Shown here in pieces: positions 1-64,000 of a DNA stretch of 64,000 bases. The position numbers were made by a program, and so were the translations under genes. Within the stretch, counting starts at the first letter, position 1. Every line of letters starts with the position of its first letter. This DNA comes from Singulisphaera sp. (GTDB lineage Bacteria; Planctomycetota; Planctomycetia; Isosphaerales; Isosphaeraceae). Location of the stretch: the NCBI GenBank assembly GCA_027451445.1, contig DAIDJG010000420.1, positions 1 through 64,000 on the forward strand, in the 5' to 3' direction. Below the pieces are notes generated by a model. The model was not told where the DNA came from, ran no database searches, and saw only the letters and a list, made by a program, of their open reading frames with translations.

Positions 1-297
1 CGGCCAGTTCGAGACCACGCCCGGATCCATGGGGCAGAAATACTCCGTGTCCGAGGAGATGGCTCGTGGAACGGAATGAGACCCGGCGACGATCCTCGAG
101 ACCGAATCGCCGTAGTTGCGCAAGGTTTCCCACTGGGTGGCTACGACAAACGCCAGGGCAAGGATCACGATGAATCGCAGGCGCACCTGGAGCGCACGCA
201 GCGCAAGGCCGAGCGCACCCCAGCGCGTCCGTGGTGTGGGCGGGGTTGCCTCGATGATAGGCGTCGATTCAAAAGCCGGGTGAGTTTCAGCGTTCAT
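1..297 (-). CDS. Efflux RND transporter periplasmic adaptor-like protein, N-terminal part (runs off the window)
   Basis: Minus-strand frame from ATG at 297 open to the window edge: MNAETHPAFESTPIIEATPPTPRTRWGALGLALRALQVRLRFIVILALAFVVATQWETLRNYGD...SSDTEYFCPMDPGVVSNWP. TM segment followed by the YFCPMDPG(V)xSxxP heavy-metal-binding motif. Absent from the ORF track because it is truncated. Confidence 0.7.
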   Translation of the reverse strand, partial: MNAETHPAFESTPIIEATPPTPRTRWGALGLALRALQVRLRFIVILALAFVVATQWETLRNYGDSVSRIVAGSHSVPRAISSDTEYFCPMDPGVVSNWP

Positions 298-501
298 GAT
301 TCAAGAGAGAGACAATTTCTCACTCCGCTACTCCTGCGGAACGGCGAGGGGTGTGAGAAACCGGCTGAGCCGGACTATGTTCTGTTGCGTTCGTCGGACC
401 GCGAAGATACAGTCATTATGAGGTTGAGTCCGACCTTTGGACTACCTCGATCGATCATTTTTTGCACTCATTTCGTCTCATCACAATGAGAGGAGCCAGG
501 A

Positions 502-951
502 GTGGGGATCAACTCCCGATCCTGGAAACTGAGCACCAGATCGCTGGGGAGTGTTATTGCGCTCGTCATGGTGTTCGGGAGTGCGCCTACGGAGGCTGTG
601 GGTGGTTGTGCCCACTACGTCGTCTCCGGTGCCAAGACAACGGACTCTTCAGGTGGTATCGAACTCATCGGTGGGTCGTTCGATCGGACGCCTGCGCCGG
701 TGCCGGCTCAGCCTCAAGAGCTGCCGAAGCCGTGTTCCGGGGCACTCTGCTCCGGTAATCCCGGAATACCCCTGCCATCGGGCGTCTCGATCGTGGCGCA
801 AAGCGGCTCTTACGACGTATGGGGGGACCTTAAGGGAACGCTCGCTCCCCGAGTTCTTGCCAGTGAGTCGATTCCGGAAGAGGAATCACTCTTGTATTCG
901 CGGATCGATATCTCGTCGATCGATCGTCCTCCCAGGCTCGTGTTCTCTTGA
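502..951 (+). CDS. Secreted hypothetical protein
   Basis: 149-aa ORF with signal-peptide-like N-terminus (SLGSVIALVMVFGSAPTEA). Confidence 0.5.
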   Translation: MGINSRSWKLSTRSLGSVIALVMVFGSAPTEAVGGCAHYVVSGAKTTDSSGGIELIGGSFDRTPAPVPAQPQELPKPCSGALCSGNPGIPLPSGVSIVAQSGSYDVWGDLKGTLAPRVLASESIPEEESLLYSRIDISSIDRPPRLVFS

Positions 952-1294
952 GCCTGAAGACCACCGCGCGTCTCGCTGATTTGCGTAACGCGGTCTGTCC
1001 CATGTTAGCGCAAGCTGCGGTGACACTGCGACCGGTCGTGCTGCGTACTTGGGTTAGCGCTTCCATCGAACGGTGGACTCTCCACATCGAGAGCCGTGAA
1101 TCGTCGCGTGCCACGGGTCGGTAAGAGACGGACCTCTCGACGACTCTCGCGCGGTTTTCGAGAACGAACCAACGCCCAACGCTATACCTCGCGGCGCGTG
1201 AGGGATTCACGCGCCAGGCCGTGGCGCCACATAAGTGATTACGGCGCGCCATGAGGCGAGCGACCGGATGGCGTAACCATCCGAGGGGTTTCTC

Positions 1295-2659
1295 ATGCAA
1301 GAAACGACGAAGGTGAGCACGTTGCCTCTGCTCACGGGCCTCCTGCGCTCGGCGAGCACGAACAACACGCCCGCGGCAACGCGGACGGCCTGGGTGCCCA
1401 TGCTTGCACTTCAGGACTGTTGGAGCCGTTTGCCACGCGTTGAAGAAGGGGGCGGCACAGACCTTCCCAACTGGGCGAAGGCCGTGGCCGTTCACCTCCC
1501 TCGCACGGCGGCGGCGATGCTCGAACTCGACCTCGCGCAGCGCACAAGGAGCCCCCTCGATCCCGTGCTCCGGGCGAAGCTGCGCTGGGTGGTTGCGCAC
1601 GCCAATCGGTGTGCTTATAGCGAAGCGTACGCGCTGGCGGACCTGAGGCGGTTGGGATGCGAAGTGCGAGCAATCAAGACACTGACCGGCCCTATCGCGT
1701 CTTGGCCTGAGGAGGACCGTGAGCCGCTGGAATTCGCTCGGCGACTGACGGTCTCGGCGTCGACGATCGATGACGACCTGTTCGCCCGTCTTCGTAGCCG
1801 CTTTGGGGATTCTCAAGTTGCCGCGATGGTCCTCCTCGCCGCCTATGGGAACTTCCAGGACCGGATTGTCCTGGGTCTGGGGCTTCCCATGGAAGCCGGC
1901 GGGCCGCTCCCGCCGATCGCGGTCAAGTTCGCGCCGGGGGCGTTTCCATCGGCGTTGCACGTGCCCTCGCCTGGCGCGGCACAGCCCCTCGAACGCGCGG
2001 GCGAGACCCTCGTTCCGCGCGACCCGGAATGGTCGGAGTTGTCGTTCGACGACTTGCAGGTTCGCCTCGAGCGGCAGCGAGACCGGATTCCTCGCCTGCC
2101 CGTCCCTGACTGGAGCGAGATCCGACACCAGCTTCCGCCGACGTTCGCGGCCGCTCCCACGCGAATCGTCTGGAGCCTGATTTGCCTGGGATACGTGCCC
2201 GAACTTGCTGTGCCCTGGTCCGTTGCAACACGGACGTTGTGGGCGGAGTGCCCGCAAGACCGGGTGTTCGAGGAGAGTCTCTTCTGGATCCAAACGCGCA
2301 GCATCCGCTGCAACTACTGCATGGGGCATTGCGAGATGCTCCTGGAGGTCGCCGGACTCGACAAGCCGAGCGTTAAGGAGCACACTCGCCGGCTCGCCAG
2401 TGACGACTGGTCGGCCTTTCCGCCCGCCGAGCAACGGGCGTTTGCTTTGGCGCGCAAACTCACCAGGACGCCATGGCGACTTTCACCTGCCGATTACCGA
2501 ACGCTTGAAAACGACCTTGGGCCGAAGGCCGCCATGGCGACCTTCTGGTGGCTTTGCCGAGGCCTGTACATGACCCGAGTCTCCGACGGCTTCCAACTGC
2601 CGTTGGAACGCGAGAACGTTTTCGCGGAATACGCAACGAAATCATCGACGCAGGATTAG
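1295..2659 (+). CDS. Carboxymuconolactone decarboxylase / AhpD-like protein, two domain copies
   Basis: Two CMD-like segments (LRWVVAHANRCAYSEAYALADLRRLG... and FWIQTRSIRCNYCMGHCEMLLEVAGL). Confidence 0.75.
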   Translation: MQETTKVSTLPLLTGLLRSASTNNTPAATRTAWVPMLALQDCWSRLPRVEEGGGTDLPNWAKAVAVHLPRTAAAMLELDLAQRTRSPLDPVLRAKLRWVVAHANRCAYSEAYALADLRRLGCEVRAIKTLTGPIASWPEEDREPLEFARRLTVSASTIDDDLFARLRSRFGDSQVAAMVLLAAYGNFQDRIVLGLGLPMEAGGPLPPIAVKFAPGAFPSALHVPSPGAAQPLERAGETLVPRDPEWSELSFDDLQVRLERQRDRIPRLPVPDWSEIRHQLPPTFAAAPTRIVWSLICLGYVPELAVPWSVATRTLWAECPQDRVFEESLFWIQTRSIRCNYCMGHCEMLLEVAGLDKPSVKEHTRRLASDDWSAFPPAEQRAFALARKLTRTPWRLSPADYRTLENDLGPKAAMATFWWLCRGLYMTRVSDGFQLPLERENVFAEYATKSSTQD

Positions 2660-2971
2660 CCTTCCCGAACTCATCCCATGACCTCCGAACTGATTTCGAG
2701 GAACGAACATGCTCAACGCACATACGTCCGCCGATGAACGAAACTGGAAGCAAGCCACGTTCGTGATGCTGGGCTTCGTGCTGCTCATGCTCGGATTTGT
2801 GGCCGCAAGCTGAGCTCGCCCGCAAAAAGAGGGCGCTTGCGGAGCCTCTCGATTCGACGTCGCGCCGATTTGGTAGACTTCGATTGTCGCAAGACAAGAC
2901 GAGCGCTTCGCGAGGGCCCTCAATCCTTCGGCGGCCGGCCGGTACATTCACTCATCAGCGAGATCCCTCCC

Positions 2972-4201
2972 ATGAAAGAGCGTCTGTTGACGAGGCCTCT
3001 CCCGAATAGACTTCGATTCGCAGCGGTCGTGTTGGGGATCGCGGCATGGAGCCCGATAGCTCAGGCTCAGGGCCCCCAATCCTCGGGCAAGCCGGGCGAA
3101 CCGGAAAATGTCGCGGTTGCACGGGCCATCGAAGACTCGTGGCCCGATCGCCCGGAGTGGCTGGATATGTTCGCCGACATCCTGCAGGGGAGTCAGCTCG
3201 GTCCGAATGACGGTTGGTTCCGACGCGCCGTGTCACAGACACGATTCGACTGGAAGGCCGTCAACAAGACCTACGACCGCGATCACGACGGCCGCATCGC
3301 GCGCCAGGAGTTCCCGGGGAGCGACGCCGATTTCTCACGGCTCGATCGCGACCATGACCATGTCCTGACCGAGGCCGACTTCGACTTCTCAGCCCATGCG
3401 TTGACGCCGTCGGTTGGAGCGATGGTCTTCTCCCGCATCGATCGCGACGGCAACGGGAAAGTCACGCCGGACGAGCTTGACACTTTTTTCAAAGCGACCG
3501 ACAGCGGCCAACGAGGCTTTCTGTCGCTGTCCGACTTGCAGGACGCGTTTCGAATGCCGTCGAGACCCCCGAGCGGAGGTGGCGGTCCGTCCAAGGAGAC
3601 GTTGATCCGAGGACTGTTCCGCCAGGAGATCGGCTCGCTCCAGCCCGGGCCCGTGGTCGGTGACTCCGCGCCCGACTTCACCCTGAAGACCAACGACGGA
3701 AAACAGGAGATCGCCCTCTCGAAACGGGTCGGCCCGAAGCCCGTCGTGCTGGTGTTTGGCAACTTCACTTGCGGCCCGTTCCGAAACCAGGCGGGGAACG
3801 TCGAAAAACTGTACCGGCTCTATGGAGATCGAGCGACGTTCCTGATGGTCTACGTGCGTGAGGCGCACCCGACCGATGGCTGGCAAATGGAAAGTAACGA
3901 GCGCGTCGGAGTGGCCCTCGAACAACCCAAGTCGTACGACGATCGCGCCAGGGTTGCTCAAATGTGTACTGCTCGCCTCGATCTCGGGTTTCCGGTACTC
4001 GTTGATACGATGGACGACGCCGTCGGCGCACGCTACAGCGGCATGCCCAGCCGACTCTATCTGATCGATCGACAGGGGAAGGTCGCATTCAAGAACGGTC
4101 GAGGTCCGTTCGGCTTCAAACCCGCCGAGTTGGAGCAATCGCTCCTTCTGTTACTGCAGGAGCCGGTCCGCGCAACGGAAGCGGACGCGGCCGGTCAGTA
4201 A
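2972..4201 (+). CDS. Secreted EF-hand protein with C-terminal deiodinase/thioredoxin-fold domain
   Basis: Signal peptide; EF-hand loops DRDHDGRIARQEF, DRDHDHVLTEADF, DRDGNGKVTPDEL; APDFTLKTNDGK...VVLVFGNFTCGPFRNQAGNVEKLYRLYGDRATFLMVYVREAHPTDGW is deiodinase-like. Confidence 0.75.
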   Translation: MKERLLTRPLPNRLRFAAVVLGIAAWSPIAQAQGPQSSGKPGEPENVAVARAIEDSWPDRPEWLDMFADILQGSQLGPNDGWFRRAVSQTRFDWKAVNKTYDRDHDGRIARQEFPGSDADFSRLDRDHDHVLTEADFDFSAHALTPSVGAMVFSRIDRDGNGKVTPDELDTFFKATDSGQRGFLSLSDLQDAFRMPSRPPSGGGGPSKETLIRGLFRQEIGSLQPGPVVGDSAPDFTLKTNDGKQEIALSKRVGPKPVVLVFGNFTCGPFRNQAGNVEKLYRLYGDRATFLMVYVREAHPTDGWQMESNERVGVALEQPKSYDDRARVAQMCTARLDLGFPVLVDTMDDAVGARYSGMPSRLYLIDRQGKVAFKNGRGPFGFKPAELEQSLLLLLQEPVRATEADAAGQ

Positions 4202-4364
4202 ACGTTTACGCGGGGATACCTTGAGTGGGTTGAAACCGACGACGACTCACTCCAAGATGTCCTTGCCCCACCGTGACCTCGTTTGTACTGTACTGTCACG
4301 AACTGTTCGATCGTTCATCCCGAACGTGAGCCCTGCTCAATCCGCGTTCCCTTATCGGATCCCC

Positions 4365-7226
4365 ATGATGTCCTGCCGTCGAATCCTCTCCAACTGGACA
4401 ACCTGGTTGACGATCATCGCACTCTGCTCAAGCGTGGATGTGTTTGGACAAGATCACGGCCCGTCCGACGCCCCGCGCGCTCATGATCCTCGGCTCGTCG
4501 TCGACCTTTTCTGCGCGGCACCACAGATCGTCCATCCGATCGCCCTCGATTTTGACGCGAACGGCCGCTTGCTCGTCATCGAGAGCCACACGCATTTCCG
4601 CCCTTCGGGATACGAGGGACCGCCATCCGATCGTGTCCGCGTCCTCGAGGACACTGACGGCGATGGCAATGCGGATCGGTTTAGCACGTTTTACGAAGGT
4701 ACGCGGTTCACGATGGACATCGCGACCTACTTCGATCGCTCGGTCTACCTCGCGACTCGCAACGAAATTCTCCGTTTGCGCGACCTCGACGGCGACGGCA
4801 AGGCCGAGGACGCCCAGCGTATCGTGTTTCTCGACACCGCGGGCAATTATCCTCATAACGGTCTCTCCGGTCTCGCTTTCGATTCGAGCGGCGACCTGCT
4901 CTTCGGCATGGGCGAGAACCTGGGCGCGAGCTATACGCTGTCCGGCCAGGACGGAGTCAAATTCACCGGGGGCGGAGAGGGAGGGAGTATTTACCGATGC
5001 TCGCCACTGGGCAAGAATCTTCGCCGCGTCGCAACGGGATTCTGGAATCCATTCGGGTTGTGCCGCGACATCTTCGGGCGCTTTTTCGCGGTCGACAACG
5101 ATCCCGATTCAATGCCCCCTTGCCGCCTTGTCCACGTCGTTGAAGGGGGGGACTACGGCTACCAATTTCGCTATGGCCGCTCGGGCCGGCACGTCTTCCA
5201 GGCCTGGAACGGCGAGCTGCCCGGAACCTTGCCGATGGTCAGCGGCACGGGTGAAGCACCCTGCGAGGTCATCGCGTATGAGTCGGACGGCCTGCCTCAG
5301 GAGTATGTCGGCAATCTGTTTGTTCCCACCTGGGCCGATCACAGGATCGAACGATTCGTACTCAAAGCGCGCGGGGCGTCCGTGGTTGCGGAGCCGGAGC
5401 CCTTCGTCCAGGGCGGAAAGGACTTTCGTCCGTCCGGCCTGGCCGCGGCGCCGGACGGCTCTTTCTACGTTAGCGACTGGGTCCTCCGTGATTACAACCT
5501 CCACGGACGCGGGGCCGTCTGGCACGTGCGTTGGAAAGACGCGGCTCGAGTTGACCGGCCCGCAGACGCTACGACCGCCTTGCACCGTGCGCACGGTCCC
5601 TGGCGCGAGTCCGCCGCACGGCGGCTGGCGCGAACGGATGAGGGGCGCGAGACGCTTCGCAAGGGGCTCGCGAACGACAGTTCGGTGAGGCTACGTGCCA
5701 CGAGCTTGACTGCGCTCGTGGACAGCAGCGACTCGCAGGTTGATCTGGAACGCGTCGCCGAGAAAGACTCCGTTCCATCCCTCCGCGCGATCGCGGTTCG
5801 AGCGCTGGTGGCGCGCGGAGGCGACGTCGCGCGTTTCGTCGACGCAGGAAATCCAGCGGAGGTCCGTTGCGAGGCGATCCGCGGACTGAAGGGAAAAGAT
5901 GCGCTGGCACAATGGCTGGCCGTTTTGAAGGACGACGACCGGTTCCTGCGGAATGCTGCCGTACAGGCACTCGCCCACGCGCCCGAATTACTTTCGAGCG
6001 TCGATCGTGGGTCGCTGTCTGATCCGCTTCAACGCGTCGGGCTCCTGCTGGCCCAGCGCGCGTCGGGTTCGTCCGACGGCGTCAAGCTGATCCCCGAATT
6101 CCTGGCAGATCCCGATGAGGACGTGCGCTTTCTGGCCGTGAAATGGATTGCCGATGAGAAACTCGAAAGCTACAAATCCCGGCTCGTCGAGGCGCTCAAG
6201 GACACGCGCCTCAACGTTCGCATGTACTCGGCCCTGTCCACCGCGCTCGCGCGGTTGAATGGGCAAGATGTGAGCGAGTCGAACATGGGCGATTACTTCT
6301 TCGTTCGCCTGGCCGACGACCGAAGCCCCCTCGCCTTGCGCGTTAAGGCGCTCCAGCTCATGCCGGCGAACCATCCTCGATTGACGCTCGATCTGCTCTC
6401 GAGGTTGCTCAACCAGGGCGAGCCCGCCTTGCAAGAAGAGGCGGTCAGGGCGCTCGGTGAGCACCGCGATTCCCGTCGTTGGGACCTGTTGCTCGGCGCC
6501 GCTTGCGATTCGAAGAAGACCGTAGCCGTTCGCGCACAGGCGATCGTTGAGCTCGCGAGTCACGCAGACGCCGTGCGCGGCCAATTGTTCCAGTTTGTAG
6601 AAAGCGACATACCAACCTTGCGCGACGAAGCGCTCCGGGCCCTCATTGGAACAGCGCTTTCTCAAGACGAAAACAAGCGTCTGGACGCCATTGGCACCCG
6701 CGCACCAGAGGCCGCTCCATTGGTTCGTCGACTGCTCGGCCAGCCCTTGAACGAGGGCCGGCCGCCGCTCGACGACCTTGATGGCTGGATGACGCGGCTT
6801 CGGGGCCCGTCCCAAATTGAGGCAGGCCGGCGCGTGTTTGCACATGCCAAACTGGCAGCTTGCTCGCGCTGCCACCGAGTGGAGGGCCGCGGTAAGGACG
6901 TAGGACCCGACCTGAGTACGATTGGACGGCGCGAGCGCAAACAGATCCTCGAATCCATTCTCCAGCCGAGCGCTTCGGTTGGTCCCAGCTATCAGAACTG
7001 GCAGATCGCGACCGTCGACGGCCGAGTGTTGACGGGCCTCCTGGTCAAGACCGACCTCGATCAGGTCACCTTCGTCGATCCGAAGGGGACTCCGTTCAGC
7101 CTGGGCACTTCCGAAATTGCCGAGCGTCGGGCGCTTTCAACATCGATCATGCCCGCAGGATTCGCCGACCTCCTGACCGACCAGGAGCTCCGTGACCTGC
7201 TCGCCTACCTTAGCGCCCAGCGCTAA
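4365..7226 (+). CDS. PVC-type membrane-bound dehydrogenase with HEAT repeats and cytochrome c-like heme-binding domain
   Basis: Beta-propeller dehydrogenase start (DPRLVVDLFCAAPQIVHPIALDFDANGRLLVIESHTHFRP), HEAT-like middle, C-terminal heme motif CSRCH. Confidence 0.85.
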   Translation: MMSCRRILSNWTTWLTIIALCSSVDVFGQDHGPSDAPRAHDPRLVVDLFCAAPQIVHPIALDFDANGRLLVIESHTHFRPSGYEGPPSDRVRVLEDTDGDGNADRFSTFYEGTRFTMDIATYFDRSVYLATRNEILRLRDLDGDGKAEDAQRIVFLDTAGNYPHNGLSGLAFDSSGDLLFGMGENLGASYTLSGQDGVKFTGGGEGGSIYRCSPLGKNLRRVATGFWNPFGLCRDIFGRFFAVDNDPDSMPPCRLVHVVEGGDYGYQFRYGRSGRHVFQAWNGELPGTLPMVSGTGEAPCEVIAYESDGLPQEYVGNLFVPTWADHRIERFVLKARGASVVAEPEPFVQGGKDFRPSGLAAAPDGSFYVSDWVLRDYNLHGRGAVWHVRWKDAARVDRPADATTALHRAHGPWRESAARRLARTDEGRETLRKGLANDSSVRLRATSLTALVDSSDSQVDLERVAEKDSVPSLRAIAVRALVARGGDVARFVDAGNPAEVRCEAIRGLKGKDALAQWLAVLKDDDRFLRNAAVQALAHAPELLSSVDRGSLSDPLQRVGLLLAQRASGSSDGVKLIPEFLADPDEDVRFLAVKWIADEKLESYKSRLVEALKDTRLNVRMYSALSTALARLNGQDVSESNMGDYFFVRLADDRSPLALRVKALQLMPANHPRLTLDLLSRLLNQGEPALQEEAVRALGEHRDSRRWDLLLGAACDSKKTVAVRAQAIVELASHADAVRGQLFQFVESDIPTLRDEALRALIGTALSQDENKRLDAIGTRAPEAAPLVRRLLGQPLNEGRPPLDDLDGWMTRLRGPSQIEAGRRVFAHAKLAACSRCHRVEGRGKDVGPDLSTIGRRERKQILESILQPSASVGPSYQNWQIATVDGRVLTGLLVKTDLDQVTFVDPKGTPFSLGTSEIAERRALSTSIMPAGFADLLTDQELRDLLAYLSAQR

Positions 7227-7495
7227 GGGCTCATCCGACTCTGTCGTCGGCACGCTGCAAGGGTTCGTCTGTGGGCCTTGGCCCGCGACCTCGCCTTCGA
7301 GGTCCATTGCCGCAAGTTCATCACCGGCGTGTGGAATTGTGCCCCGCATTCATCGCGATTTCTGGCTCGCGGTTTGCATACTGGGTGTTCGAAGTTGTTG
7401 AGGCCGCCAAGGTCGCCGAAGCCGGCAGTTCCTGGCCTCATTTGCACCGAAGTGGACTACGCAGAGTTTGCGGACACCGTCGATGAATCGCGCGC

Positions 7496-7660
7496 TTATT
7501 CGCCTTGATTCGCGAAGGTCGATGTCTCGTCCTCGACGGTATCGACAACCAGTGAGGCGACGAGCCATTCCAAGGGGACGTCGAGCCGATTGGCTTCGGC
7601 AGCAAGGTGCTTGAAGAGCCGCCGAGAGAGCGTGACTGCAAATTCGGTTCTCGCGTTCAT
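7496..7660 (-). CDS. Small hypothetical protein (possible RHH-like)
   Basis: MNARTEFAVTLSRRLFKHLAAEANRLDVPLEWLVASLVVDTVEDETSTFANQGE. Confidence 0.4.
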   Translation of the reverse strand: MNARTEFAVTLSRRLFKHLAAEANRLDVPLEWLVASLVVDTVEDETSTFANQGE

Positions 7661-8328
7661 GATCCGGGTCCCTGGGTAAGAGAACGAGTCGAGAGGCTTC
7701 CAACCAAACCCTAGGATATGTTTCGAGAAAGCCACGAGCAAAAGCGTCCGAAATTCCAGAACACATTCGCGCGCGGGTGCACTCGCGAAACAATCACGAG
7801 AGCCGCGATATCAAAAAACATCTCTGTCATTGCGTTGAATGCTTAGCATTCGTACCCTTTGCACGTCGCTAAAACACGAAATCACAAGGCTTTGCGGCAA
7901 ATCCGCAGCGCGCCGTGCGATCGTGGATTAGGTTATTGGATGGAGGCAGCCCGGAAACCATGATTCAGCCATAGATTCAGATCCACGCAAGACAGCAGTC
8001 TTCTAAGCCTTAAAAGACTTGCTGATTCGCTTGACGATTGCGCGTTCGTTTCTTAGGCTCTAGGAGGGTGGGTCCACCCATGTCTGTTGGGCCTGTTCCG
8101 GGGCCGTTGAAGCTCCATGAGTCCATTGCCTAGCCCGTGCACCAAGGGCTCGGTGCCTACCTAACGCCTGCTCCGTTGCCAGGGAACGTGGCGAGATCCG
8201 AATGGCGAGGCCAGACTTCCCACGATTGAGGACGTTTCTGGACCCGGCCGCGTATTAACCTTTGAGCAGAACGGAGTCGTCTCTTGGTTCGTTGCGGCAA
8301 GCGCTATTCGCCCCGGGGGATCAATTGG

Positions 8329-10944
8329 ATGAACTTACAGACCGCCCGTGCCCCTTCGCTCCGACTGCTCGGCGACTCCGCGCCGGCGTCGTTGCGGACG
8401 TTTGACCTGGATCGGGACGTCACGGTCCTCGGCCGCGACCCCGGATGCCACATCATCCTGATGCCGGCAACGGTCTCTCGCAGGCACGCGCGCGTCCTCA
8501 GGAGGCACGAGGGCTGCTACCTGGAAGACCTTGGGAGCGCGGGGGGCACGCTTCTGAACGAGAAGCCCCTCACTGGTCCTGTCAGGCTGCGTGACGGCGA
8601 CCGCATCGGGATCGGCGACTGCACGTTCAGCTTCTCGGATCCGGCCAGCCCCGAAGAATCTAAGGCAGGAGGCGCGGCGATCCTGGGCATCCGTGAGGTA
8701 TCGGGCTCCGCCGAGCGTGCACTCGCGGGCGTCCAGCCGGAGGGGAAGCTCCGCGCGATGCTCGAGATCAGCAGCGATCTCGTTGGCACATACGAGCTCT
8801 CGGCGGTCCTGGAGCGCACTCTCGACGCACTCTTCCGCATCTTCCCCCAGGCCGAGCGCGGGTTTGTGCTGCTGAAGAAGGAAGGCCCCGGTGCGACGAG
8901 TCCTCGTGCGATCAAGGTGCGCGGAGGGATGGGATCTGTCGCCGTCAGTCGGACCGTCCTCGAGCACGTTGTGCGGCACGGCCAGGCGATCTTGAGCGAA
9001 GACGCCAGCATCGACAGCCGGTTCGGCGGCAGCCGGAGCGTGGATGACGCGGAAATCCGCACCCTCATGTGCGCTCCGCTCAAAGACCACCTGAGGCGCA
9101 CGGTCGGTATCCTTCAACTCGACACGAAAGACCGACTGGCGCGATTCACCCGCGAAGATCTCAATATTCTGGCCGCCGTCGCCGGCCAGGTCAGCGTTGC
9201 GGTTGACAACGCCCGGCTTCTCGACGCGGCGGCTCGGGAACGACAGCGGCTTGCACTGCTCGCCGAGGCCGGTGCAACACTCACGGCCCCCCTGGATCCG
9301 CAGGCGCTCCTCGCGGCCCTCGCACGCCTCATCGTGCCCCATCTCGGAGATCTTTGCCTGATCGACCTACGCGATGATGATGGCACGATCCGACGTGTCG
9401 CCGTCGCCCACTCGGATCCGGCCAAGCAAATGCTCGCGGATGAACAACTTCGCCGGTTTCCGCCCGACCCGACCGGATCGCACCCGGCGATGCGCGTCAT
9501 GCGCTCGGGCCGGCCGGAGCTGTCGAACGACGTGACCGAGCAGTTCCTCCGCGACTCCTCGCGCAACGACGAGCATTACGACGTGCTCCGTCACCTCGGT
9601 CTCCTGTGTTACATGGTGGTCCCGTTCGTTGCCCGAGGCCAGGTCCTCGGAACGCTCACGCTTGCGGGCACCGAGACCAATCGGTCTTACGGCCCGCCCG
9701 ACCTCGCCTTGGCCGAGGAACTGGCCCGGCGTGCCGCGCAGGCCCTCGACAATGCGGCGCTCTACCAGTCGGCCGAGGCGGCGCGCCGCCAAGCCGAAGA
9801 GGCGAGCCGTTCGAAGGACCTCTTCCTCGCGATGCTCAGCCACGAGCTCCGCACCCCCCTGACCCCGATCCTGATGGCGGTCTCGGCCCGTTTGCCAACG
9901 ACGACCGACAAGGAGCTGCGCGCCGACCTCGAAATGATCCGACGCAACATCGCACTCGAGGCGCGACTGATCGACGATCTGCTCGACCTCTCCCGGATCG
10001 AAAAAGGCAGGCTCCGGCTCGACCGCGACGTTGTCGACGTCCACAAAACGATTCGGCAGGCCGTTGAGATTTGTCGTGACGAAACCAAACTTGCCGGTCT
10101 CACCGTGAAGCTCGACCTCGGCGCATCGGCGTACCACGTCGATGGCGACGGGGCCCGGCTGATTCAGATTGCGTGGAACTTGATTCGGAACGCGGCCAAG
10201 TTCACCCCGGCCGGCGGCAGCTTGACGATCAGGACGAAGAACGTGCCGCTCGAGCCCGCGGACGCCGACCGGCAGCAGCTTATCATCGAATTCCAGGACA
10301 CCGGGCGAGGGATCGAGCCGGATTTGCTGGCACGGATTTTCGAAGCGTTCGAGCAAGGACAGGGCGAAGGTGGATCACGGAGTGCCGGGCTGGGCCTTGG
10401 CCTTGCGATCAGCCGGTCGCTTGCCGAGGCGCACGGCGGCAGCCTCACCGTCGAAAGCGCCGGCGTGGGCCAAGGGGCGACCTTTCGCCTCGAACTCACA
10501 ACGACCCCTGCCCCGAAGCCGGTGCAAGTTGCCGCCGCACCTCCCGAGCCCCCGGTCCCGTCGCAAAATTTGAAGGTGCTACTTGTTGAGGACAACCGTG
10601 ATGCACTTCGGTACCTTGCGCTGGTACTGAATCAACGGGGCTATCAGGTGACCACCGCTCCGAGCCTTTCCGAAGGTTTATCACACGCGGCCACCGATCG
10701 GTTCGACGTGCTCGTGAGCGACCTCGAGTTGCCCGACGGCTCGGGACTTGAACTGATGAAGGAGCTGGCTCAAAAGGGAATCCCGGGCGTTGCGATGAGC
10801 GGGTACGGTTCAGACGAGGATCTACGCCAGAGTCTCGACTCGGGGTTCTCCGCCCACCTGACGAAGCCCGTTGACGCGAGGAGGCTCGAAGAGACCATTT
10901 TGAATGTGGTTCGACAGGCTACAGCGAAGGGGCATGCCGGCTGA
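8329..10944 (+). CDS. Hybrid sensor histidine kinase: FHA, two GAF domains, HisKA/HATPase, receiver
   Basis: FHA (VSRRHARVLRRHEGCYLEDLGSAGGTLLNEKPL), H-box AMLSHELRTPLTP, N-box NLIRNAAKFTPAGG, receiver LLVEDNRDALRYL...LVSDLELPDGSGLEL. Confidence 0.9.
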   Translation: MNLQTARAPSLRLLGDSAPASLRTFDLDRDVTVLGRDPGCHIILMPATVSRRHARVLRRHEGCYLEDLGSAGGTLLNEKPLTGPVRLRDGDRIGIGDCTFSFSDPASPEESKAGGAAILGIREVSGSAERALAGVQPEGKLRAMLEISSDLVGTYELSAVLERTLDALFRIFPQAERGFVLLKKEGPGATSPRAIKVRGGMGSVAVSRTVLEHVVRHGQAILSEDASIDSRFGGSRSVDDAEIRTLMCAPLKDHLRRTVGILQLDTKDRLARFTREDLNILAAVAGQVSVAVDNARLLDAAARERQRLALLAEAGATLTAPLDPQALLAALARLIVPHLGDLCLIDLRDDDGTIRRVAVAHSDPAKQMLADEQLRRFPPDPTGSHPAMRVMRSGRPELSNDVTEQFLRDSSRNDEHYDVLRHLGLLCYMVVPFVARGQVLGTLTLAGTETNRSYGPPDLALAEELARRAAQALDNAALYQSAEAARRQAEEASRSKDLFLAMLSHELRTPLTPILMAVSARLPTTTDKELRADLEMIRRNIALEARLIDDLLDLSRIEKGRLRLDRDVVDVHKTIRQAVEICRDETKLAGLTVKLDLGASAYHVDGDGARLIQIAWNLIRNAAKFTPAGGSLTIRTKNVPLEPADADRQQLIIEFQDTGRGIEPDLLARIFEAFEQGQGEGGSRSAGLGLGLAISRSLAEAHGGSLTVESAGVGQGATFRLELTTTPAPKPVQVAAAPPEPPVPSQNLKVLLVEDNRDALRYLALVLNQRGYQVTTAPSLSEGLSHAATDRFDVLVSDLELPDGSGLELMKELAQKGIPGVAMSGYGSDEDLRQSLDSGFSAHLTKPVDARRLEETILNVVRQATAKGHAG

Positions 10945-11153
10945 TCCGCGGTTCCGGGAATCCTTGGAGCGGCGATGGTTTGAAGCCGGACGTGCTGACG
11001 GCGCCTGACTCACCTGTCGCAGCGGAATCCTCCCGGTTAAACTGCCCCCCGAAAGCCGCCTGAGCTTCGCTCCGGGTCGCCGGCTTACCCCGATCGATCG
11101 TAAAAGCGCTTGGGCCTCATACCCACGCCGCATTCCCAGAAAGTCCGGAACGC

Positions 11154-12140
11154 ATGCGCTTCAGGAACTATCTCGCTGTCTTCGTGCTCGCGTCCGTTGC
11201 TTTTGGGCAGTCGGTGCTCTGCGGCCAAGAACTGAACCCATCCGAACGTCCGCAAATTCGATCGCTCAACGTCGTCATCCTGTCGACGATGCTGACCGAC
11301 AACAAGGGCGTGGGCGAGTGGGGCTTCTCGGCGCTGGTCGAGGCCGACGGCCACCGGCTTCTCTTCGACACGGGGGCACGGCCCCAGACCGTCCTGCTCA
11401 ATGCCCGAGAGCTCGGCGTAAACCTTTCTGACGTGAGCGAAGTCATTTTGAGCCACCATCATGGCGATCACACGGGTGGCCTCCTCACGTTGCGGCGCGA
11501 GTACCAGAAGCGAAATCCTCAGGCGCTTTCGCGTGCGTACGTCGGTCCCGGCATCTTTTTCAGCCGTCCTCGTGAAGACGGCAGCGAGTCGAACGAGACG
11601 GTCGAATTGAAGACGCTCTACGAAGAGAGCGGCGGTTCGTTTGTCACGATCGACAAGCCGACTGCCATCTTTCCCGGCGCCTGGCTTACGGGAACTGTCC
11701 CGCGAGTCCATCCTGAACGAAACTGGAGCGGAAAGGGAAAGGTCCGGACGCCCGAGGGCCTGGTTGAGGACACCTTGCCCGAAGACATGTCGTTGGTGCT
11801 CGAAACCGTGCGCGGTCTCGTAATCATCTCCGGTTGCGGTCATGCGGGCATCATTAACACATTGGAATTCGCCCGGAATTCGGTTCGTAAGGCACCTGTG
11901 CATGCCGCGCTGGGCGGTTTCCATCTGTTCGCCGCGGACGAGCCCACGATCGAGTGGACGGCGGGCAAGCTGCGCGACATGGGGGTCACGAACCTGATCG
12001 GTGCGCACTGCACCGGGGTCGAAGCCGTTTATTCGTTGCGCCAACGCGTCGGCCTGGATCGGCGTACATGCGTCGTGGGGGCCGTGGGGGCTGGTTATGA
12101 CCTCAAGAAGGGAATCCGTGCCGGCCTGATCGCGCACTGA
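11154..12140 (+). CDS. MBL-fold metallohydrolase (secreted)
   Basis: SHHHGDHTGGL metal-binding motif, N-terminal signal peptide, GCGHAGIINTL. Confidence 0.85.
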   Translation: MRFRNYLAVFVLASVAFGQSVLCGQELNPSERPQIRSLNVVILSTMLTDNKGVGEWGFSALVEADGHRLLFDTGARPQTVLLNARELGVNLSDVSEVILSHHHGDHTGGLLTLRREYQKRNPQALSRAYVGPGIFFSRPREDGSESNETVELKTLYEESGGSFVTIDKPTAIFPGAWLTGTVPRVHPERNWSGKGKVRTPEGLVEDTLPEDMSLVLETVRGLVIISGCGHAGIINTLEFARNSVRKAPVHAALGGFHLFAADEPTIEWTAGKLRDMGVTNLIGAHCTGVEAVYSLRQRVGLDRRTCVVGAVGAGYDLKKGIRAGLIAH

Positions 12141-12164
12141 CGGCTGACCGAACGGCCGCGCGAC

Positions 12165-13019
12165 TCACTCCGCATAACCCGGCGACGCCGAGAACGCCAG
12201 GGCGAGCGCAATTCCAACGGGGATGAGCGTCGCGAATTCGGTGACGAGAACCACTTTCCAGGTCGCCAGACGCTCCATTCGTCCCAGGCGCGATACCCAA
12301 AACGCGGCGGGAGCGGACACCAGCGCGACCGCGGCCGAAGCTGGCAGCGCCGCGTAGATGAAGCTGTTGAGGAGGAGCGCTCCAAACGTCGCTACCATGA
12401 CCGGTACCGTCCCGAGGAGCATCGGCGACCCTAGCTTCAGGAGCACCATCGCAGCAACGGCAGCAGCGAGCACTGCGCTCAATTGACCAAGCGCCAGGCT
12501 TCCTGACACGACGAGCGCGATCGCGATCCCAAATCCGACGGTTAGCAGCGGAACGCCCAACCGCGCCCCGGACAGCCGATCCGCGAGCCCGCTCAGGTTG
12601 GTCCAAGATGCCAGGGCGATCAGGCCGTACACCACGAGGCAGACCGTGCTCGGCCGGTTCTCGCTCGACTCCGCGAAGAGCGGCCCGAGAAGCGCGCTCA
12701 AGACGAGCGCCGTGAGGAGCAAGCGATTCTCCCAGAGCGTCCAACTGGGACCCGGCCAGATTGACTCCAGGATCCCCAATATGGCCGCTAACCCCGCGAG
12801 CCACGGAATGCGATCCGTGACATCAAGCGGCGGAAACGTGGGCGAGGCGATTGCGGCGTGACCTACGACATAACCGACTCCAACCGCGAGGGCCGCGGCA
12901 GCATGGTCCGCTCTCTCGATTCCAAGGCGACGCCCGAGCCAACCTGCGCCGATCATCACCAGCCCCGCGCTGACAAACGGCAATACCAGTGTGGCCAGCA
13001 TCATCCCCGCCGGGGACAT
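12165..13019 (-). CDS. Multi-pass membrane protein of unknown function
   Basis: Hydrophobic throughout; start MSPAGMMLATLVLPFVSAGLVMIGAGWLGRRLG. Confidence 0.6.
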   Translation of the reverse strand: MSPAGMMLATLVLPFVSAGLVMIGAGWLGRRLGIERADHAAAALAVGVGYVVGHAAIASPTFPPLDVTDRIPWLAGLAAILGILESIWPGPSWTLWENRLLLTALVLSALLGPLFAESSENRPSTVCLVVYGLIALASWTNLSGLADRLSGARLGVPLLTVGFGIAIALVVSGSLALGQLSAVLAAAVAAMVLLKLGSPMLLGTVPVMVATFGALLLNSFIYAALPASAAVALVSAPAAFWVSRLGRMERLATWKVVLVTEFATLIPVGIALALAFSASPGYAE

Positions 13020-13134
13020 CGGTTGCTCCTTCTCACACAGGAAAGAGTGTCGATACGACGCTGGTAAGTTGACGAGCGGGCACGATTTGCTCGGCGACCG
13101 CAACCCACTCGTGCCAACGTCGCTGGAACCCGCG

Positions 13135-13716
13135 TTACTTCTTGCCCCCCTCAATGCTGACGTTGACCCAAACGTCGTCGCCCACTGGACCCACCATCTT
13201 GTTCATACCGAAGTCGCTTCGTTTGAGCGTAAACGAGGTGTCAATGCCGGCGATCGAGCCGCCCGTCGGCCCCTTACCTACGCCCACAGGGACGATCTTC
13301 ACCGTGATCGGCTTCGTCACTCCGTGCAGCGTCAACTCACCAGTGACATCGTAGCCGTCCGCCCCCTTGGCGACCGACGTACTCTTGAAACTGATCGTCG
13401 GAAACTGCGTTGCGTTGAAAAAGTCCGGCCCCTTGATGTGCTGGTCGCGCTTCGCATTGCCCGTGTCGACGCTGCCTGTCTTGACCTGAAACTCGAAATG
13501 ACTCTGCGAAGGGCTGGCCTCGTCGAGGGCAAACGTCCCCGTGAGTTCGTTGAACCGGCCCCAGGAGTGGCTTGTGTTCATGTGCTTGATGCGGAAAACG
13601 ACAGCCGAGTGCACGGCGTCGACCGCATACGTATCGGCCGCGGCGCTTTCCCGGGCCGGAGCCAGACCGCACACCAACGCGAGCGCAAGACCAAGCGAGG
13701 CGAATCGACGCGACAT
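13135..13716 (-). CDS. YceI family protein
   Basis: TYAVDAVHSAVVFRIKHMNTSHSWGRFNELTGTFALDEASPSQSHFEFQVKTGSVDTGNAKRDQHIKGPDFFNATQFPTISFKST. Confidence 0.9.
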   Translation of the reverse strand: MSRRFASLGLALALVCGLAPARESAAADTYAVDAVHSAVVFRIKHMNTSHSWGRFNELTGTFALDEASPSQSHFEFQVKTGSVDTGNAKRDQHIKGPDFFNATQFPTISFKSTSVAKGADGYDVTGELTLHGVTKPITVKIVPVGVGKGPTGGSIAGIDTSFTLKRSDFGMNKMVGPVGDDVWVNVSIEGGKK

Positions 13717-13861
13717 GGTAACCTCTTTCCGGTTCGAGCCTTGAGTACGAGAAAACCGCACGAGTTTTCTCAGAAACCGCCCAGGGAGTGGTCAGACCGT
13801 CTCAACCTCGATAGAATGAGTCCAACGGTGTTGCAGTAATTCATAGTGAACCCCTTCACCA

Positions 13862-14335
13862 ATGTCAAGCACGTTCGATTCGTCGCCGGACGACGAGGCC
13901 ATGCAACTGCTCGAGGCGTTCCACAGCTACGAACGTGCCTTCGCGCGCTGGTCGCAATCGCTGATGGGATCGGAGGAAGCCACGCCGGCCCGAATGCGCT
14001 TGCTCGGCGTGTTGAACTGTAAGGGGCCGACGATCATGTGCGGGCTGCGGGAGCACCTCAACGTCACCGCGCGGCAGGTCACGAACCTGGTCGACGCGCT
14101 GGAGTCCGAAGGCCTGGTGCGGCGTCGACCTCATGAAACCGATCGCCGGGCGACGGTCGTCGAGATCACTCGCAAGGGGGCGAAGGCAGCCGCCGAGTCG
14201 TGGGGACCGTTACAGCGCGAAATGGCCGGACCGTATCGTGATCTCTCGTCGAAGGATCGGCAAGAGCTGCTTCGGCTGATGCGGGTTCTGTGCGAGGCGG
14301 TGCACCGACGCGGCGAGCGCGGCGATTCCGCTTAA
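13862..14335 (+). CDS. MarR family transcriptional regulator
   Basis: LNVTARQVTNLVDALESEGLVRRRPHETDRRATVVEITRKGAKA. Confidence 0.88.
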   Translation: MSSTFDSSPDDEAMQLLEAFHSYERAFARWSQSLMGSEEATPARMRLLGVLNCKGPTIMCGLREHLNVTARQVTNLVDALESEGLVRRRPHETDRRATVVEITRKGAKAAAESWGPLQREMAGPYRDLSSKDRQELLRLMRVLCEAVHRRGERGDSA

Positions 14336-14361
14336 GGTCTGGGCCGTTTACACGAAGCGAA

Positions 14362-17300
14362 TCAACGGCTCGCGAAAAGTCGCTGAGGCGAAGGGTGCCC
14401 TTCGCCGACGACGAGCTTTGGTCGCCCGATGCCTGTCTGGATCACAGGCGTGGGCGTGGCGGAAACCGCCGAGGAACCAACGCGCGAACTGGAGAGCGTA
14501 CGCCGATTCGCTGTCGTTCCAGCCCAAAGGTCCCCCAGCGTGACGCTGTCAGGGGTGCTCGAGCTCCCAGGCTGACTGGTGGTGGATGCGTTCGCGACAA
14601 GCGCATGCGGCGAGCCATTCGCCGACAGTAAGAACGTTGCGTACACGGGCAGGCTTCCGATTGGGTTGACCAGCGCGTCTCCCCCCGCCGTGACGATTTG
14701 CGAGATTGCGAAGAGATCGACAACACCGTTGGTGAGTGGGGAGGTCGGAACGATGATAAGCTGGTCTGTGCTGGGGTTGAAGGCCAGCTTGGCGTTGTAC
14801 GGGGCGTCGGCGTATCCGGAAGTGCCTGTGGTCGCCCCTCCGGTCTGCGGGATCAACATCGCGGCGAACCGCGAGAGCATTTGAAGATCGAGTCCCTCGC
14901 TGAACGTCACCGACACATAGCCGAGTGCGTTCGTCCACGCGGTCCCATTCGGCGGATTCGTCGACACGACGGTCAACGGCGACTGATCCGATCCGACGGG
15001 CGCGTTCGTCACGGTGAACGACTTCACAACCTCCTGTCCCAGTGTATTGAGAGCATTCGGGAAGTTCTGATCGTCTGCAATACTTGGGTTCACCACCACT
15101 TCGTAGACGGTGCCCGGGACAAGCTGAGCTTCGGGTGTCAAATACGCGGAATCCGTCGTCGGGCTGTAGGCGACTGCGGAAGGGATGTACCGAAGGCTAT
15201 TCGAACCGCTCTGCGCGTAGAGCTGGATGGTGTTCGTGTTAACGGTCCAGGTATCGAGCGGCTTGTTGAACTGGATGCCGATCGTGTCGGGCTGAGGGAT
15301 TGCGCTTCCATTGATCGCGAAGGCGCCATTGTCCGTTGTGATCGAAACGACCTGGAGCGGCGAGGCGTTGGAGGGGGAGGCATGGAAGTCGAACGACGAG
15401 AAGACCGGTCCCGGTACACCCTTTTGTCCGGTCAGTGTGTTCCCCGCGAGGTCCGTTAACGGCGTGACTTCGATCAGGTAAATGTCCGTGCTCAACGGTT
15501 GACGAGGCGTCAATGTGATTGTCGACGTGCCGTCGCCGTTCTCGGTGTAAACCAGGTTGGCCGCGACCGGGAGATCGCCGTTATCAACGCCCGAGGGGGC
15601 CGACCAAAGGTTGCCGGTCTGGGACTGTTGCGAGGCGCCGTCGGGTCCGCTGGGGATGAGCATGACGGCGAACGGCGCGCTCGCGAAACCTCGGTTGTTC
15701 GGCTGCTGGGGGACCAGGCCCGCGAGGTCGCCGCTATAGGTGACGACGACCTCATTGTTCGGCAAACTGGTCAGGTAGTTTGTGGACGGGCTGATGCTCA
15801 GAACGCGGAGGCTGGTGTCGATGACGACCTTTGTCGGCAAGGAGAAAGGACTCACCGCACCACCCGGACTCGTCGAAACCGCGGCCGAGATCTCATGGAG
15901 CCCATCGCTCCACGGCGTTCCCGCCAACTCAAGCGAGGCGCTTCCGTTTGTCGCCTGGACCGGCGAGCCGAGCGGAATGGGATTGCCGGGGTTCGTCACG
16001 TCGTAAAGGGTGACGTAGGCATTCGGAGGATTCACGCCGCTTTCGTTGAAAACCAGCGGCGCCGTCGTGGAGCCGTCGTCGCGCGTAATGCCGTCCGAGT
16101 TGCTCGCCCCCGTGTCGCTTTGCGGCGCCAGTTGCGGCGAAGGGGGGCTCCCCGGACCGGTTGAGAACACATTGAACGGATTCGTCGTCGCCGGCGCCAT
16201 GCCGCTGCTCGACGCCTGCAGGAGATACCCGGCGCCTCCCTTGTTCAGAGTGATGCCGGTGAACCGCGCCACGCCGTTTTGCGCAGTGACGGTCGCGTTC
16301 CCGCCGAGAGTGCTGCCACCTGGGTTGTTGACGATCGAGAGCGTGACTGTCCCGTTGAACGTCGTATCCAACGCGCCCGAAGCCGTATCAACCGCGACCT
16401 GGACGGTGAAGCCGACGCCGGTCGTGACCGTGGCTGGCGGTTGAGCGGTTATGGCCAGGTGATCGTTCGCCAGGCCGAAATGCGCCAGGCCGGGGACGAG
16501 CAGGTTGGCCACCGGGGTCCCGATCCCCGTCACCTCGTCGTAACCGGGTCCCGCGTTGAACTGGCCATTGCTTCCCCCGACGATGTCGTGGTAATCGGCT
16601 GCAGGGAGCGAGTAGAGCCCGGGCAAGGTCTGGGATCGGCCATCGAGCGTCGGCGCCCCGAGCAAAGCGCGCCCCTGGTTCGCGATCGCGATCAGGCCAC
16701 CCCAGGCCGGCGTGGCGAGACTGGTGCCGCCCTCCTCGATCCAGGGGCCCTGACCACCGTCCAGAAACGAGTCGTAAACCGGGACGCCGGTATTCGGGTC
16801 GCCGTCGAACGAGACGTCGGGGTTGGTCCGGGAGCCCGTGTTCTGAACGTTATCCTGGTACGCCGGCTCGGGCTCGAACTGGCTGATTCCTCCCCCACCG
16901 CCCCCTCGGCGGCCTGAGCGGAAACCGCTTCCCCAACCGACCTCGCCGAGATAATTGCCATTGGGGTCCACCGTTAGCGTGGTACCGCCTACGGCCACGA
17001 CGTTGGGCGAATAAGGGGGATAGGAACTGGTGCCATAATCGCCAGTCGCGGCAAGGAACGTGACCCCCTGGTGGCCGGAGGGTGTCACGAAGTCGTTATC
17101 ATACGACGGCTCATTGGTGAATTCGCCGAAGCCCCAGCTCATCGAGACGACCGACACGCCGGGAAGTTTCGCCGCGGTGGTCACTCCCGCCACGAGGTCG
17201 TCGATCGACTGGTCGCTCAAGCACTCGACCAGAATGATTTTCGCGCCAGGGGCAATCGCGTGTGCCCACTCGACGTCGAGCGCCTCCTCTTGCTCCCAAC

Positions 17301-17730
17301 CGCCCGTCGGGTCGGTGCTCGGGCGATTCGTGCCGCCGTCCTGATTGACGACACTCAAGAATGTGGAGGCCGCCCCATACTGCTGCGCGATCGTTGGGCC
17401 GCCCGTGGTCAGCGAGAACGATTGGTCGAAGGCATCCAGGTCGCTGAATATGGTCGGATCGTCGAACGCATCCACAATCGCGATCGTCTCTCCGGTGCCG
17501 TCCCCCTTGGTGTTGCCGAAACTGATGGCGCTGATGCCATAGGCGTTTCGAATCTGCGAGGGGGTGTAGCCGTCGCCACTCGCGCTGAAGTCGCGAGGTC
17601 CGCCAACATTCAGCAGAGGGCTCACCGCCGGTGCGAGACTCGCGGGTACGAGGCGTTCTTCCAAGCATTCGAGACAAATGCGTACAGCATTGCATCGCTT
17701 GGCTTTATGGCGAAATGCACGCGATCCCAT
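14362..17730 (-). CDS. S53 (sedolisin)-like peptidase with Ig-like C-terminal domains
   Basis: N-terminal CLECLEERLVPA (planctomycete LEPR-type motif); catalytic GGTSLATPAWGGLIAIANQ; EEALDVEWAHAIAPGAKIILVE; ATGDYGTSSYPPYSPNVVAVGGTTL. Confidence 0.85.
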   Translation of the reverse strand: MGSRAFRHKAKRCNAVRICLECLEERLVPASLAPAVSPLLNVGGPRDFSASGDGYTPSQIRNAYGISAISFGNTKGDGTGETIAIVDAFDDPTIFSDLDAFDQSFSLTTGGPTIAQQYGAASTFLSVVNQDGGTNRPSTDPTGGWEQEEALDVEWAHAIAPGAKIILVECLSDQSIDDLVAGVTTAAKLPGVSVVSMSWGFGEFTNEPSYDNDFVTPSGHQGVTFLAATGDYGTSSYPPYSPNVVAVGGTTLTVDPNGNYLGEVGWGSGFRSGRRGGGGGGISQFEPEPAYQDNVQNTGSRTNPDVSFDGDPNTGVPVYDSFLDGGQGPWIEEGGTSLATPAWGGLIAIANQGRALLGAPTLDGRSQTLPGLYSLPAADYHDIVGGSNGQFNAGPGYDEVTGIGTPVANLLVPGLAHFGLANDHLAITAQPPATVTTGVGFTVQVAVDTASGALDTTFNGTVTLSIVNNPGGSTLGGNATVTAQNGVARFTGITLNKGGAGYLLQASSSGMAPATTNPFNVFSTGPGSPPSPQLAPQSDTGASNSDGITRDDGSTTAPLVFNESGVNPPNAYVTLYDVTNPGNPIPLGSPVQATNGSASLELAGTPWSDGLHEISAAVSTSPGGAVSPFSLPTKVVIDTSLRVLSISPSTNYLTSLPNNEVVVTYSGDLAGLVPQQPNNRGFASAPFAVMLIPSGPDGASQQSQTGNLWSAPSGVDNGDLPVAANLVYTENGDGTSTITLTPRQPLSTDIYLIEVTPLTDLAGNTLTGQKGVPGPVFSSFDFHASPSNASPLQVVSITTDNGAFAINGSAIPQPDTIGIQFNKPLDTWTVNTNTIQLYAQSGSNSLRYIPSAVAYSPTTDSAYLTPEAQLVPGTVYEVVVNPSIADDQNFPNALNTLGQEVVKSFTVTNAPVGSDQSPLTVVSTNPPNGTAWTNALGYVSVTFSEGLDLQMLSRFAAMLIPQTGGATTGTSGYADAPYNAKLAFNPSTDQLIIVPTSPLTNGVVDLFAISQIVTAGGDALVNPIGSLPVYATFLLSANGSPHALVANASTTSQPGSSSTPDSVTLGDLWAGTTANRRTLSSSRVGSSAVSATPTPVIQTGIGRPKLVVGEGHPSPQRLFASR

Positions 17731-18013
17731 GGACTTCCCTATGATGCAAGACACGATGCGCAGCGAGGGGGTGTCGAGTTAACCTTTGAGCGTGAGTCAG
17801 TAGGAGCGGATCAGCGGGAATTCATGGTTGGTCAAGAACACTACGAGTCCACGGACCGAAACGGTCGTGGGTGTCTCGGATTTTTACGGCACGGTTGCCT
17901 GGTATTGCGTGGGATCCAGCGTCGGAAGCACGCTCCTTGCGGGATTGTCGCCGTTCTCGTAGCGTAAGTTGGATTCTACAGGCCTTGCTTCCGGAATGGG
18001 ATGACAAGTATCC

Positions 18014-18877
18014 ATGTCCGATCAGCCTTCTCAGATCATCGAGACCACGGCCGAGACGTTCGAGAGCGACGTCATCGAGAAATCGCGGGAACTGCCCGTC
18101 GTTGTCGACTTCTGGGCGGAGTGGTGCGGTCCCTGCCGCTTACTGGGCCCCCTGCTCGAAAAGGTTGTGGCCGAGCGTGGCGGCGAGGTCGCGCTCGTCA
18201 AAGCTCAGACCGACCGGGTTCCCCACATTGCCGAGGCGTTCGGCGTGCGGTCGATACCGGCGGTGTTTGCGGTCGTCGAGGGGCGGGTGGTCGACTCCTT
18301 TGTCGGCGTCTTGCCCGAGTCATCGCTCCGGGCGTGGGTGGAGCGGCTGGTCCCTTCGCCAGCTCAGAAAGCACTCTCGGAAGCGAAGCAGTTGGAAGCC
18401 AGCGACCCGGCCGAGGCCGAGGCGAAGTACCGACTGGCGGTCGAGCTTGCGCCGGAGGATCCGGCGGCCAAGATCGCGCTGGCTCGCCTCCTCATCAAAC
18501 GTGACGGAGCCGTGGAAGCGCGCGCGCTGCTCGACGGATTGGAGCGTCGCGGGTTCCTGGAACCGGACGCGGAGAAACTGAAAGCCGAACTGGAGTTGCG
18601 GCAAGCGACGAGCCAGGCCGGCGGGCTCGAAACCCTCCGGGCCGAGCTCGCTCGGGCGCCGGGCGACATGAGCCTCCAGCTCAAACTGGCCGAGGCTCTG
18701 GCGGCTAACGAGCGATTTGAAGAAGCGCTCGAGCTCGGCATCGCGCTTGTGGAACGCGACCGCAAGGGCGCTGGGTCAGAGGCTCATAAGCTCATGTTGC
18801 GAATCTTCTGCCTCCTCCCGCCGGATTCCGAGCTTGCGAACGACTACCGCCGACAACTCGCGGCCGCGCTCTTCTGA
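18014..18877 (+). CDS. cnoX: Thioredoxin-TPR protein (CnoX/YbbN-like)
   Basis: VVDFWAEWCGPCRLLGPLLEKV thioredoxin motif followed by TPR-like helices. Confidence 0.85.
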   Translation: MSDQPSQIIETTAETFESDVIEKSRELPVVVDFWAEWCGPCRLLGPLLEKVVAERGGEVALVKAQTDRVPHIAEAFGVRSIPAVFAVVEGRVVDSFVGVLPESSLRAWVERLVPSPAQKALSEAKQLEASDPAEAEAKYRLAVELAPEDPAAKIALARLLIKRDGAVEARALLDGLERRGFLEPDAEKLKAELELRQATSQAGGLETLRAELARAPGDMSLQLKLAEALAANERFEEALELGIALVERDRKGAGSEAHKLMLRIFCLLPPDSELANDYRRQLAAALF

Positions 18878-18976
18878 CAGGGTGATTGACTCCGTCGTTG
18901 CGACGCGCAATCATCTCGATTCACTCCACGCAAGCCCCCACCGCAATGCGGGAACACCATCCCTGAAGGAGGAGCC

Positions 18977-19891
18977 ATGCGGAAGCTGCTGACGATGGTT
19001 GCCGGCCTCGCGCTGATGTTTTGCACGCTGATTGCGTCCTACGCGGCCGACAGCGCGATGACGCTCGACGTCTGGCCAGGCCCGGCGCCCGGCGAAAAGG
19101 AAGATCTGGGCGAAGAGAAGGCCAAGACAGGGAACGACGGCAAGACCGTGGTTTCGATCACGAACGTCTCCAAACCAACGCTCACCATCTCTCGGCCCCG
19201 CGCCGAGGACGACACGGGCGTCGCGGTGCTGGTCTGCCCGGGCGGCGGCTACAGCGTGCTCGCCTGGGATCACGAGGGAGAACAGGTGGCTCGCTGGCTG
19301 AATTCGTTAGGTGTGACTGCGGCCATCCTCAAGTACCGCGTTCCTCGGCGTGCGGATACGCCCAAGGACGAGCCTCCGAACCAGCCGCTCCAGGACGCCC
19401 AGCGAGCCTTGCGGATCATCCGGAGCAAGGCGAGCGCCTGGGGGATCGATCCGAAACGCGTTGGCATGCTTGGATTCTCCGCGGGCGGGCACCTGACGGC
19501 GGCAACGGCCACCAATTTTGACCGAAAGATTTATGAATCGATCGACGATGTGGATCAGCTCAGTTGCCGCCCCGATTTTGCCGTTTTGATTTATCCTGGG
19601 GGCGCGGTCAAGAAGGGAACCGACCAGCTTCGTCCCGAGATTCGCATTAGCTCGGAGACGCCTCCCGCGTTCTTTGCTCATGCGGGCGATGACCCCGTCA
19701 CACCCGAGAATAGCGTTCTCATGTACCTCGCCATGAAACGCGCGGGTGTCCCCGCCGAGCTCCACATCTATGCGTCGGGCGGACACGGATTCGGCATGCG
19801 GCCTAGCGACAAGCCCTGTGCGACCTGGCCGAAGCGCTGTGAGGAATGGATGCGGTCGCAGGGGATCCTGAAGAAAACGGCCAAAGACTGA
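18977..19891 (+). CDS. Secreted alpha/beta hydrolase
   Basis: VLVCPGGGYSVLAWDHEGEQVARWLNSLG, nucleophile elbow GFSAGGH, HGFGMR. Confidence 0.88.
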   Translation: MRKLLTMVAGLALMFCTLIASYAADSAMTLDVWPGPAPGEKEDLGEEKAKTGNDGKTVVSITNVSKPTLTISRPRAEDDTGVAVLVCPGGGYSVLAWDHEGEQVARWLNSLGVTAAILKYRVPRRADTPKDEPPNQPLQDAQRALRIIRSKASAWGIDPKRVGMLGFSAGGHLTAATATNFDRKIYESIDDVDQLSCRPDFAVLIYPGGAVKKGTDQLRPEIRISSETPPAFFAHAGDDPVTPENSVLMYLAMKRAGVPAELHIYASGGHGFGMRPSDKPCATWPKRCEEWMRSQGILKKTAKD

Positions 19892-19924
19892 GAATTGGGA
19901 TCGAGTGCGGCAGTTCATTTGGTC

Positions 19925-20135
19925 ACCCTTGCCCGTGCAAGAATTTCCTGGCGCCCAACAGTTCGTGCGCCCCGACGAGCGGGATGGGTGGCCGGGGCAA
20001 AGGGGAGCGCAGCTCCACGTGCCCCGGTGGGCCGCGAGACGCTTCCGGGGCACGTCGGCCTTCCGGCCTCCTCTGCCCCGGCCACCCCAGGTCTCCCACA
20101 TTCGCGCACAATCCGTTGGGCGCCAGGAAGAATTT
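19925..20135. repeat. GC-rich intergenic element with imperfect inverted ends
   Basis: Left end agaatttcctggcgcccaacagttcgtgcgc matches the reverse complement of right end gcgcacaatccgttgggcgccaggaagaattt with few mismatches; interior also self-complementary (tggccggggcaaaggggagc... / ...ctctgccccggccacc). Confidence 0.7.
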
Positions 20136-20137
20136 AG

Positions 20138-20222
20138 GGCCACGGATGAAACACGGATGAAACACGGATAAGAAATTCTTTGAATCTTAAATCCGTGTTT
20201 CATCCGTGTTTCATCCGTGGCC
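20138..20222. repeat. Perfect 32-bp inverted repeat built from a tandem ATGAAACACGG motif
   Basis: Arms ggccacggatgaaacacggatgaaacacggat (20138-20169) and its exact reverse complement (20191-20222), 21-nt loop. Confidence 0.92.
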
Positions 20223-20644
20223 GAACTCTCCTCTCCATTAGACAGCGGCGGAGCTGGGATTTAGTGAGTCGAGGCAAGGGAGAATCTGACCAACGAGCCG
20301 TTCTTCCTGTCTACATCCGCGGCGCTCAACCCATTGACTCGGCGGTCATCATATTGTTTGGGAACGAAACTCGGCTCACAACACAAGAGGCGAGTTTCCA
20401 AAACGCCACTTTTGCGCAAAAAGGTGGGCGCGGGCTGCATTTCGGAAGAAGATTCCGCAGATTGAAGTGACGAGACGGAATTGGTCTTTGGCTTTGGATC
20501 AGCAAATGTAAGGCGACTTGGCGTCGCTTGAGTTTTCGCGACGACCTTCAATCGAATCTGCGGCGGAGGAAGAGAAAAAGGACATCCGCGGCAGATCAAC
20601 TGACTTGGAACCTCATTCAAGATTCTCTGACTCACGAGACGAAC

Positions 20645-21061
20645 ATGCCCAAGGATTTCCGTAGAGATCAGCATTCCTCACAGTCCGACCCGGCGAAGCG
20701 GAGTCGAATCCATCCTGAGACGGAAAGTCACGGGGAAGACGTGGTCGCTCAAAAGGACGCTGTCTGGTTTGGACGATGGGTGGGCGCTCATTTCGTGATT
20801 GAAGTCTGTCAGGTCCGCCGGATCAGCCATCGCGGCGCTGTGGTCACGCTGGAAACCTCTCTGGACGAGGGGCAACCCGTGTGGTTGCGGTGGCATTCGG
20901 GCGGCGAACGGCCTGATTGTCTCGAAGCAAGCGTGGCTCGAGTGACGCTCGTCGCCCCCACGTCCGTCGAGGTTTGGCTTACCTTTCGCGAGCGATGCCC
21001 TGCGGGGCTCACACTCGCCGCTGTCTCCAGCGGATTGGGCCTCGATACCTCGTACAATTAA
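20645..21061 (+). CDS. Hypothetical protein (possibly PilZ-like)
   Basis: 138-aa product MPKDFRRDQHSSQSDPAKRSRIHPETESHGEDVVAQKDAVWFGRWVGAHFVIEVCQVRRISHRGAVVTLETSLDEGQPVWLRWHSG. Confidence 0.5.
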   Translation: MPKDFRRDQHSSQSDPAKRSRIHPETESHGEDVVAQKDAVWFGRWVGAHFVIEVCQVRRISHRGAVVTLETSLDEGQPVWLRWHSGGERPDCLEASVARVTLVAPTSVEVWLTFRERCPAGLTLAAVSSGLGLDTSYN

Positions 21062-21151
21062 CGTACGCGGTCGACGCCCCCCTCGGTCGAACGACGTCGC
21101 GATCGAGAGTTGGCCTGACAGACCCGACCCGTCACCGGGATGATTCGGGCT

Positions 21152-22825
21152 TCACCGCGTCTTTTGAATGGGCAGGTCGTTGGTCGCGGCGCGTTCGCCG
21201 ACGCTCTCTCGCCGCGCGGCCCAATCGATCGCGTTGCGCAGCAACCGATTGAACGCCGGAATCTTGAAATCCTCAATTTGTCCGAGCGACGTGTAGAAGA
21301 CCCGGTTCTTCGAAGCCGGCACGTTTGTCCACGCTATCGGCTCGGCGTCGTGCTCGGGGATCGATCCCAGCAGCAGCGGTGTAGCCGAAGTCGCGAGCGG
21401 GCTCACCTTGTACAACGAACCGTGCCCGACCAGTTCGCTGGTTTGCACGCCTTTGAGGAGGCTCGTCGTCTCAGGATCTTTCGCCAGCGTGACCATCACC
21501 GCGGGACCATCGCCGTAGTGCCCGTGATAGTTGCCGCCGAGGACCTCGGCGTCGAATTGCTCCCACGCGTCGTGGCCCGAGGGCAACGCCCCCTTGGCAC
21601 GAGGCGCAAAGGCGTGGCTCGCCGTCCGCAATCCGACCACCGACTTACCGGCGGCCACAAACCGGCGCATCGCGTCGAGCTGTTCCTTAGGCAAGATGCG
21701 CCGGCGCACGCTGACGACCGCGACTTCGGCGGTGTCGAGAATCTTCATGCCAGGAAGTTCGTTGAGATTTCCCTCATCACCCAAAATATAGCTGAGCAGA
21801 TAGTCTTTCGTGAGCTGCGTCGAGGCAAAAATCGGCAGCGTGACTTCCGTCTTGTACTCATCCTCAGCGATCACAAACGCCACATGCGGCCGCGCGTCGT
21901 CCTTGAACCGGAACGGCGTATCGCCCAGAAGCTGGTCACTCGTGATGCTCGGCGCGACGAACTTCTCGACGTGCTCGATCATCAAATCGGTGCCGGCGAA
22001 GTGGCTCACATATGGTGCCCGCTTGGGGTTATACATCGTGTCGGTCATGTCGCGCATGAGGACGACGTGCTTCCCGTTCTTCGCCATCTGCCGCAATCCA
22101 AAGGGCCGGCCGAGCACGCACATATTCAGGTGAACGCCCAGGAGCACGACATTTTTGATTCCGCGCTCTTCGAGGATGCTCCAGATCTCTTCGCCGTTGT
22201 CGCTGATATAGTCCGAGTCGGCGATCGTCAGCAGGTTGGTTTGTGACTTCCAGGGTGCACGCGGGTTCCGCCCCATCGCGGTCAACTTCGCGGCCCACTC
22301 CTCGTGCTCCTTCAGGTCATCGTCTTCCCCGCCGTCAGACTGATCGATCGGATAGGTTCCCTTTTCTTCCGAGGGAATGCTCTTGCACCAGAGTGCGATC
22401 TCCTTGGGAAGCGCTTTAGAGCGAGCGGTGTCGCTGGCATGCTTTCGAGCGGGGTGATCTTTATAGGCGTCCATGCAACTGCTCGGCGCGTGAATGATGA
22501 TCGCACCCTGAGCCCGAGCGGTCTTGAGCACGCGGTCCATTCTGGGAGCCATTTCGGTGCCGCGCAGGACCGCGTTCTTGCAATGGTGGAGGTCCCACAT
22601 ATCGCAGACGATGATCGCGGTCTCCCCGGTCTTCCAGGTTTCCGGCTTTTCAATCACGCGATAGACGCCGCTGCCTTTTTCGGTCTCCACGCGGGACCGG
22701 AGGCGAAGGGAAAGCTCGCGATTGTCATCGGCCCACCCGGCGCGGGGCGCGAGCGCCAATACGGCCAGCAGCGTCCAGGTGCCGATCCGGATCGTTTTTC
22801 GTTGTTCCCACCCGTGTCGGTTCAT
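21152..22825 (-). CDS. Isochorismatase-family cysteine hydrolase fused to ThuA-like domain
   Basis: N-terminal ETAIIVCDMWDLHHCKNA...VVLLGVHLNMCVLGRPFGLRQM; C-terminal ILPKEQLDAMRRFVAAGKSVVGLRTASHAF...GGNYHGHYGDGP. Confidence 0.8.
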   Translation of the reverse strand: MNRHGWEQRKTIRIGTWTLLAVLALAPRAGWADDNRELSLRLRSRVETEKGSGVYRVIEKPETWKTGETAIIVCDMWDLHHCKNAVLRGTEMAPRMDRVLKTARAQGAIIIHAPSSCMDAYKDHPARKHASDTARSKALPKEIALWCKSIPSEEKGTYPIDQSDGGEDDDLKEHEEWAAKLTAMGRNPRAPWKSQTNLLTIADSDYISDNGEEIWSILEERGIKNVVLLGVHLNMCVLGRPFGLRQMAKNGKHVVLMRDMTDTMYNPKRAPYVSHFAGTDLMIEHVEKFVAPSITSDQLLGDTPFRFKDDARPHVAFVIAEDEYKTEVTLPIFASTQLTKDYLLSYILGDEGNLNELPGMKILDTAEVAVVSVRRRILPKEQLDAMRRFVAAGKSVVGLRTASHAFAPRAKGALPSGHDAWEQFDAEVLGGNYHGHYGDGPAVMVTLAKDPETTSLLKGVQTSELVGHGSLYKVSPLATSATPLLLGSIPEHDAEPIAWTNVPASKNRVFYTSLGQIEDFKIPAFNRLLRNAIDWAARRESVGERAATNDLPIQKTR

Positions 22826-23076
22826 CGTCTTCCCCCGCGGCTGCACCGCGATGTTGGGCGCGGTCGATAGCCCATGAGTCTGTCGCGAGATTTCCAGTCG
22901 TCCCAGCCAACTCCACATCAATGAGAACGCGACCCAGGCCGATTGGAAAGAGGGGAGCTTCCCATCGCCTGGGTTTTCCGGGAGACCACGCCAATCCGCG
23001 GGTCCGCTTGCGTTTCGTGTGCGAGGCGATCAAACTGGGTGCTGAAAAACGCCTGATCGCCCCGGAGCCCACCCCA

Positions 23077-23976
23077 ATGGACCTGCCTCGCCTTCACGGG
23101 ATCGTCCCGCCTCTGCCGACGCCGCTCAATCACGATGAAACCATCGACATCGCCACCTTCAAGCGTCTGGTCGACTTCCAGATCAAGGCGGGCGTTCACG
23201 GCCTCTGGGTCCTCGGCACGACGGCCCGGTTCGACCTGATCCCGGACGCTCGCCAGCGCTCGATCGCTCAGGCCGCCGTCGAGGCGGCGGCGGGGCGCGT
23301 GCCACTGGTATTGAACGTCTCCGACATGGGGACGGAGCGGACCCTGGCGCGGGCGAAGATGTTCGACGAACTCCCGTACGACTACTACGCCGCGCTGCCG
23401 CCCTGGTATCAGCCCATGACCGCGGCGGAAGTGACCGATTTCTTCCACGCCCTCGCCGACCGGCTCGCGCGGCCCTTGGTGATTTACAACGCCCCCTGGA
23501 TTTGCAACCAGCTCAGCTTCGACCACCTCCGACGCCTTGCCGACCACCCCCGAATCGTCGGCTGCAAGGATGTGTGCCCCAGCCTGAGCCGCACGCTCGA
23601 CTGGCCGGTGGCCGAGCGCCGTCGGCAGGGTTTCAGCTACTTGCACGGAACTGACCAGATTGGCCTGTCGACCGAGTTGACCTCGGACGGTTTCGTAACG
23701 AGCCTGGCCAACCCGTTCCCCGAGCTTGCCGTCGCGCTCTGGGACGCCGCACGTGCGCACGACGCTGCTGCGGCCTTCCGTCTGCAATCGCAGTTTTCAA
23801 GACTAGCTCGGGTCACCGGTTTCGGGCCCATGCTCGCCTGTCTGGAATCCGCTTGCCGGCACAGAGGCCTGCTCGAACGAATGCTCCCCGCGCCGCTCCG
23901 GTCGCTCGATGACGCAACGCACCGCCGAGTGGCCGCGGTCATCGATGAAGTCGGCGCAGTCCCGAGTGCGGGTTGA
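23077..23976 (+). CDS. Dihydrodipicolinate synthase family protein
   Basis: MDLPRLHGIVPPLPTPLNHDETIDIATFKRLVDFQIKAGVHGLWVLGTT; LVIYNAPW; GCKDVCPS. Confidence 0.88.
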   Translation: MDLPRLHGIVPPLPTPLNHDETIDIATFKRLVDFQIKAGVHGLWVLGTTARFDLIPDARQRSIAQAAVEAAAGRVPLVLNVSDMGTERTLARAKMFDELPYDYYAALPPWYQPMTAAEVTDFFHALADRLARPLVIYNAPWICNQLSFDHLRRLADHPRIVGCKDVCPSLSRTLDWPVAERRRQGFSYLHGTDQIGLSTELTSDGFVTSLANPFPELAVALWDAARAHDAAAAFRLQSQFSRLARVTGFGPMLACLESACRHRGLLERMLPAPLRSLDDATHRRVAAVIDEVGAVPSAG

Positions 23977-24002
23977 TTCACTCGGGACGAGGGTGCTCCG
24001 GG

Positions 24003-24821
24003 TCACTTCCGCTCTCGAAGCTGTTTCGCGACGTACTTGGCCGTCTCATCGCCGATGACGTGATAGCCGGCCAGGTTGGGATGCCGGTCACCGTACCAAC
24101 CCGGTAAGTCGCCGAAGTGGGCGTCGAGCCGATTGTCCATCACCACGACCTGGTTTCCACGTACGAATGCCTTGACCCAGCCTCGGTGCTTCTCCGGGAT
24201 TTTTTCCAACGGATAGCGGCGGTAATTGAGCATATTGGCGCCGTGTTCGAGCTCTGCGGCATACCTTGTGTAGACATCGAACACCGGGAGTTTCTCGTCG
24301 GAGCCCACCTGCCGGATCAAGGCGTTCACTTTGTCATCCTTCTGCTGCCCCATGTACGGGATGATCGTCGTGGGCACGAGGACCGCCCCCGGGAAGTCCT
24401 TGCGCAAGCGGGCAAGGAGCTCGGCGTAATCCTTCGTGAAGTTTGCGTCGAAATCTTTGCGTTTGTTTAGATCGTTGATCCCGTAGCGGATCAGAATGTA
24501 GTCAACTTTCTTGAGCGGCACGATATCACGGTCGTAACGCCCGGATTCGAGCAACCCCTGGACGTACTCGCCGTCGCGCCCTTGATTGATGACCTCCGTT
24601 GCGGGGAGATCGGTCTCGGCGGCGAGCAGTTCCCGGATGACGTCCTCAAGGAACATTCCCTGGGGATCGGTCTGACGACAGACACTGCCGATGCACGTGC
24701 TATCGCCGAGCAAGAGGATCCGCACCCGAGTGGGCGGCTCGGCTTGGACCGACGTGGGCCGAAGCCCGATCAATCCCCACATCAGGACGAGATACGAAAA
24801 GCGTCGAAGCATCGGAGCCAT
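24003..24821 (-). CDS. SGNH/GDSL-type hydrolase (secreted)
   Basis: RILLLGDSTCIGSV, INQGRDGEYVQG, YILIRYGINDLNKR. Confidence 0.85.
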   Translation of the reverse strand: MAPMLRRFSYLVLMWGLIGLRPTSVQAEPPTRVRILLLGDSTCIGSVCRQTDPQGMFLEDVIRELLAAETDLPATEVINQGRDGEYVQGLLESGRYDRDIVPLKKVDYILIRYGINDLNKRKDFDANFTKDYAELLARLRKDFPGAVLVPTTIIPYMGQQKDDKVNALIRQVGSDEKLPVFDVYTRYAAELEHGANMLNYRRYPLEKIPEKHRGWVKAFVRGNQVVVMDNRLDAHFGDLPGWYGDRHPNLAGYHVIGDETAKYVAKQLRERK

Positions 24822-24959
24822 ACTCCCCAGCCTAAGAACTGCGGTGTTCAAGGAGCGTTCAGGGTCCCAGTTTCGCTGGCGGCCTTTCCGGACGCAAGCG
24901 GCCGATGCCTGACGCCGTCGCGGAACACTCGGGGTGCTCCCATGGTGGAGGCGAAAACG

Positions 24960-24984
24960 AAAAAACCCCGGCGTTGCACCAGGG
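24960..24984 (-). terminator. Rho-independent terminator, downstream of the original host tRNA-Arg 3' end
   Basis: Minus strand: ccctgg-tgcaacg-ccgggg followed by a T-run. Confidence 0.65.
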
Positions 24985-24997
24985 CTGGTCGTTTGGG

Positions 24998-25045
<48 letters not shown>

Positions 25046-25167
25046 GAATCGGGGCACTGAACACAAGCACCTGTGTCGCTGAAGTCTCTTTACTGCCAAC
25101 GACTTACGTCTATCAGAGGTTGCGGATACCAAAGCATAATAGTCGCGATTTTGGTGGAATTCAAGAC

Positions 25168-25191
25168 GTAGAACGACAGTTAGAACGACAG
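25168..25191 (+). repeat. Two tandem 12-bp putative integrase arm-type sites (left)
   Basis: gtagaacgacag ttagaacgacag. Confidence 0.7.
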
Positions 25192-25279
25192 CGATCAACG
25201 TTTACTTCTGAGTAAAAAGGCGGCGGCAGGCAACGTTTGAGCGCTTGACATCCGTCGATGTCTCGGTGATACTTCGTTC

Positions 25280-25352
25280 AGCGCGGTAGAGCAGTTGGCG
25301 GCTCGCTGGGCTCATAACCCGGAGGTCGGCGGTTCGAGTCCGCCCCGCGTCA
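25280..25352 (+). tRNA. Phage-borne initiator-like tRNA-Met (CAT)
   Basis: Cloverleaf: AGCGCGG TA GAGC AGTTGGCG GCTC G CTGGG CTCATAA CCCGG AGGTC GGCGG TTCGAGT CCGCC CCGCGTC A. Unpaired 1:72, A11:T24, GGG/CCC anticodon stem base. Confidence 0.85.
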
Positions 25353-25547
25353 CTCTTTTTCGCACGCTTAAAACCTTTTCGAACCGTGAACCCGGCGCGA
25401 CGGATTCTGTTGGCGAAGAACCCTGATGTGTTGCTCTTGCCTATTGCGTTGAATAGCCAACAGCGAGCGATGCCACCCCGATGTCTGCATGAGGTTCTCG
25501 CAAAGTTAATCGCAGGTCTTTAGCCGTTCGAAAGTTACGCGGCTGCC

Positions 25548-25655
25548 CTTTCCGCGACCTCACCGTCGCGGCCCCATTGAAGCTCGCCGCCAAAGCGATC
25601 GTCCCGGCCGCAATAGAGACTTTCCGCGACCTCACCGTCGCGGCCCCATTGAAGC
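25548..25655 (+). CRISPR. Mini-CRISPR array: two identical 36-bp repeats, one 36-bp spacer, no cas genes in window
   Basis: Repeat CTTTCCGCGACCTCACCGTCGCGGCCCCATTGAAGC at 25548-25583 and 25620-25655; internal CCGCGAC/GTCGCGG stem; 3' ATTGAAGC resembles the ATTGAAAC crRNA handle. Spacer TCGCCGCCAAAGCGATCGTCCCGGCCGCAATAGAGA. Confidence 0.85.
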
Positions 25656-25664
25656 CACACACAT

Positions 25665-25700
25665 CGCCCGGTTCCTCGCAAGAGGGCCGGGCGGTGTTGT
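25665..25700 (+). terminator. Hairpin terminator just after the CRISPR array
   Basis: CGCCCGG-TT-CCTC-GCAA-GAGG-G-CCGGGCG then gtgttgtt. Confidence 0.6.
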
Positions 25701-26212
25701 TATGATCGGCCGCCCTTCAACCCATCGTCCGGCGGGTCGTATTTCGTTCCGCGCTCGACGGGTCGCTTCGCAAGGTCCGCTTCTGTTGGGTGCCCGATCA
25801 GCTTCGCTTTCCCGCTTCGGTCACACCCCAAACAGTACGTCCCGGCCGAGAGCTGTTTCAGGTGCTGACAGAACCGGCACACCCACTCGCCGAGGGCCTC
25901 GTCCCACAACCATAGGGACTCGGCCCCGGACCATGTCGGCGACTGACCGAGGAACAAGTCGAATCCGAGCCGAGGGCCTTCCCACGGATTACCGGGGCCG
26001 CCCCAGATTTCCTCTTGGGCGGCGGCGATCGACTCCCTCGAGTCCGGGTTGTGCAGGAGTCGCTCCTTGAGCTTCGGCTCGCGAGCGGTAAGCGCCTTGA
26101 GTACCCGCGGACTCACCTCGATGGCCCAACGATCCTCCTCGACTTCAACCCAGCGAGCGCCCTGGTCGTCGTCGACCCACTTCACGAACCGACGTTGGAC
26201 GTGCATTTTCAT
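25700..26212 (-). CDS. Zinc-ribbon hypothetical protein (phage cargo)
   Basis: CRFCQHLKQLSAGTYCLGC; start MKMHVQRRFVKWVDDDQGARWVEVEEDRWAIEV. Confidence 0.65.
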   Translation of the reverse strand: MKMHVQRRFVKWVDDDQGARWVEVEEDRWAIEVSPRVLKALTAREPKLKERLLHNPDSRESIAAAQEEIWGGPGNPWEGPRLGFDLFLGQSPTWSGAESLWLWDEALGEWVCRFCQHLKQLSAGTYCLGCDRSGKAKLIGHPTEADLAKRPVERGTKYDPPDDGLKGGRS

Positions 26213-26276
26213 GCCCCTCGCACGCACTCTCGCTCTCGGCCATGACGTGCCAAGTGGCCGCACAAGAGATTTTTTT

Positions 26277-26305
26277 AGTATAATCAAGCGATACACTTGC
26301 AGCAA
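26277..26305 (-). promoter_or_regulatory. Putative sigma70 promoter for the zinc-ribbon gene
   Basis: Minus strand TTGCTG-N17-TATACT. Confidence 0.5.
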
Positions 26306-26385
26306 GCAAATGGACACAGTGACCGCGCGTCGACTACAAAGGGGTGAGGGGCAAGATTTCGCCGACGACGTCGCCGACGAGAACC

Positions 26386-26568
26386 ATGCAAGCCGTCAAT
26401 GCCGACCGAACCGCAGATATGAAACGCGCCATCGTGCACCTGAAGAACCTCGGGTGGAAACGCCCGGAGCTCTTGCGCGTGCTGCGTTTATCCGACCGGA
26501 CGCTGCGGCGCCATGAGTCGGCAATCCGACAGACCCGCAAAACTGTCATGGGGGGCAACGACGAGTGA
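26386..26568 (+). CDS. Small helix-turn-helix-like protein
   Basis: DRTADMKRAIVHLKNLGWKRPELLRVLRLSDRTLRRHESAIRQ. Confidence 0.55.
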   Translation: MQAVNADRTADMKRAIVHLKNLGWKRPELLRVLRLSDRTLRRHESAIRQTRKTVMGGNDE

Positions 26569-26795
26569 TCGGCTGGTTTCTCGACCTGATGTTCAAGCTC
26601 GGGCTGCTGAGCGTGTGGCACGCGTTCACGTCGCTCTTTTACCGTCCGTCGTTCTGGTGTCACCGGCACTGCTATGACTCGGGCTGGCGACATGGGGCCG
26701 TTACTGGAGTCGAGCTGGTGCTGGCGCTCCTGATGGTGCGGGCGCTTGGCGTCTTCGTCGTCCGTCAGCTCGCGAGGCGGTTCGATGCTGAGTAA
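26565..26795 (+). CDS. Small membrane protein
   Basis: Hydrophobic ORF overlapping the upstream stop codon (GTGA). Confidence 0.55.
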   Translation: MIGWFLDLMFKLGLLSVWHAFTSLFYRPSFWCHRHCYDSGWRHGAVTGVELVLALLMVRALGVFVVRQLARRFDAE

Positions 26796-27165
26796 GTTCT
26801 TCGGCGGTCTGCTCGCGTTGCTCGTCGCGGCCGGGTTCGTGTCGGTGCTGGCCGCCAACGTACAGCTTGCGACCGAACTCAACACCGTCCGCGCCGACCT
26901 GGTCGAGGCGAAGGAAGCGGCGTCGTTCTGGTCGCACGACTATCACCACATCATTGCACGCGACGGGTGGCAGGCGGCCACGTTCGACGCGGGGCGGCAT
27001 TGGTACTACGTCACGACCAACGTGCGTCTCGGTCGGCCGACTCCGCGCGAACGGGAAATGATCGTCGTGGGCGAGGTCCGCGACACCGCCGGCCTGGCCG
27101 TCATCGCGGACCTGTCACAGCGCAACGGCTGGACGCGCAAGCCAACTGGGGAGCTACCGAAGTGA
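26785..27165 (+). CDS. Membrane-anchored small protein
   Basis: MLSKFFGGLLALLVAAGFVSVLAANVQLATELNTVRADLVEAKEAASFWSHDYHH. Confidence 0.6.
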   Translation: MLSKFFGGLLALLVAAGFVSVLAANVQLATELNTVRADLVEAKEAASFWSHDYHHIIARDGWQAATFDAGRHWYYVTTNVRLGRPTPREREMIVVGEVRDTAGLAVIADLSQRNGWTRKPTGELPK

Positions 27166-27977
27166 AACGGACCATCACTTTCGTCGTGCTGACGCTGCTC
27201 GGGTCGATCCGTGTTTCTGGGCAGGATATCCCGCAAGGCAAGCGCGAACTCGAGGTCGACGCGCCGGCGTACGGTGGTGTCCGCGCCTCCAGTCCGATCG
27301 CCGACGCCAACCGGATCCAGAACGAAGGCGGCTCCGATGGCGCTGGCCTCTGTGTGATCGCGTCCCTCGTTCAGAACGGCCAACAGCAAGGCGTTCCCAT
27401 GTGCCAGGGCGGGAAGGACTCCGCGCTCTGGCGGTACGCGAAATCGCGGCCAGGTGGCTACTCGCCCGGCAAGCTCGAGGCGGCACTCGATGCGATCGAT
27501 CCTGATGAGAAGTGGTTCTCGTACCTCGGGACCGACTTGAACGTCCTGCGATCTGTGCTGGCCATGGGCTATCCCGTGGGGATTACCTACTCGTGGGGCG
27601 ATGTTTACGGGCGGCGGATTCACCACATGGTTAGTGGTGAGAATGACACGAGCGGGTATGCGATGGTGGCGGACAATAACCGGTCCGCGCCTCCCTTCGT
27701 GAATACCCCGAAACACACGGTCATGACTCAGGCCGAGTTCGAGGCGAGAGCCTTCGACGGTGGTCAATACTGGCTGTTCGGGTGGACGCGCAAGCCTGCC
27801 GTCGTCGAGGGCCTGTCAGTCTCTCCTCGCATCGTCAGCGCGATGGTCATCTTCTGGGGCGGACTACTCTCGGTCGTTCAGGCCCTGACGCACGCGAAGA
27901 GCGTGGCCGATGCCGGAGCGTTCGCACACAAGACGTACAAGGCCGTTAACGCGCGGCGGATCGGAGTGACCTCATGA
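27162..27977 (+). CDS. Secreted papain-fold/C39-like cysteine peptidase domain protein with C-terminal hydrophobic segment
   Basis: Signal peptide; GAGLCVIASLVQNGQQQGV (Cys), RRIHHMVSGEN (His), AMVADNNRSAP (Asp/Asn). Confidence 0.6.
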   Translation: MKRTITFVVLTLLGSIRVSGQDIPQGKRELEVDAPAYGGVRASSPIADANRIQNEGGSDGAGLCVIASLVQNGQQQGVPMCQGGKDSALWRYAKSRPGGYSPGKLEAALDAIDPDEKWFSYLGTDLNVLRSVLAMGYPVGITYSWGDVYGRRIHHMVSGENDTSGYAMVADNNRSAPPFVNTPKHTVMTQAEFEARAFDGGQYWLFGWTRKPAVVEGLSVSPRIVSAMVIFWGGLLSVVQALTHAKSVADAGAFAHKTYKAVNARRIGVTS

Positions 27978-28186
27978 AAGCCGTTGGAATCGCGTTTGGC
28001 CTCCTGTTCGTGTTGCTCCTGGGGATCGTCGTTGGGCTCAACATCGACGCCGCGCGTCCCAAGGTCGTCGTGCCGATCCCAGCAAGGCCGAAGTGCCCGA
28101 ACCGGCGCTGTCCGAATCACCAGCACCTCGATAGTCCCTCGCCGGGCTGTCTGCGGTGTAGTGTCCTGTCCCTTCTTCCGGGGTAA
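27974..28186 (+). CDS. Single-TM small protein with Cys-rich tail
   Basis: MKAVGIAFGLLFVLLLGIVVGLNIDAA...CPNRRCPNHQHLDSPSPGCLRC; 4-nt overlap with upstream gene. Confidence 0.5.
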   Translation: MKAVGIAFGLLFVLLLGIVVGLNIDAARPKVVVPIPARPKCPNRRCPNHQHLDSPSPGCLRCSVLSLLPG

Positions 28187-28191
28187 CTGTC

Positions 28192-28749
28192 ATGCGAAGC
28201 ATCTTGCCGTTTCTCTTGCTGGCCTCGCTCGGGGCCGGCCCGCCGTCTCCTGTGCCGCCGGCTCCCGGGCGGCAATTGCTCGATGGGCAGTTCGGGGGCC
28301 AAGTGGTCAAGGTCTGGGGTTGGTCGATCGTCGATGGGTACGGGCGGCGATCGGTTGGGTATTACCCACACGAGAATGCGCACCTGTACGCTGCCAAGCC
28401 GGCCAAGCCCGCGGCCGACAACTACCCGAACTATGGGCTAAACCTCCAAGAGATTCATGGTCAACCGAGTGGTACGGTCATCTCCAACGACTTGAAGTTT
28501 GAAAGGGAGCTGCGCGAGCGTACGACGAACGTTCCGATCATGAACCGGGACGGGCAGACGATCCGCGCGGGTCCAACGCTCGAAAGCGCACCGATCCTCG
28601 GCGGCCGGACTCCGATCCCGGAAGTTCAGGCGGTGAGTACCTTCGCGCTCGATCCATCTTGGGGGTGGGTCGTTGGTTCGTTTTGGGTTGTGGCTGCTGT
28701 GCTCGGGCTGGTCGGCTTCTCGAAGCGTAGGCACCTTCAGAAAGGGTAA
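28192..28749 (+). CDS. Secreted/membrane protein with LPXTG-like C-terminal layout (TM then RKR)
   Basis: Signal peptide, C-terminal WGWVVGSFWVVAAVLGLVGFSKRRHLQKG. Confidence 0.5.
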   Translation: MRSILPFLLLASLGAGPPSPVPPAPGRQLLDGQFGGQVVKVWGWSIVDGYGRRSVGYYPHENAHLYAAKPAKPAADNYPNYGLNLQEIHGQPSGTVISNDLKFERELRERTTNVPIMNRDGQTIRAGPTLESAPILGGRTPIPEVQAVSTFALDPSWGWVVGSFWVVAAVLGLVGFSKRRHLQKG

Positions 28750-28757
28750 GTCCCGCC

Positions 28758-29069
28758 GTGGAACCCGCAACGATCCTTTGGTTCTTCCTGGGAGCGGTTG
28801 GATTGGCGCTCTGCGTCTGGGCGCTGGTGTATGCGTTCGGTGGTAACAAGCCGATCGTGTCCATCTCTCCTGCCGGCGGACCGCTGAAGTCGGTCGCTCG
28901 CGCCTTCATGGATGAGACCGACGAGTCGGCCAAGGACCTGGCTGCTGAAGAGCATCAAGCCGAGGAGATTCGTCGGAAGGCGGACCTCTTCAAGCAACAG
29001 CATTTCGGGGCAGGACGCTCCGACCCAAAAGCCCCCAGTTCCAGCGCTCCAAGCTCGGCCCCTGGCTGA
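28758..29069 (+). CDS. Single-TM hypothetical protein
   Basis: MEPATILWFFLGAVGLALCVWALVYAFGG. Confidence 0.5.
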   Translation: MEPATILWFFLGAVGLALCVWALVYAFGGNKPIVSISPAGGPLKSVARAFMDETDESAKDLAAEEHQAEEIRRKADLFKQQHFGAGRSDPKAPSSSAPSSAPG

Positions 29070-29101
29070 TCTGGCGCAAGCACTCGAAAGGGTAACGACT
29101 C

Positions 29102-29464
29102 ATGCGATGGAAGGTTGGCCCCTCGTTCGGACGACAGACGCTCAAGGCTCCGCCGGCGCCTCCGTCCCCTCCGCCGAAGCTCGACGTCGACGTATCGGCG
29201 GGTCCGATCACGAACGACATCGCGACAATCAACGTGCCGGCCTACGACCTGGGCACGCACAACCACTTGATGGAAGTGCGCGTTTACGTCGTGCTGGTCG
29301 GGCAACCGGTCCCCTCGGACGCGGACGGCTACATCACCAGCGCCTACCCGTTCGGGTCGGGCGATGTCTCGGCCTCACAAGTGGCCGCAAGCTACAACGT
29401 GGCGCTGCCCGCCGTGGCGGATGGCGATTACTTCGTGCAGGTCATCTTGGGGTTTGACGCATGA
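29102..29464 (+). CDS. Hypothetical beta-rich protein
   Basis: Proline-rich start then ITNDIATINVPAYDLGTHNHLMEVRVYVVLVGQPVPSD... Confidence 0.45.
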   Translation: MRWKVGPSFGRQTLKAPPAPPSPPPKLDVDVSAGPITNDIATINVPAYDLGTHNHLMEVRVYVVLVGQPVPSDADGYITSAYPFGSGDVSASQVAASYNVALPAVADGDYFVQVILGFDA

Positions 29465-29823
29465 GCGCGGGAAGCAACGCACCGGCGGCGCCGGCTCCCA
29501 AGCCGTTCTTGAACCGGGTCGCGAATGGATTTGGGCAGGCCCTGGGGACGGTGGGCAAGGTGCTGGGTGAGATCGGCTCGGAAGTCAAAGCCGGCTGGAG
29601 CTCCGTCGCTCCGGCGGTCGAGGCGGAAGCCAAGGTGATCGGCGGCCAGTTGCTCAAGGCTGAAGAGCAGGCCCTCGCGCCTGAGATCACGGCGGCGGTA
29701 ACTGCGGCGGTGGCGGCCGAGGCGCCGGCCCTGGCTCCGATCGCGGGGACGGTGGCCAGTGAGGTTGTGCAGCTCGGGGAACGTGTGGCCGAGGGTGTGG
29801 TCGATGGAGCAGCCAAGTCATGA
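29461..29823 (+). CDS. Alanine-rich hypothetical protein
   Basis: ATGA overlap with upstream gene; amphipathic Ala/Glu-rich sequence. Confidence 0.5.
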   Translation: MSAGSNAPAAPAPKPFLNRVANGFGQALGTVGKVLGEIGSEVKAGWSSVAPAVEAEAKVIGGQLLKAEEQALAPEITAAVTAAVAAEAPALAPIAGTVASEVVQLGERVAEGVVDGAAKS

Positions 29824-30065
29824 AGATCAAGCAAGACGAGCTCGACAACCTGTTCGCGTACCATCCTCCTACCGACTCTCAGCGCAAGCGGTATGAGGAA
29901 CTCCGCGCGGGTGCCAAGGCGTTCGCCGAACTGGTAGTCAGGCTCACGCCGGGTTGTGCTGACCAGCGTGCGGCCGTGCGTCATATCCGTGAAGCGGTGA
30001 TGACGGCGAACGCTGCCATCGCGTGCGAACCGGATCCCGATTACATCGAGTCCGAGGCAGGCTGA
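29820..30065 (+). CDS. Acb2/Tad1-hairpin family protein (putative cyclic-nucleotide sponge, anti-CBASS/anti-Thoeris)
   Basis: DNLFAYHPPTDSQRKRYEELRAGAKAFAELVVRLTPGCADQRAAVRHIREAVMTANAAIAC fits the F-YH-P...RYE-IR--AK-FA--I....P.S....A...I-EAVM-ANAAIA signature. Confidence 0.82.
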   Translation: MKIKQDELDNLFAYHPPTDSQRKRYEELRAGAKAFAELVVRLTPGCADQRAAVRHIREAVMTANAAIACEPDPDYIESEAG

Positions 30066-30072
30066 TCCGGTT

Positions 30073-30402
30073 GTGCCTCGTCGTGTGCCCACCTATCGAA
30101 AGCCGTTTGCTGACGCGGGTCGCCAGCTCGCACGTGCGGCGTACGAACGGCGTCAGCAACGGCTCAATGACAATGCCTTCTACAACGGCGCCAAGTGGCG
30201 GCGGCTGCGGCTCAAGTTCCTCATGGAGCATCCGCTCTGCTGTCGGTGCGACAAGGAAGGCAGACCATCCGCGGCCACGGTCGTCGACCACGTCAAGCCC
30301 CGACGTGCTCACCCTGACCTGGAGTACGACTGGGACAACCTACAAGCGCTGTGCGCTCGTCACCACGGTGAGAAGCGAGCCGAGGAGAAGCCCCGCCCTT
30401 GA
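30073..30402 (+). CDS. HNH endonuclease
   Basis: FYNGAKWRRLRLKFLMEHPLCCRC...VVDHVKPRRAHPDLEYDWDNLQALCARHHGEK. Confidence 0.9.
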   Translation: MPRRVPTYRKPFADAGRQLARAAYERRQQRLNDNAFYNGAKWRRLRLKFLMEHPLCCRCDKEGRPSAATVVDHVKPRRAHPDLEYDWDNLQALCARHHGEKRAEEKPRP

Positions 30403-30514
30403 GCGCCAGAACGCTTGGGGGGAGGGTTCTTTTTGTATGAACGAGTGCGTCATAGCGACGCTGACCCCTCGCGAAAAAATACGCGGGGGAAAAAGGGTAA
30501 AAACCTTGCGGTGT

Positions 30515-30757
30515 TTACCAAAGGAAATCGGCCTTCACCTTCCGCATGCCGGCGAGCTTCTTGGCGGCGCGGTCGCGAACGGCAAGGTACGGGTTCTCGA
30601 TGGGGTTGCCCGTCCGCGGGTGGGCGACGATGGCGCCGTGCTGGTCGATGTTGGTGCTCGCCTCGCGGTACTCAATGAAGGCATCGGCGTACATTACGGC
30701 GGCGTCTTTGCGGGTGCCGGCGGCAATCAGTTTCTCAACGATCTCGGCTTTCGTCAT
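30515..30757 (-). CDS. P27/terminase-small-subunit-like short protein
   Basis: MTKAEIVEKLIAAGTRKDAAVMYADAFIEYREASTNIDQHGAIVAHPRTGNPIENPYLAVRDRAAKKLAGMRKVKADFLW; ATGA overlap with upstream gene stop. Confidence 0.55.
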   Translation of the reverse strand: MTKAEIVEKLIAAGTRKDAAVMYADAFIEYREASTNIDQHGAIVAHPRTGNPIENPYLAVRDRAAKKLAGMRKVKADFLW

Positions 30758-31356
30758 TTGGCCCACGTTTTGATCCCCTCGAACATCGTCAATTGAGACT
30801 GCTCGAACGCTTTACCGACCTGGGTGGCATTGCTCGCATCGACGCGGCTGTACTTGCGCGGCAAGACGGGGAGCTCGTCCTCGATGCGCTCGACGAGGGC
30901 GAAGTCCTCGCCGCCTTCGGTGATATCCAACTGCTCGAAGCGCGGGTTGAAGTTCAGGTTCATCGAACCGCGGAGCAAGAGGCGGAAGTTCTCGTTCCAG
31001 ACGCGGGCGATCTTCGCATGATTGAGGCAGATCCGAACCTGGGACTCGCCGAATTGCTTCCGCCAGTTCTCGATAATCGTCGCGTTGCGGTGGTCTGCGG
31101 AGCGGTCGATCACCAGGCGGGCGCCGAGGATATCGGCGCGGCTCATCAGGCCGGCCATTGCTTCGACCTCGTATTCGGCAATCGTCCACGTCCACACGCT
31201 GATCTGGCTCGGTCCAATCTCACGAAGGCAGTGGAAAATCGCGTCAATCATCGAGAATTGGCCCCGAGTCACGGCAAAAAGGCTCATTTCCCGTTTAATC
31301 GGCCCGATTGTCTCGGCGGCGGACCGGAATCCCTCGACAACGCGTTTTCGCTTCAT
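30754..31356 (-). CDS. Phospholipase D-like (HKD) nuclease-type protein
   Basis: CLNHAKIARVWNENFRLLLRGSMNLNFNPRFEQLDI matches an HxK...GSxNLN..P.-E PLD signature. Confidence 0.65.
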   Translation of the reverse strand: MKRKRVVEGFRSAAETIGPIKREMSLFAVTRGQFSMIDAIFHCLREIGPSQISVWTWTIAEYEVEAMAGLMSRADILGARLVIDRSADHRNATIIENWRKQFGESQVRICLNHAKIARVWNENFRLLLRGSMNLNFNPRFEQLDITEGGEDFALVERIEDELPVLPRKYSRVDASNATQVGKAFEQSQLTMFEGIKTWAK

Positions 31357-31391
31357 TTTGACCCCCTATCGGCACTGTAAACCACTACTCT

Positions 31392-31419
31392 ATTATACTA
31401 CATACATATAGAAAGTCAA
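31392..31419 (-). promoter_or_regulatory. Near-consensus sigma70 promoter driving the PLD-like cassette
   Basis: Minus strand TTGACT-N16-TATAAT, followed by AGGGGG RBS before ATG at 31356. Confidence 0.75.
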
Positions 31420-31430
31420 CAGATAAAGTT

Positions 31431-31853
31431 ATGGCAAAACGCGGTGCCAAACCGAAGAAAACCCGAAAACCGAAGCTCCCGCCGGCGGTGTGGCGCTGCC
31501 CGGCACACCTCGACGGGGTGGCGGCGGACGAATACACGCGGATCGTTGGCGTGCTGCGGGAAGCGGGTGTGCTCGATCGGACGACACCGCGGCTGGTCGA
31601 GCTCTATGCGATCAATTACGCGCTGTTGCGTCAGGCGTACGTCGTCATCGAACGCGACGGGCCGACGGTCGAGAGCGACCGGGGGAACGTGGCGGAGCAT
31701 CCGGCCATCAAGACGCTCAACGCGGCCACGATTCGGATTCGAGGGTTGCTCAACGACTTCGGCCTCTCGCCGGCGTCGGCCAAGCTCACGGCGCCGACGG
31801 AGAAGTCGGGCGACAAGAACCCCTGGGAAGGCATCTTGAACGTTGTCGGGTAA
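31431..31853 (+). CDS. Terminase small subunit, P27 family
   Basis: LVELYAINYALLRQAYVVIERDGPTVESDRGNVAEHPAIKTLNAATIRIRGLLNDFGLSPASAKL, directly upstream of TerL. Confidence 0.85.
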   Translation: MAKRGAKPKKTRKPKLPPAVWRCPAHLDGVAADEYTRIVGVLREAGVLDRTTPRLVELYAINYALLRQAYVVIERDGPTVESDRGNVAEHPAIKTLNAATIRIRGLLNDFGLSPASAKLTAPTEKSGDKNPWEGILNVVG

Positions 31854-33405
31854 GGCAGCCAAAACGCGGAAGGTCGACCCGGGCGGTCAGGCGGTCAGGT
31901 TCATTAACAACCTCTCGCACACCGGGGATTACATCGGTCAGAGATTCCGACTGCGGGACTGGCAAGAGACCTTCGTGCGCAAACTGTTCGGCACGCTCCG
32001 GCCGGACGGCGGGCGACAGTATCGGAAAGGGTTCCTCGCCCTTCCCCGAAAGCAGGGCAAGACGGAGCTCGTCGCGGCGATCCTGCTGTATCTGATGCTG
32101 GGTACGGGACGCAAGGAACAACGGATCTACTCGGCGTCGGGGGACCGCAATCAAGCGAGCCTGATCTTCGGCGCCGCGGCGTCGATGGTCGAGAACGACC
32201 CGCAACTCTCTCAGGTCTGCACCGTCTACCACGGTTACAAGAAGATCACTTGCGATGGGATGGGGTCGACCTATCAGGCCCTCTCGAGTGAAGCCAAGCT
32301 CAAGCACGGCCTTGGCCCGTCGGCGGTGCTGTTTGACGAGGTTCACGTCCTGCCGAACCGTCAACTGCACGACATCCTCACGACGGGGTTCGGTGCGCGG
32401 CGCGATCCGTTGACGCTGTACATCTCGACGGCGGGGTTCGATCGGGCGTCACTCTGTTACGAGCTCTGGCAGCATGCGCGGCACGTTCGGGACGGCATCG
32501 TCACTGACCCGACGTTCCTGGCCACGCTCTTCGAGGCGGATCCCGAAGACGACTGGACGAGCGAAGAGACCTGGTTCAAGGCAATGCCGGCTCTGGGCGA
32601 TTTCTGCTCGCTGGAGTTCATCCGGGAAGAGTTCCATAAGGCGAAGACTCAACCGTCCTTCGAGAACACGTTCAAGCAGTTGTACTTGAACCTCTGGACC
32701 GAGCAAGCAACGCGGTGGCTGCAAACCGAGCGGTGGATGGCGTGCGCGGGCCTCGAGGAGACCGAGCTCGACGGGCGCGAGTGCTATGCCGGTCTCGACC
32801 TGGGCGTCACTCGGGACATGGCGGCACTGGCGCTGATCTTCGCGAACGACCTGGGCGGGTTCGACGTGGCGGTGCGCTACTGGGTGCCGATCGACGGAAT
32901 CTGGAAGGAAGAGCCGCGCAACTTCGAACTGTATCGCGACTGGCACAACCGCGGGTTCCTGGAGTTCACGCCCGGGGAAGCCACCGACTTCGACCAGATC
33001 GAGAACGACATTGTCGAGGTTAACCGGCGGTGGGCGATCCGGTCGCTGTTCGCCGATCGGGCCTACGCGTCGCACATGCTCTCCCGGCTGTTCAACTATC
33101 ACGAGCTGCCGGTCCAGGGGATTCCGCAAGGGCCAGTGACGCTCAACGAGGCGATGGTCAAGGTCGAGACCATGCTCCTGAATCAAACCATCCGGCACAC
33201 CGGGAACCCGGTGCTGAACTGGAACGTCGCGAACGCCAACGTCGAGCGCAACAAGACGGGGCTGATGTACCTCAACAAGTCGGGGACGACGTTCCGAATC
33301 GACGGCGTTGCGGCACTGGTGAACGCGGTTACCGCGGCGATCGCGGACGGGGCGACGGATGCGGGGCCGTCTGTGTACGACACGCGCGGAGTCTTTGTCC
33401 TTTAA
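31843..33405 (+). CDS. Terminase large subunit
   Basis: FLALPRKQGKTELVAAILLYLML (Walker A-like), VLFDEVHV (Walker B), CYAGLDLGVTRDMAAL nuclease motif. Confidence 0.95.
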   Translation: MSGKAAKTRKVDPGGQAVRFINNLSHTGDYIGQRFRLRDWQETFVRKLFGTLRPDGGRQYRKGFLALPRKQGKTELVAAILLYLMLGTGRKEQRIYSASGDRNQASLIFGAAASMVENDPQLSQVCTVYHGYKKITCDGMGSTYQALSSEAKLKHGLGPSAVLFDEVHVLPNRQLHDILTTGFGARRDPLTLYISTAGFDRASLCYELWQHARHVRDGIVTDPTFLATLFEADPEDDWTSEETWFKAMPALGDFCSLEFIREEFHKAKTQPSFENTFKQLYLNLWTEQATRWLQTERWMACAGLEETELDGRECYAGLDLGVTRDMAALALIFANDLGGFDVAVRYWVPIDGIWKEEPRNFELYRDWHNRGFLEFTPGEATDFDQIENDIVEVNRRWAIRSLFADRAYASHMLSRLFNYHELPVQGIPQGPVTLNEAMVKVETMLLNQTIRHTGNPVLNWNVANANVERNKTGLMYLNKSGTTFRIDGVAALVNAVTAAIADGATDAGPSVYDTRGVFVL

Positions 33406-33429
33406 CCCTTCGAAGGGAGAGGTTTGTTC

Positions 33430-33969
33430 ATGGCAACCACGGGTTCCAACTTCGTTTCGCTCCTGGCCGCGACGCTCGTCAATACGACCGTCCAGGCGGT
33501 GAGTACGCTCGTCGCGTACATGGCGGCGGACGCGGCGCGCGTCGCTCAGAATGGCGGCGGGAAGGTGGTCGACAAGGTCACCATCGACTTCAGTAACGAC
33601 GGGTTCGCCAAGCACGGTGGGGCGAACTATCAGCTCACTGGTACCACGGCTCAGACCATCGACCTGACGGACCTGACGGCGAATACGCCAACGTCATCCG
33701 CGGGCGACACCACGTTCGCCAAGTGGAACACGCTGGTCTTCAATAACCTCGACGCGGCGGACGTCACGATCGCGCCCGGCGGCTCGAACCCCGCGCGGCT
33801 GCTCCTCAGCGGTACAGGGCCAACGCTCACGATTCCGGCCAACACGTCGATTGCCCTTTCGTCGCTGGCGGGCCTGGTGATCGACAGCACACACAAGATC
33901 ATCACGGTCACCCCTACGTCGGGCGGCAACACGGCCGGCAACTTCTTCATCGGGGTCGCCGGTAGCTAA
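33430..33969 (+). CDS. Putative head-associated structural protein
   Basis: Position between TerL and portal; beta-rich sequence. Confidence 0.45.
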   Translation: MATTGSNFVSLLAATLVNTTVQAVSTLVAYMAADAARVAQNGGGKVVDKVTIDFSNDGFAKHGGANYQLTGTTAQTIDLTDLTANTPTSSAGDTTFAKWNTLVFNNLDAADVTIAPGGSNPARLLLSGTGPTLTIPANTSIALSSLAGLVIDSTHKIITVTPTSGGNTAGNFFIGVAGS

Positions 33970-35375
33970 TGCCGGACCTGATTCCCGCTCGAGCTCGCGC
34001 GGCTCGACGCCTCGGCCTGGGGCGCGAGTCGCGCGATATCAACGGCCAGTCGTGGCAGGGGTTCGCGCTCAACGCGCCGGTACTGTCCGGCGTGCTGGTC
34101 ACACCCCAAACGGCTCTGACCCTGACGGCGGTGTATTGCGCGATCAATATCATCGCGAGCGACGTGGCGAACCTGCCGCGGTACCTGTACCGGCGCCAGA
34201 AGTCGGGCGGCAAGGTGATCGACACGTCGAAGGAAGTGAACGACCTGGTGCACTTCGCACCGAATGGCGAAATGCCAGCGTTCTTCCACTACCAGGCGGC
34301 CATGGGCCACGTGCTGGGGTGGGGAAACAGCTACTCGGAGATCAAACGGGACTACGGCGGCAACCCAACTGGGTTGTACCTCCTCCACCCGGGCACGACG
34401 AAGCCGAAGCGGACCGAGAAATCGAAGGCCCTGTACTACGAAGACGAGGCGACGGGCAAGACGTTCGCGCCCGAGAACATCCTCCATATCCGAGGGCTCG
34501 GGTTCGATGGGCTGAAGGGGTATTCCCCCGTCACACTCGCCCGTCAGGCCGTGGGCCTGGGGATCGCGGCCGAGGAGTTCGGGGCGGCGCTCTTCGGCAA
34601 CGGAGCGATTCCCAAGGGCCTGCTCAAGACGCCGAAGCGGCTCACGGAAACGGCGGCCAAGAACCTTCGCGAGTCGTTCGAACGGGTTCACCAGGGGACC
34701 AAGGGCGCGCACCGGGTCGCGGTACTCGAGGAGGGCGCGGACTGGGTCGACACGCAAATCAACCCGGACGACGCGCAGTTCCTCGCGACCCGGCAATTCC
34801 AGGTGCTGGAAGTCTGCCGGATCTTCAACCTGCCCCCGCACAAGCTCGCCGACTACTCGAAGACGAACTATTCCACGGTCGAACAGGCAAACATTGCCTA
34901 CCTGACGAACACGCTGTCGATCTGGCTGGCGGCGATCGAGGCCGAGAGCAACTTCAAGCTCCTCACCGCGAAGGATCGGAAGAAATGGGTCGTCGAGCAC
35001 GACGTCAGCCGACTCCTCCGCGCGGCGATCGACACGCGGATCCGCTACTTCGAGTCGCGGTACCGGATGGGCTCGATCACGCCGAATGAGATCCGCCTCA
35101 AGGAAGGCGAGAACCCGTTCCCGCCGGAGCTCGGTGGCGATCGCCCGATGGTCCAGGCGCAGATGGTTCCGCTCGAGCAGGCGGAGCAAGCCACCGACGA
35201 GACCGTGAAACCGGTCGAGGTCGACGCCAACGCCGATGTGGACGCGGGGCCGGTCGACCCTGCCACGCTCCCAAAAGACCCTCCCGACGACCAGGTCGAG
35301 GTTGAAGACGATGAGCCAGAACCCAAGCCAAAGAAGCGACGCGGGCGGCGCTACCCCCGCACCCTCGAAGACTGA
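33969..35375 (+). CDS. Portal protein (HK97 family)
   Basis: LTAVYCAINIIASDVANLPRYLYRR, GLGIAAEEFGAALFGNGAIPKGLL, SKTNYSTVEQANIAYLTNTLSIWLAAIE. Confidence 0.94.
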   Translation: MPDLIPARARAARRLGLGRESRDINGQSWQGFALNAPVLSGVLVTPQTALTLTAVYCAINIIASDVANLPRYLYRRQKSGGKVIDTSKEVNDLVHFAPNGEMPAFFHYQAAMGHVLGWGNSYSEIKRDYGGNPTGLYLLHPGTTKPKRTEKSKALYYEDEATGKTFAPENILHIRGLGFDGLKGYSPVTLARQAVGLGIAAEEFGAALFGNGAIPKGLLKTPKRLTETAAKNLRESFERVHQGTKGAHRVAVLEEGADWVDTQINPDDAQFLATRQFQVLEVCRIFNLPPHKLADYSKTNYSTVEQANIAYLTNTLSIWLAAIEAESNFKLLTAKDRKKWVVEHDVSRLLRAAIDTRIRYFESRYRMGSITPNEIRLKEGENPFPPELGGDRPMVQAQMVPLEQAEQATDETVKPVEVDANADVDAGPVDPATLPKDPPDDQVEVEDDEPEPKPKKRRGRRYPRTLED

Positions 35376-35943
35376 AGTCCGCTCCTTCCTGGGGACCGTC
35401 GAGCTCCGGGCCGCGGCCGATGGCAAGGGTCCGGGAGTTGTCGTCGGCATGGCGGCGGTCTTCAACAGCTACTCGGAAGACCTCGGGTACTTCCGGGAGA
35501 AGATCAACCCCGGAGCGTTCGCCGATGTGCTGCTGCGGGACGACGTGCGGGCACTGTTCAACCACGACGTCAACCAGCTCCTCGGCCGGAACAAGGCCGG
35601 CACGCTACGTATGGTCGAGACGGACGACGGGCTTGCCATTGAGGTCGATCTTCCCGACGCCACGGTCGGGCGCGATGTCGCGGAGTACCTCCGCCGGCGG
35701 GACGTAACCGGGATGTCGTTCAGCTTCGACATGGAAGACGGAATCGAGGAGTGGGATTACTCCGGGAACCTCCCGTCGCGAACGCTCGTCAAGGTCGGGC
35801 GGCTGTACGACGTCGGGCCCGTCACTTTCCCGGCCTACACGAACACAAGCGCGGCACTGCGAAGCCTGGAGATTCACCGGCCCAAGCCTGCGCCTCCCGA
35901 CAACTCTCTTTGGCTGGCGCGCGCTGGCCTGCTTTCGCTCTGA
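35311..35943 (+). CDS. HK97 family prohead protease
   Basis: VGMAAVFNSYSEDLGYFREKINPGAFADVL...ALFNHDVNQLLGRNKAGTLRM...VTGMSFSFDM. Confidence 0.94.
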   Translation: MSQNPSQRSDAGGATPAPSKTEVRSFLGTVELRAAADGKGPGVVVGMAAVFNSYSEDLGYFREKINPGAFADVLLRDDVRALFNHDVNQLLGRNKAGTLRMVETDDGLAIEVDLPDATVGRDVAEYLRRRDVTGMSFSFDMEDGIEEWDYSGNLPSRTLVKVGRLYDVGPVTFPAYTNTSAALRSLEIHRPKPAPPDNSLWLARAGLLSL

Positions 35944-35968
35944 TTTCTCGAACCGAGGATGAAACGCA

Positions 35969-37348
35969 ATGGCACTTCATGACCTGATGCAGCGGCGCGC
36001 CGACCTGGCCAGAGAGGCGCGGAAGCTCGTCGAGACGGCCGACAAGGAAGGGCGGTCACTGACCGAGGGGGAACGGAATCGCTTCCAGGCGATCGAGGAG
36101 GAAGTCCGCGGTAAGGACGGTAAGGGTGGGCTGGATGCGGAGATCGAGACTCGCCAGAAGATCAGCGCGTTTAGCGACGCGGTGACCGAGGGGCGGTCGA
36201 GTGATCCGTTGCCTCACGATCCGAGTCAGACGAAACACCGGTATTCGCTTCTGAAGGCGATCCGTCAGGTTGCGGATCGGATGACAGGGAACGGCGGCGG
36301 CCTGGATGGGCTCGAACTCGAGGTGAGCCAGGAACTCATCAAGCGGCGCGGTTCGCCGCTGAAGCGCGGGGCGAGTTTCTGCATGCCGACGGACCTCCCG
36401 ATCAATATGGGGGTCGCGGCGCGGTTCGCTCAGCAGTGGGGGCGGAACCTCGACGGCACACAGAAACGAACGTTCGACACCACGGCCGGCGCGGGCGCGA
36501 TCCCCACGATCCTGGATACGAACTACATCGAGTTGCTGCGCAACCGGATGGTCGTTGACGAGGCGGGGGCGACGTTGCTGAGCGAGATGCAGGGGCTGTT
36601 TGCGATCCCGCGACGGACGGCAGCCTCGACGTTGTACTGGGTGGCGGAAGGGGCGTCGATCACCGGCAGTAACACGACGGTCGATCAGGTGCCGTTCACG
36701 CCTCGAACCGCGGGGGCCATGACGGACATCTCCCGGCGGTTGACCGAGCAGATCAACACCGACTCCGAGACGTTCGTCCGGCGCGACCTGTCGGCGGTCG
36801 TCGCGCGTGGCGTCGACCTGGCGGCACTTAACGGGACCGGCCAGAATAACCAGCCTCTCGGAGTCGCTCAGAATCCGAACGTCGGTATCGTCGCGCTCGG
36901 GACGAACGGCGGCCCGCCGACTTGGGACATGGTCGTCAACCTCGAGACGAACGTCGCGACGGCAAACGCGGACCTCGGGCGCTTGAGCTACATCACCAAT
37001 GCCAAGGGTCGTGGGATCCTGAAGCGGACGGCGAAGATCGGCTCAACGTTCCCGATTTACCTCTGGGACACACAGAACCCGGATACGCCGCTCAACGGCT
37101 ACCCTTGTCACGTTACGAACCAGTTGCCATCGAATCTTTCCAAGGGTACCTCGGGTGCGGTGTGCTCTCCCGTCCTTTACGGGAACTGGGAGGATCTCGT
37201 CATCGCAATGTGGAGCGGACAGGACGTCATCGTCGACCCCTTCACCGGGAGCGCGTCGGGGACGCTGCGGCTGGTGATGTTGCAGGACATCGACATCAAC
37301 CTTCGTCACCCCGAGTCGTTCCAGAAGTGCGTCGACATGACCACGTGA
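35969..37348 (+). CDS. Major capsid protein (HK97 fold)
   Basis: N-terminal coiled scaffold then ...RTAASTLYWVAEGASITGSNTTVDQVPFTPRTAGAMTDISRRLTEQ...DLAALNGTGQNNQPLGV. Confidence 0.93.
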   Translation: MALHDLMQRRADLAREARKLVETADKEGRSLTEGERNRFQAIEEEVRGKDGKGGLDAEIETRQKISAFSDAVTEGRSSDPLPHDPSQTKHRYSLLKAIRQVADRMTGNGGGLDGLELEVSQELIKRRGSPLKRGASFCMPTDLPINMGVAARFAQQWGRNLDGTQKRTFDTTAGAGAIPTILDTNYIELLRNRMVVDEAGATLLSEMQGLFAIPRRTAASTLYWVAEGASITGSNTTVDQVPFTPRTAGAMTDISRRLTEQINTDSETFVRRDLSAVVARGVDLAALNGTGQNNQPLGVAQNPNVGIVALGTNGGPPTWDMVVNLETNVATANADLGRLSYITNAKGRGILKRTAKIGSTFPIYLWDTQNPDTPLNGYPCHVTNQLPSNLSKGTSGAVCSPVLYGNWEDLVIAMWSGQDVIVDPFTGSASGTLRLVMLQDIDINLRHPESFQKCVDMTT

Positions 37349-37411
37349 TAAGCGCGGCGGGCAGGGACGCCCGGTTCTGATTTCGACTTGCACCCTTTCG
37401 AGGTCAAATCA

Positions 37412-37621
37412 ATGCAGTATGTGAAGCTCTTGAACGACACCTTCGTCGGCAACCGTACGCGTTCCGCCGGCGAAGTGCTGCCGTTCGACGACAAGGTCGC
37501 GGATATGTACGTGCGGGGCAAGCATGGGGTCATAGTGCCGGCCCCGATGGCTCCGGTTGAACAAGCCACCGTTGCGCCGGGGCCTGAGTCGGCAACCGGG
37601 CGACGGCAGCGCCCAGTTTGA
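37412..37621 (+). CDS. Small hypothetical phage protein
   Basis: MQYVKLLNDTFVGNRTRSAGEVLPFDDKVADMYVRGKHGVIVP. Confidence 0.5.
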   Translation: MQYVKLLNDTFVGNRTRSAGEVLPFDDKVADMYVRGKHGVIVPAPMAPVEQATVAPGPESATGRRQRPV

Positions 37622-37634
37622 GGGACCTTCTCGT

Positions 37635-37934
37635 ATGCGACGTCTCAAGATGCTCTGCACGGGTCACACCGAGGTCAAGAACCCGGACCCGACCAAACCG
37701 TCCCAAATCACGCACCACCGGCCGGGCGATGTGCTCACGTTCGAGGACGCGCGCGAAGCGGACGCCTTGCGGCTGTGTGAGCTCGGCGTGGCGATCGACG
37801 TCACGGCCGAGACGGAACCCGCTCCGGCCGCGGCTGCCAGTCCGGCGGCTCCTCCGAGCTCGTCTGCTCCGCCGTCACCCGTGCCGGCCCCTCGACCCGC
37901 TCCTCCGCTTACGCCTGCTCCGCCGGCAAGCTAA
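37635..37934 (+). CDS. Hypothetical phage protein with Ala/Pro-rich tail
   Basis: MRRLKMLCTGHTEVKNPDPTKPSQITHHRPGDVLTFEDAREADALRLCELG. Confidence 0.5.
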   Translation: MRRLKMLCTGHTEVKNPDPTKPSQITHHRPGDVLTFEDAREADALRLCELGVAIDVTAETEPAPAAAASPAAPPSSSAPPSPVPAPRPAPPLTPAPPAS

Positions 37935-37937
37935 CCG

Positions 37938-38567
37938 ATGCAGCGCGATGCTCTCGTAATTGGTCCCTCGGTCGAGCCGGTGACCCTGGCGGACGCCAAG
38001 CTCTGGATCCGCCAGGACATCGCCGACGACGATGCGATTGTGACCAGTCTGATCACGGCGGCGCGGCGGAAGGTCGAGGCCGAACTCCGCCAGTCGCTCA
38101 TCACCCAGACGTGGGATCTGTTCCTCGAGGGGTTCCCCTCGGGTGGCGGGTACTACGATCGCAATGTTCGGCAGTCTGGAATGAGCCTTCAGTGGCTGCC
38201 GACAGCCTCGACGCCGATCTACATCCCGCGGCCGCCGCTACAGTCGATCGTCTGGGTTAACTACGTCGACACCTCGGGCAACACGCAAACGGTCGATCCG
38301 AGCGTCTATCGCGTGGGTTCCGGGGCGCCGGCGCGGATTCAGCCGAACTATGGGAACGTCTGGCCGGTCAACCGGCCGATTATCGACGCTGTCAACATCC
38401 GCTACGTTTCCGGGTACGGCAACGATGGCACATCGGTTTCCGAGAACATCAAGACCGCGATCAAGATGATTCTCAACCTCTGCTACGACAACCGCGACGG
38501 GGCCTTCGAGCTGCCGACGACAGTGCAATGGTTGCTCGGGGCGGACGATCACGGCTCCTATGCCTAA
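37938..38567 (+). CDS. Head-tail connector protein (HK97 gp6-like)
   Basis: EPVTLADAKLWIRQDIADDDAIVTSLITAARRKVEAELRQSLITQTWDLFL. Confidence 0.88.
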   Translation: MQRDALVIGPSVEPVTLADAKLWIRQDIADDDAIVTSLITAARRKVEAELRQSLITQTWDLFLEGFPSGGGYYDRNVRQSGMSLQWLPTASTPIYIPRPPLQSIVWVNYVDTSGNTQTVDPSVYRVGSGAPARIQPNYGNVWPVNRPIIDAVNIRYVSGYGNDGTSVSENIKTAIKMILNLCYDNRDGAFELPTTVQWLLGADDHGSYA

Positions 38568-38916
38568 CGTCTTCACGCTCAAGATCGACGTCGGGCAATT
38601 GCGTCATCGGGTGGCGATTCAGCAGCCGGCCTTGACCGATAGCGCATACGGCCAGCCGAAACCGACGTGGAACACGGTCGCAACACAGTGGGCGCGAATC
38701 ACGTCCCTGAGCGGCCAAGAGCTCGTCAATGCACAGCAGCACCATGCCGAGACAACGCACGCGGTCGAGATGCGGTTCAACCCGGACATCAGCATCGACC
38801 CGACGTATCGGCTTCAATACGGGACTCGCAACTTCAACGCGCTCTCTGTGATCGACGTTCAGGAGCGACGTATCAAGACCGTCGTTCTCTGCGTGGAGCA
38901 GGTTGACCCGACATGA
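38560..38916 (+). CDS. Head-tail adaptor / head closure protein
   Basis: IDVGQLRHRVAIQQPALTDSAYGQPKPTWNTVATQWARITSLSGQELVNAQQ. Confidence 0.88.
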   Translation: MPNVFTLKIDVGQLRHRVAIQQPALTDSAYGQPKPTWNTVATQWARITSLSGQELVNAQQHHAETTHAVEMRFNPDISIDPTYRLQYGTRNFNALSVIDVQERRIKTVVLCVEQVDPT

Positions 38917-39302
38917 GTGTTCCCATCATCTACAGTTGGACGGAAAGCACCCGCTCGAGCAACGGCGGAAACGTCTCGGCCTCCTGGCAAGACATCGGCA
39001 CGATCGAGGTCGTTCCCGAGGTCCCGGTCGCGGCCGGCGCGTCGAACGCGACGACGGGGATTGCGTTCAACGGAACGAACCTCCAGGCCATCGAGCTCAT
39101 CTCGACGCAGAATTGCACGCTCTACGTCAACGCTCCCAGCGGCGGAAGTCCGTTCGCTACGATCAACCTCAAGGCTGGGATCCCCTACACCTGGTCGGCG
39201 TCCAAGGCGCAGATTTCCAACCCGCTCAACACCAACGTCACCCAGATCTACGTGACGGCGACGTCGGCCTGCATCATCAGCGGTCGGATTCTGACTACCT
39301 GA
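38913..39302 (+). CDS. Hypothetical phage structural protein
   Basis: 4-nt overlap with upstream gene; conserved late-operon position. Confidence 0.5.
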   Translation: MSVPIIYSWTESTRSSNGGNVSASWQDIGTIEVVPEVPVAAGASNATTGIAFNGTNLQAIELISTQNCTLYVNAPSGGSPFATINLKAGIPYTWSASKAQISNPLNTNVTQIYVTATSACIISGRILTT

Positions 39303-39303
39303 C

Positions 39304-39729
39304 ATGCCGACTGACTTTGAGACCGCAATCAACACAGCGCTGCGGGCGAACGCGACGCTTACGGGGCTGGTCGGGACAAAGATCCGGCCGACGAACCCCG
39401 CGGAAAAGGATCTTCCGCCGTCGCTCACGTTCAGCGTTTCCAAGAAAGCGCGCGAACAGTCCCTCGACGGCCCGATCGGGGTTTGCCGTTGCCGTTTGTC
39501 CCTTGTGGCGCGGTCGCTCGATTACGACGTCTGCAAGGCCATCAAGGAAGCCCTCCGTAACATGCTCGACGGGTTCGTCGGGGACCTGAGTGGTGTTGCC
39601 ATCGTCGAGGCGAGCATGGCCGATGAGTCTGACGTTTACGAGCAACCGGCGGACGGCTCCGATCAGGGGACGTTCGAGGTTCCTTGTGAGTTCTTTGTTC
39701 GTTTCCGTGAACCTCTACCAGTGAGGTAA
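39304..39729 (+). CDS. Tail completion protein (DUF3168-like)
   Basis: DFETAINTALRANATLTGLVGTKIRPTNPAEKDLPPSLTFSV...; position before major tail protein. Confidence 0.75.
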   Translation: MPTDFETAINTALRANATLTGLVGTKIRPTNPAEKDLPPSLTFSVSKKAREQSLDGPIGVCRCRLSLVARSLDYDVCKAIKEALRNMLDGFVGDLSGVAIVEASMADESDVYEQPADGSDQGTFEVPCEFFVRFREPLPVR

Positions 39730-39732
39730 TCC

Positions 39733-40191
39733 ATGTCGGTCGCTCACCCTCAAGCCTGGCCCGGCAAGGGCACACTACTACAGCACGGCGTCGGGACCAG
39801 CCCGGTCGTCTGGACTACCGTCGCGCAACGCGTCGAAATCGACGGTCCGGATGGGGAGTTCGGCACCCGCGATACGTCGCACCTCGACAGCGTCGCCAAG
39901 ACGAAGGGCGGCACGATCCTTGACCCTGGGGATACGTCGATGACGATCCTCTACGATCCAGGGGAGACCACTCACACCTTGCTTCAGACGCTGTACCTCG
40001 CCGGGACTGTCGAGCAATGGCAGCTCGTGCACACCGACGTCATCACCAGCGGCGTGGCGGCCGGCTCGACGCTCGCATTCAGCGGGATCCTCAACAAGTT
40101 CAAGCCCACCGGTATGAAGATCGAGGACAACCTCCAGGCGGAGTGCAACATCGCCGGTAGCGGACTCCCTGTCTTCACCAAGGTTTCCTGA
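39733..40191 (+). CDS. Major tail (tube) protein
   Basis: AWPGKGTLLQHGVGTSPVVWTTVAQRVEIDGPDGEFGTRDTSHLDS...FSGILNKFKPTGMKIEDNLQAECNI. Confidence 0.85.
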   Translation: MSVAHPQAWPGKGTLLQHGVGTSPVVWTTVAQRVEIDGPDGEFGTRDTSHLDSVAKTKGGTILDPGDTSMTILYDPGETTHTLLQTLYLAGTVEQWQLVHTDVITSGVAAGSTLAFSGILNKFKPTGMKIEDNLQAECNIAGSGLPVFTKVS

Positions 40192-40245
40192 TCCCGCGGC
40201 CGTGTGGCAGCGGCTTTTCCTGGATGCTCTTTCGAGGTTGTACTG

Positions 40246-40599
40246 ATGGCTCTCCGAGACCAGCTTGAAAAGACGCCCCTCCCGATCGAGCGCGTGGACA
40301 CTCCGGAATGGGCGGATCCGACCGATCCCGACTCGGGCCATACGTTCGTACGCACCCTGAGCGTGAACGATCGCCTTAGCCTCGAGGAAGCAATGGGGCG
40401 GCACAAGGATAAACCGTTCGCGGGGCTGTTGCTGTCGTTCTGTCTGTGCAAGGAAGACGGCACGCCCGAGTTCACCGAGGGCGATATCGACCTCCTGAAT
40501 CGGCAGAGCTCGCGGCCGATGCTGCGCTGTTTCAAGGTGGCGGAACGGCTCAATAAGATCAGTAGCGACGACGTCAGTCAGCTTGAAAAAAACTCCTGA
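40246..40599 (+). CDS. Tail assembly chaperone (G-like)
   Basis: MALRDQLEKTPLPIERVDTPEWADPTDPDSGHTFVRTLSVNDRLSLEEAM; ends just past slippery A AAA AAC. Confidence 0.8.
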   Translation: MALRDQLEKTPLPIERVDTPEWADPTDPDSGHTFVRTLSVNDRLSLEEAMGRHKDKPFAGLLLSFCLCKEDGTPEFTEGDIDLLNRQSSRPMLRCFKVAERLNKISSDDVSQLEKNS

Positions 40600-40931
40600 G
40601 CCAGCCGGGGCGGATCGGGCTGTTTCGGCTGGCGCGCGATCTGGGAGTGCCCGTCCGGGAGCTCTCCCAGGCGATGGGGAGTAGCGAATTCTCTGAGTGG
40701 CTTGCCTACCATCGCATCGAACCTTCGACCTATCACGTTCAGCTCGCAATCCTCGAGGCCGTGGTCGATCTGGTCAACTGCTGGCAAAAGAAGCCGGTCT
40801 CGATCGACCGGTACCTTCCGCGGGGTACGTCCTCACCGGCGGTACCACACCAGAGGTTTGAAGATCAGGTTGCACTCATTCGAGCAAGGTTCGGCGGCCT
40901 GAAGGTCATCAATCAGGTGGCTCGTCCGTGA
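40590..40931 (+). CDS. Tail assembly chaperone -1 frameshift extension (T-like)
   Basis: After -1 slip: KKLLSQPGRIGLFRLARDLGVPVRELSQAMGSSEFSEWLAYHRIEPS, lambda T-like EWLAYxxxEP motif. Confidence 0.8.
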   Translation, partial: KLLSQPGRIGLFRLARDLGVPVRELSQAMGSSEFSEWLAYHRIEPSTYHVQLAILEAVVDLVNCWQKKPVSIDRYLPRGTSSPAVPHQRFEDQVALIRARFGGLKVINQVARP

Positions 40932-43270
40932 AAGACCTCCGAAGTCGATTTGATGTCCTCGCCACCGCCGCGGAAGGCGCGACGCGGGACTTCCAGGAGC
41001 TCGACGATGCGATCCGGTCGTTTGCCTCCGAGTTGAGCGCGGCGGCCGAAGACGCGCGGAACGCGTTCGCCGGGGGCGACAAGGGCGCCGGCGGTGCGTC
41101 CGGCTCGGTCAAGGTGGCATCGGACACGTCGGGGATCGGCTCGCTGACGCAGAGCATGCAGGCCCTGCCTGCCATGGCGGGCATGATCGGCGGGCAGGTT
41201 AGCTCGGCGATCGCCGGCGCGTTTCAGCCTCTCTACGGCATCGGGCAGACGCTAACCGCCATCATGAATCAGATGTCGGGCACGCTTACGACGTTTGCGC
41301 GGCGCGTCGATGCCGCGATGAAGTTCCAGGCGGTCTCGGGATTCCTTGACTCCCTCAAGTCGAAGATCACGTCATCCATCGGGCAAGCTTCCCAGGTTGC
41401 GGCGCAGGACATGAACGGCTTGCAGCGTGCGGTGATGCGGCTGGGCCCGGCCGCGTTGACGTCGATTTCGGCGTTCAACGCTTTCCGCAACGTCCGCTCC
41501 TACCTGTCGTCGGTGGGGGACGTCGCCGGCAAGTCGCTGAGTCGGTTGACGGGGATCAACTTCTCGGCGGCCGTGGGGTCGGCGAATAACTTTGCGTTCT
41601 CCATCACCAATATCAACAAGGCCGCGCGCGTCGCGAGCAGTGGCATGGCAGCGTTCGGTCGCAACGCCCTCGCCGCGCTTGGTTTCACGGCGGTCACCTA
41701 CAAGGCCGTCGGGTTCCTCGAATCGGGGATCAAAGGGGCCTCTGACCTCAATGAAACCGTCTCGAAGACTCAGGCCATCATGGGCAACGCGGCACCGGCC
41801 GCTACGGCGTTCGCCGATGGGCTGGTGAAGGAATTCGGCCTGGTCAAAAAGGACGTGCTCGAGGCGGAAGCGGCGTTCGCCGGGCTGGGCAAGGGTCTCG
41901 GTAAACTCGCCGGTGGCGATCTCTCCAACTTCTCGAACAAGTTCACGCAACTGGCTGCGGACCTGGTCAGCTACAACAACATGGATTTTGGGCAGGCCAC
42001 GAACGCGCTGCAGACGGCCCTGGCGGGTAATCAGAGCGATGAACTGAAGAAGCTGGGCGTCATTCTGCTGGACGACGCGGTCAAGGCCAGAGCGGTGGCC
42101 GAGGGCTTTGCGAAGTCGACGAAGGAAGTCTCCGAGTCCGCCAAGATTCAGGCGCGGGCGCTGATGATCAGCGAGCAGCTCGCGGATGCATCGGGGGACC
42201 TCGCGCGCACGGCCAGTTCGCCCGCGAACGTCTTCCGGAAGATGTCGGGGACACTCGAGGGCCTGGCGACTTCGGTCGGCCAGGTGATTCTCCCGGTGCT
42301 GTCGTACGCGGCAAAGCAGTTCACGGAGTTCGCCTCGCGAGTGAAGACGGCCTTCGAGTCGAACACGCCTCTGATCAACTCAATGCGGACGGCTCTCTAC
42401 ACGTTCGTCGGTTCGATCGAGACCGGCCTTAGTCGTGCTGGGGAAACGTTCCAGGCGATCGGCGATTCGATTAGCAGTGCGTTCAGCGACGAACAGAAGG
42501 CCGGGGCCGAAGCGTTCGGCACGTCCATCGTCGACACGGTCGGCAGCTGGGTGAACGGAGTCGGGTCGTTCATTCGGAACATCCCGGAGTATTTTCAGAT
42601 CGCCGTTCTGAAGGCGGGCGAGTTCCTGAACATCCTCCAGACGAACCTCGACACCATCGGCGCCTGGATCTCGAACAACTGGGTCAAGGTCATCGCGGAT
42701 GCGATCATGGCGGCGGGGACCGCGTTTGGTGTCGGGTCGGCGCGGCTGACTGACGCCCTGGGCCGGTTCATGGCTAACCCGTTCGACGGCTTTCACGTCG
42801 ACTTCTCCGACCTGTTGAAGGACTTCAAGGCGACGACGGAGCAGTTCCCGGGGATCATCAAGCCCGACCTCGCCAAGTCCGAGCAGGAAATCGACCGGCT
42901 CTGGGCAAAGATCCAAAAGAACGACGAGGCGTTCCGTAACCGCGTGGCGGGTCAGGTCGCGGAAGCCGGCGCCGTCGGTCCGGCCGGCGGCATGGGGGCG
43001 TTCAAGCAACCGGCCACGGAACCGGAAGCGAAGGCCGACAAGAGGGGCAAGATCGAGACGGCTGGCGCCTTCGAGCTCGGCAGCAAGGAAGCGTACTCGG
43101 CGATCGTCAAGGCGATGAACGGCACCGGAAAGGACAGGGCAACCGACACGATCGCCAAGAACTCGAACAGGCAGGTCGACGCCTTGCTCGATATCGCCAG
43201 GGGCGTCAACCGGATTGCGAACCTCGACAAGGGCGGTTCGTCCATCGTCTTTAACTCGGCGCCGGGCTGA
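40928..43270 (+). CDS. Tape measure protein
   Basis: 780-aa ORF; LNETVSKTQAIMGNAAPAATAFADGLVKEFGLVKKDVLEAEAAFAGLGKGLG...LTQLAADLVSYNNMDFGQATNALQTALAGN. Confidence 0.9.
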   Translation: MKDLRSRFDVLATAAEGATRDFQELDDAIRSFASELSAAAEDARNAFAGGDKGAGGASGSVKVASDTSGIGSLTQSMQALPAMAGMIGGQVSSAIAGAFQPLYGIGQTLTAIMNQMSGTLTTFARRVDAAMKFQAVSGFLDSLKSKITSSIGQASQVAAQDMNGLQRAVMRLGPAALTSISAFNAFRNVRSYLSSVGDVAGKSLSRLTGINFSAAVGSANNFAFSITNINKAARVASSGMAAFGRNALAALGFTAVTYKAVGFLESGIKGASDLNETVSKTQAIMGNAAPAATAFADGLVKEFGLVKKDVLEAEAAFAGLGKGLGKLAGGDLSNFSNKFTQLAADLVSYNNMDFGQATNALQTALAGNQSDELKKLGVILLDDAVKARAVAEGFAKSTKEVSESAKIQARALMISEQLADASGDLARTASSPANVFRKMSGTLEGLATSVGQVILPVLSYAAKQFTEFASRVKTAFESNTPLINSMRTALYTFVGSIETGLSRAGETFQAIGDSISSAFSDEQKAGAEAFGTSIVDTVGSWVNGVGSFIRNIPEYFQIAVLKAGEFLNILQTNLDTIGAWISNNWVKVIADAIMAAGTAFGVGSARLTDALGRFMANPFDGFHVDFSDLLKDFKATTEQFPGIIKPDLAKSEQEIDRLWAKIQKNDEAFRNRVAGQVAEAGAVGPAGGMGAFKQPATEPEAKADKRGKIETAGAFELGSKEAYSAIVKAMNGTGKDRATDTIAKNSNRQVDALLDIARGVNRIANLDKGGSSIVFNSAPG

Positions 43271-43272
43271 TC

Positions 43273-44226
43273 ATGGCAATCTACTCGGTCTTGGAGCAAC
43301 GGGGCCGGTCAGGGACGATCGGCGCGGACTGGAAGCGCGAATACACGCGGCGTTTCCTCGTCATCACCACGGACAAGATGGACGACGTGACCGTCGTGCG
43401 CACTGCGGTTGATCCGAGCGGTTACCCGTTCATTCCGACTCTGGGAAGTATCTACACGAACGCATCGCTGAGCCCGAGCACACTGCGCCGGGACTTTGGC
43501 TCGTACGTCGTGTCGATCGAATGCACTGAGACGGACCCTCAGGTCGTACAGACTAACGGGTATGATGCTCCCCCGAATACCGGGTCATACTGGGAGGTGA
43601 CCGTCAAATACGGTCCCTACGACCCGCAAGCGTTCGACAGTCAAAACCCCCTCGACTCGACCGAGAAACCCAAGGTGTCGTGGGGCTTGAGTCGGTTCAC
43701 CAAACCCTTCGATCAGGACACGGATGGCAACGCGGTTCTCAACTCGGCCGGGGACTACTTCGATCCTCCGATTGAGCTCGACGATAGCCGGCTCGTGCTG
43801 CGGATCACCCGCAACGAAGAATCGTATGATCCCGACCTCACGAACCAGTACAAGGATGCCACGAACTCCGACGAGTTTTGGGATTTCCCGCCCGATCAGG
43901 TCAAGTTGATGGATCGTTCGGCGGAGCTCCAGAGCTCCGGAGACTGCCCGATCAACGACGGAGAATACTGGGCCGTCTCCTATGACTTTGAGATCAGGCC
44001 GGAGGGGTGGACGAAGCAAATCCTCGACCAAGGGTGCAAGGTTCTCGACGATTCCGGAAAGCTCGTGAACGCGACGGACAACGACGGGCAGCCCGTCAAT
44101 TCCCCCATCCTCCTCGATGGCAATGGGAAGAAGCTTCCTGAGGGTGCCGATCCGGTCTTCCTCAAGAAAAAGGGCTACAAGCAACTGCCGTTTGCTGTCT
44201 TCGGCCTGACCAAGCGAGGTCCCTGA
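43273..44226 (+). CDS. Tail-associated hypothetical protein
   Basis: 317-aa ORF immediately after tape measure. Confidence 0.6.
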   Translation: MAIYSVLEQRGRSGTIGADWKREYTRRFLVITTDKMDDVTVVRTAVDPSGYPFIPTLGSIYTNASLSPSTLRRDFGSYVVSIECTETDPQVVQTNGYDAPPNTGSYWEVTVKYGPYDPQAFDSQNPLDSTEKPKVSWGLSRFTKPFDQDTDGNAVLNSAGDYFDPPIELDDSRLVLRITRNEESYDPDLTNQYKDATNSDEFWDFPPDQVKLMDRSAELQSSGDCPINDGEYWAVSYDFEIRPEGWTKQILDQGCKVLDDSGKLVNATDNDGQPVNSPILLDGNGKKLPEGADPVFLKKKGYKQLPFAVFGLTKRGP

Positions 44227-44227
44227 C

Positions 44228-44605
44228 GTGGCTCACAAGACGTCCAAGACACCGACGTCCTTCACGAACGGCGACGCGCAGCGCGTTATGCGAGCAACCA
44301 AGCGCCTCGAGCGGGGTCCGTTCAACTCGCCGCTTCCGAGGGCGAGAGGCCCAATCGTCAGTTTCGGCTTCCTGCCAGCGGCCGATAGTGGGGCGGGATG
44401 CGCGGCGGGGAGCCGAAGTTCTCCCACGTCCGGGCAAGCCTTTCTTCAGGTGCCGGGCACGCTGCCTGGGCAAGTAAACGGTACGGTCGAGATCACCTAT
44501 TACAATCGGTGGTCTCAACCGATCCCGCCGAATGCGACGATGGACGTTTACACGTGGTACGGTAAATACTATGTGGCTAACTTCGACTGTGGGGCCACGT
44601 CGTAA
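44228..44605 (+). CDS. Tail-associated hypothetical protein
   Basis: Late-operon gene overlapping the next start codon. Confidence 0.55.
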   Translation: MAHKTSKTPTSFTNGDAQRVMRATKRLERGPFNSPLPRARGPIVSFGFLPAADSGAGCAAGSRSSPTSGQAFLQVPGTLPGQVNGTVEITYYNRWSQPIPPNATMDVYTWYGKYYVANFDCGATS

Positions 44606-45675
44606 TGCCTGGACCCGGGCTGTGCTGCCCCACGGTCACCGTGCTCGGGTGTTTCGGTGTCCCGATCGCTGGCGCGACGGTCACGATCACGTTGGCCGGG
44701 GAGACCGAGCCGTTTTTCTCCGGAACGACCGATTCCGCGGGTAAACTTAAGATCCCGTATTGCCGTGGGTCGGGTGAGACGCTCGACATCTCGGCCGGCC
44801 CGCGTTATGTGGGAGTTTCCCTCAGGCGTGATGCGGGATCGGCGCTTTCCTTCCTCGTTCAACTCGAGGCCGACGATTGCTATGTGTGCTGCATCATTGA
44901 CAACATCAAGATGCCGATCGCACGCACGCTCAGCTACACGGATTCTCAGGTCTCGGCCGGCGTAACGTACGGGAGTTGGTCGCAGATCGGCCCCGGGGGC
45001 GAATCCATAGTTCACGGCTGGAAGCTGTGCTACACCGCGACGACCGCTCACTTGCTCGACTCCGTAACCTCCGTCACGAGCGGAGCGTGCTTCGACAATA
45101 CGACGGTCAAAACAAAGACCGGGACCGCTCCGGTGGTCATTGCTGGGACGTGCGGTTTCATCTCTCAATACGCGATCGTCTGTGGTGGGCCTGAAATCTG
45201 CCCTGGTACGGGTGGCCCGGGAAGTATCGGCTGGGGTCCGGGCGCTGCGATCGTCTCCCCGACGCTCGACGTCAGTCTGTGTAACCAGTTCACCGACCTC
45301 CCTCAGATGGGCGGGACGGGGCAGCTCTTCAACTTCGCGCCGCAAACCAACGACATCGCGAACGCGGGGGTCACGATCTTCGGCGGGACTGGGATTACCT
45401 TCATCGTCCCGCCTGACCCGCTGAGTGGTACGGCATGGAGCTATACGGGCACGTGGGGGAGCGACGTCAACGGCAACGCTCCGGCCGTAAGTGGATCGTT
45501 CACGGTCACTGAGGGGCCGTGCGGCGGCTCCGGGTCCGGCGGCGGTGGCGGTGGCGGCGGCGGTGCGCTGCCCGGCTCGATCACGCTTACGCCGGACTCG
45601 TCGGCGATCTGGGGCGCGGTCGCGGGCGTGGCGATCACATTGAACTACGATTCGACCGCCGGGGACTACGACTGA
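44605..45675 (+). CDS. Tail/fibre-like structural protein with poly-Gly linker
   Basis: Beta-rich N-terminus (VTVLGCFGVPIAGATVTITLAG...) and GGSGSGGGGGGGGG linker. Confidence 0.55.
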   Translation: MPGPGLCCPTVTVLGCFGVPIAGATVTITLAGETEPFFSGTTDSAGKLKIPYCRGSGETLDISAGPRYVGVSLRRDAGSALSFLVQLEADDCYVCCIIDNIKMPIARTLSYTDSQVSAGVTYGSWSQIGPGGESIVHGWKLCYTATTAHLLDSVTSVTSGACFDNTTVKTKTGTAPVVIAGTCGFISQYAIVCGGPEICPGTGGPGSIGWGPGAAIVSPTLDVSLCNQFTDLPQMGGTGQLFNFAPQTNDIANAGVTIFGGTGITFIVPPDPLSGTAWSYTGTWGSDVNGNAPAVSGSFTVTEGPCGGSGSGGGGGGGGGALPGSITLTPDSSAIWGAVAGVAITLNYDSTAGDYD

Positions 45676-47336
45676 TGGCTTGTGAAACCACGACGACCGA
45701 TGGGGGCATCTGCGATACGGTTGGGTCGACCAACGGCCTGGTGACGGTCACGTTGACGCCGAACGGGGACGGCACGTGCAACGTCACGGCCCAATGGACC
45801 GGCGGTGTTCCTGGGAGTGGCTGCGCGGACGGTTCTTGCTCGTATTATGGAACCGCGTCACTCGACCACGTCCCGATGGACAATAGCCCTCACGCGCTAG
45901 TCTTCACGTCGTTCACTTACACGGCCGGCGGGCGAGCAATCTACTCTCAGAATTGGGACGGCGTTACGGCTCCCGCGCTGCCATCCGATTGGGTCTGGTC
46001 CAGTCCCTCTCAGTGGGCGACTACCGCAAGCGCGCCCGTTGGGTCGATTTCGGGAGGCAACGCGGTCGGCTGGCTCCTTCCTGGCTCAGGCAACGTTGGC
46101 GGGTGGAATACGCGAGACGGCGCGGATGGTAACGTTTGCTGGTCCGCTAGCGTTTGCTCGACGGACACCTTCATCGGCTCCGCGGATCAGCCTGAAGTTT
46201 TCCTTCGGGTCCGGTGCAGTTCGGCGACTTCGCAAAGCACGGAATATCAGGCTCAATTTGTCTGGTTCAATGGTCCCTTTGGCGGCGGCTCTGCGTTATA
46301 TATTCATCGGTGGCTGAGCGGAACCGGGTCGACGCTTGCCACTCTCGTTGGTTTCCCTGTCTCCACTTCTGTCTGGTACAACGTTGCCTTTACGTGTGTC
46401 GGGTCGTCTCTGTCTGTCGTCGTGCAAAGACTCTCGGACGGCTTCTACCTCAATTCCTCTGGGGCGTGGCAATCAGGCGCTGCAACGGCTCTCTCGGCTA
46501 CCGATTCGAACATTACTGGCGAAGGCTATGTCGGCCTGATTGCGACCAGTGATTCAAGCCCGAGCGACGTCTTCATTGACGATTGCAAGCTTCTCGCGGT
46601 CGGGTCATTTACCCGCTCGGCATCCGTGCACACCGAGAGTTTTGGCGGGGTGACGCCTCCGGCTTTGCCGTCCGATTGGACCTGGGATTCCTCGGCAAAT
46701 TGGAAGACGACGGCAAGCCCGCCAAGCGGCTCGATATCCGCAAGTAACGCTCTTACCACTGCGGTCATCATCGGCGGGGCCTACGCCGGCTGGAATACGC
46801 TCGACGGGCACGGTGGGAACGTCACTGTCTCGGCCAGCTTCTCGTCGCAATCCATCACATCGGGGTCGGGCGCTTTCGTGCAGGGTTGGGTACTGGCGCG
46901 GTGGAGCTCGCCGGGCGCAACGTCCGGCTTCTCGGCGTACACCGCAAAACTCGTCTTCTACGACGGGGCAACGGCCGCGCCTGCGGTTCGCCTGACGAAA
47001 TTCATCAGCGGTTCGGAGACCGTCCTCGGCACGCTTGCGCTTTCGAGTGGCGCGATCGCGAATAACCATTGGTACAACATCGCGCTATCGTGTTACGGGT
47101 CGACGCTCTTTGTCGTCGTCAAGCGGCTCACGGATGGGAACTACCTGCAGCCTGATGGGACGTGGGGCTCAACGTTGGCTCAGGCGCTGTCCGCGACGGA
47201 TGGGTCGATAACCGGACAGGGATATGCGGGGATCGTCCTCGGCGACAACGGCGGCGGCGGTGCTGGGGACGTGTACGCTGATGACTTCTCGATCAGCACG
47301 CTTCCGACAATGACGATCCAGGTGCCCGCGCCGTGA
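45675..47336 (+). CDS. Putative tail fibre/receptor-binding protein with two tandem LamG-like domains
   Basis: Two homologous copies: PALPSDWVWSSPSQWATTASAPVGSIS...GYVGLI... and PALPSDWTWDSSANWKTTASPPSGSIS...GYAGIV.... Confidence 0.65.
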   Translation: MACETTTTDGGICDTVGSTNGLVTVTLTPNGDGTCNVTAQWTGGVPGSGCADGSCSYYGTASLDHVPMDNSPHALVFTSFTYTAGGRAIYSQNWDGVTAPALPSDWVWSSPSQWATTASAPVGSISGGNAVGWLLPGSGNVGGWNTRDGADGNVCWSASVCSTDTFIGSADQPEVFLRVRCSSATSQSTEYQAQFVWFNGPFGGGSALYIHRWLSGTGSTLATLVGFPVSTSVWYNVAFTCVGSSLSVVVQRLSDGFYLNSSGAWQSGAATALSATDSNITGEGYVGLIATSDSSPSDVFIDDCKLLAVGSFTRSASVHTESFGGVTPPALPSDWTWDSSANWKTTASPPSGSISASNALTTAVIIGGAYAGWNTLDGHGGNVTVSASFSSQSITSGSGAFVQGWVLARWSSPGATSGFSAYTAKLVFYDGATAAPAVRLTKFISGSETVLGTLALSSGAIANNHWYNIALSCYGSTLFVVVKRLTDGNYLQPDGTWGSTLAQALSATDGSITGQGYAGIVLGDNGGGGAGDVYADDFSISTLPTMTIQVPAP

Positions 47337-49093
47337 ACCACTGCGAGCGCTGTCCGCTCCGCAAACACGGTCGCCCCTGTCCAGCACATTGGGACGGGTG
47401 CGCGGCTACGTGTTCGGTGATCGATGTTGGGCACTTCCGGCATGAGATCGTCCGTGCCAGTGATCCCGCGGTATTCCGCGGCCGACTCGCCGAGGCCCTC
47501 CGGTCGGCATTGTCGGTTTCCATTGTGGTCATCAGCCACAATTACGGGCGGTATCTCGCCGAGGCGCTGGATAGCGTCCTGGCGCAGACGGTAGCGCCTC
47601 GGGAGGTCCTGGTCGTTGATGACTCCTCGGACGACGACACGGCCGAGGTCGCGGCTCGGTACGTAGAGCGCGGGGTGCGGTACCTCAGGGTCGAACATCG
47701 GCACGTCTACTTATCGCGCAAGAGCGGATTCGAGGCCACGTCGGGCGACGTGCTGTTGTTCCTCGATGCGGACAACAAATTGCCGCCAGACTACCTCGCG
47801 CGCGGCCTGCCTCTGTTTGCCGATCGACGCGTCGGCATCGTGTACGCGGACCTGCAGCAATTCGGGGACTCGACCGAGCTGCGGTCATTCCCGGAGTTTG
47901 ACGCGGCGTTGCTGGAGCGACAGAACTACATCGACGCGTGCGCCCTGGTGACTCGCCAGGCCCTCGTAATCAGTCGGGCGCTCGACGCGCCGGCCGGCGA
48001 GCAGTCTCACGCGGATTGGCGACTGTGGCGGCGGGTCGTCGACGCGGGGTTCGTCGCGAGAAAGCAGCCTGTTCCCTGTCTGTACCGGATTCATCCCGGA
48101 CAGATGATCCGGTCGGCGCCCGCGGACTACTTCGAGCGCGCCGGCCTGGCTGATGAGACGATCACGCTGTTCGTGCCGTTAAGCGGTCGCACGCGGGCCT
48201 GGAACGAGTACCTCCGTCCCTGGCTCGATGGGCAGACCTGGCCGAGGGCTCAGACGCGGTTGGTGCTCGCCGATGCCTCGTACGGCGACGAGTTCCATGC
48301 GATGGCGAGGCGCTGGGCGTTCGAGTCGGACTACCCCAACGTGAACCTCTATCGCGAGATCGTCGGGACGTCCGGCCTGGCCGATCTTCCGAGAGCCAAC
48401 CAGGTCGGGCACACCGAGGCCGTGAATAACGCTTGCCGGCGGATCTATGCCCGGATGGCGCGAGAGCTGGGGACGGCTTACGTCCTGGTGATCGAGGATG
48501 ACCATCAACCCCCGCTCGATGTCGCGGAACGTCTCCTGCGGTCGATGGACGAACGGACCGCGGCCGTCAGTGGGTTGTACCGGAATCGGGAGCGCGGAGA
48601 GTTCGTGGCGTTCGGGGGCGATCAGCCGATCGGGCCGGTCGACTCCGGTCCGGCGATCGAGATTACCGGGAGCGGGTTCGGGTGTCTGCTCTTGCGGCGG
48701 AGTGCGCTGATCGGTGAGACGTTTGCGCGTCGACCTGGTGAAGAGGTCTTTTACGATAACGCGTTCGCGTACCGAACGCGGGCCCGGGGATTCCGGTGGA
48801 AGCTGGATCGGAGCATCCAGGTTGAGCACTGGGGAGCGAGGCCTATCCGTCCGAGGCCGGTGGCGTCAGAGCTCGAGGTTCTCGAGATAGTGGCGAAGTG
48901 CTCGTTTGCGCGGGTCTGCAACTGCATTTACCGCGGGAACGTGGAGTGCCAACCGGGCGGGAAACGACCTGGCGAGAAGTTGCCGCCTGCCGTTTGCCGC
49001 GAATGTCTGGCGTCGTCCGTGAAGTTGGTCACAGTTCCCGATCGGGCTCCGGCTTCCCCTCCGGCTCCGGCTCCGCACCGAGGAGTTCCTTGA
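47333..49093 (+). CDS. Glycosyltransferase with two GT-A-like domains and Cys-rich ends
   Basis: SIVVISHNYGRYLAEALDSVLAQTVAPREVLVVDDSSDDDTAEV...LFLDADNKLPPDYL; second domain YVLVIEDDHQPPLDVAERLL. Confidence 0.85.
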   Translation: MNHCERCPLRKHGRPCPAHWDGCAATCSVIDVGHFRHEIVRASDPAVFRGRLAEALRSALSVSIVVISHNYGRYLAEALDSVLAQTVAPREVLVVDDSSDDDTAEVAARYVERGVRYLRVEHRHVYLSRKSGFEATSGDVLLFLDADNKLPPDYLARGLPLFADRRVGIVYADLQQFGDSTELRSFPEFDAALLERQNYIDACALVTRQALVISRALDAPAGEQSHADWRLWRRVVDAGFVARKQPVPCLYRIHPGQMIRSAPADYFERAGLADETITLFVPLSGRTRAWNEYLRPWLDGQTWPRAQTRLVLADASYGDEFHAMARRWAFESDYPNVNLYREIVGTSGLADLPRANQVGHTEAVNNACRRIYARMARELGTAYVLVIEDDHQPPLDVAERLLRSMDERTAAVSGLYRNRERGEFVAFGGDQPIGPVDSGPAIEITGSGFGCLLLRRSALIGETFARRPGEEVFYDNAFAYRTRARGFRWKLDRSIQVEHWGARPIRPRPVASELEVLEIVAKCSFARVCNCIYRGNVECQPGGKRPGEKLPPAVCRECLASSVKLVTVPDRAPASPPAPAPHRGVP

Positions 49094-49211
49094 CACATCT
49101 CGGAAGGCCGGCGGTCAACTCCCACACGATCAACGTCAGCGCGCCGACAAAGAAGACCGCTGCCATACCTTCCTCGTGGCGTAGACAGTATTCAATCAGC
49201 TCCGGAATCAC
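49029..49211 (-). CDS. Small single-TM protein
   Basis: MIPELIEYCLRHEEGMAAVFFVGALTLIVWELTAGLPRCVKELLG. Confidence 0.45.
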   Translation of the reverse strand: MIPELIEYCLRHEEGMAAVFFVGALTLIVWELTAGLPRCVKELLGAEPEPEGKPEPDREL

Positions 49212-49217
49212 GTTCTC

Positions 49218-49823
49218 TCACTTTAACGGTTCGAGAATAATCACTTCCTCCAGCACCACCGGCTTGAACCGACGGCACAACTTCTTGGCGAATCGATAAA
49301 GGCCGAACGCTCCTAATGTGATCGCCAAAAACGCGAGAACCGGAGCAATTAGAGACAGGATCGCCATTAAGATCGCAAAAACTGTTTCTATTATGTTGAA
49401 AATTGGGTTTGCTATACCTCCGGTCGCTGCTGTCATTCCTCCCCGAGCAAACGCCATCACCGTGCTGGTGCCTCCTGCGGCCGTCCCTCCTGCGACGGCT
49501 GACAGAATCCAACCCATTGCTGGGTCGACGTTTTCAACGATCCATCCGTGCGTCATGAGCGTCCCGGCAATGGAAGCCGAAGGGACCGAGATTACGTCGA
49601 GAGCGTGGTCGACCCAGGGAATCAGATAGCCCAAGATCTCAACCATCGTCGCTATCGACAGAATCAGAAGAGCTGGCCCCGTCATTGTCCATTCGAGTCC
49701 AGACCCAAGGTGCCAGCCGTATGTTCTTCCAAAAACGCCAACCGCAAGAAAGGGAACGAACACGCGGAATCCGCACGTCGCAGATAGGCTTATCCCAAGA
49801 ATCAGCGTAAGAACGGTGTTCAT
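49218..49823 (-). CDS. DUF4126-like multi-pass membrane protein
   Basis: MNTVLTLILGISLSATCGFRVFVPFLAVGVFGRTYGWHLGSGLEWTMTGPALLILSIATMVEILGYLIPWVDHALDVISVPSASIAGTLM. Confidence 0.8.
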   Translation of the reverse strand: MNTVLTLILGISLSATCGFRVFVPFLAVGVFGRTYGWHLGSGLEWTMTGPALLILSIATMVEILGYLIPWVDHALDVISVPSASIAGTLMTHGWIVENVDPAMGWILSAVAGGTAAGGTSTVMAFARGGMTAATGGIANPIFNIIETVFAILMAILSLIAPVLAFLAITLGAFGLYRFAKKLCRRFKPVVLEEVIILEPLK

Positions 49824-49844
49824 TGCCTTCTCCTTTCTTTTTCC

Positions 49845-49877
49845 TTGACTCACGACCTAGTGTACAAGATACTGTAC
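49845..49877 (+). promoter_or_regulatory. Putative promoter overlapped by dyad GTACA-N6-TGTAC
   Basis: TTGACT (49845-49850) - 17 nt - GATACT (49868-49873); dyad 49862-49877. Confidence 0.4.
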
Positions 49878-50193
49878 GCGACTGATGCGTTTAGCTCGCG
49901 ATGTTGCGGCTCCCCGGTGGAGTCTAATGCGAGGAAACGGGTCGGTTGCACACTTGGACCCACATCATGCCGCGCCTCGATTCCGAAGAGGGAACCGCCA
50001 AGGTCCGCGCTAGGATGCCGATGCTTCTCGCCTGGGAGATACCTATCTTCAGCTCCGACGGCACAGCAGACGGCTATCTTCGTCTCCTATGGATGAGTCA
50101 ACGTCGATGGAATCGAAGCCGGTCGTGCAAGTCTGGACTGTACAAGACGCTGCCGATCGGTCCCTTTATCGTCGCGGCGCGAATCGTGGATTT

Positions 50194-50652
50194 TTAATCA
50201 AACTCACCTTTATGCGAACGCGGGTTTCCGAGCCGTAGCTTTGGCTGCGGCTCTTTCTTTTCCGCGTCGGGATCGGGCCAGGGACCATTTGCGGCAATGT
50301 CTCGTTTTACCTGCACCGCTAGCCCTAACCCTGCGATTGCTGTGTCACGGTTGATCGCGCCGGCGGCTTTTAGGGATCGATAATTCTCAAGCACAAATCG
50401 CTCGTCGTCGGTAAGTCCCTCCGATGCCGCGGGAAACTCATCCATCTCGTCGTCGGCCAGATAGTCGAGCGTTACGCCAAGTGCCCTGGAAAGCCTTAGC
50501 GCAACGTCATCAAAGGGACGGACCGCGCCGTTCCACCAGCGGCTAACTGTGTTCTTGCTTACTCCGCCTACGGCTCGCGCAAGGTCGCTCTGGTTCCATC
50601 CTCTCGCCTCGCACAAAGAAGTCACCTTTTCGTCGAATGTCATGGTGTCCAT
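50194..50652 (-). CDS. CI-like HTH (XRE) repressor
   Basis: VTSLCEARGWNQSDLARAVGGVSKNTVSRWWNGAVRPFDDVALRLSRALGVTLDYL. Confidence 0.88.
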   Translation of the reverse strand: MDTMTFDEKVTSLCEARGWNQSDLARAVGGVSKNTVSRWWNGAVRPFDDVALRLSRALGVTLDYLADDEMDEFPAASEGLTDDERFVLENYRSLKAAGAINRDTAIAGLGLAVQVKRDIAANGPWPDPDAEKKEPQPKLRLGNPRSHKGEFD

Positions 50653-50720
50653 TCTGGGACTCCCAACTTCTGATTCGCAACCGCCTATCAGATCAGCCAA
50701 AAAAAATTTCCGTTTGGGTA

Positions 50721-50749
50721 TTGATCGTCCTAGAACTAGGACGTATTGT
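50721..50749 (+). promoter_or_regulatory. Early rightward promoter with operator in the spacer
   Basis: TTGATC-N17-TATTGT; spacer contains palindrome CGTCCTAG-AA-CTAGGACG (50726-50743). Confidence 0.65.
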
Positions 50750-50796
50750 GTCTTTGTGGACACTAACAGCCCTGACGAGGCCCAACAGGGAGAACT

Positions 50797-51027
50797 ATGG
50801 CACTCGAACCTCTGTATTCGCTTGAGGAAGGCGCCGACAAGTTGGAGACCTATCCAACGCTGCTGGCGAACATCCTTGATGAGCACGACATCGCCTATCG
50901 GACGATTGGCAAGAAGCGCCAGATTCGCGTGCTGAATGATGACGCGATCGAGCAAGCTCGCCCTCACGTCTTGGCCTGGATTAATCGTCCCCGCATGTCG
51001 AAAAGGCAAGCCGCCGCCACCGCCTGA
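50797..51027 (+). CDS. Early small DNA-binding-like protein (Cro/Xis position)
   Basis: YRTIGKKRQIRVLNDDAIEQARPHVLAW; first gene of the rightward early operon. Confidence 0.5.
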   Translation: MALEPLYSLEEGADKLETYPTLLANILDEHDIAYRTIGKKRQIRVLNDDAIEQARPHVLAWINRPRMSKRQAAATA

Positions 51028-51039
51028 CGGAGCCTGACC

Positions 51040-51234
51040 GTGCCGAAGCGCTCGCCTATCCCCGATCCGCCCGCGTCGCCCCAACCGGAGCATAAGCGGC
51101 TCACCGTCACGCTCCCCCCGGCGCTTCACGAGCGCGTGCGTCGGCTAGGCCACGTGGCCGGTAAATACGGCGGTCCCTCGAAGCTCGTCGAGGCGATCCT
51201 CGCTGAGCACTTGGAGCGCTACGAGCGCTCATAG
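51040..51234 (+). CDS. Small RHH-like protein
   Basis: [48 protein letters not shown]. Confidence 0.55.
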
Positions 51235-51325
51235 TCGAAATGTCTTCGCGGTGTCATCGCGAATATTCAGACCTTTTCACACTCTTGGTGTGCGCGGAGA
51301 TTCCGCGCGCCGGAAAGGAACGTCC

Positions 51326-51985
51326 GTGACGAAGTTCACGATCAAGGATCGTTGGAACGGCTCGACGCTCTTTGAGCGCGAAGCGAACTCCCTCAAGGAG
51401 TTGTTGATCGCGCTGGTTTCGGAGAGGACCAACCTCATCAGAGCCAACCTCATCAGAGCCAACCTCAGCGGGGCCGACCTCAGCGGGGCCGACCTCATCA
51501 GAGCCAACCTCAGCGGGGCCGACCTCAGCGGGACCAACCTCAGCGGGGCCAACCTCAGCGGGGCCGACCTCAGCGGGACCAACCTCATCAGAGCCAACCT
51601 CAGCGGGGCCGACCTCAGCGGGACCGACCTCAGCGGGACCGACCTCAGCGGGGCCGACTGGGCCGGAACGCGGGACGACTTTGTCTCCGTGTTGAACTCC
51701 TGCCCTGCCGAGGTCTCGGGTCTGAGAACCGCGATCGTCGAGGGCAGGATCGACGGCTCGACCTACACCGGAGCTTGCGCCTGTCTCGTCGGGACGATCG
51801 CCAACGTTCGCGGAGAAAGCCCCTACTCCCTCCCCGATTTGGCGCCGAACAATAACCGCCCTGCCGAGCGTTTCTTTCTGGGAATTCGCATCGGCGACAC
51901 GCCCGAGTCTAACCCGCTTTCGAAGCTCGCCGTCGAGTGGATCGACGCGTGGAGCGCCGAACGAACAGTGGCCTCTGTCGGCTAA
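51326..51985 (+). CDS. Pentapeptide-repeat protein
   Basis: 16 consecutive pentapeptides [20 protein letters not shown] ... ADWAG; GTG start with AAGGA RBS. Confidence 0.9.
51428..51667 (+). repeat. 15-bp tandem repeat tract encoding the pentapeptides
   Basis: 16 units of variants AACCTCAGCGGGGCC / GACCTCAGCGGGACC / AACCTCATCAGAGCC. Confidence 0.92.
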
Positions 51986-51995
51986 GGAGCTCGTC

Positions 51996-52385
51996 TTGCC
52001 CACGTTCCTCATTACCATCGAGTCCCACGATCCGCCTCAGGCGGTCTCGACTCCGTTCGACGCAGACTCAGACCGTCACGCCGTGCGCGGTGGTAAAGCG
52101 TACGTCGCCGCAATCCGATCCGCCTTCAAGGGCGACGTCACCCGCTTCATGGTCGACACTCTCTCGATCGGTCGTTTCAACCACGCGACCGGCCTGATTG
52201 AAACGACGTCTGACGTGCGGCTTTTTGACTCGGCCGACGAAGACGTCGAATTCCGCAAGTTGGTCGCTGCGTTTCATCTGCCGAAGGGCGATCTCGACCC
52301 GCCTGCGGTCGACCCGCCGATCGTAGCGCCTGGCCACAGCCATGCCCACACGCTACAGCCCGGTGCCCGATCTGGACCTCTCTGA
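51996..52385 (+). CDS. Hypothetical phage early protein
   Basis: MPTFLITIESHDPPQAVSTPFDADSDRHAVRGGKAYVAAIRSAFKGDVTRF. Confidence 0.5.
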   Translation: MPTFLITIESHDPPQAVSTPFDADSDRHAVRGGKAYVAAIRSAFKGDVTRFMVDTLSIGRFNHATGLIETTSDVRLFDSADEDVEFRKLVAAFHLPKGDLDPPAVDPPIVAPGHSHAHTLQPGARSGPL

Positions 52386-52736
52386 ATGCTGAGGAGGCCC
52401 TCTGTGCAACGCCTCGCTTACGTTCTCGCCCGCGATGTGCGCGGGACCCCGATGTACCTGGCCCGTCGTTCGGGCTCGAACCTGATGGAAGACAGCTCGC
52501 CGCTCGAGGCTATGCGCTTCGAGACGCTTCGGGTGCTGGGCGACTTCGTTGATCGTCTGCCGACGCGCGAAACGCTCGCCGAGAAGGGCCACAAGCTCAG
52601 TCCGAACGACCTCTCGCATCGCGAGGAGTTCGACGGCGGCGGCTACAAGGCCAAGCTTCTCCGCTTTGACATCGACGTCGTTGAAACCGTTGAACTCACA
52701 CCAAAGGGAAGGGCCTCAGCGATTGCGACTCGCTGA
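52386..52736 (+). CDS. Hypothetical phage early protein
   Basis: Collinear ORF in early operon. Confidence 0.5.
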   Translation: MLRRPSVQRLAYVLARDVRGTPMYLARRSGSNLMEDSSPLEAMRFETLRVLGDFVDRLPTRETLAEKGHKLSPNDLSHREEFDGGGYKAKLLRFDIDVVETVELTPKGRASAIATR

Positions 52737-52754
52737 GGCCCTGGAGGTCTATTC

Positions 52755-53066
52755 GTGCTCACCCAATCGTACGCTTCCGCTGGTCCCAAGCCAACCCCAG
52801 TCATGCTCGCCAAGCGGGCTTTCGACCTCGTCGCGGCCGCTGCTGAATGCCGCTCTTTGCCCGACGAGCAACGCGGGCTCATCAGGGAGGCCCGGGCCGT
52901 CGTCGCAGATCTCGGCGAGGCGCTCGATCTCGCCGCGTTCAACGAAAACGACCGGTTTCGTTGCAAGCAGGCAAGCGACATGCTCCGTCAGGCCGCGCGG
53001 AATGTTATGCGGCCGTTTTCTTTGACGTACGCGCAGCTTTGCCTGGAGAAGATCGCCGGTAACTGA
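52755..53066 (+). CDS. Hypothetical phage early protein
   Basis: MLTQSYASAGPKPTPVMLAKRAFDLVAAAAECRSLPDEQRGLIREARAVVADLGEALDLAAF. Confidence 0.5.
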   Translation: MLTQSYASAGPKPTPVMLAKRAFDLVAAAAECRSLPDEQRGLIREARAVVADLGEALDLAAFNENDRFRCKQASDMLRQAARNVMRPFSLTYAQLCLEKIAGN

Positions 53067-53088
53067 CACCCAACGAAGGGACGCAACC

Positions 53089-53265
53089 ATGCTGGTGCTT
53101 ACGAGAAAACGCGGGGAACGGATCGTCATTGACGGCCGGATCATCGTCACTGTCGAGCAGATCTGCGAGGGCAAGGTGAGGCTTGGCTTCATCGCCGACA
53201 AGTCGGTCTCGATCCATCGCGAGGAGGTTCAACTGGCGATCGAGAGCGAAGGGAGGTCCTCGTGA
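53089..53265 (+). CDS. csrA: CsrA family carbon storage regulator
   Basis: Translated by hand: MLVLTRKRGERIVIDGRIIVTVEQICEGKVRLGFIADKSVSIHREEVQLAIESEGRSS*; conserved MLVLTR and VSIHREEV. Below the ORF-track length cutoff. Confidence 0.93.
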   Translation: MLVLTRKRGERIVIDGRIIVTVEQICEGKVRLGFIADKSVSIHREEVQLAIESEGRSS

Positions 53266-53588
53266 ACGATCCGAACGTCGACCATCGCCTGGCGGCTCGT
53301 CGGCTGATTAAGAAGTGGAAGGCCAACCGAAAACATCGATTTCGGCTGGAGAAGCGCCTCGCGAAGCTCAACGACGATCATTCCAGGCTGGAAGAGATTG
53401 AGGGCGACCTCGAGGCCTCGATCTGCAAAGCGCTCCTCGCGGCCGGCGACCTGGTGATCGACGGCAAGGTTTACACGACGCGCGAGGTTACCGAGCTGGG
53501 CGAGACATATCACCGGCTCGACGTTCTTACGGTTCCTAACGACGTCTCTTCAGTCGCCTTCGAGCTAGCCGCGGGGAGCGTGGCGTGA
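53262..53588 (+). CDS. Hypothetical coiled-coil phage protein
   Basis: GTGA overlap with csrA stop; WKANRKHRFRLEKRLAKLNDDHSRLEEIEGDLEASICKALLAAGDLVIDGKVY. Confidence 0.6.
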   Translation: MNDPNVDHRLAARRLIKKWKANRKHRFRLEKRLAKLNDDHSRLEEIEGDLEASICKALLAAGDLVIDGKVYTTREVTELGETYHRLDVLTVPNDVSSVAFELAAGSVA

Positions 53589-53902
53589 AGACCGCGCGTC
53601 GCCGGCAACCCCGTTACACCGCGGCCGACTGGCCCTTCTGGCGGCCGGGAAGCAACCCGGTCGCCAGCGAGACGCCTTCCGAAGTCCTTCGCATCGGTCG
53701 TCTGTACTTCGCGGGACGGTGCTTGCACGAGGGCCGACCGCAATGGACTCACGATCGCCCACTCATCGAGGTGATCGAGGCCTCTCCTGGGGCCCGCAAC
53801 AAATACCACCGGGCCGGTGATTGGCTCTTCGGCCTGTTCGACCACGGTCGATCGACGCTCAGCGTCATTCCCGCGTTCAGTCGCCTTTATTCCAGGAGCT
53901 GA
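53585..53902 (+). CDS. Hypothetical phage protein
   Basis: ATGA-type overlap with upstream gene. Confidence 0.5.
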   Translation: MKTARRRQPRYTAADWPFWRPGSNPVASETPSEVLRIGRLYFAGRCLHEGRPQWTHDRPLIEVIEASPGARNKYHRAGDWLFGLFDHGRSTLSVIPAFSRLYSRS

Positions 53903-53905
53903 CCC

Positions 53906-54865
53906 ATGGCCACTGCTGAGTTGGCCGAGCCGACTCTCCTCGAGCTGCCTTTCGAGACCAGTCCCCAGGTTGACAAGATTCTCCCCGCGCTCATCAGCGC
54001 TCAGGCAAAGATTCAGCCCGCGGTGAAAGACTGTCAAAATTCCCATTTTAAGAGTTCGTACGCAGATCTCGCTGCCGTATATGACGCCTGCATGCCGCAC
54101 TTGAACGGCGCTCAGATCCTCGTCACTCACCCCCTACGACCCATCACCGGGGCCATCGAGGTCGCGTGCGTCCTGTGGCATGTGTCCGGTCAGTGGGCGC
54201 GCAGTCGCCTTGAAATGGCCTGCGATGCTCGTCGGCCGCAAGAGATTGGCAGCGCGATCACCTACGCTCGCCGTTACCTTCTGGTTTCCCTTCTCGCGAT
54301 CAAGACGGAGGACGACGACGGCGAAGCCGCGCACGGCCGGGGCCTCGGCCAAAATGGCCACCGAGAACAACCGCGGCGGGATACGCCTCAGCAACGCGCT
54401 CAGGCGACACAAACACCAGTGACGAACGGTGCGCGGCGCCAAAACGATACCGGGAAACCCCAAACGTCTCAGTCAGAGACCTGGTCGTCCTGGATTGTCG
54501 ACTTCCTCGCTCGCAAGAACGGGGACTTCTTGAACGATCAGGCGATCCATAACGTCGACAAGACGAAGCGCAAAAAGGAGTTGATGAACCAGTATCAGGC
54601 CGTCAACTTCATCGCTTCCGAGCTGCTTCGGGCGGGCACGATTCAGTCGAAGCATATCGAGCAGAGCGACAACCCTGGAAAGCGGGATGCAAAGAAGGCC
54701 GCTGACATCGTCGCCCGATGCTTCGCCAAGCATTCCGACTGGGTGAAAGAGCTCATTGCTGACCACTTCGCCGAGAAGGTCAACCAGGCAGCTATCGAAC
54801 TTCGGATGTGGAACCCGGATGCGGATCCCGTCGAGCAAGACGGCTCGCCTGACGTTCCCTATTGA
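53906..54865 (+). CDS. ERF family single-strand annealing recombinase
   Basis: KILPALISAQAKIQPAVKDCQNSHFKSSYADLAAVYDACMPHLNGAQILVTHPL...IGSAITYARRYLLVSLLAI. Confidence 0.92.
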   Translation: MATAELAEPTLLELPFETSPQVDKILPALISAQAKIQPAVKDCQNSHFKSSYADLAAVYDACMPHLNGAQILVTHPLRPITGAIEVACVLWHVSGQWARSRLEMACDARRPQEIGSAITYARRYLLVSLLAIKTEDDDGEAAHGRGLGQNGHREQPRRDTPQQRAQATQTPVTNGARRQNDTGKPQTSQSETWSSWIVDFLARKNGDFLNDQAIHNVDKTKRKKELMNQYQAVNFIASELLRAGTIQSKHIEQSDNPGKRDAKKAADIVARCFAKHSDWVKELIADHFAEKVNQAAIELRMWNPDADPVEQDGSPDVPY

Positions 54866-54951
54866 CGGTGAAGGGCCGGTCACGTGTCGCGCGTGACCGG
54901 CCCTAACGTTTCGCGGCACCACTCATAGACAAACCGCAAGGGCATTATACG

Positions 54952-55746
54952 ATGCACGCCTACAACTTGGCTACCCGTCGCGACCTTGGCGCTTTCGCAC
55001 GTCTCCTCATCCCGATCCTCGAGCGTAAGGCACGTGGGTTCGCCGAGTGCTGGTCCAGCAACGAAACACTCGCCAGCGCGCTCGGCTGTTGCGAGCGAAC
55101 CCTCCGGCACGCGCTCGACCAGCTCGAGCATTCCGGGTTGATTCTGCGTATCCGGGATTACTCCCTCAAGTCCAGGAGACGGATCAAGCTTCTCTGGAAG
55201 GAATGCCGGGACCTTTTTAGCTCATCGGTGGCGGCAGATACGTCCCCCGACTTGGAGGCGCATTTTGCCGCCAGCTCCGAGGTCCCCCCACACCCCCCTA
55301 TAGAAGTCCCTGAGGGGAGTAGCGAGAAAGAGAGCGACGTCGAGCCACAACCGACGGCCCTCGAAACGCCGCTGCCGTCTTGCCCTCCTCAAAAGCCTCA
55401 GCAGGAAGAACGTCGCAAGGCTACTCCCGCCGAGGTGGATGCCGCCGCCGTCAAGGCCGCTCCCATTCTGCGTGTTGACACACCGACGGCCCGGGCCCGC
55501 GTCGTCGCCCTGGCGAAGCGGTGGGGCCTCTCGTGGGTCGTTGCTGCACTCGAGCGGGCCGAGGTCAAGGCCGCGCAAGAGCCGCTCCGGAACCCCTCGG
55601 GCTACGTCGTTCGTACGCTCGAGGGCTTCCAGGCCGAGGGCGGTCCGCCGGCGCCTCCCCCTGCGCCGATCAGTGACGCGGAGTTTATGGCCCGGCTCGA
55701 CGCGGTCGAGGCCGAGAGGAGGGCGTTCATTGAAAGCCTCTCTTGA
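54952..55746 (+). CDS. Helix-turn-helix replication-initiator-like protein
   Basis: ETLASALGCCERTLRHALDQLEHSGLILRIRDYSLKSRRRIKLLWKE. Confidence 0.65.
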   Translation: MHAYNLATRRDLGAFARLLIPILERKARGFAECWSSNETLASALGCCERTLRHALDQLEHSGLILRIRDYSLKSRRRIKLLWKECRDLFSSSVAADTSPDLEAHFAASSEVPPHPPIEVPEGSSEKESDVEPQPTALETPLPSCPPQKPQQEERRKATPAEVDAAAVKAAPILRVDTPTARARVVALAKRWGLSWVVAALERAEVKAAQEPLRNPSGYVVRTLEGFQAEGGPPAPPPAPISDAEFMARLDAVEAERRAFIESLS

Positions 55747-56296
55747 GTTTTTGCCGATCTTCTTGCGCGAGCATCTTGCACGTCACCCGCGTGCGGGATT
55801 GCCTGCGATCGAGTCCAAGGAGGGCGGGGTTGTTTACGCCTCGTGGCGGAAGCTCCTCGGCCAGATCGAAGGCCTCGATTACGACGCGCTGACTATCGCC
55901 TCCGAACGGCTCATCGTCGAGCCGGCCAGCGACAAGAAGCACTTCACGGCCTTGGCCGCGTTTGCCGCCGAGGTCGTGTTGGCCAAGGAAGCCGCGAAGC
56001 GCGGCGGTAAACCGCGGCAAGATCTCTCCACGCATGAGGGCTCTAAAGCGGCATCCCTCGGTTGCGAGCGATGCCATGGCGGAGGCCTTGTCACCGTTTT
56101 CCGGCGGCCGCCCGTCCCTGAGCGTTGCCCCCCTGCCGTTGCTGCGCATTGCGTCTGCGCGATGGGCCGTTGGATGCGTCGGCGTCTTGAAGCACAGGAC
56201 CCCGTTCTGGCTCGGCGAGTCGTCGACCTCGACCTGGTCCTACGCGGTCCGTCCGATTGGGTTGTTGATCCCGAGTTCGAACGCGCCCCCTACTGA
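55730..56296 (+). CDS. Hypothetical phage protein with CxxC pairs
   Basis: TTG start overlapping upstream gene; CERCHGGGLVTVFRRPPVPERCPPAVAAHCVC. Confidence 0.55.
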   Translation: MKASLEFLPIFLREHLARHPRAGLPAIESKEGGVVYASWRKLLGQIEGLDYDALTIASERLIVEPASDKKHFTALAAFAAEVVLAKEAAKRGGKPRQDLSTHEGSKAASLGCERCHGGGLVTVFRRPPVPERCPPAVAAHCVCAMGRWMRRRLEAQDPVLARRVVDLDLVLRGPSDWVVDPEFERAPY

Positions 56297-56306
56297 GGAG
56301 TTTCCC

Positions 56307-58391
56307 GTGGCAACCGTGTATGAGCCTGCCGACAAGGGATCGGACGTCGTTGACCTCATGGAGCGAGTGCTGCAAAAGTTCGAGCGGTTCCGACCGATAC
56401 GGGATTGCGACGCCCGGATTGAGATCCTCTGGGCGAGCAACGAGGACGATCATCCGATTCGCTGGGGTGGCTGTCCGGCGGTGTGGAAGACAAAGGTCGT
56501 CGGTGGCGAGGAGCGGAGTCGCGGCGGTCCGGATGTTCGGATCCTGCTCGACGAGCGTCGGTTCAATCATCAGTCGGGGCTCGAGCAAGAGGCAACGCTC
56601 TTCAGTGCCCTCTACGGTCTCACCTGGTCGAAGAAGCTCGACGCCTACAAGCGGCCGAAGTTCCGCCTCGAGGTGTTCAACATCCACGTTACGGGGTTCA
56701 TTCAAGCCTACCAGGAATACGGCCGCCATTCGCTCGAGTCGAGGTCGTACGAGGTTCTGAAGAACGCATTCTCGCAGTTGCTGTTGTCGTTTGGTGATCA
56801 GACCGAGTCGACCGAGGCCTTGGCATCCGGCCGTACTCCGGAGGACGTCATCCGTCGCGTCATCAGTGCCCTCGAGGCATTCGACGATCAGGCGAGGGTC
56901 GAGTTTGGACAGACCTCGCTGAGCGAACTTGAGCTCCCGGAGTTGCTGGTCACTCAGCTTGACGGCCAGGGTTACGAGACCGTCGACAACGTTCTGGCGC
57001 GCGTCACTCGCGGGTTCTTTCTGGACCGCATCGACCATATGAACGAGTCTCGCGCGTTGATGGTCGCCGAAACGATCGCGGTCAAGTTTGCGGCCTGGTC
57101 GGCGGCATTGCTCCGCGCGTCCGCGGCGAAACTTAACGACGACGTTGCGGCCGCGGTTCGGACGGTCGAGGCCTCCAGGGCGGAAGTCAACGCCGCGTTC
57201 CCGATCGCCGAGTCGCCGACCGACGAGGCCGCGGAGTGGCGAAAATTGTTTCTCCGCGTTCTTGACGTCCCATCGTCCGTTCTCGGACGGATCCAGGATT
57301 CGACGGAGATGCTCACTCTCGGGGAACTCGATGATTTCTACGCCGAATTCGATGAGGATCACGAGGGAGCTATCGAGGCGCTGGCGACGACTTGCGGTAT
57401 CACCTCCGATGAGGCTCGATCGGTGTTTGATGCTCTTGCGAGCGTTCACACCGAGCCAACGTCGGCCCCCTCGACCTGGCGCGAACTGTCGATCGATGCT
57501 CTCGGTCTTGATGCCGACCTTGTCCAGCTCGCCCGGCAAGCGGGGGTCGACACCGCGGGCGCGCTCGACGCCTGGCTCCGCGGCGACTCCAAGGGGCTCG
57601 AGGACTCGGCCCGCGATGCCTATATCGAAGCGCTCGACGCGGTCGAGATGCCGAACCGCTCGTGTCAGCGCTGCCTGTTTGTTCGTGCCGGCGGCGACGT
57701 CTGCCCGCGGTGTCAGTCGAAGGCCTGGAACCGCACGGCGGACGATCCTGGCAAGCTCGACGAACTGCAGGCGCAGTCGTGGAAGGCCGCGGCGGAACAC
57801 TCCAGCCTCGACATTTACGGGCAGGGAGAGCGCGAGCCGGATCCGTCTTCACCGGGAACGCTTCGGATCGGCACCAAGGATGTGCCGATCAAGGGGCCGA
57901 TGGTCGAAGAGGACGATGCCAAGCCGAAGAAACGGCGTAAGCCTAAGCTGAAGAGCTTTGACGTCTACGATTGCCCGATCGGCGGAAGCAGTCGGAAATT
58001 CGTCGGCACTGTCGAGGCCTCGGATCCTGACAAGGCCAAGCAAGAGGCGATCGGTCGATTCCCCGAGCTGAAAGGGCGGCCGGTGACTGACCTTCGCGTT
58101 GTCGTCGTTCCTACGCCGAAGACGCCAAAGCAGCGCGATGCGTTCTACGGCAACCGCGAAGATCCCGCCGAGGTCAACCCGTTGCTCGATCTCTTTTCTG
58201 TGTATCAGGCCAGGAAGAAGGTTCCTCTCTACCTGGTCCGGGCGACGTCGCTTCGCGAGGCCGTCGACTACGTGAAGTCTCAGCATCCGGCAACCTCGAA
58301 ACTCGACGTCAAGCCCGCGCCGGTCGACTTCGACACGAAGGGCTTTATCGTCAAGATCGCCGTCAAGAGTCCTGCTGCGGCGGCCATTTGA
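56307..58391 (+). CDS. Large phage protein with degenerate PhageMetallopep-like domain, HhH-like middle and zinc ribbon
   Basis: CDARIEILWAS...GGPDVRILLDERRFNHQSGLEQEATLFSALYGLTW...KLDAYKRPKFRLEVFNIHVTGFIQAYQEYG; CQRCLFVRAGGDVCPRC. Confidence 0.55.
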   Translation: MATVYEPADKGSDVVDLMERVLQKFERFRPIRDCDARIEILWASNEDDHPIRWGGCPAVWKTKVVGGEERSRGGPDVRILLDERRFNHQSGLEQEATLFSALYGLTWSKKLDAYKRPKFRLEVFNIHVTGFIQAYQEYGRHSLESRSYEVLKNAFSQLLLSFGDQTESTEALASGRTPEDVIRRVISALEAFDDQARVEFGQTSLSELELPELLVTQLDGQGYETVDNVLARVTRGFFLDRIDHMNESRALMVAETIAVKFAAWSAALLRASAAKLNDDVAAAVRTVEASRAEVNAAFPIAESPTDEAAEWRKLFLRVLDVPSSVLGRIQDSTEMLTLGELDDFYAEFDEDHEGAIEALATTCGITSDEARSVFDALASVHTEPTSAPSTWRELSIDALGLDADLVQLARQAGVDTAGALDAWLRGDSKGLEDSARDAYIEALDAVEMPNRSCQRCLFVRAGGDVCPRCQSKAWNRTADDPGKLDELQAQSWKAAAEHSSLDIYGQGEREPDPSSPGTLRIGTKDVPIKGPMVEEDDAKPKKRRKPKLKSFDVYDCPIGGSSRKFVGTVEASDPDKAKQEAIGRFPELKGRPVTDLRVVVVPTPKTPKQRDAFYGNREDPAEVNPLLDLFSVYQARKKVPLYLVRATSLREAVDYVKSQHPATSKLDVKPAPVDFDTKGFIVKIAVKSPAAAAI

Positions 58392-58417
58392 TCGGCTCGA
58401 GGATAACCGAGGATTCT

Positions 58418-58636
58418 ATGACTTACGACAAGGTTCGCTGCGGCACCTGCGGTGTGCCCTGGTCAGAGCATACCGAGGCCTGCCCGAGACACGCGCACCG
58501 TCCGCGCTGTCTCGGGCACGAGTTGCCGCCGCGAGAGATCGACTTCAAGTGCTGCGACCGGGCCGGAGAGTACAACGGCTTTGCGTCGGGGCCCCTGCTG
58601 TTTACCTGTCCGGAGAGCTGCTCCTGCCATGACTGA
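58418..58636 (+). CDS. Small Cys-rich (zinc-binding) protein
   Basis: CGTCGVPWSEHTEACPRH...CCDRAG...CPESCSCHD. Confidence 0.55.
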   Translation: MTYDKVRCGTCGVPWSEHTEACPRHAHRPRCLGHELPPREIDFKCCDRAGEYNGFASGPLLFTCPESCSCHD

Positions 58637-59060
58637 GGCGCTTGTTAAACGCTGTTGCACCGAGGCCGAGGTCCTCGTGCAGGTCCTCGAGGCATGCCGC
58701 ATGTACGGGATTGACGTCGACCGCCAGAACACGGGCGCCGGCGTCAACCCGTCCGGTCAGAAGGTGCGGTTTGGCCAGCCCGGAAATAGCGATGTCTCGG
58801 GCATGCTCCCGGATGGCCGGAAGCTGGACATCGAGGTCAAGCGCGAGGACTTCGATCCGTCGAGGCTCAGAGGGAAAAAGCTCGAGCACTTCAAACGTCA
58901 GCTCGCGCGGCTCCGTCGTACGAACGAGCAAGGCGGCGTCGGATTTTGGACCGACAACGTCGACCTGGTCTTCAAGGTGTTGCCGATCGTTCTCGCTGGC
59001 GGTCGTGTTGAGGAGACCGAGTTGGGGGAGCTGCACGTCGTTCCCAGGAGTCAAATGTGA
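58629..59060 (+). CDS. VRR-NUC domain nuclease
   Basis: QNTGAGVNPSGQKVRFGQPGNSDVSGMLPDGRKLDIEVKREDF...QLARLRRTNEQGGVGFWTDNVD. Confidence 0.88.
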   Translation: MTEALVKRCCTEAEVLVQVLEACRMYGIDVDRQNTGAGVNPSGQKVRFGQPGNSDVSGMLPDGRKLDIEVKREDFDPSRLRGKKLEHFKRQLARLRRTNEQGGVGFWTDNVDLVFKVLPIVLAGGRVEETELGELHVVPRSQM

Positions 59061-59908
59061 GTTCTGCACCCTCGAGGCCTGTTCTTCGGTACCACGGTGG
59101 CAAGTGGCGTCTTGCCCGTTGGATCATCAGCCACTTTCCAAAGCATCGGACCTACGTCGAGCCTTACTGCGGCGCGGCATCCGTGCTGATGCAAAAACCG
59201 AGGTGCTATTCCGAGGTGATCAACGACCTCGATGGGGACATTACCAATCTCTTCTCGATCCTTCGCGATCCGGCTCGAGCCCAGAACCTTCAAACGGCTT
59301 TGGAGTTGACCCCGTTCAGTCGTTCGGAGTTTCGCCTGGCCTATCAGCCAACCGATGATCCGCTCGAGCAGGCCCGTCGGCTGGTGGTTCGATCGTTTCA
59401 GGGATTTGGATCCGCGGCTCACAATCCGCGCCATGGAACCTCGTTTCGCTTCAACGCAAATCGTCGCGGTACGACTCCGGCTCTCGACTGGTCGCGCTAC
59501 CCTGGTTGCATTCCGGCGTTCGTCGAACGCATGCAGGGCGTCATCGTCGAAAACCTTCCCGCGTTGGCTGTCATTCGTCAACACCAGCGACCGGATACGC
59601 TCTTCTACGTGGATCCTCCCTATCCTCGATCGACGCGGAGGATGCTGGTCGAGAGCGGTAAGCGTGGTTACGTGCACGAAATGACGGACGATCAACATCG
59701 CGAGCTCGCCTACGTCCTCCGAGGCCTGAAGGCAATGGTCGTTATTTCTGGTTACGCGTGCCCGTTGTACGACAGGGAGCTTTACCCGGACTGGATCCGG
59801 GTGGAGCGCCGTTCCCTGGCGGACAAATCGCAGCCAAGGATCGAGTGTCTTTGGCTGTCGCCGAGTACCTCTCGCCGGATCCAGCCGTCGCTCTTCAAGG
59901 AGGTGTGA
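59057..59908 (+). CDS. dam: DNA adenine methylase (D12 class)
   Basis: LRYHGGKWRLARWIISHFPKHRTYVEPYCGAASVLMQKP...LFYVDPPYP. Confidence 0.93.
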   Translation: MSSAPSRPVLRYHGGKWRLARWIISHFPKHRTYVEPYCGAASVLMQKPRCYSEVINDLDGDITNLFSILRDPARAQNLQTALELTPFSRSEFRLAYQPTDDPLEQARRLVVRSFQGFGSAAHNPRHGTSFRFNANRRGTTPALDWSRYPGCIPAFVERMQGVIVENLPALAVIRQHQRPDTLFYVDPPYPRSTRRMLVESGKRGYVHEMTDDQHRELAYVLRGLKAMVVISGYACPLYDRELYPDWIRVERRSLADKSQPRIECLWLSPSTSRRIQPSLFKEV

Positions 59909-60055
59909 GATCGTTTGTTGGTTGTTTCGCTTGTTGTTTCCCCGTCGTCGCTCGGTGCCGACGTTCCGAGTCATCGTCATTCAGGGGCCGGCGGACCAAA
60001 TTCGAGCGATGGCGGCGGCCGGCATCCGTGTCCAGCTAAAAAGGGGTAAGAAAAC

Positions 60056-60379
60056 GTGAGTTCGCCCGCGGTCACACCACTGATCTTGCAACCTGGTGAA
60101 GCTGCAGCTCGGCTCGGCCTTACCCGCGCCGACCTGGTCGCGATCATCCGCCGGCGGCAATACGGCTTCACCGAGATCAAGCCCGGGGGTAAGCCCGGCG
60201 ATCGCGGCCCAAACCGGTGGGGTCTCACCGAGGCCCAGATCGCGGCGATCGTCCGCGGGCAGGCCAAGGTGCTGCCCGATCCGGCGGGCTCCGACAAGCC
60301 GGACCGGATCCCGGCGTCGACGAACCTTTCGCCAGACGGGAAATCCCGTTTACCGCGTATTGGCCGGGCGAGGATGTGA
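60056..60379 (+). CDS. HTH/excisionase-like small protein
   Basis: LQPGEAAARLGLTRADLVAIIRRRQYGFTEIKPGGKPGDRGPNRWGLTEAQIAAIVRG. Confidence 0.55.
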   Translation: MSSPAVTPLILQPGEAAARLGLTRADLVAIIRRRQYGFTEIKPGGKPGDRGPNRWGLTEAQIAAIVRGQAKVLPDPAGSDKPDRIPASTNLSPDGKSRLPRIGRARM

Positions 60380-61639
60380 ACGCACCCGGCCTGCGACAAG
60401 CTTCTCGGCCGCTGTCTGGAGGTGTGAGTCCAGCAAGTGGCCGTAGTGCTTGTAGATCATCTCTGGGCTCGTTCCTGTCAGCTCGGCCACGGTCGGCACG
60501 TCGACGCCCAACATCAAGAGCGACGATATCGCCGTGTGGCGCCAGCGGTAATTCACCAGCTTTTCGGCCCCTTGGTCACTGACCGCGACTCCCGCGAACC
60601 ATGCCTCTCGACCTGTCACCTTCTCCTTTCGCTTGATCCTCTCCCGTAACTCACCCTGGATCCCGATCAACTCTCGGCGAACGCGCAGAGTCGTCTTGGA
60701 CAGCACCGAACCACTTTCCCACGGTTCATCCGCGCCTTCTCCACCACGGCCGGCGCGGTGAATGAAGACCCATTCCTGGCTCGGCGGTGAAGCTGCGAGT
60801 CGTCGGAGCGCTCGAGTCAAGGAGGGCGTGAAGTAGATCGTTCGGGGCTTGCGCGTTTTTCGGCCTGCCTTCCACCGGTCATAGGGGATCACGCCTTTCG
60901 CGCACACGTGCCCGGCCGAAGTCGTCCACCCGTCCCAACGAATGTCGATCCACTTCAGCCGGCAGAGCTCCATCGGACGCGCGCCGGTCCGAATCAAGAC
61001 TCTCTGGAGTAGCAGGGTGTACCGATCGTAGCGGCCTCGAATCGACTTTCGATCGAACCTTCGTAGCCAGTGAGCGACAAAGGCCGCGGCTTCCTTCCTT
61101 TCGGCAAAGCGGGCCGGCGACTGGGGAACGCTCGGCAGGCGGAACCCCTGAGTCGGGTTGCTCGGAATCAGCTTCGCGGGCCGCACTGCCCAGTTCAGCG
61201 CCGCACGGGCCGAGGCGCAGACGTTCCGCGCGTACGTCGGCGAATAGGTTCCCTCGAGACGTTGCCCGAAAGCCGTCATGTCGTCTGGCTCGAGGCCTGC
61301 AACCGCTCGGGCGCCGAGGGCTCGACTGAAGATCCCAAGGTGAATCTGTTTGTTGGCGTATTCTGAGTTCGCCAGCTTCCCTTCGTTGCGAAGCCGCTCG
61401 GCATGTGCGAGGTAATGTTCGCAGACCATCGCGATCGTAGCCTCGCCGTCTGCGCAAGGGCCGGCCGCCTGGCGTCTGATCTCGCCCTCCATCCAATCCC
61501 AGGCCTTCCCCTCGTCCGCCTTGCCGATCTCGGCCGGGGCGAAGACTTCCCGGGCCCGTCCGTTTTCGTCGCGCTCCCCGATGTTCGCATACCACCTTTG
61601 TCGCTTGTCGTGCCATCGCGGCTTCGCTTGTCGAGGCAT
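60350..61639 (-). CDS. int: Tyrosine-type site-specific integrase
   Basis: RVLIRTGARPMELCRLKWIDIRWD; YRWRHTAISSLLMLGVDVPTVAELTGTSPEMIYKHYGH. Confidence 0.95.
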   Translation of the reverse strand: MPRQAKPRWHDKRQRWYANIGERDENGRAREVFAPAEIGKADEGKAWDWMEGEIRRQAAGPCADGEATIAMVCEHYLAHAERLRNEGKLANSEYANKQIHLGIFSRALGARAVAGLEPDDMTAFGQRLEGTYSPTYARNVCASARAALNWAVRPAKLIPSNPTQGFRLPSVPQSPARFAERKEAAAFVAHWLRRFDRKSIRGRYDRYTLLLQRVLIRTGARPMELCRLKWIDIRWDGWTTSAGHVCAKGVIPYDRWKAGRKTRKPRTIYFTPSLTRALRRLAASPPSQEWVFIHRAGRGGEGADEPWESGSVLSKTTLRVRRELIGIQGELRERIKRKEKVTGREAWFAGVAVSDQGAEKLVNYRWRHTAISSLLMLGVDVPTVAELTGTSPEMIYKHYGHLLDSHLQTAAEKLVAGRVRSHPRPANTR

Positions 61640-61716
61640 GATCGGACCTCCAGTAAGTGAGCTTTAGTCCACTATACTCGGTGATCCGAACCTCTGCTAA
61701 CCCTTTTTCCGCTGCC

Positions 61717-61752
61717 GTTGAACGATGCGTTGAACGATTTTTAGAACGACGG
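61717..61752 (+). repeat. Three tandem 12-bp putative integrase arm-type sites (right)
   Basis: gttgaacgatgc gttgaacgattt ttagaacgacgg. Confidence 0.7.
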
Positions 61753-61792
61753 CGACGATTTCGGGCGGTCGAAAGTCGTCTGGCAGGAAATG

Positions 61793-61819
61793 AAAAAAGC
61801 CCTGGTTTCCCAGGGCTTT
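61793..61819 (-). terminator. Phage-supplied rho-independent terminator downstream of reconstituted tRNA-Arg
   Basis: Perfect 10-bp arms aaagccctgg / ccagggcttt with a 4-nt loop, T-run on minus strand. Confidence 0.85.
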
Positions 61820-61827
61820 GCGTCGTC

Positions 61828-61903
<76 letters not shown>

Positions 61904-62190
61904 GTTACGCCTCGTTGTATGCGGCGAGGAGTTATGGTAGCGAACTCACGCCGCCGTCGCAAACCCAAGTGCCGAAAAAAACGTTGAAAGGCTGGCAAAT
62001 CGTCGCTTTTTTGAGGTTCAAACAGCCCATTGAGCACCTTCGTCCGGCACGGTTTCGGGTGGCGAACGGATTTCCTTTTATGCCAGGAACCACGACGATG
62101 GTGCGTCGCAGACGACGGTTTCATACGTTAGTATTGGGGGCGAGCAAGCGACGAGATGAACGAGCAAAACGTGGCGAGGCAACCTCACTC

Positions 62191-64000
62191 ATGCGATCGT
62201 GCCGCCCGACGATTGGTTTTGTCCTTCTCAACCTGCTGTTCTGGGGCACACCCTTTGGCGCCTTCGCTGCGCCTCCGCGGGCGAACGAACCCGCGTTACC
62301 CGGCTTTCGCGTTCCTGAGGGACTGACGGTCGAGCGCTTTGCCGACGAGACCCAACTCGCCAATCCGGTCGCGTTCTGCCTTGACGAGCGGGGGCGAGTT
62401 TACGTGGCCGAGGAGTATCGGTTCAACCGAGGGACCGAGGAGAACCGCACCCGGCCGTTCTTGCTGGACGATGACCTGCAATTGCAGTCCGTGTCCGACC
62501 GTCTGGCGATGTTTCAAAAGTGGGCCGATCGATTTGAAGGAGGAATGGCCTGGTTTTCCAAGCATTCGGACCAGGTGCGGTTGCTCGAGGATCGCGACGG
62601 TGATGGACGGGCCGATCGATCGACTGTCTTTGCGGACGGGTTCAACGGGCCCCTGGATGGTCTGGCCGCAGGAGTGATCGCGCGCGACGGCAACGTATAT
62701 TTCACGTGCATTCCGAACCTCTGGCTCCTGCGCGATGAGGACGGCGACGGCCGAGCGGATGTCCGCAAGGCGATCCATACCGGGTTCGGCGTGAACGCTG
62801 CATTCCTGGGGCACGACTTGCATGGCCTGGTCTGGGGACCCGACGGGAAGCTCTATTTCTCCGTCGGCGATCGCGGGTTCCATGTCGAGACGAAAGAGGG
62901 ATCCGTCCTGCATGGCCCGCGCACCGGTGCCGTGTTTCGTTGCGATCCCGACGGCGCCCACCTGGAAGTCGTGGCTCGGGGACTGCGCAATCCTCAAGAG
63001 CTTGCGTTCGACGCCTATGGCCGGTTGTTCGCGGCCGACAACAACTGCGATATGGGGGACCATGCCAGGCTGGTTTACATTCTTGAGGGAGCTGACTCAG
63101 GATGGAACATGGCCTACCAGACGATCCGCGAGCCCTACTTGACGGGACCGTGGCACGCCGAGCGCATGTGGCACCTGCCGCACAAGGGGCAACCGGCCTG
63201 GATTGTGCCCTGTGTGGCCAGGCTCGGCGCTGGACCTTCCGGCTTTGCGGTGTATCCAGGGGTGGGGTTGCCCGAGCGTTATCGCGATCACTTCTTCTAC
63301 TGCAACTTTACCGGCAACGGTGGCGTTGAAACCTTTGGGCTGCGTCCCAAGGGTGCGGGGTTTGAGATGATCGATCACGGCGACTTCCTCAAACCGCTGA
63401 TGGCGACGGACGTTGACTTTGGATACGACGGCGCGGTTTATGTGTCGGAGTTCGGCAAGCTCGAATGGGACGGCAGCAACAAAGACGGACGGATCTATAC
63501 GGTCGCCGATCCTTCGCTGCGTGACACGGCCGTTGTCCGGCAAACGGCCAATCTCTTCCGGGATGGATTTGCAAAGCGTTCTGACGACGAACTGGCCGTT
63601 CTGCTTCGCCATGACGATATGAGAGTTCGCCTTCGGGCGCAATTCACTCTGGCCGAGCGCGGCAAGCAGGCGGTGCCCGTTTTTCAGCGCGTCCTCGCGG
63701 GTAGCCATCGACTGGCCCGGCTTCATGCCGTGTGGGGCCTGGGACAGATCGGACGCGCGGAGGCCTCGGCATTTGGCCGGCTGGTCGAAGTTCTCGGCGA
63801 TTCCGACGCGCTGATTCGTGCCCAGGCAGCAAAGGCACTGGGCGATGGTCGTTGCACGTCGGCCGCGGAGCGAATGATCGCACTTCTCAAGGATGCCGAC
63901 GCGGAGGTACGACTCAACGCGGCTCTGGCGCTGGGCAAGATCGGAACGGCTGCGGCGATTGAACCTCTCGTGGATTTCATCCGCACGAATGACGATGCGG
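62191..64000 (+). CDS. PVC-type membrane-bound dehydrogenase with HEAT-like repeats (runs off the window)
   Basis: MRSCRPTIGFVLLNLLFWGTPFGAFAAPPRANEPALPGFRVPEGLTVERFADETQLANPVAFCLDERGRVYVAEEYRF; open to the window edge, so missing from the ORF track. Confidence 0.88.
   Translation, partial: MRSCRPTIGFVLLNLLFWGTPFGAFAAPPRANEPALPGFRVPEGLTVERFADETQLANPVAFCLDERGRVYVAEEYRFNRGTEENRTRPFLLDDDLQLQSVSDRLAMFQKWADRFEGGMAWFSKHSDQVRLLEDRDGDGRADRSTVFADGFNGPLDGLAAGVIARDGNVYFTCIPNLWLLRDEDGDGRADVRKAIHTGFGVNAAFLGHDLHGLVWGPDGKLYFSVGDRGFHVETKEGSVLHGPRTGAVFRCDPDGAHLEVVARGLRNPQELAFDAYGRLFAADNNCDMGDHARLVYILEGADSGWNMAYQTIREPYLTGPWHAERMWHLPHKGQPAWIVPCVARLGAGPSGFAVYPGVGLPERYRDHFFYCNFTGNGGVETFGLRPKGAGFEMIDHGDFLKPLMATDVDFGYDGAVYVSEFGKLEWDGSNKDGRIYTVADPSLRDTAVVRQTANLFRDGFAKRSDDELAVLLRHDDMRVRLRAQFTLAERGKQAVPVFQRVLAGSHRLARLHAVWGLGQIGRAEASAFGRLVEVLGDSDALIRAQAAKALGDGRCTSAAERMIALLKDADAEVRLNAALALGKIGTAAAIEPLVDFIRTNDDA

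Follow-up and report, generated by a model that had tools for sequence, protein, structure and literature searches.

A leader-bearing CRISPR mini-array assigned to subtype I-G in a prophage of Singulisphaera

The question raised by this locus is what a temperate phage without cas genes of its own could do with a CRISPR array reduced to two repeats and one spacer. The window, by which we mean the whole 64,000-nt stretch of Singulisphaera sp. contig DAIDJG010000420.1 that was analysed, contains two repeats of 36 nt each (25548-25583 and 25620-25655, + strand) that are 100% identical and enclose exactly 36 nt, the single spacer (25584-25619, + strand), as an earlier sequence-only reading had reported and direct comparison bore out. 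The repeat, CTTTCCGCGACCTCACCGTCGCGGCCCCATTGAAGC, folds into the 7-bp stem which that reading had described, capped by a loop of 6 nt (fold energy -12.3 kcal/mol, z -3.3). Past the hairpin come 4 nt and then the 8-nt ATTGAAGC handle, the 3' end of the repeat being CCCC-ATTGAAGC. The unit is closed by a strong hairpin with a GCAA loop (25656-25704, + strand; -31.5 kcal/mol, z -6.6). The sequence-only reading had called this hairpin a terminator; the structure itself is real, but it lacks a T-run tail and is therefore absent from the list produced by a terminator scan. It is likely the transcript end of the unit. A promoter search gave no sigma-70-like match. A 73-aa open reading frame that runs across the array (25441-25662, - strand) was rejected as a gene, as it is a translation of the repeats.

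The array lies about 0.5 kb from attL inside a prophage that the sequence-only reading had described as att-bounded and that is confirmed by its boundaries and gene content. An identical 48-bp direct repeat is found at 24998-25045 (attL, a copy of the 3' part of a tRNA-Arg) and at 61828-61875, the latter within the intact tRNA-Arg on the attR side (61829-61903, - strand, ARAGORN), which is adjoined by the tyrosine integrase of the prophage (60350-61639, - strand; PHROG 1, E=6e-37; Pfam Phage_integrase, E=2e-9). Between these ends lie packaging, head and connector genes for the small and large terminase subunits, portal, protease, major capsid protein and adaptors (31431-39729, + strand, PHROGs), together with genes for a tape-measure protein, an Erf recombinase and a replication-initiator-like protein, and a prophage tRNA-Met is located between attL and the array (25280-25353, + strand, ARAGORN). 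The prophage also encodes a D12-class adenine methyltransferase (59057-59908) and a pentapeptide-repeat protein (51251-51985) that shows a 15-bp tandem structure, and a second prophage-like terminase, 33% identical, is found elsewhere in the same genome (G000:C227:29505-30977). The absence of cas genes from the window was confirmed for type I-G by tblastn with five cas proteins, and the locus thus has the make-up of a virus-borne mini-array, in which one or two spacers reside on a viral genome that has no cas genes.

The repeat belongs to a family that is linked to cas4/1 and cas8g/csb2 loci (PADLOC models Cas1g, Cas2g, Cas8g, Cas56g, Cas7g and Cas3g). Its 5' end, 3' arm and ATTGAAGC handle match those of the cas-linked type I-G arrays on another contig of its own genome (C486, repeat CTTTCCGCGCTCAGACGAGCGCGGCCCCATTGAAGC) and in a genome of the same genus (G009), with 29/36 and 33/36 positions identical, respectively, and the differences lie mostly inside the hairpin, where they are compensated. 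The sequence-only reading had reckoned with the possibility that no cas-associated array would share this repeat family, and these two arrays do so. The same framework is found in further arrays of the host genome, on C269 and C373 and in degenerate form on C200, as well as in G009 and further members of the family, among which G011 alone has 358 repeat copies within 3 mismatches. Such recurrence with compensated stems in arrays of the own genome and of relatives goes beyond chance. The stem of the prophage repeat itself is unlike that of every host array found. Within 3 mismatches the repeat occurs in its own genome at this site only, its exact 36-mer is absent from GTDB contigs, and its 32-mer is absent from IMG/VR. 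A scattered intergenic repeat with a constant spacer was also considered and set aside, as the unit occurs once in the genome and the other arrays have different spacers.

When 21 repeat variants taken from hosts and from viral contigs are compared, 96.4% of the stem cells are paired compared with 28-44% in slid controls, and double-sided changes occupy 32 cells versus 9.8 in shuffles. The variants were collected by a pattern that fixes the 3' arm, so the outer stem pairs carry little weight; most of the covariation is borne by the inner three pairs, which the pattern leaves unfixed. In both sequence and fold the repeat has the layout expected of type I-G arrays, with 4 nt separating the hairpin from an 8-nt 5' handle, and this is the cleavage geometry measured for Csb2 in a type I-G system (PMC9638904). 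Judged by these comparisons, the unit is a real CRISPR mini-array assignable to subtype I-G (formerly I-U), and its processing by host machinery is plausible. The proposal of a CRISPR mini-array of a host-compatible family is thereby strengthened, with a subtype and a leader now added to it.

That leader lies directly upstream of the first repeat and corresponds to the leader-proximal part of type I-G leaders, 55 nt in length (25493-25547, + strand), recognised by its identity to the leaders of C486 and G009, with a TCTCGCAA box at -52 and TGCC adjoining the repeat. By BLAST, leader and repeat together are 75% identical to C486 and 79% identical to G009 over 91 bp. When aligned without gaps, the 60 nt upstream of the array match both cas-linked leaders at 41/60 positions, a value that is reached at the array only in a scan over 127,880 window positions (mean 15.6). 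The TCTCGCAA box starts at -52 in all five leaders compared (those of the prophage, C486, G009, G011 and the viral contig L102), and, in the same register, the prophage leader agrees at 15 of the 17 positions that are invariant in the other four. A TTATGA stretch of the C486 and G009 leaders is TTACGC in the prophage. A chance repeat is ruled out by this leader homology together with the repeat family. The C486 and G009 leaders can be aligned with each other to about -175 and share a second similar stretch further up, whereas the homology of the prophage leader stops at -55; the phage therefore holds only the leader-proximal part beside the integration site. Retention of these 55 nt with loss of similarity further upstream looks, on the alignments, like selection on the functional part. 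No mini-arrays were seen in distantly related prophages of the family. With its 55-bp type I-G leader, the array in the prophage amounts to a minimal leader-repeat-spacer-repeat unit, in principle capable of spacer uptake.

Is the machinery that would serve such a unit present in the host? Genes for Cas2 and for a Cas4/1 fusion are found on contig C486; the fusion has Cas1g as its best PADLOC model and is 82% identical to the Cas4/1 of G009, where cas3g, cas8g, cas7g, cas5/6g, cas4/1 and an array stand in one row. In the assembled host, Cas8g and Cas5/6g were not found, and the Cas3g profile matched generic helicases only, two of which were examined and fit other helicase families better. C486 is a 4-kb contig in an assembly of 622 contigs, and because it ends inside cas2 the effector genes may fall in an assembly gap; they may also be truly missing from this host. 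Their absence from the assembly is the main weakness of an interference reading for this particular lysogen. Between cas2 and cas4/1, C486 also encodes a 176-aa protein resembling IS200-type transposases (L004:563-1093). In G011, one huge type I-G array region (G011:C2:3141461-3167461; L036, L037) has cas8g about 0.5 Mb away.

The spacer, at 36 nt, falls within the size range seen for host spacers (34-38). At up to 3 mismatches no protospacer was found, either in the genome that carries the array or in 399 genomes of the phylum, and comparison with phage and plasmid records gave no significant match; the comparison with phage and prophage sequences that the sequence-only reading had suggested thus brought nothing convincing. 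A search of IMG/VR with a 21-mer and two codon-wobble patterns was also negative, and the scores of the spacer against the family's related prophages, as against all other DNA compared, were at the level of shuffled spacers. Six matches to its first 20 nt in GTDB agree at 23-25 of 36 positions overall, diverge beyond the seed and are most likely due to chance. In the reverse direction, spacers of the host, of relatives and of viral contigs did not match this prophage (best 11 mismatches). Relatives of this phage are thinly sampled, the one IMG/VR contig found having a terminase that is 32% identical, and because phages like this one have barely been sampled the absence of a target match says little. 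A weak lead comes from one spacer of the G011 array (L037), ACTGGAGAGATGTTGTTGTGACAGCCGCCAAAGCGAT, which shares the 14-mer GCCGCCAAAGCGAT with the prophage spacer; of random 36-mers from the window, 0.1% reach an equally good match to the 191 spacers compared. The two spacers possibly have overlapping targets in one phage gene.

Since the array looks complete and the prophage has no cas genes of its own, it probably borrows the host CRISPR machinery against rival mobile DNA. The mechanism we propose starts from what the sequence shows, namely a temperate phage with a minimal type I-G unit made up of the 55-nt leader, two repeats, one spacer and the closing hairpin. The Cas4/1-Cas2 adaptation complex would have used the leader-repeat junction once, inserting the spacer and duplicating the repeat; we infer this route of spacer gain from three features, namely the leader, a spacer of standard length and the identity of the two repeats, the last of which fits one recent acquisition. 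Where a host has a type I-G effector, Csb2 (Cas5/6g) would then cut the transcript 4 nt past the hairpin to give a crRNA consisting of the 8-nt ATTGAAGC handle and the spacer, and the resulting Cascade would attack a competing mobile element, providing superinfection exclusion for both lysogen and prophage. Use of the array with host machinery is favoured by the presence of cas2 and cas4/1 in the host, while the 29/36 repeat identity, the effector genes not found in the assembly, the lack of a target match or a sigma-70-like promoter match, and the TTACGC reading in place of TTATGA weigh against it. We give a probability of roughly 0.55 to the reading as a whole, that is, spacer gain by Cas4/1-Cas2 at the leader-repeat junction together with a crRNA directed against a competitor in hosts that have the type I-G effector. 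The suggestion that a phage could in this way redirect host Cas proteins against competing phages had already been made in the sequence-only reading; the array of a host-compatible family behind it stands, and the redirection keeps the rank of a proposal, the searches having found neither a protospacer nor I-G effector genes in the assembled host.

The same observations can be read in other ways. The unit could be a passenger, a fragment of a host I-G array that was picked up by the phage and is functionless in this host, and the lack of effector genes in the assembly, of a target and of a promoter match, as well as a repeat unlike that of any host array, would all be in keeping with this. It is nevertheless a doubtful explanation, given that both repeats are perfect with hairpin and handle intact and that the leader-proximal 55 nt are conserved where upstream similarity is lost; the undecayed terminal repeat argues against an old relic.

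An RNA anti-CRISPR or decoy function, in which transcribed repeats with a non-targeting spacer would occupy host Csb2 and Cas7 and so blunt type I-G immunity against the phage, appears unlikely to us. Anti-CRISPR activity has been validated for RNAs that mimic repeats, and in the same study interference was also lowered by a crRNA without a target (PMC10651486); the prophage spacer has no known target, and solitary repeats of the same framework with compensated stems are present on several IMG/VR viral contigs. Those anti-CRISPRs (Racrs), however, are defined as solitary repeat units, and here two perfect repeats enclose a spacer of standard length behind an adaptation-type leader that a decoy would not need. 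No anti-CRISPR gene was recognised nearby in a search made without a dedicated Acr library.

The IMG/VR scan found this repeat framework on other viral contigs, in some as short arrays and in others as single repeats whose stems are intact, and on the examined parts of these contigs no type I-G cas genes were seen except at one end of L102, where the end of a cas4/1 gene lies beside the array. The contigs L051, L103, L106, L115/L119, L122 and L124, on which no type I-G cas genes were detected, bear solitary repeats of type I-G-like form whose stems are intact and compensated; these repeats are candidate RNA anti-CRISPRs directed at type I-G. Six viral contigs share a repeat unit that is nearly constant, CTCCTCTCCGCGGACTAGCCGCGGCCCCATTGAAGC (L054, L074, L082, L116, L141 and L080, the last being a stem variant), and in those inspected (L054, L080 and L116) a second, degenerate repeat lies one spacer length 3' of it. 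Short arrays were seen on L065, L075/L094, L083, L109, L110/L138 and L131, the last with a leader-like stretch upstream.

That a chromosomal host array merely appears to be inside the prophage is very improbable, for although the array is only about 0.5 kb from attL, and the G009 homologue of the left flank and the matching tRNA-Arg sit on different contigs so that an empty site is not demonstrable by synteny, the perfect 48-bp att pair places the array and the phage-side tRNA-Met inside the element and the intact tRNA-Arg and integrase stand at the opposite end.

Returning to the proposed borrowing of host machinery, virus-borne mini-arrays are already known, and what is new is a leader-bearing bacteriophage case of subtype I-G. 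The closest parallel is with the archaeal portogloboviruses SPV1 and SPV2 (Medvedeva 2019, PMC6858448), for whose leader-bearing mini-arrays superinfection exclusion was proposed and which have one or two spacers, no viral cas genes, a leader similar to host leaders and repeats of a host family. Repeat and leader of the prophage array are likewise similar, not identical, to those of host arrays, with framework and handle identical and the stem compensated. Unlike SPV1 and SPV2, it resides in a tailed bacterial prophage, is of subtype I-G and has a single spacer, a stem that differs from host arrays and no target found. The Clostridioides difficile prophage arrays (reviewed in PMC6079278) are also located in prophages of a CRISPR-Cas-bearing bacterium, with a proposed action against competing phages, but they are of subtype I-B, from a Firmicute and strongly expressed, whereas the present array is known from sequence. 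It shares with Racrs (PMC10651486) the phage-borne repeat mimicry without cas genes and differs from those solitary units in having a full repeat-spacer-repeat with a leader. With type I-G CRISPR-Cas systems (PMC9638904 for the effector, PMC10274657 for Cas4/1 adaptation) it has in common the 36-nt repeat, the 8-nt handle 4 nt past the hairpin and a host with the Cas4/1 fusion and Cas2; unlike in full systems, the array stands alone on the phage, and the search of this assembly yielded no effector genes.

The bacteriophage mini-arrays known at the time of PMC6858448 were reported without leaders, which left their route of spacer gain open, and a leader-bearing prophage array bears on that question. 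That the leader-proximal 55 nt were kept and homology was lost beyond them suggests that the spacer was acquired through the host adaptation complex, which makes phage spacer capture directly testable by the in vitro plasmid assay already in use for Cas4/1-Cas2. The prophage leader also gives the outline of a minimal I-G leader. We tentatively extend this to the idea that the 55-nt leader and repeat form an adaptation-competent spacer trap, into which host Cas4/1-Cas2 would write fragments of competing phages. If true, the immunity of the phage against its rivals would be heritable and open to updating, and would need no cas gene on the phage, the repeat used having a stem that has diverged from those of the host arrays.

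Follow-up and report, generated by a model that had tools for sequence, protein, structure and literature searches.

The DNA analysed here, called the window, is a 64,000-nt stretch of the Singulisphaera sp. assembly GCA_027451445.1 (contig DAIDJG010000420.1). It contains a complete-looking prophage of 36.8 kb that lies in a tRNA-Arg gene and is bounded by perfect direct repeats (Table 1). In addition to an integrase, an HNH endonuclease and the small (TerS) and large (TerL) terminase subunits, the prophage encodes portal, protease and capsid proteins between its att sites. A preliminary description of this DNA had noticed two coupled minus-strand genes between the HNH gene and the TerS and TerL genes. 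Both were found in this interval by a check of the open reading frames (ORFs), as overlapping ORFs that are called g1 and g2 here. Homologous prophage cassettes are present in records of Paludisphaera soli, Isosphaeraceae and other Planctomycetales.

Table 1. Coordinates in the window of the g1-g2 cassette, its candidate transcription and translation signals, and the prophage that carries it.
Feature	Position	Strand	Evidence
attL of prophage	24998..25045		48-nt perfect repeat
HNH endonuclease of packaging operon	30073..30402	(+)	PF01844 E 2.7e-8
Terminator-like hairpin and U-run at g2 stop codon	30490..30519	(-)	z -3.45
g2, predicted minimal P27-TerS core protein	30515..30766	(-)	83 aa from GTG; PF05119, AF2, Foldseek BFVD
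g1, predicted single-HKD PLD-fold nuclease	30754..31356	(-)	200 aa; ORF, PHROG, AF2, Foldseek, residue conservation
g1 ribosome-binding site AGGGGG	31362..31367	(-)	sequence; 5 nt between its end and ATG
Promoter-like TTGACT-N16-TATAAT of cassette	31392..31419	(-)	consensus match 11/12 bases
Canonical P27 small terminase, TerS	31431..31853	(+)	PF05119 E 4.5e-18; TIGR01558 above cut-off
Large terminase, TerL	31843..33405	(+)	PF03354 and PF20441
Tyrosine integrase of prophage	60350..61639	(-)	PF00589
attR of prophage, inside tRNA-Arg gene	61828..61875		48-nt perfect repeat

Immediately 5' of the HNH gene, at 29820-30065 (+), lies the gene of an Acb2/Tad1-hairpin protein (PF24729, E 4e-14), which is likely an anti-CBASS cyclic-nucleotide sponge. 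Just inside attL, two perfect 36-nt repeats with 36 nt of unique sequence between them (25548-25655) resemble a one-spacer mini-CRISPR array, and the repeat is absent elsewhere in the assembly. The prophage also carries a tRNA-Met gene (25280-25353) and encodes a pentapeptide-repeat protein (51251-51985) whose DNA repeats with a 15-nt period.

The cassette appears to have transcription signals of its own. The promoter-like site upstream of g1 is the sole TTGACN/TATAAT site in the 64 kb, with a chance expectation of 0.01, and the intergenic stretch that holds it has a GC content of 35%, compared with 62% for the prophage. The preliminary description had singled out this site as the most consensus-like promoter and had pointed to the ribosome-binding site of g1; both observations are correct. 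At the other end of the cassette is a terminator-like hairpin that had escaped notice, and none of 200 shuffled sequences was equally stable when folded. Judging from these sequences, the promoter-like site and the hairpin with its U-run would give g1-g2 start and stop signals of its own, in agreement with the earlier proposal of an autonomous cassette independent of the late operon. An alternative start of g2, the ATG of an ATGA overlap, would give an ORF of 80 aa at 30515-30757 (-). In homologues, g1 and g2 mostly overlap by 13 or 4 nt, and 13 nt is the commonest arrangement.

A tree of g1 separates two kinds of loci. Cassettes with a short g2 (type B, 65 rows) form a single clade with a support of 99. 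Beside it lies a sister clade, type A, in which g1 is followed by a full-length P27 TerS and then by TerL, all on one strand. A promoter match of at least 10 of 12 bases occurs in 8 of 80 regions upstream of g1, as opposed to none of 244 regions upstream of other genes. These eight strong matches come from roughly five lineages, of which two do not belong to type B. The other 72 upstream regions, drawn from all types, have no strong sigma70-like site, and the same holds for most type-B cassettes. Base composition was considered as a sign of a recent foreign origin and gave no signal, the GC3 of g1 being that of TerL.

The AlphaFold (AF2) model of g1, with a pLDDT of 91, has the PLD fold. Its nearest solved folds in a Foldseek search of the PDB are SauUSI (E 7e-6), followed by the NgoAVII R protein, PPK and BfiI. 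The protein matches phrog_16945, annotated 'endonuclease' (E 3e-27), and no entry of Pfam or NCBIfam. Among 50 homologues, H113, S131, N137, R139 and E141 are invariant, and K115 and N133 are conserved at 90% or more. The HKD signature that had been proposed for this gene holds for the fold and for the conserved H113 and K115, but not for the Asp of the classical HxKx4D motif, which is replaced by Trp120 at a position that varies in homologues. BfiI likewise lacks this Asp. Taken together, residue conservation and the model identify g1 as a predicted PLD-fold nuclease with conserved catalytic residues. SauUSI, NgoAVII and BfiI are PLD-family restriction nucleases that carry DNA-binding or helicase domains of their own, whereas g1 consists of the nuclease domain alone and has a partner encoded separately. 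A search of plasmids found no g1, and PDB sequence searches with g1 and g2 profiles returned nothing useful. The g1 homologue of a Microcystis phage (L045, 4842-5417) is annotated as a polyphosphate kinase, probably because the PLD fold is common to PPK.

The second gene encodes a shortened relative of the P27 small terminase. It matches PF05119 with an E value of 1e-7 and 32.6 bits (cut-off 24.7), only over positions 25-77 of the 98 in the profile, and scores 18 bits against the equivalog TIGR01558, below the cut-off of 45.6. The AlphaFold model of g2 (pLDDT 94) consists of a helical hairpin and a beta turn. Foldseek assigned it the P27 TerS fold in BFVD with a TM score of 0.75; against the PDB, the same search gave only noise. 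The view that g2 is a second P27-like protein beside the real TerS is upheld by these matches and by the confirmed identity of its neighbour, and the fold predictions for the pair agree with a PLD protein and a P27 protein. In the profile alignment, g2 spans residues 36-107 of the TerS in the window, which has 140 aa, and residues 72-145 of a type-A TerS. The C-terminal motif typical of TerS is present in none of 65 g2 proteins, as against 22 of 26 canonical TerS proteins. The helix that follows the loop described below has a net charge of +2.6 in g2, compared with +0.3 in type A and +0.7 in canonical TerS.

The structure of the HK97 TerS ring is known (PMC9410871). DNA threads the tunnel of this ring, and recognition of the cos sequence falls to the N-terminal arm and the C-terminal segment (PMC11331095). 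The core and fold of g2 are homologous to those of the P27 TerS proteins (PF05119, TIGR01558), to which HK97 TerS belongs. Unlike them, g2 has neither the N-terminal arm nor the C-terminal segment, and it does not adjoin TerL. The alignments and the model indicate that g2 corresponds to a P27 small terminase stripped of its site-reading ends, down to the core that putatively forms the ring. The preliminary description had likened g2 to a packaging-site-recognition module, a role that does not hold, as the cos-reading parts are those that are missing; g2 is evidently not a packaging-site reader. We infer that it forms a ring on DNA, and with the arms lost and a basic helix on the tunnel side, this ring would be non-specific. 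The idea that g2 is the TerS of its own phage was rejected for type B, because its carriers either have a second TerS adjoining TerL or use another type of terminase. The window and many type-B loci have a canonical TerS as well as g2, and others have a Terminase_2 TerS.

The association between g1 and g2 is strong. The two are paired in about 95% of g1 homologues with sufficient flank, so the pair is conserved well beyond the window. At two loci (L067 and L099), g2 is inverted and still adjoins g1. A reverse test, independent of g1, was made by scanning IMG/VR with a DNA pattern of the motif PRTGxPxxNPY. It recovered 61 P27 ORFs with this motif, and g1 lies within 1.5 kb in 57. Among the other four, three are on contigs in which g1 falls just past the end of the retrieved sequence, and the fourth is a decayed remnant. 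No g1 was detected with three related P27 TerS proteins in which PSTG replaces PRTG. All 18 type-A TerS proteins and 70 of 77 g2 proteins have the PRTG loop. It is absent from all 22 TerS proteins that do not adjoin g1 and from both canonical TerS proteins located directly after a g1-g2 pair (L084, L118). This distribution suggests that the PRTGxPxxNP loop is a docking site for g1. Alternatively, the loop may reflect shared descent of a loop-bearing TerS clade. An apparent fusion of g2 at one locus (L237) proved to be an artefact, a stop-to-stop frame that runs antisense to a TerL-like one. By eye, a decayed g2 remnant remains there at about 5500-5740, with no g1, adjoining a GpA-like TerL frame.

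Close relatives of the nuclease gene occupy ordinary nuclease-TerS-TerL operons. The preliminary description did not mention these homologues, which point to an origin in packaging. Type A is always co-directional with TerL, whereas type B must have switched strand relative to TerL five times or more. In type B, the distances of g1 and g2 are correlated with an r of 0.47 (p 0.0005), and those of g1 and TerL only weakly (r 0.21, p 0.06); in type A, both values are high (0.84 and 0.68). More distant g1 homologues lie near terminase genes in phi16, Galaxy, BetterKatz and a Microcystis phage. Together with the type-A operons, they imply that the nuclease was originally an enzyme of the packaging neighbourhood and that type B is a decoupled offshoot. 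The type-A operons also suggest that the native job of the nuclease may be packaging. By eye, distant g1 homologues in planctomycete and lentisphaeral sequences (L197, L198, L060) are followed by a protein of 103-123 aa and a large terminase-like protein. This small protein may be an undescribed type of TerS.

Related nucleases occur in phages of Gordonia, Arthrobacter and Corynebacterium. Their NucT-like nuclease (endonuclease; phrog_16945) belongs to the g1 family, with 25-31% identity over the core, and its gene resembles g1 in adjoining the small terminase gene or lying a few genes off. The partner in these phages is the annotated TerS of the phage, whereas the partner of g1 is a truncated, extra TerS in an autonomous unit. 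In the open-access literature on NucT/PLD nucleases and terminases in phages, we found no function for phrog_16945 or the NucT-like family. Deposited phage genomes yielded only distant homologues of g1, with at most 31% identity, so type B is known here just from metagenomes, metagenome-assembled genomes and a few isolate genomes.

Type B is not tied to any one packaging machine. The terminases of its carriers are of the P27/HK97 kind in the window and at many other loci, Terminase_2 with Terminase_3 or another large terminase at L148, L151 and L153, Terminase_6N at L149 and GpA at L124. This spread among phages with quite different packaging machines suggests that the unit does a separate job. 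Type-B cassettes are inserted between HNH and TerS, between TerS and TerL, between TerL and portal, or upstream of HNH, on either strand, and many copies are distant from any terminase gene. Some lie in early operons, as after a RecE-like gene (L083), after primase/helicase (L105), or between integrase and RecT (L088). A relative with a TerL 48% identical to that of the window (G061) has HNH followed by TerS and no cassette, and a second prophage of the source genome (G000:C227, L190) has an HK97-type HNH-TerS-TerL order, again with no cassette. In G057, the TerL is 34% and g1 is 71% identical to that of the window, and the cassette occupies the matching junction in the same orientation. On ten integrase-bearing contigs, the median distance from cassette to integrase is 3.1 kb versus 8.9 kb expected (p 0.001 to 0.014). 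As far as comparison of these loci can tell, type B arose from a packaging pair of nuclease and TerS and is now a stand-alone cassette, in which g1 and g2 are co-inherited as a mobile unit independent of the carrier's terminase.

The explanation that we prefer is a tentative one, held at somewhat less than an even chance. It is that of a stand-alone accessory cassette, descended from a packaging operon in which the nuclease directly preceded a full-length small terminase, with interference with other phages or satellites as its likeliest use. The g2 ring would encircle DNA non-specifically, its PRTGxPxxNP loop would dock g1, and the complex would cut the encircled DNA. In the least certain step, the prophage would turn the cassette, as a weapon, on the DNA of rival phages or satellites, and g2 would perhaps join or mimic the P27 rings of these competitors. 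An accessory role is favoured by the autonomy of the cassette, its location and its indifference to the carrier's terminase. The preliminary description had also proposed packaging interference or superinfection immunity. Autonomy, nearness to integrases and indifference to terminase type lend that proposal circumstantial support, but PADLOC has no match for g1 or g2. It counts against interference that a poison of TerS would need to leave the P27 TerS of its carrier unharmed, and also that some type-B copies are inside early operons, a position that accords with a function in the life cycle of the phage itself. The idea that type-B cassettes lie in a defence neighbourhood was considered and set aside, since one of ten sampled neighbours had a PADLOC match, too few to count. 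In L081, this candidate defence protein, PDC-S31 of PADLOC (11934-12677), is encoded downstream of a type-B cassette, some 1 kb away. One small TerS-related protein of a mobile element, Rpp of the Gram-negative PICIs, acts on the TerS of another phage (PMC6739421). Rpp is a winged HTH protein encoded on a satellite, whereas g2 has the P27 core fold, comes with a nuclease and resides on a full phage with HNH, TerS, TerL, portal and capsid genes. We regard as unlikely, if conceivable, the more specific proposal that a terminase-derived, DNA-encircling ring was freed from the motor, now serves a PLD nuclease as its targeting or clamp subunit, and acts as a mobile inter-phage weapon on DNA during packaging.

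Interference is only slightly favoured over DNA processing in the carrier's own cycle. The cassette would then supply an auxiliary packaging or maturation nuclease that trims or cuts concatemers or branches, comparable to HNH gp74 of HK97, a packaging endonuclease that promotes cos cleavage (PMC9410871). The gene of gp74 adjoins the terminase, as does g1; its fold differs, and the prophage has its own HNH gene in addition to g1. This role is rather doubtful and yet close behind, because of the type-A operons and the several type-B copies in early DNA-metabolism operons. In type A, phi16, Galaxy and the Microcystis phage, g1 is located beside TerS with TerL mostly close, distant homologues precede a small protein and a large terminase-like protein, and many type-B copies lie at terminase-operon junctions. 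However, type B is found with several unrelated terminases, often on the opposite strand, and is missing in close relatives; its TerS part lacks the cos-reading ends, and an HNH gene is usually present as well. An early nuclease that attacks the host, scavenges nucleotides, or serves recombination or debranching appears improbable. Several copies do adjoin RecE-, RecT-, primase- or helicase-like genes, and early phage-encoded nucleases that inhibit the host exist (PMC12817073), but such a role leaves the obligatory TerS-derived partner unexplained, and copies are also found in late regions, in some cases running counter to them. In our judgement, very little recommends selfish homing, in which a free-standing nuclease would spread by cleaving alleles that lack the cassette, close to where it is inserted. 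The variety of insertion places on both strands speaks for homing, as does the junction and orientation shared by the window and G057 despite their divergent TerL proteins. Cassette-less HNH-TerS junctions exist, and cassette copies also occur at many other places. Against homing, many copies are remote from terminase genes; to our knowledge, no PLD nuclease is a homing enzyme, and a homing unit of two genes, one of them for a ring protein, has no precedent that we know of.

The distinction between g2 and a genuine small terminase has practical consequences. Annotation pipelines would label g2 as a terminase small subunit, so that phages appear to have two TerS genes, and this label would mask a separate nuclease module. 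If the model of a ring joined to a nuclease is true, packaging machinery has been exapted into a nuclease complex, and the cassette would offer a compact two-gene system for direct tests of the coupling between TerS and a nuclease.
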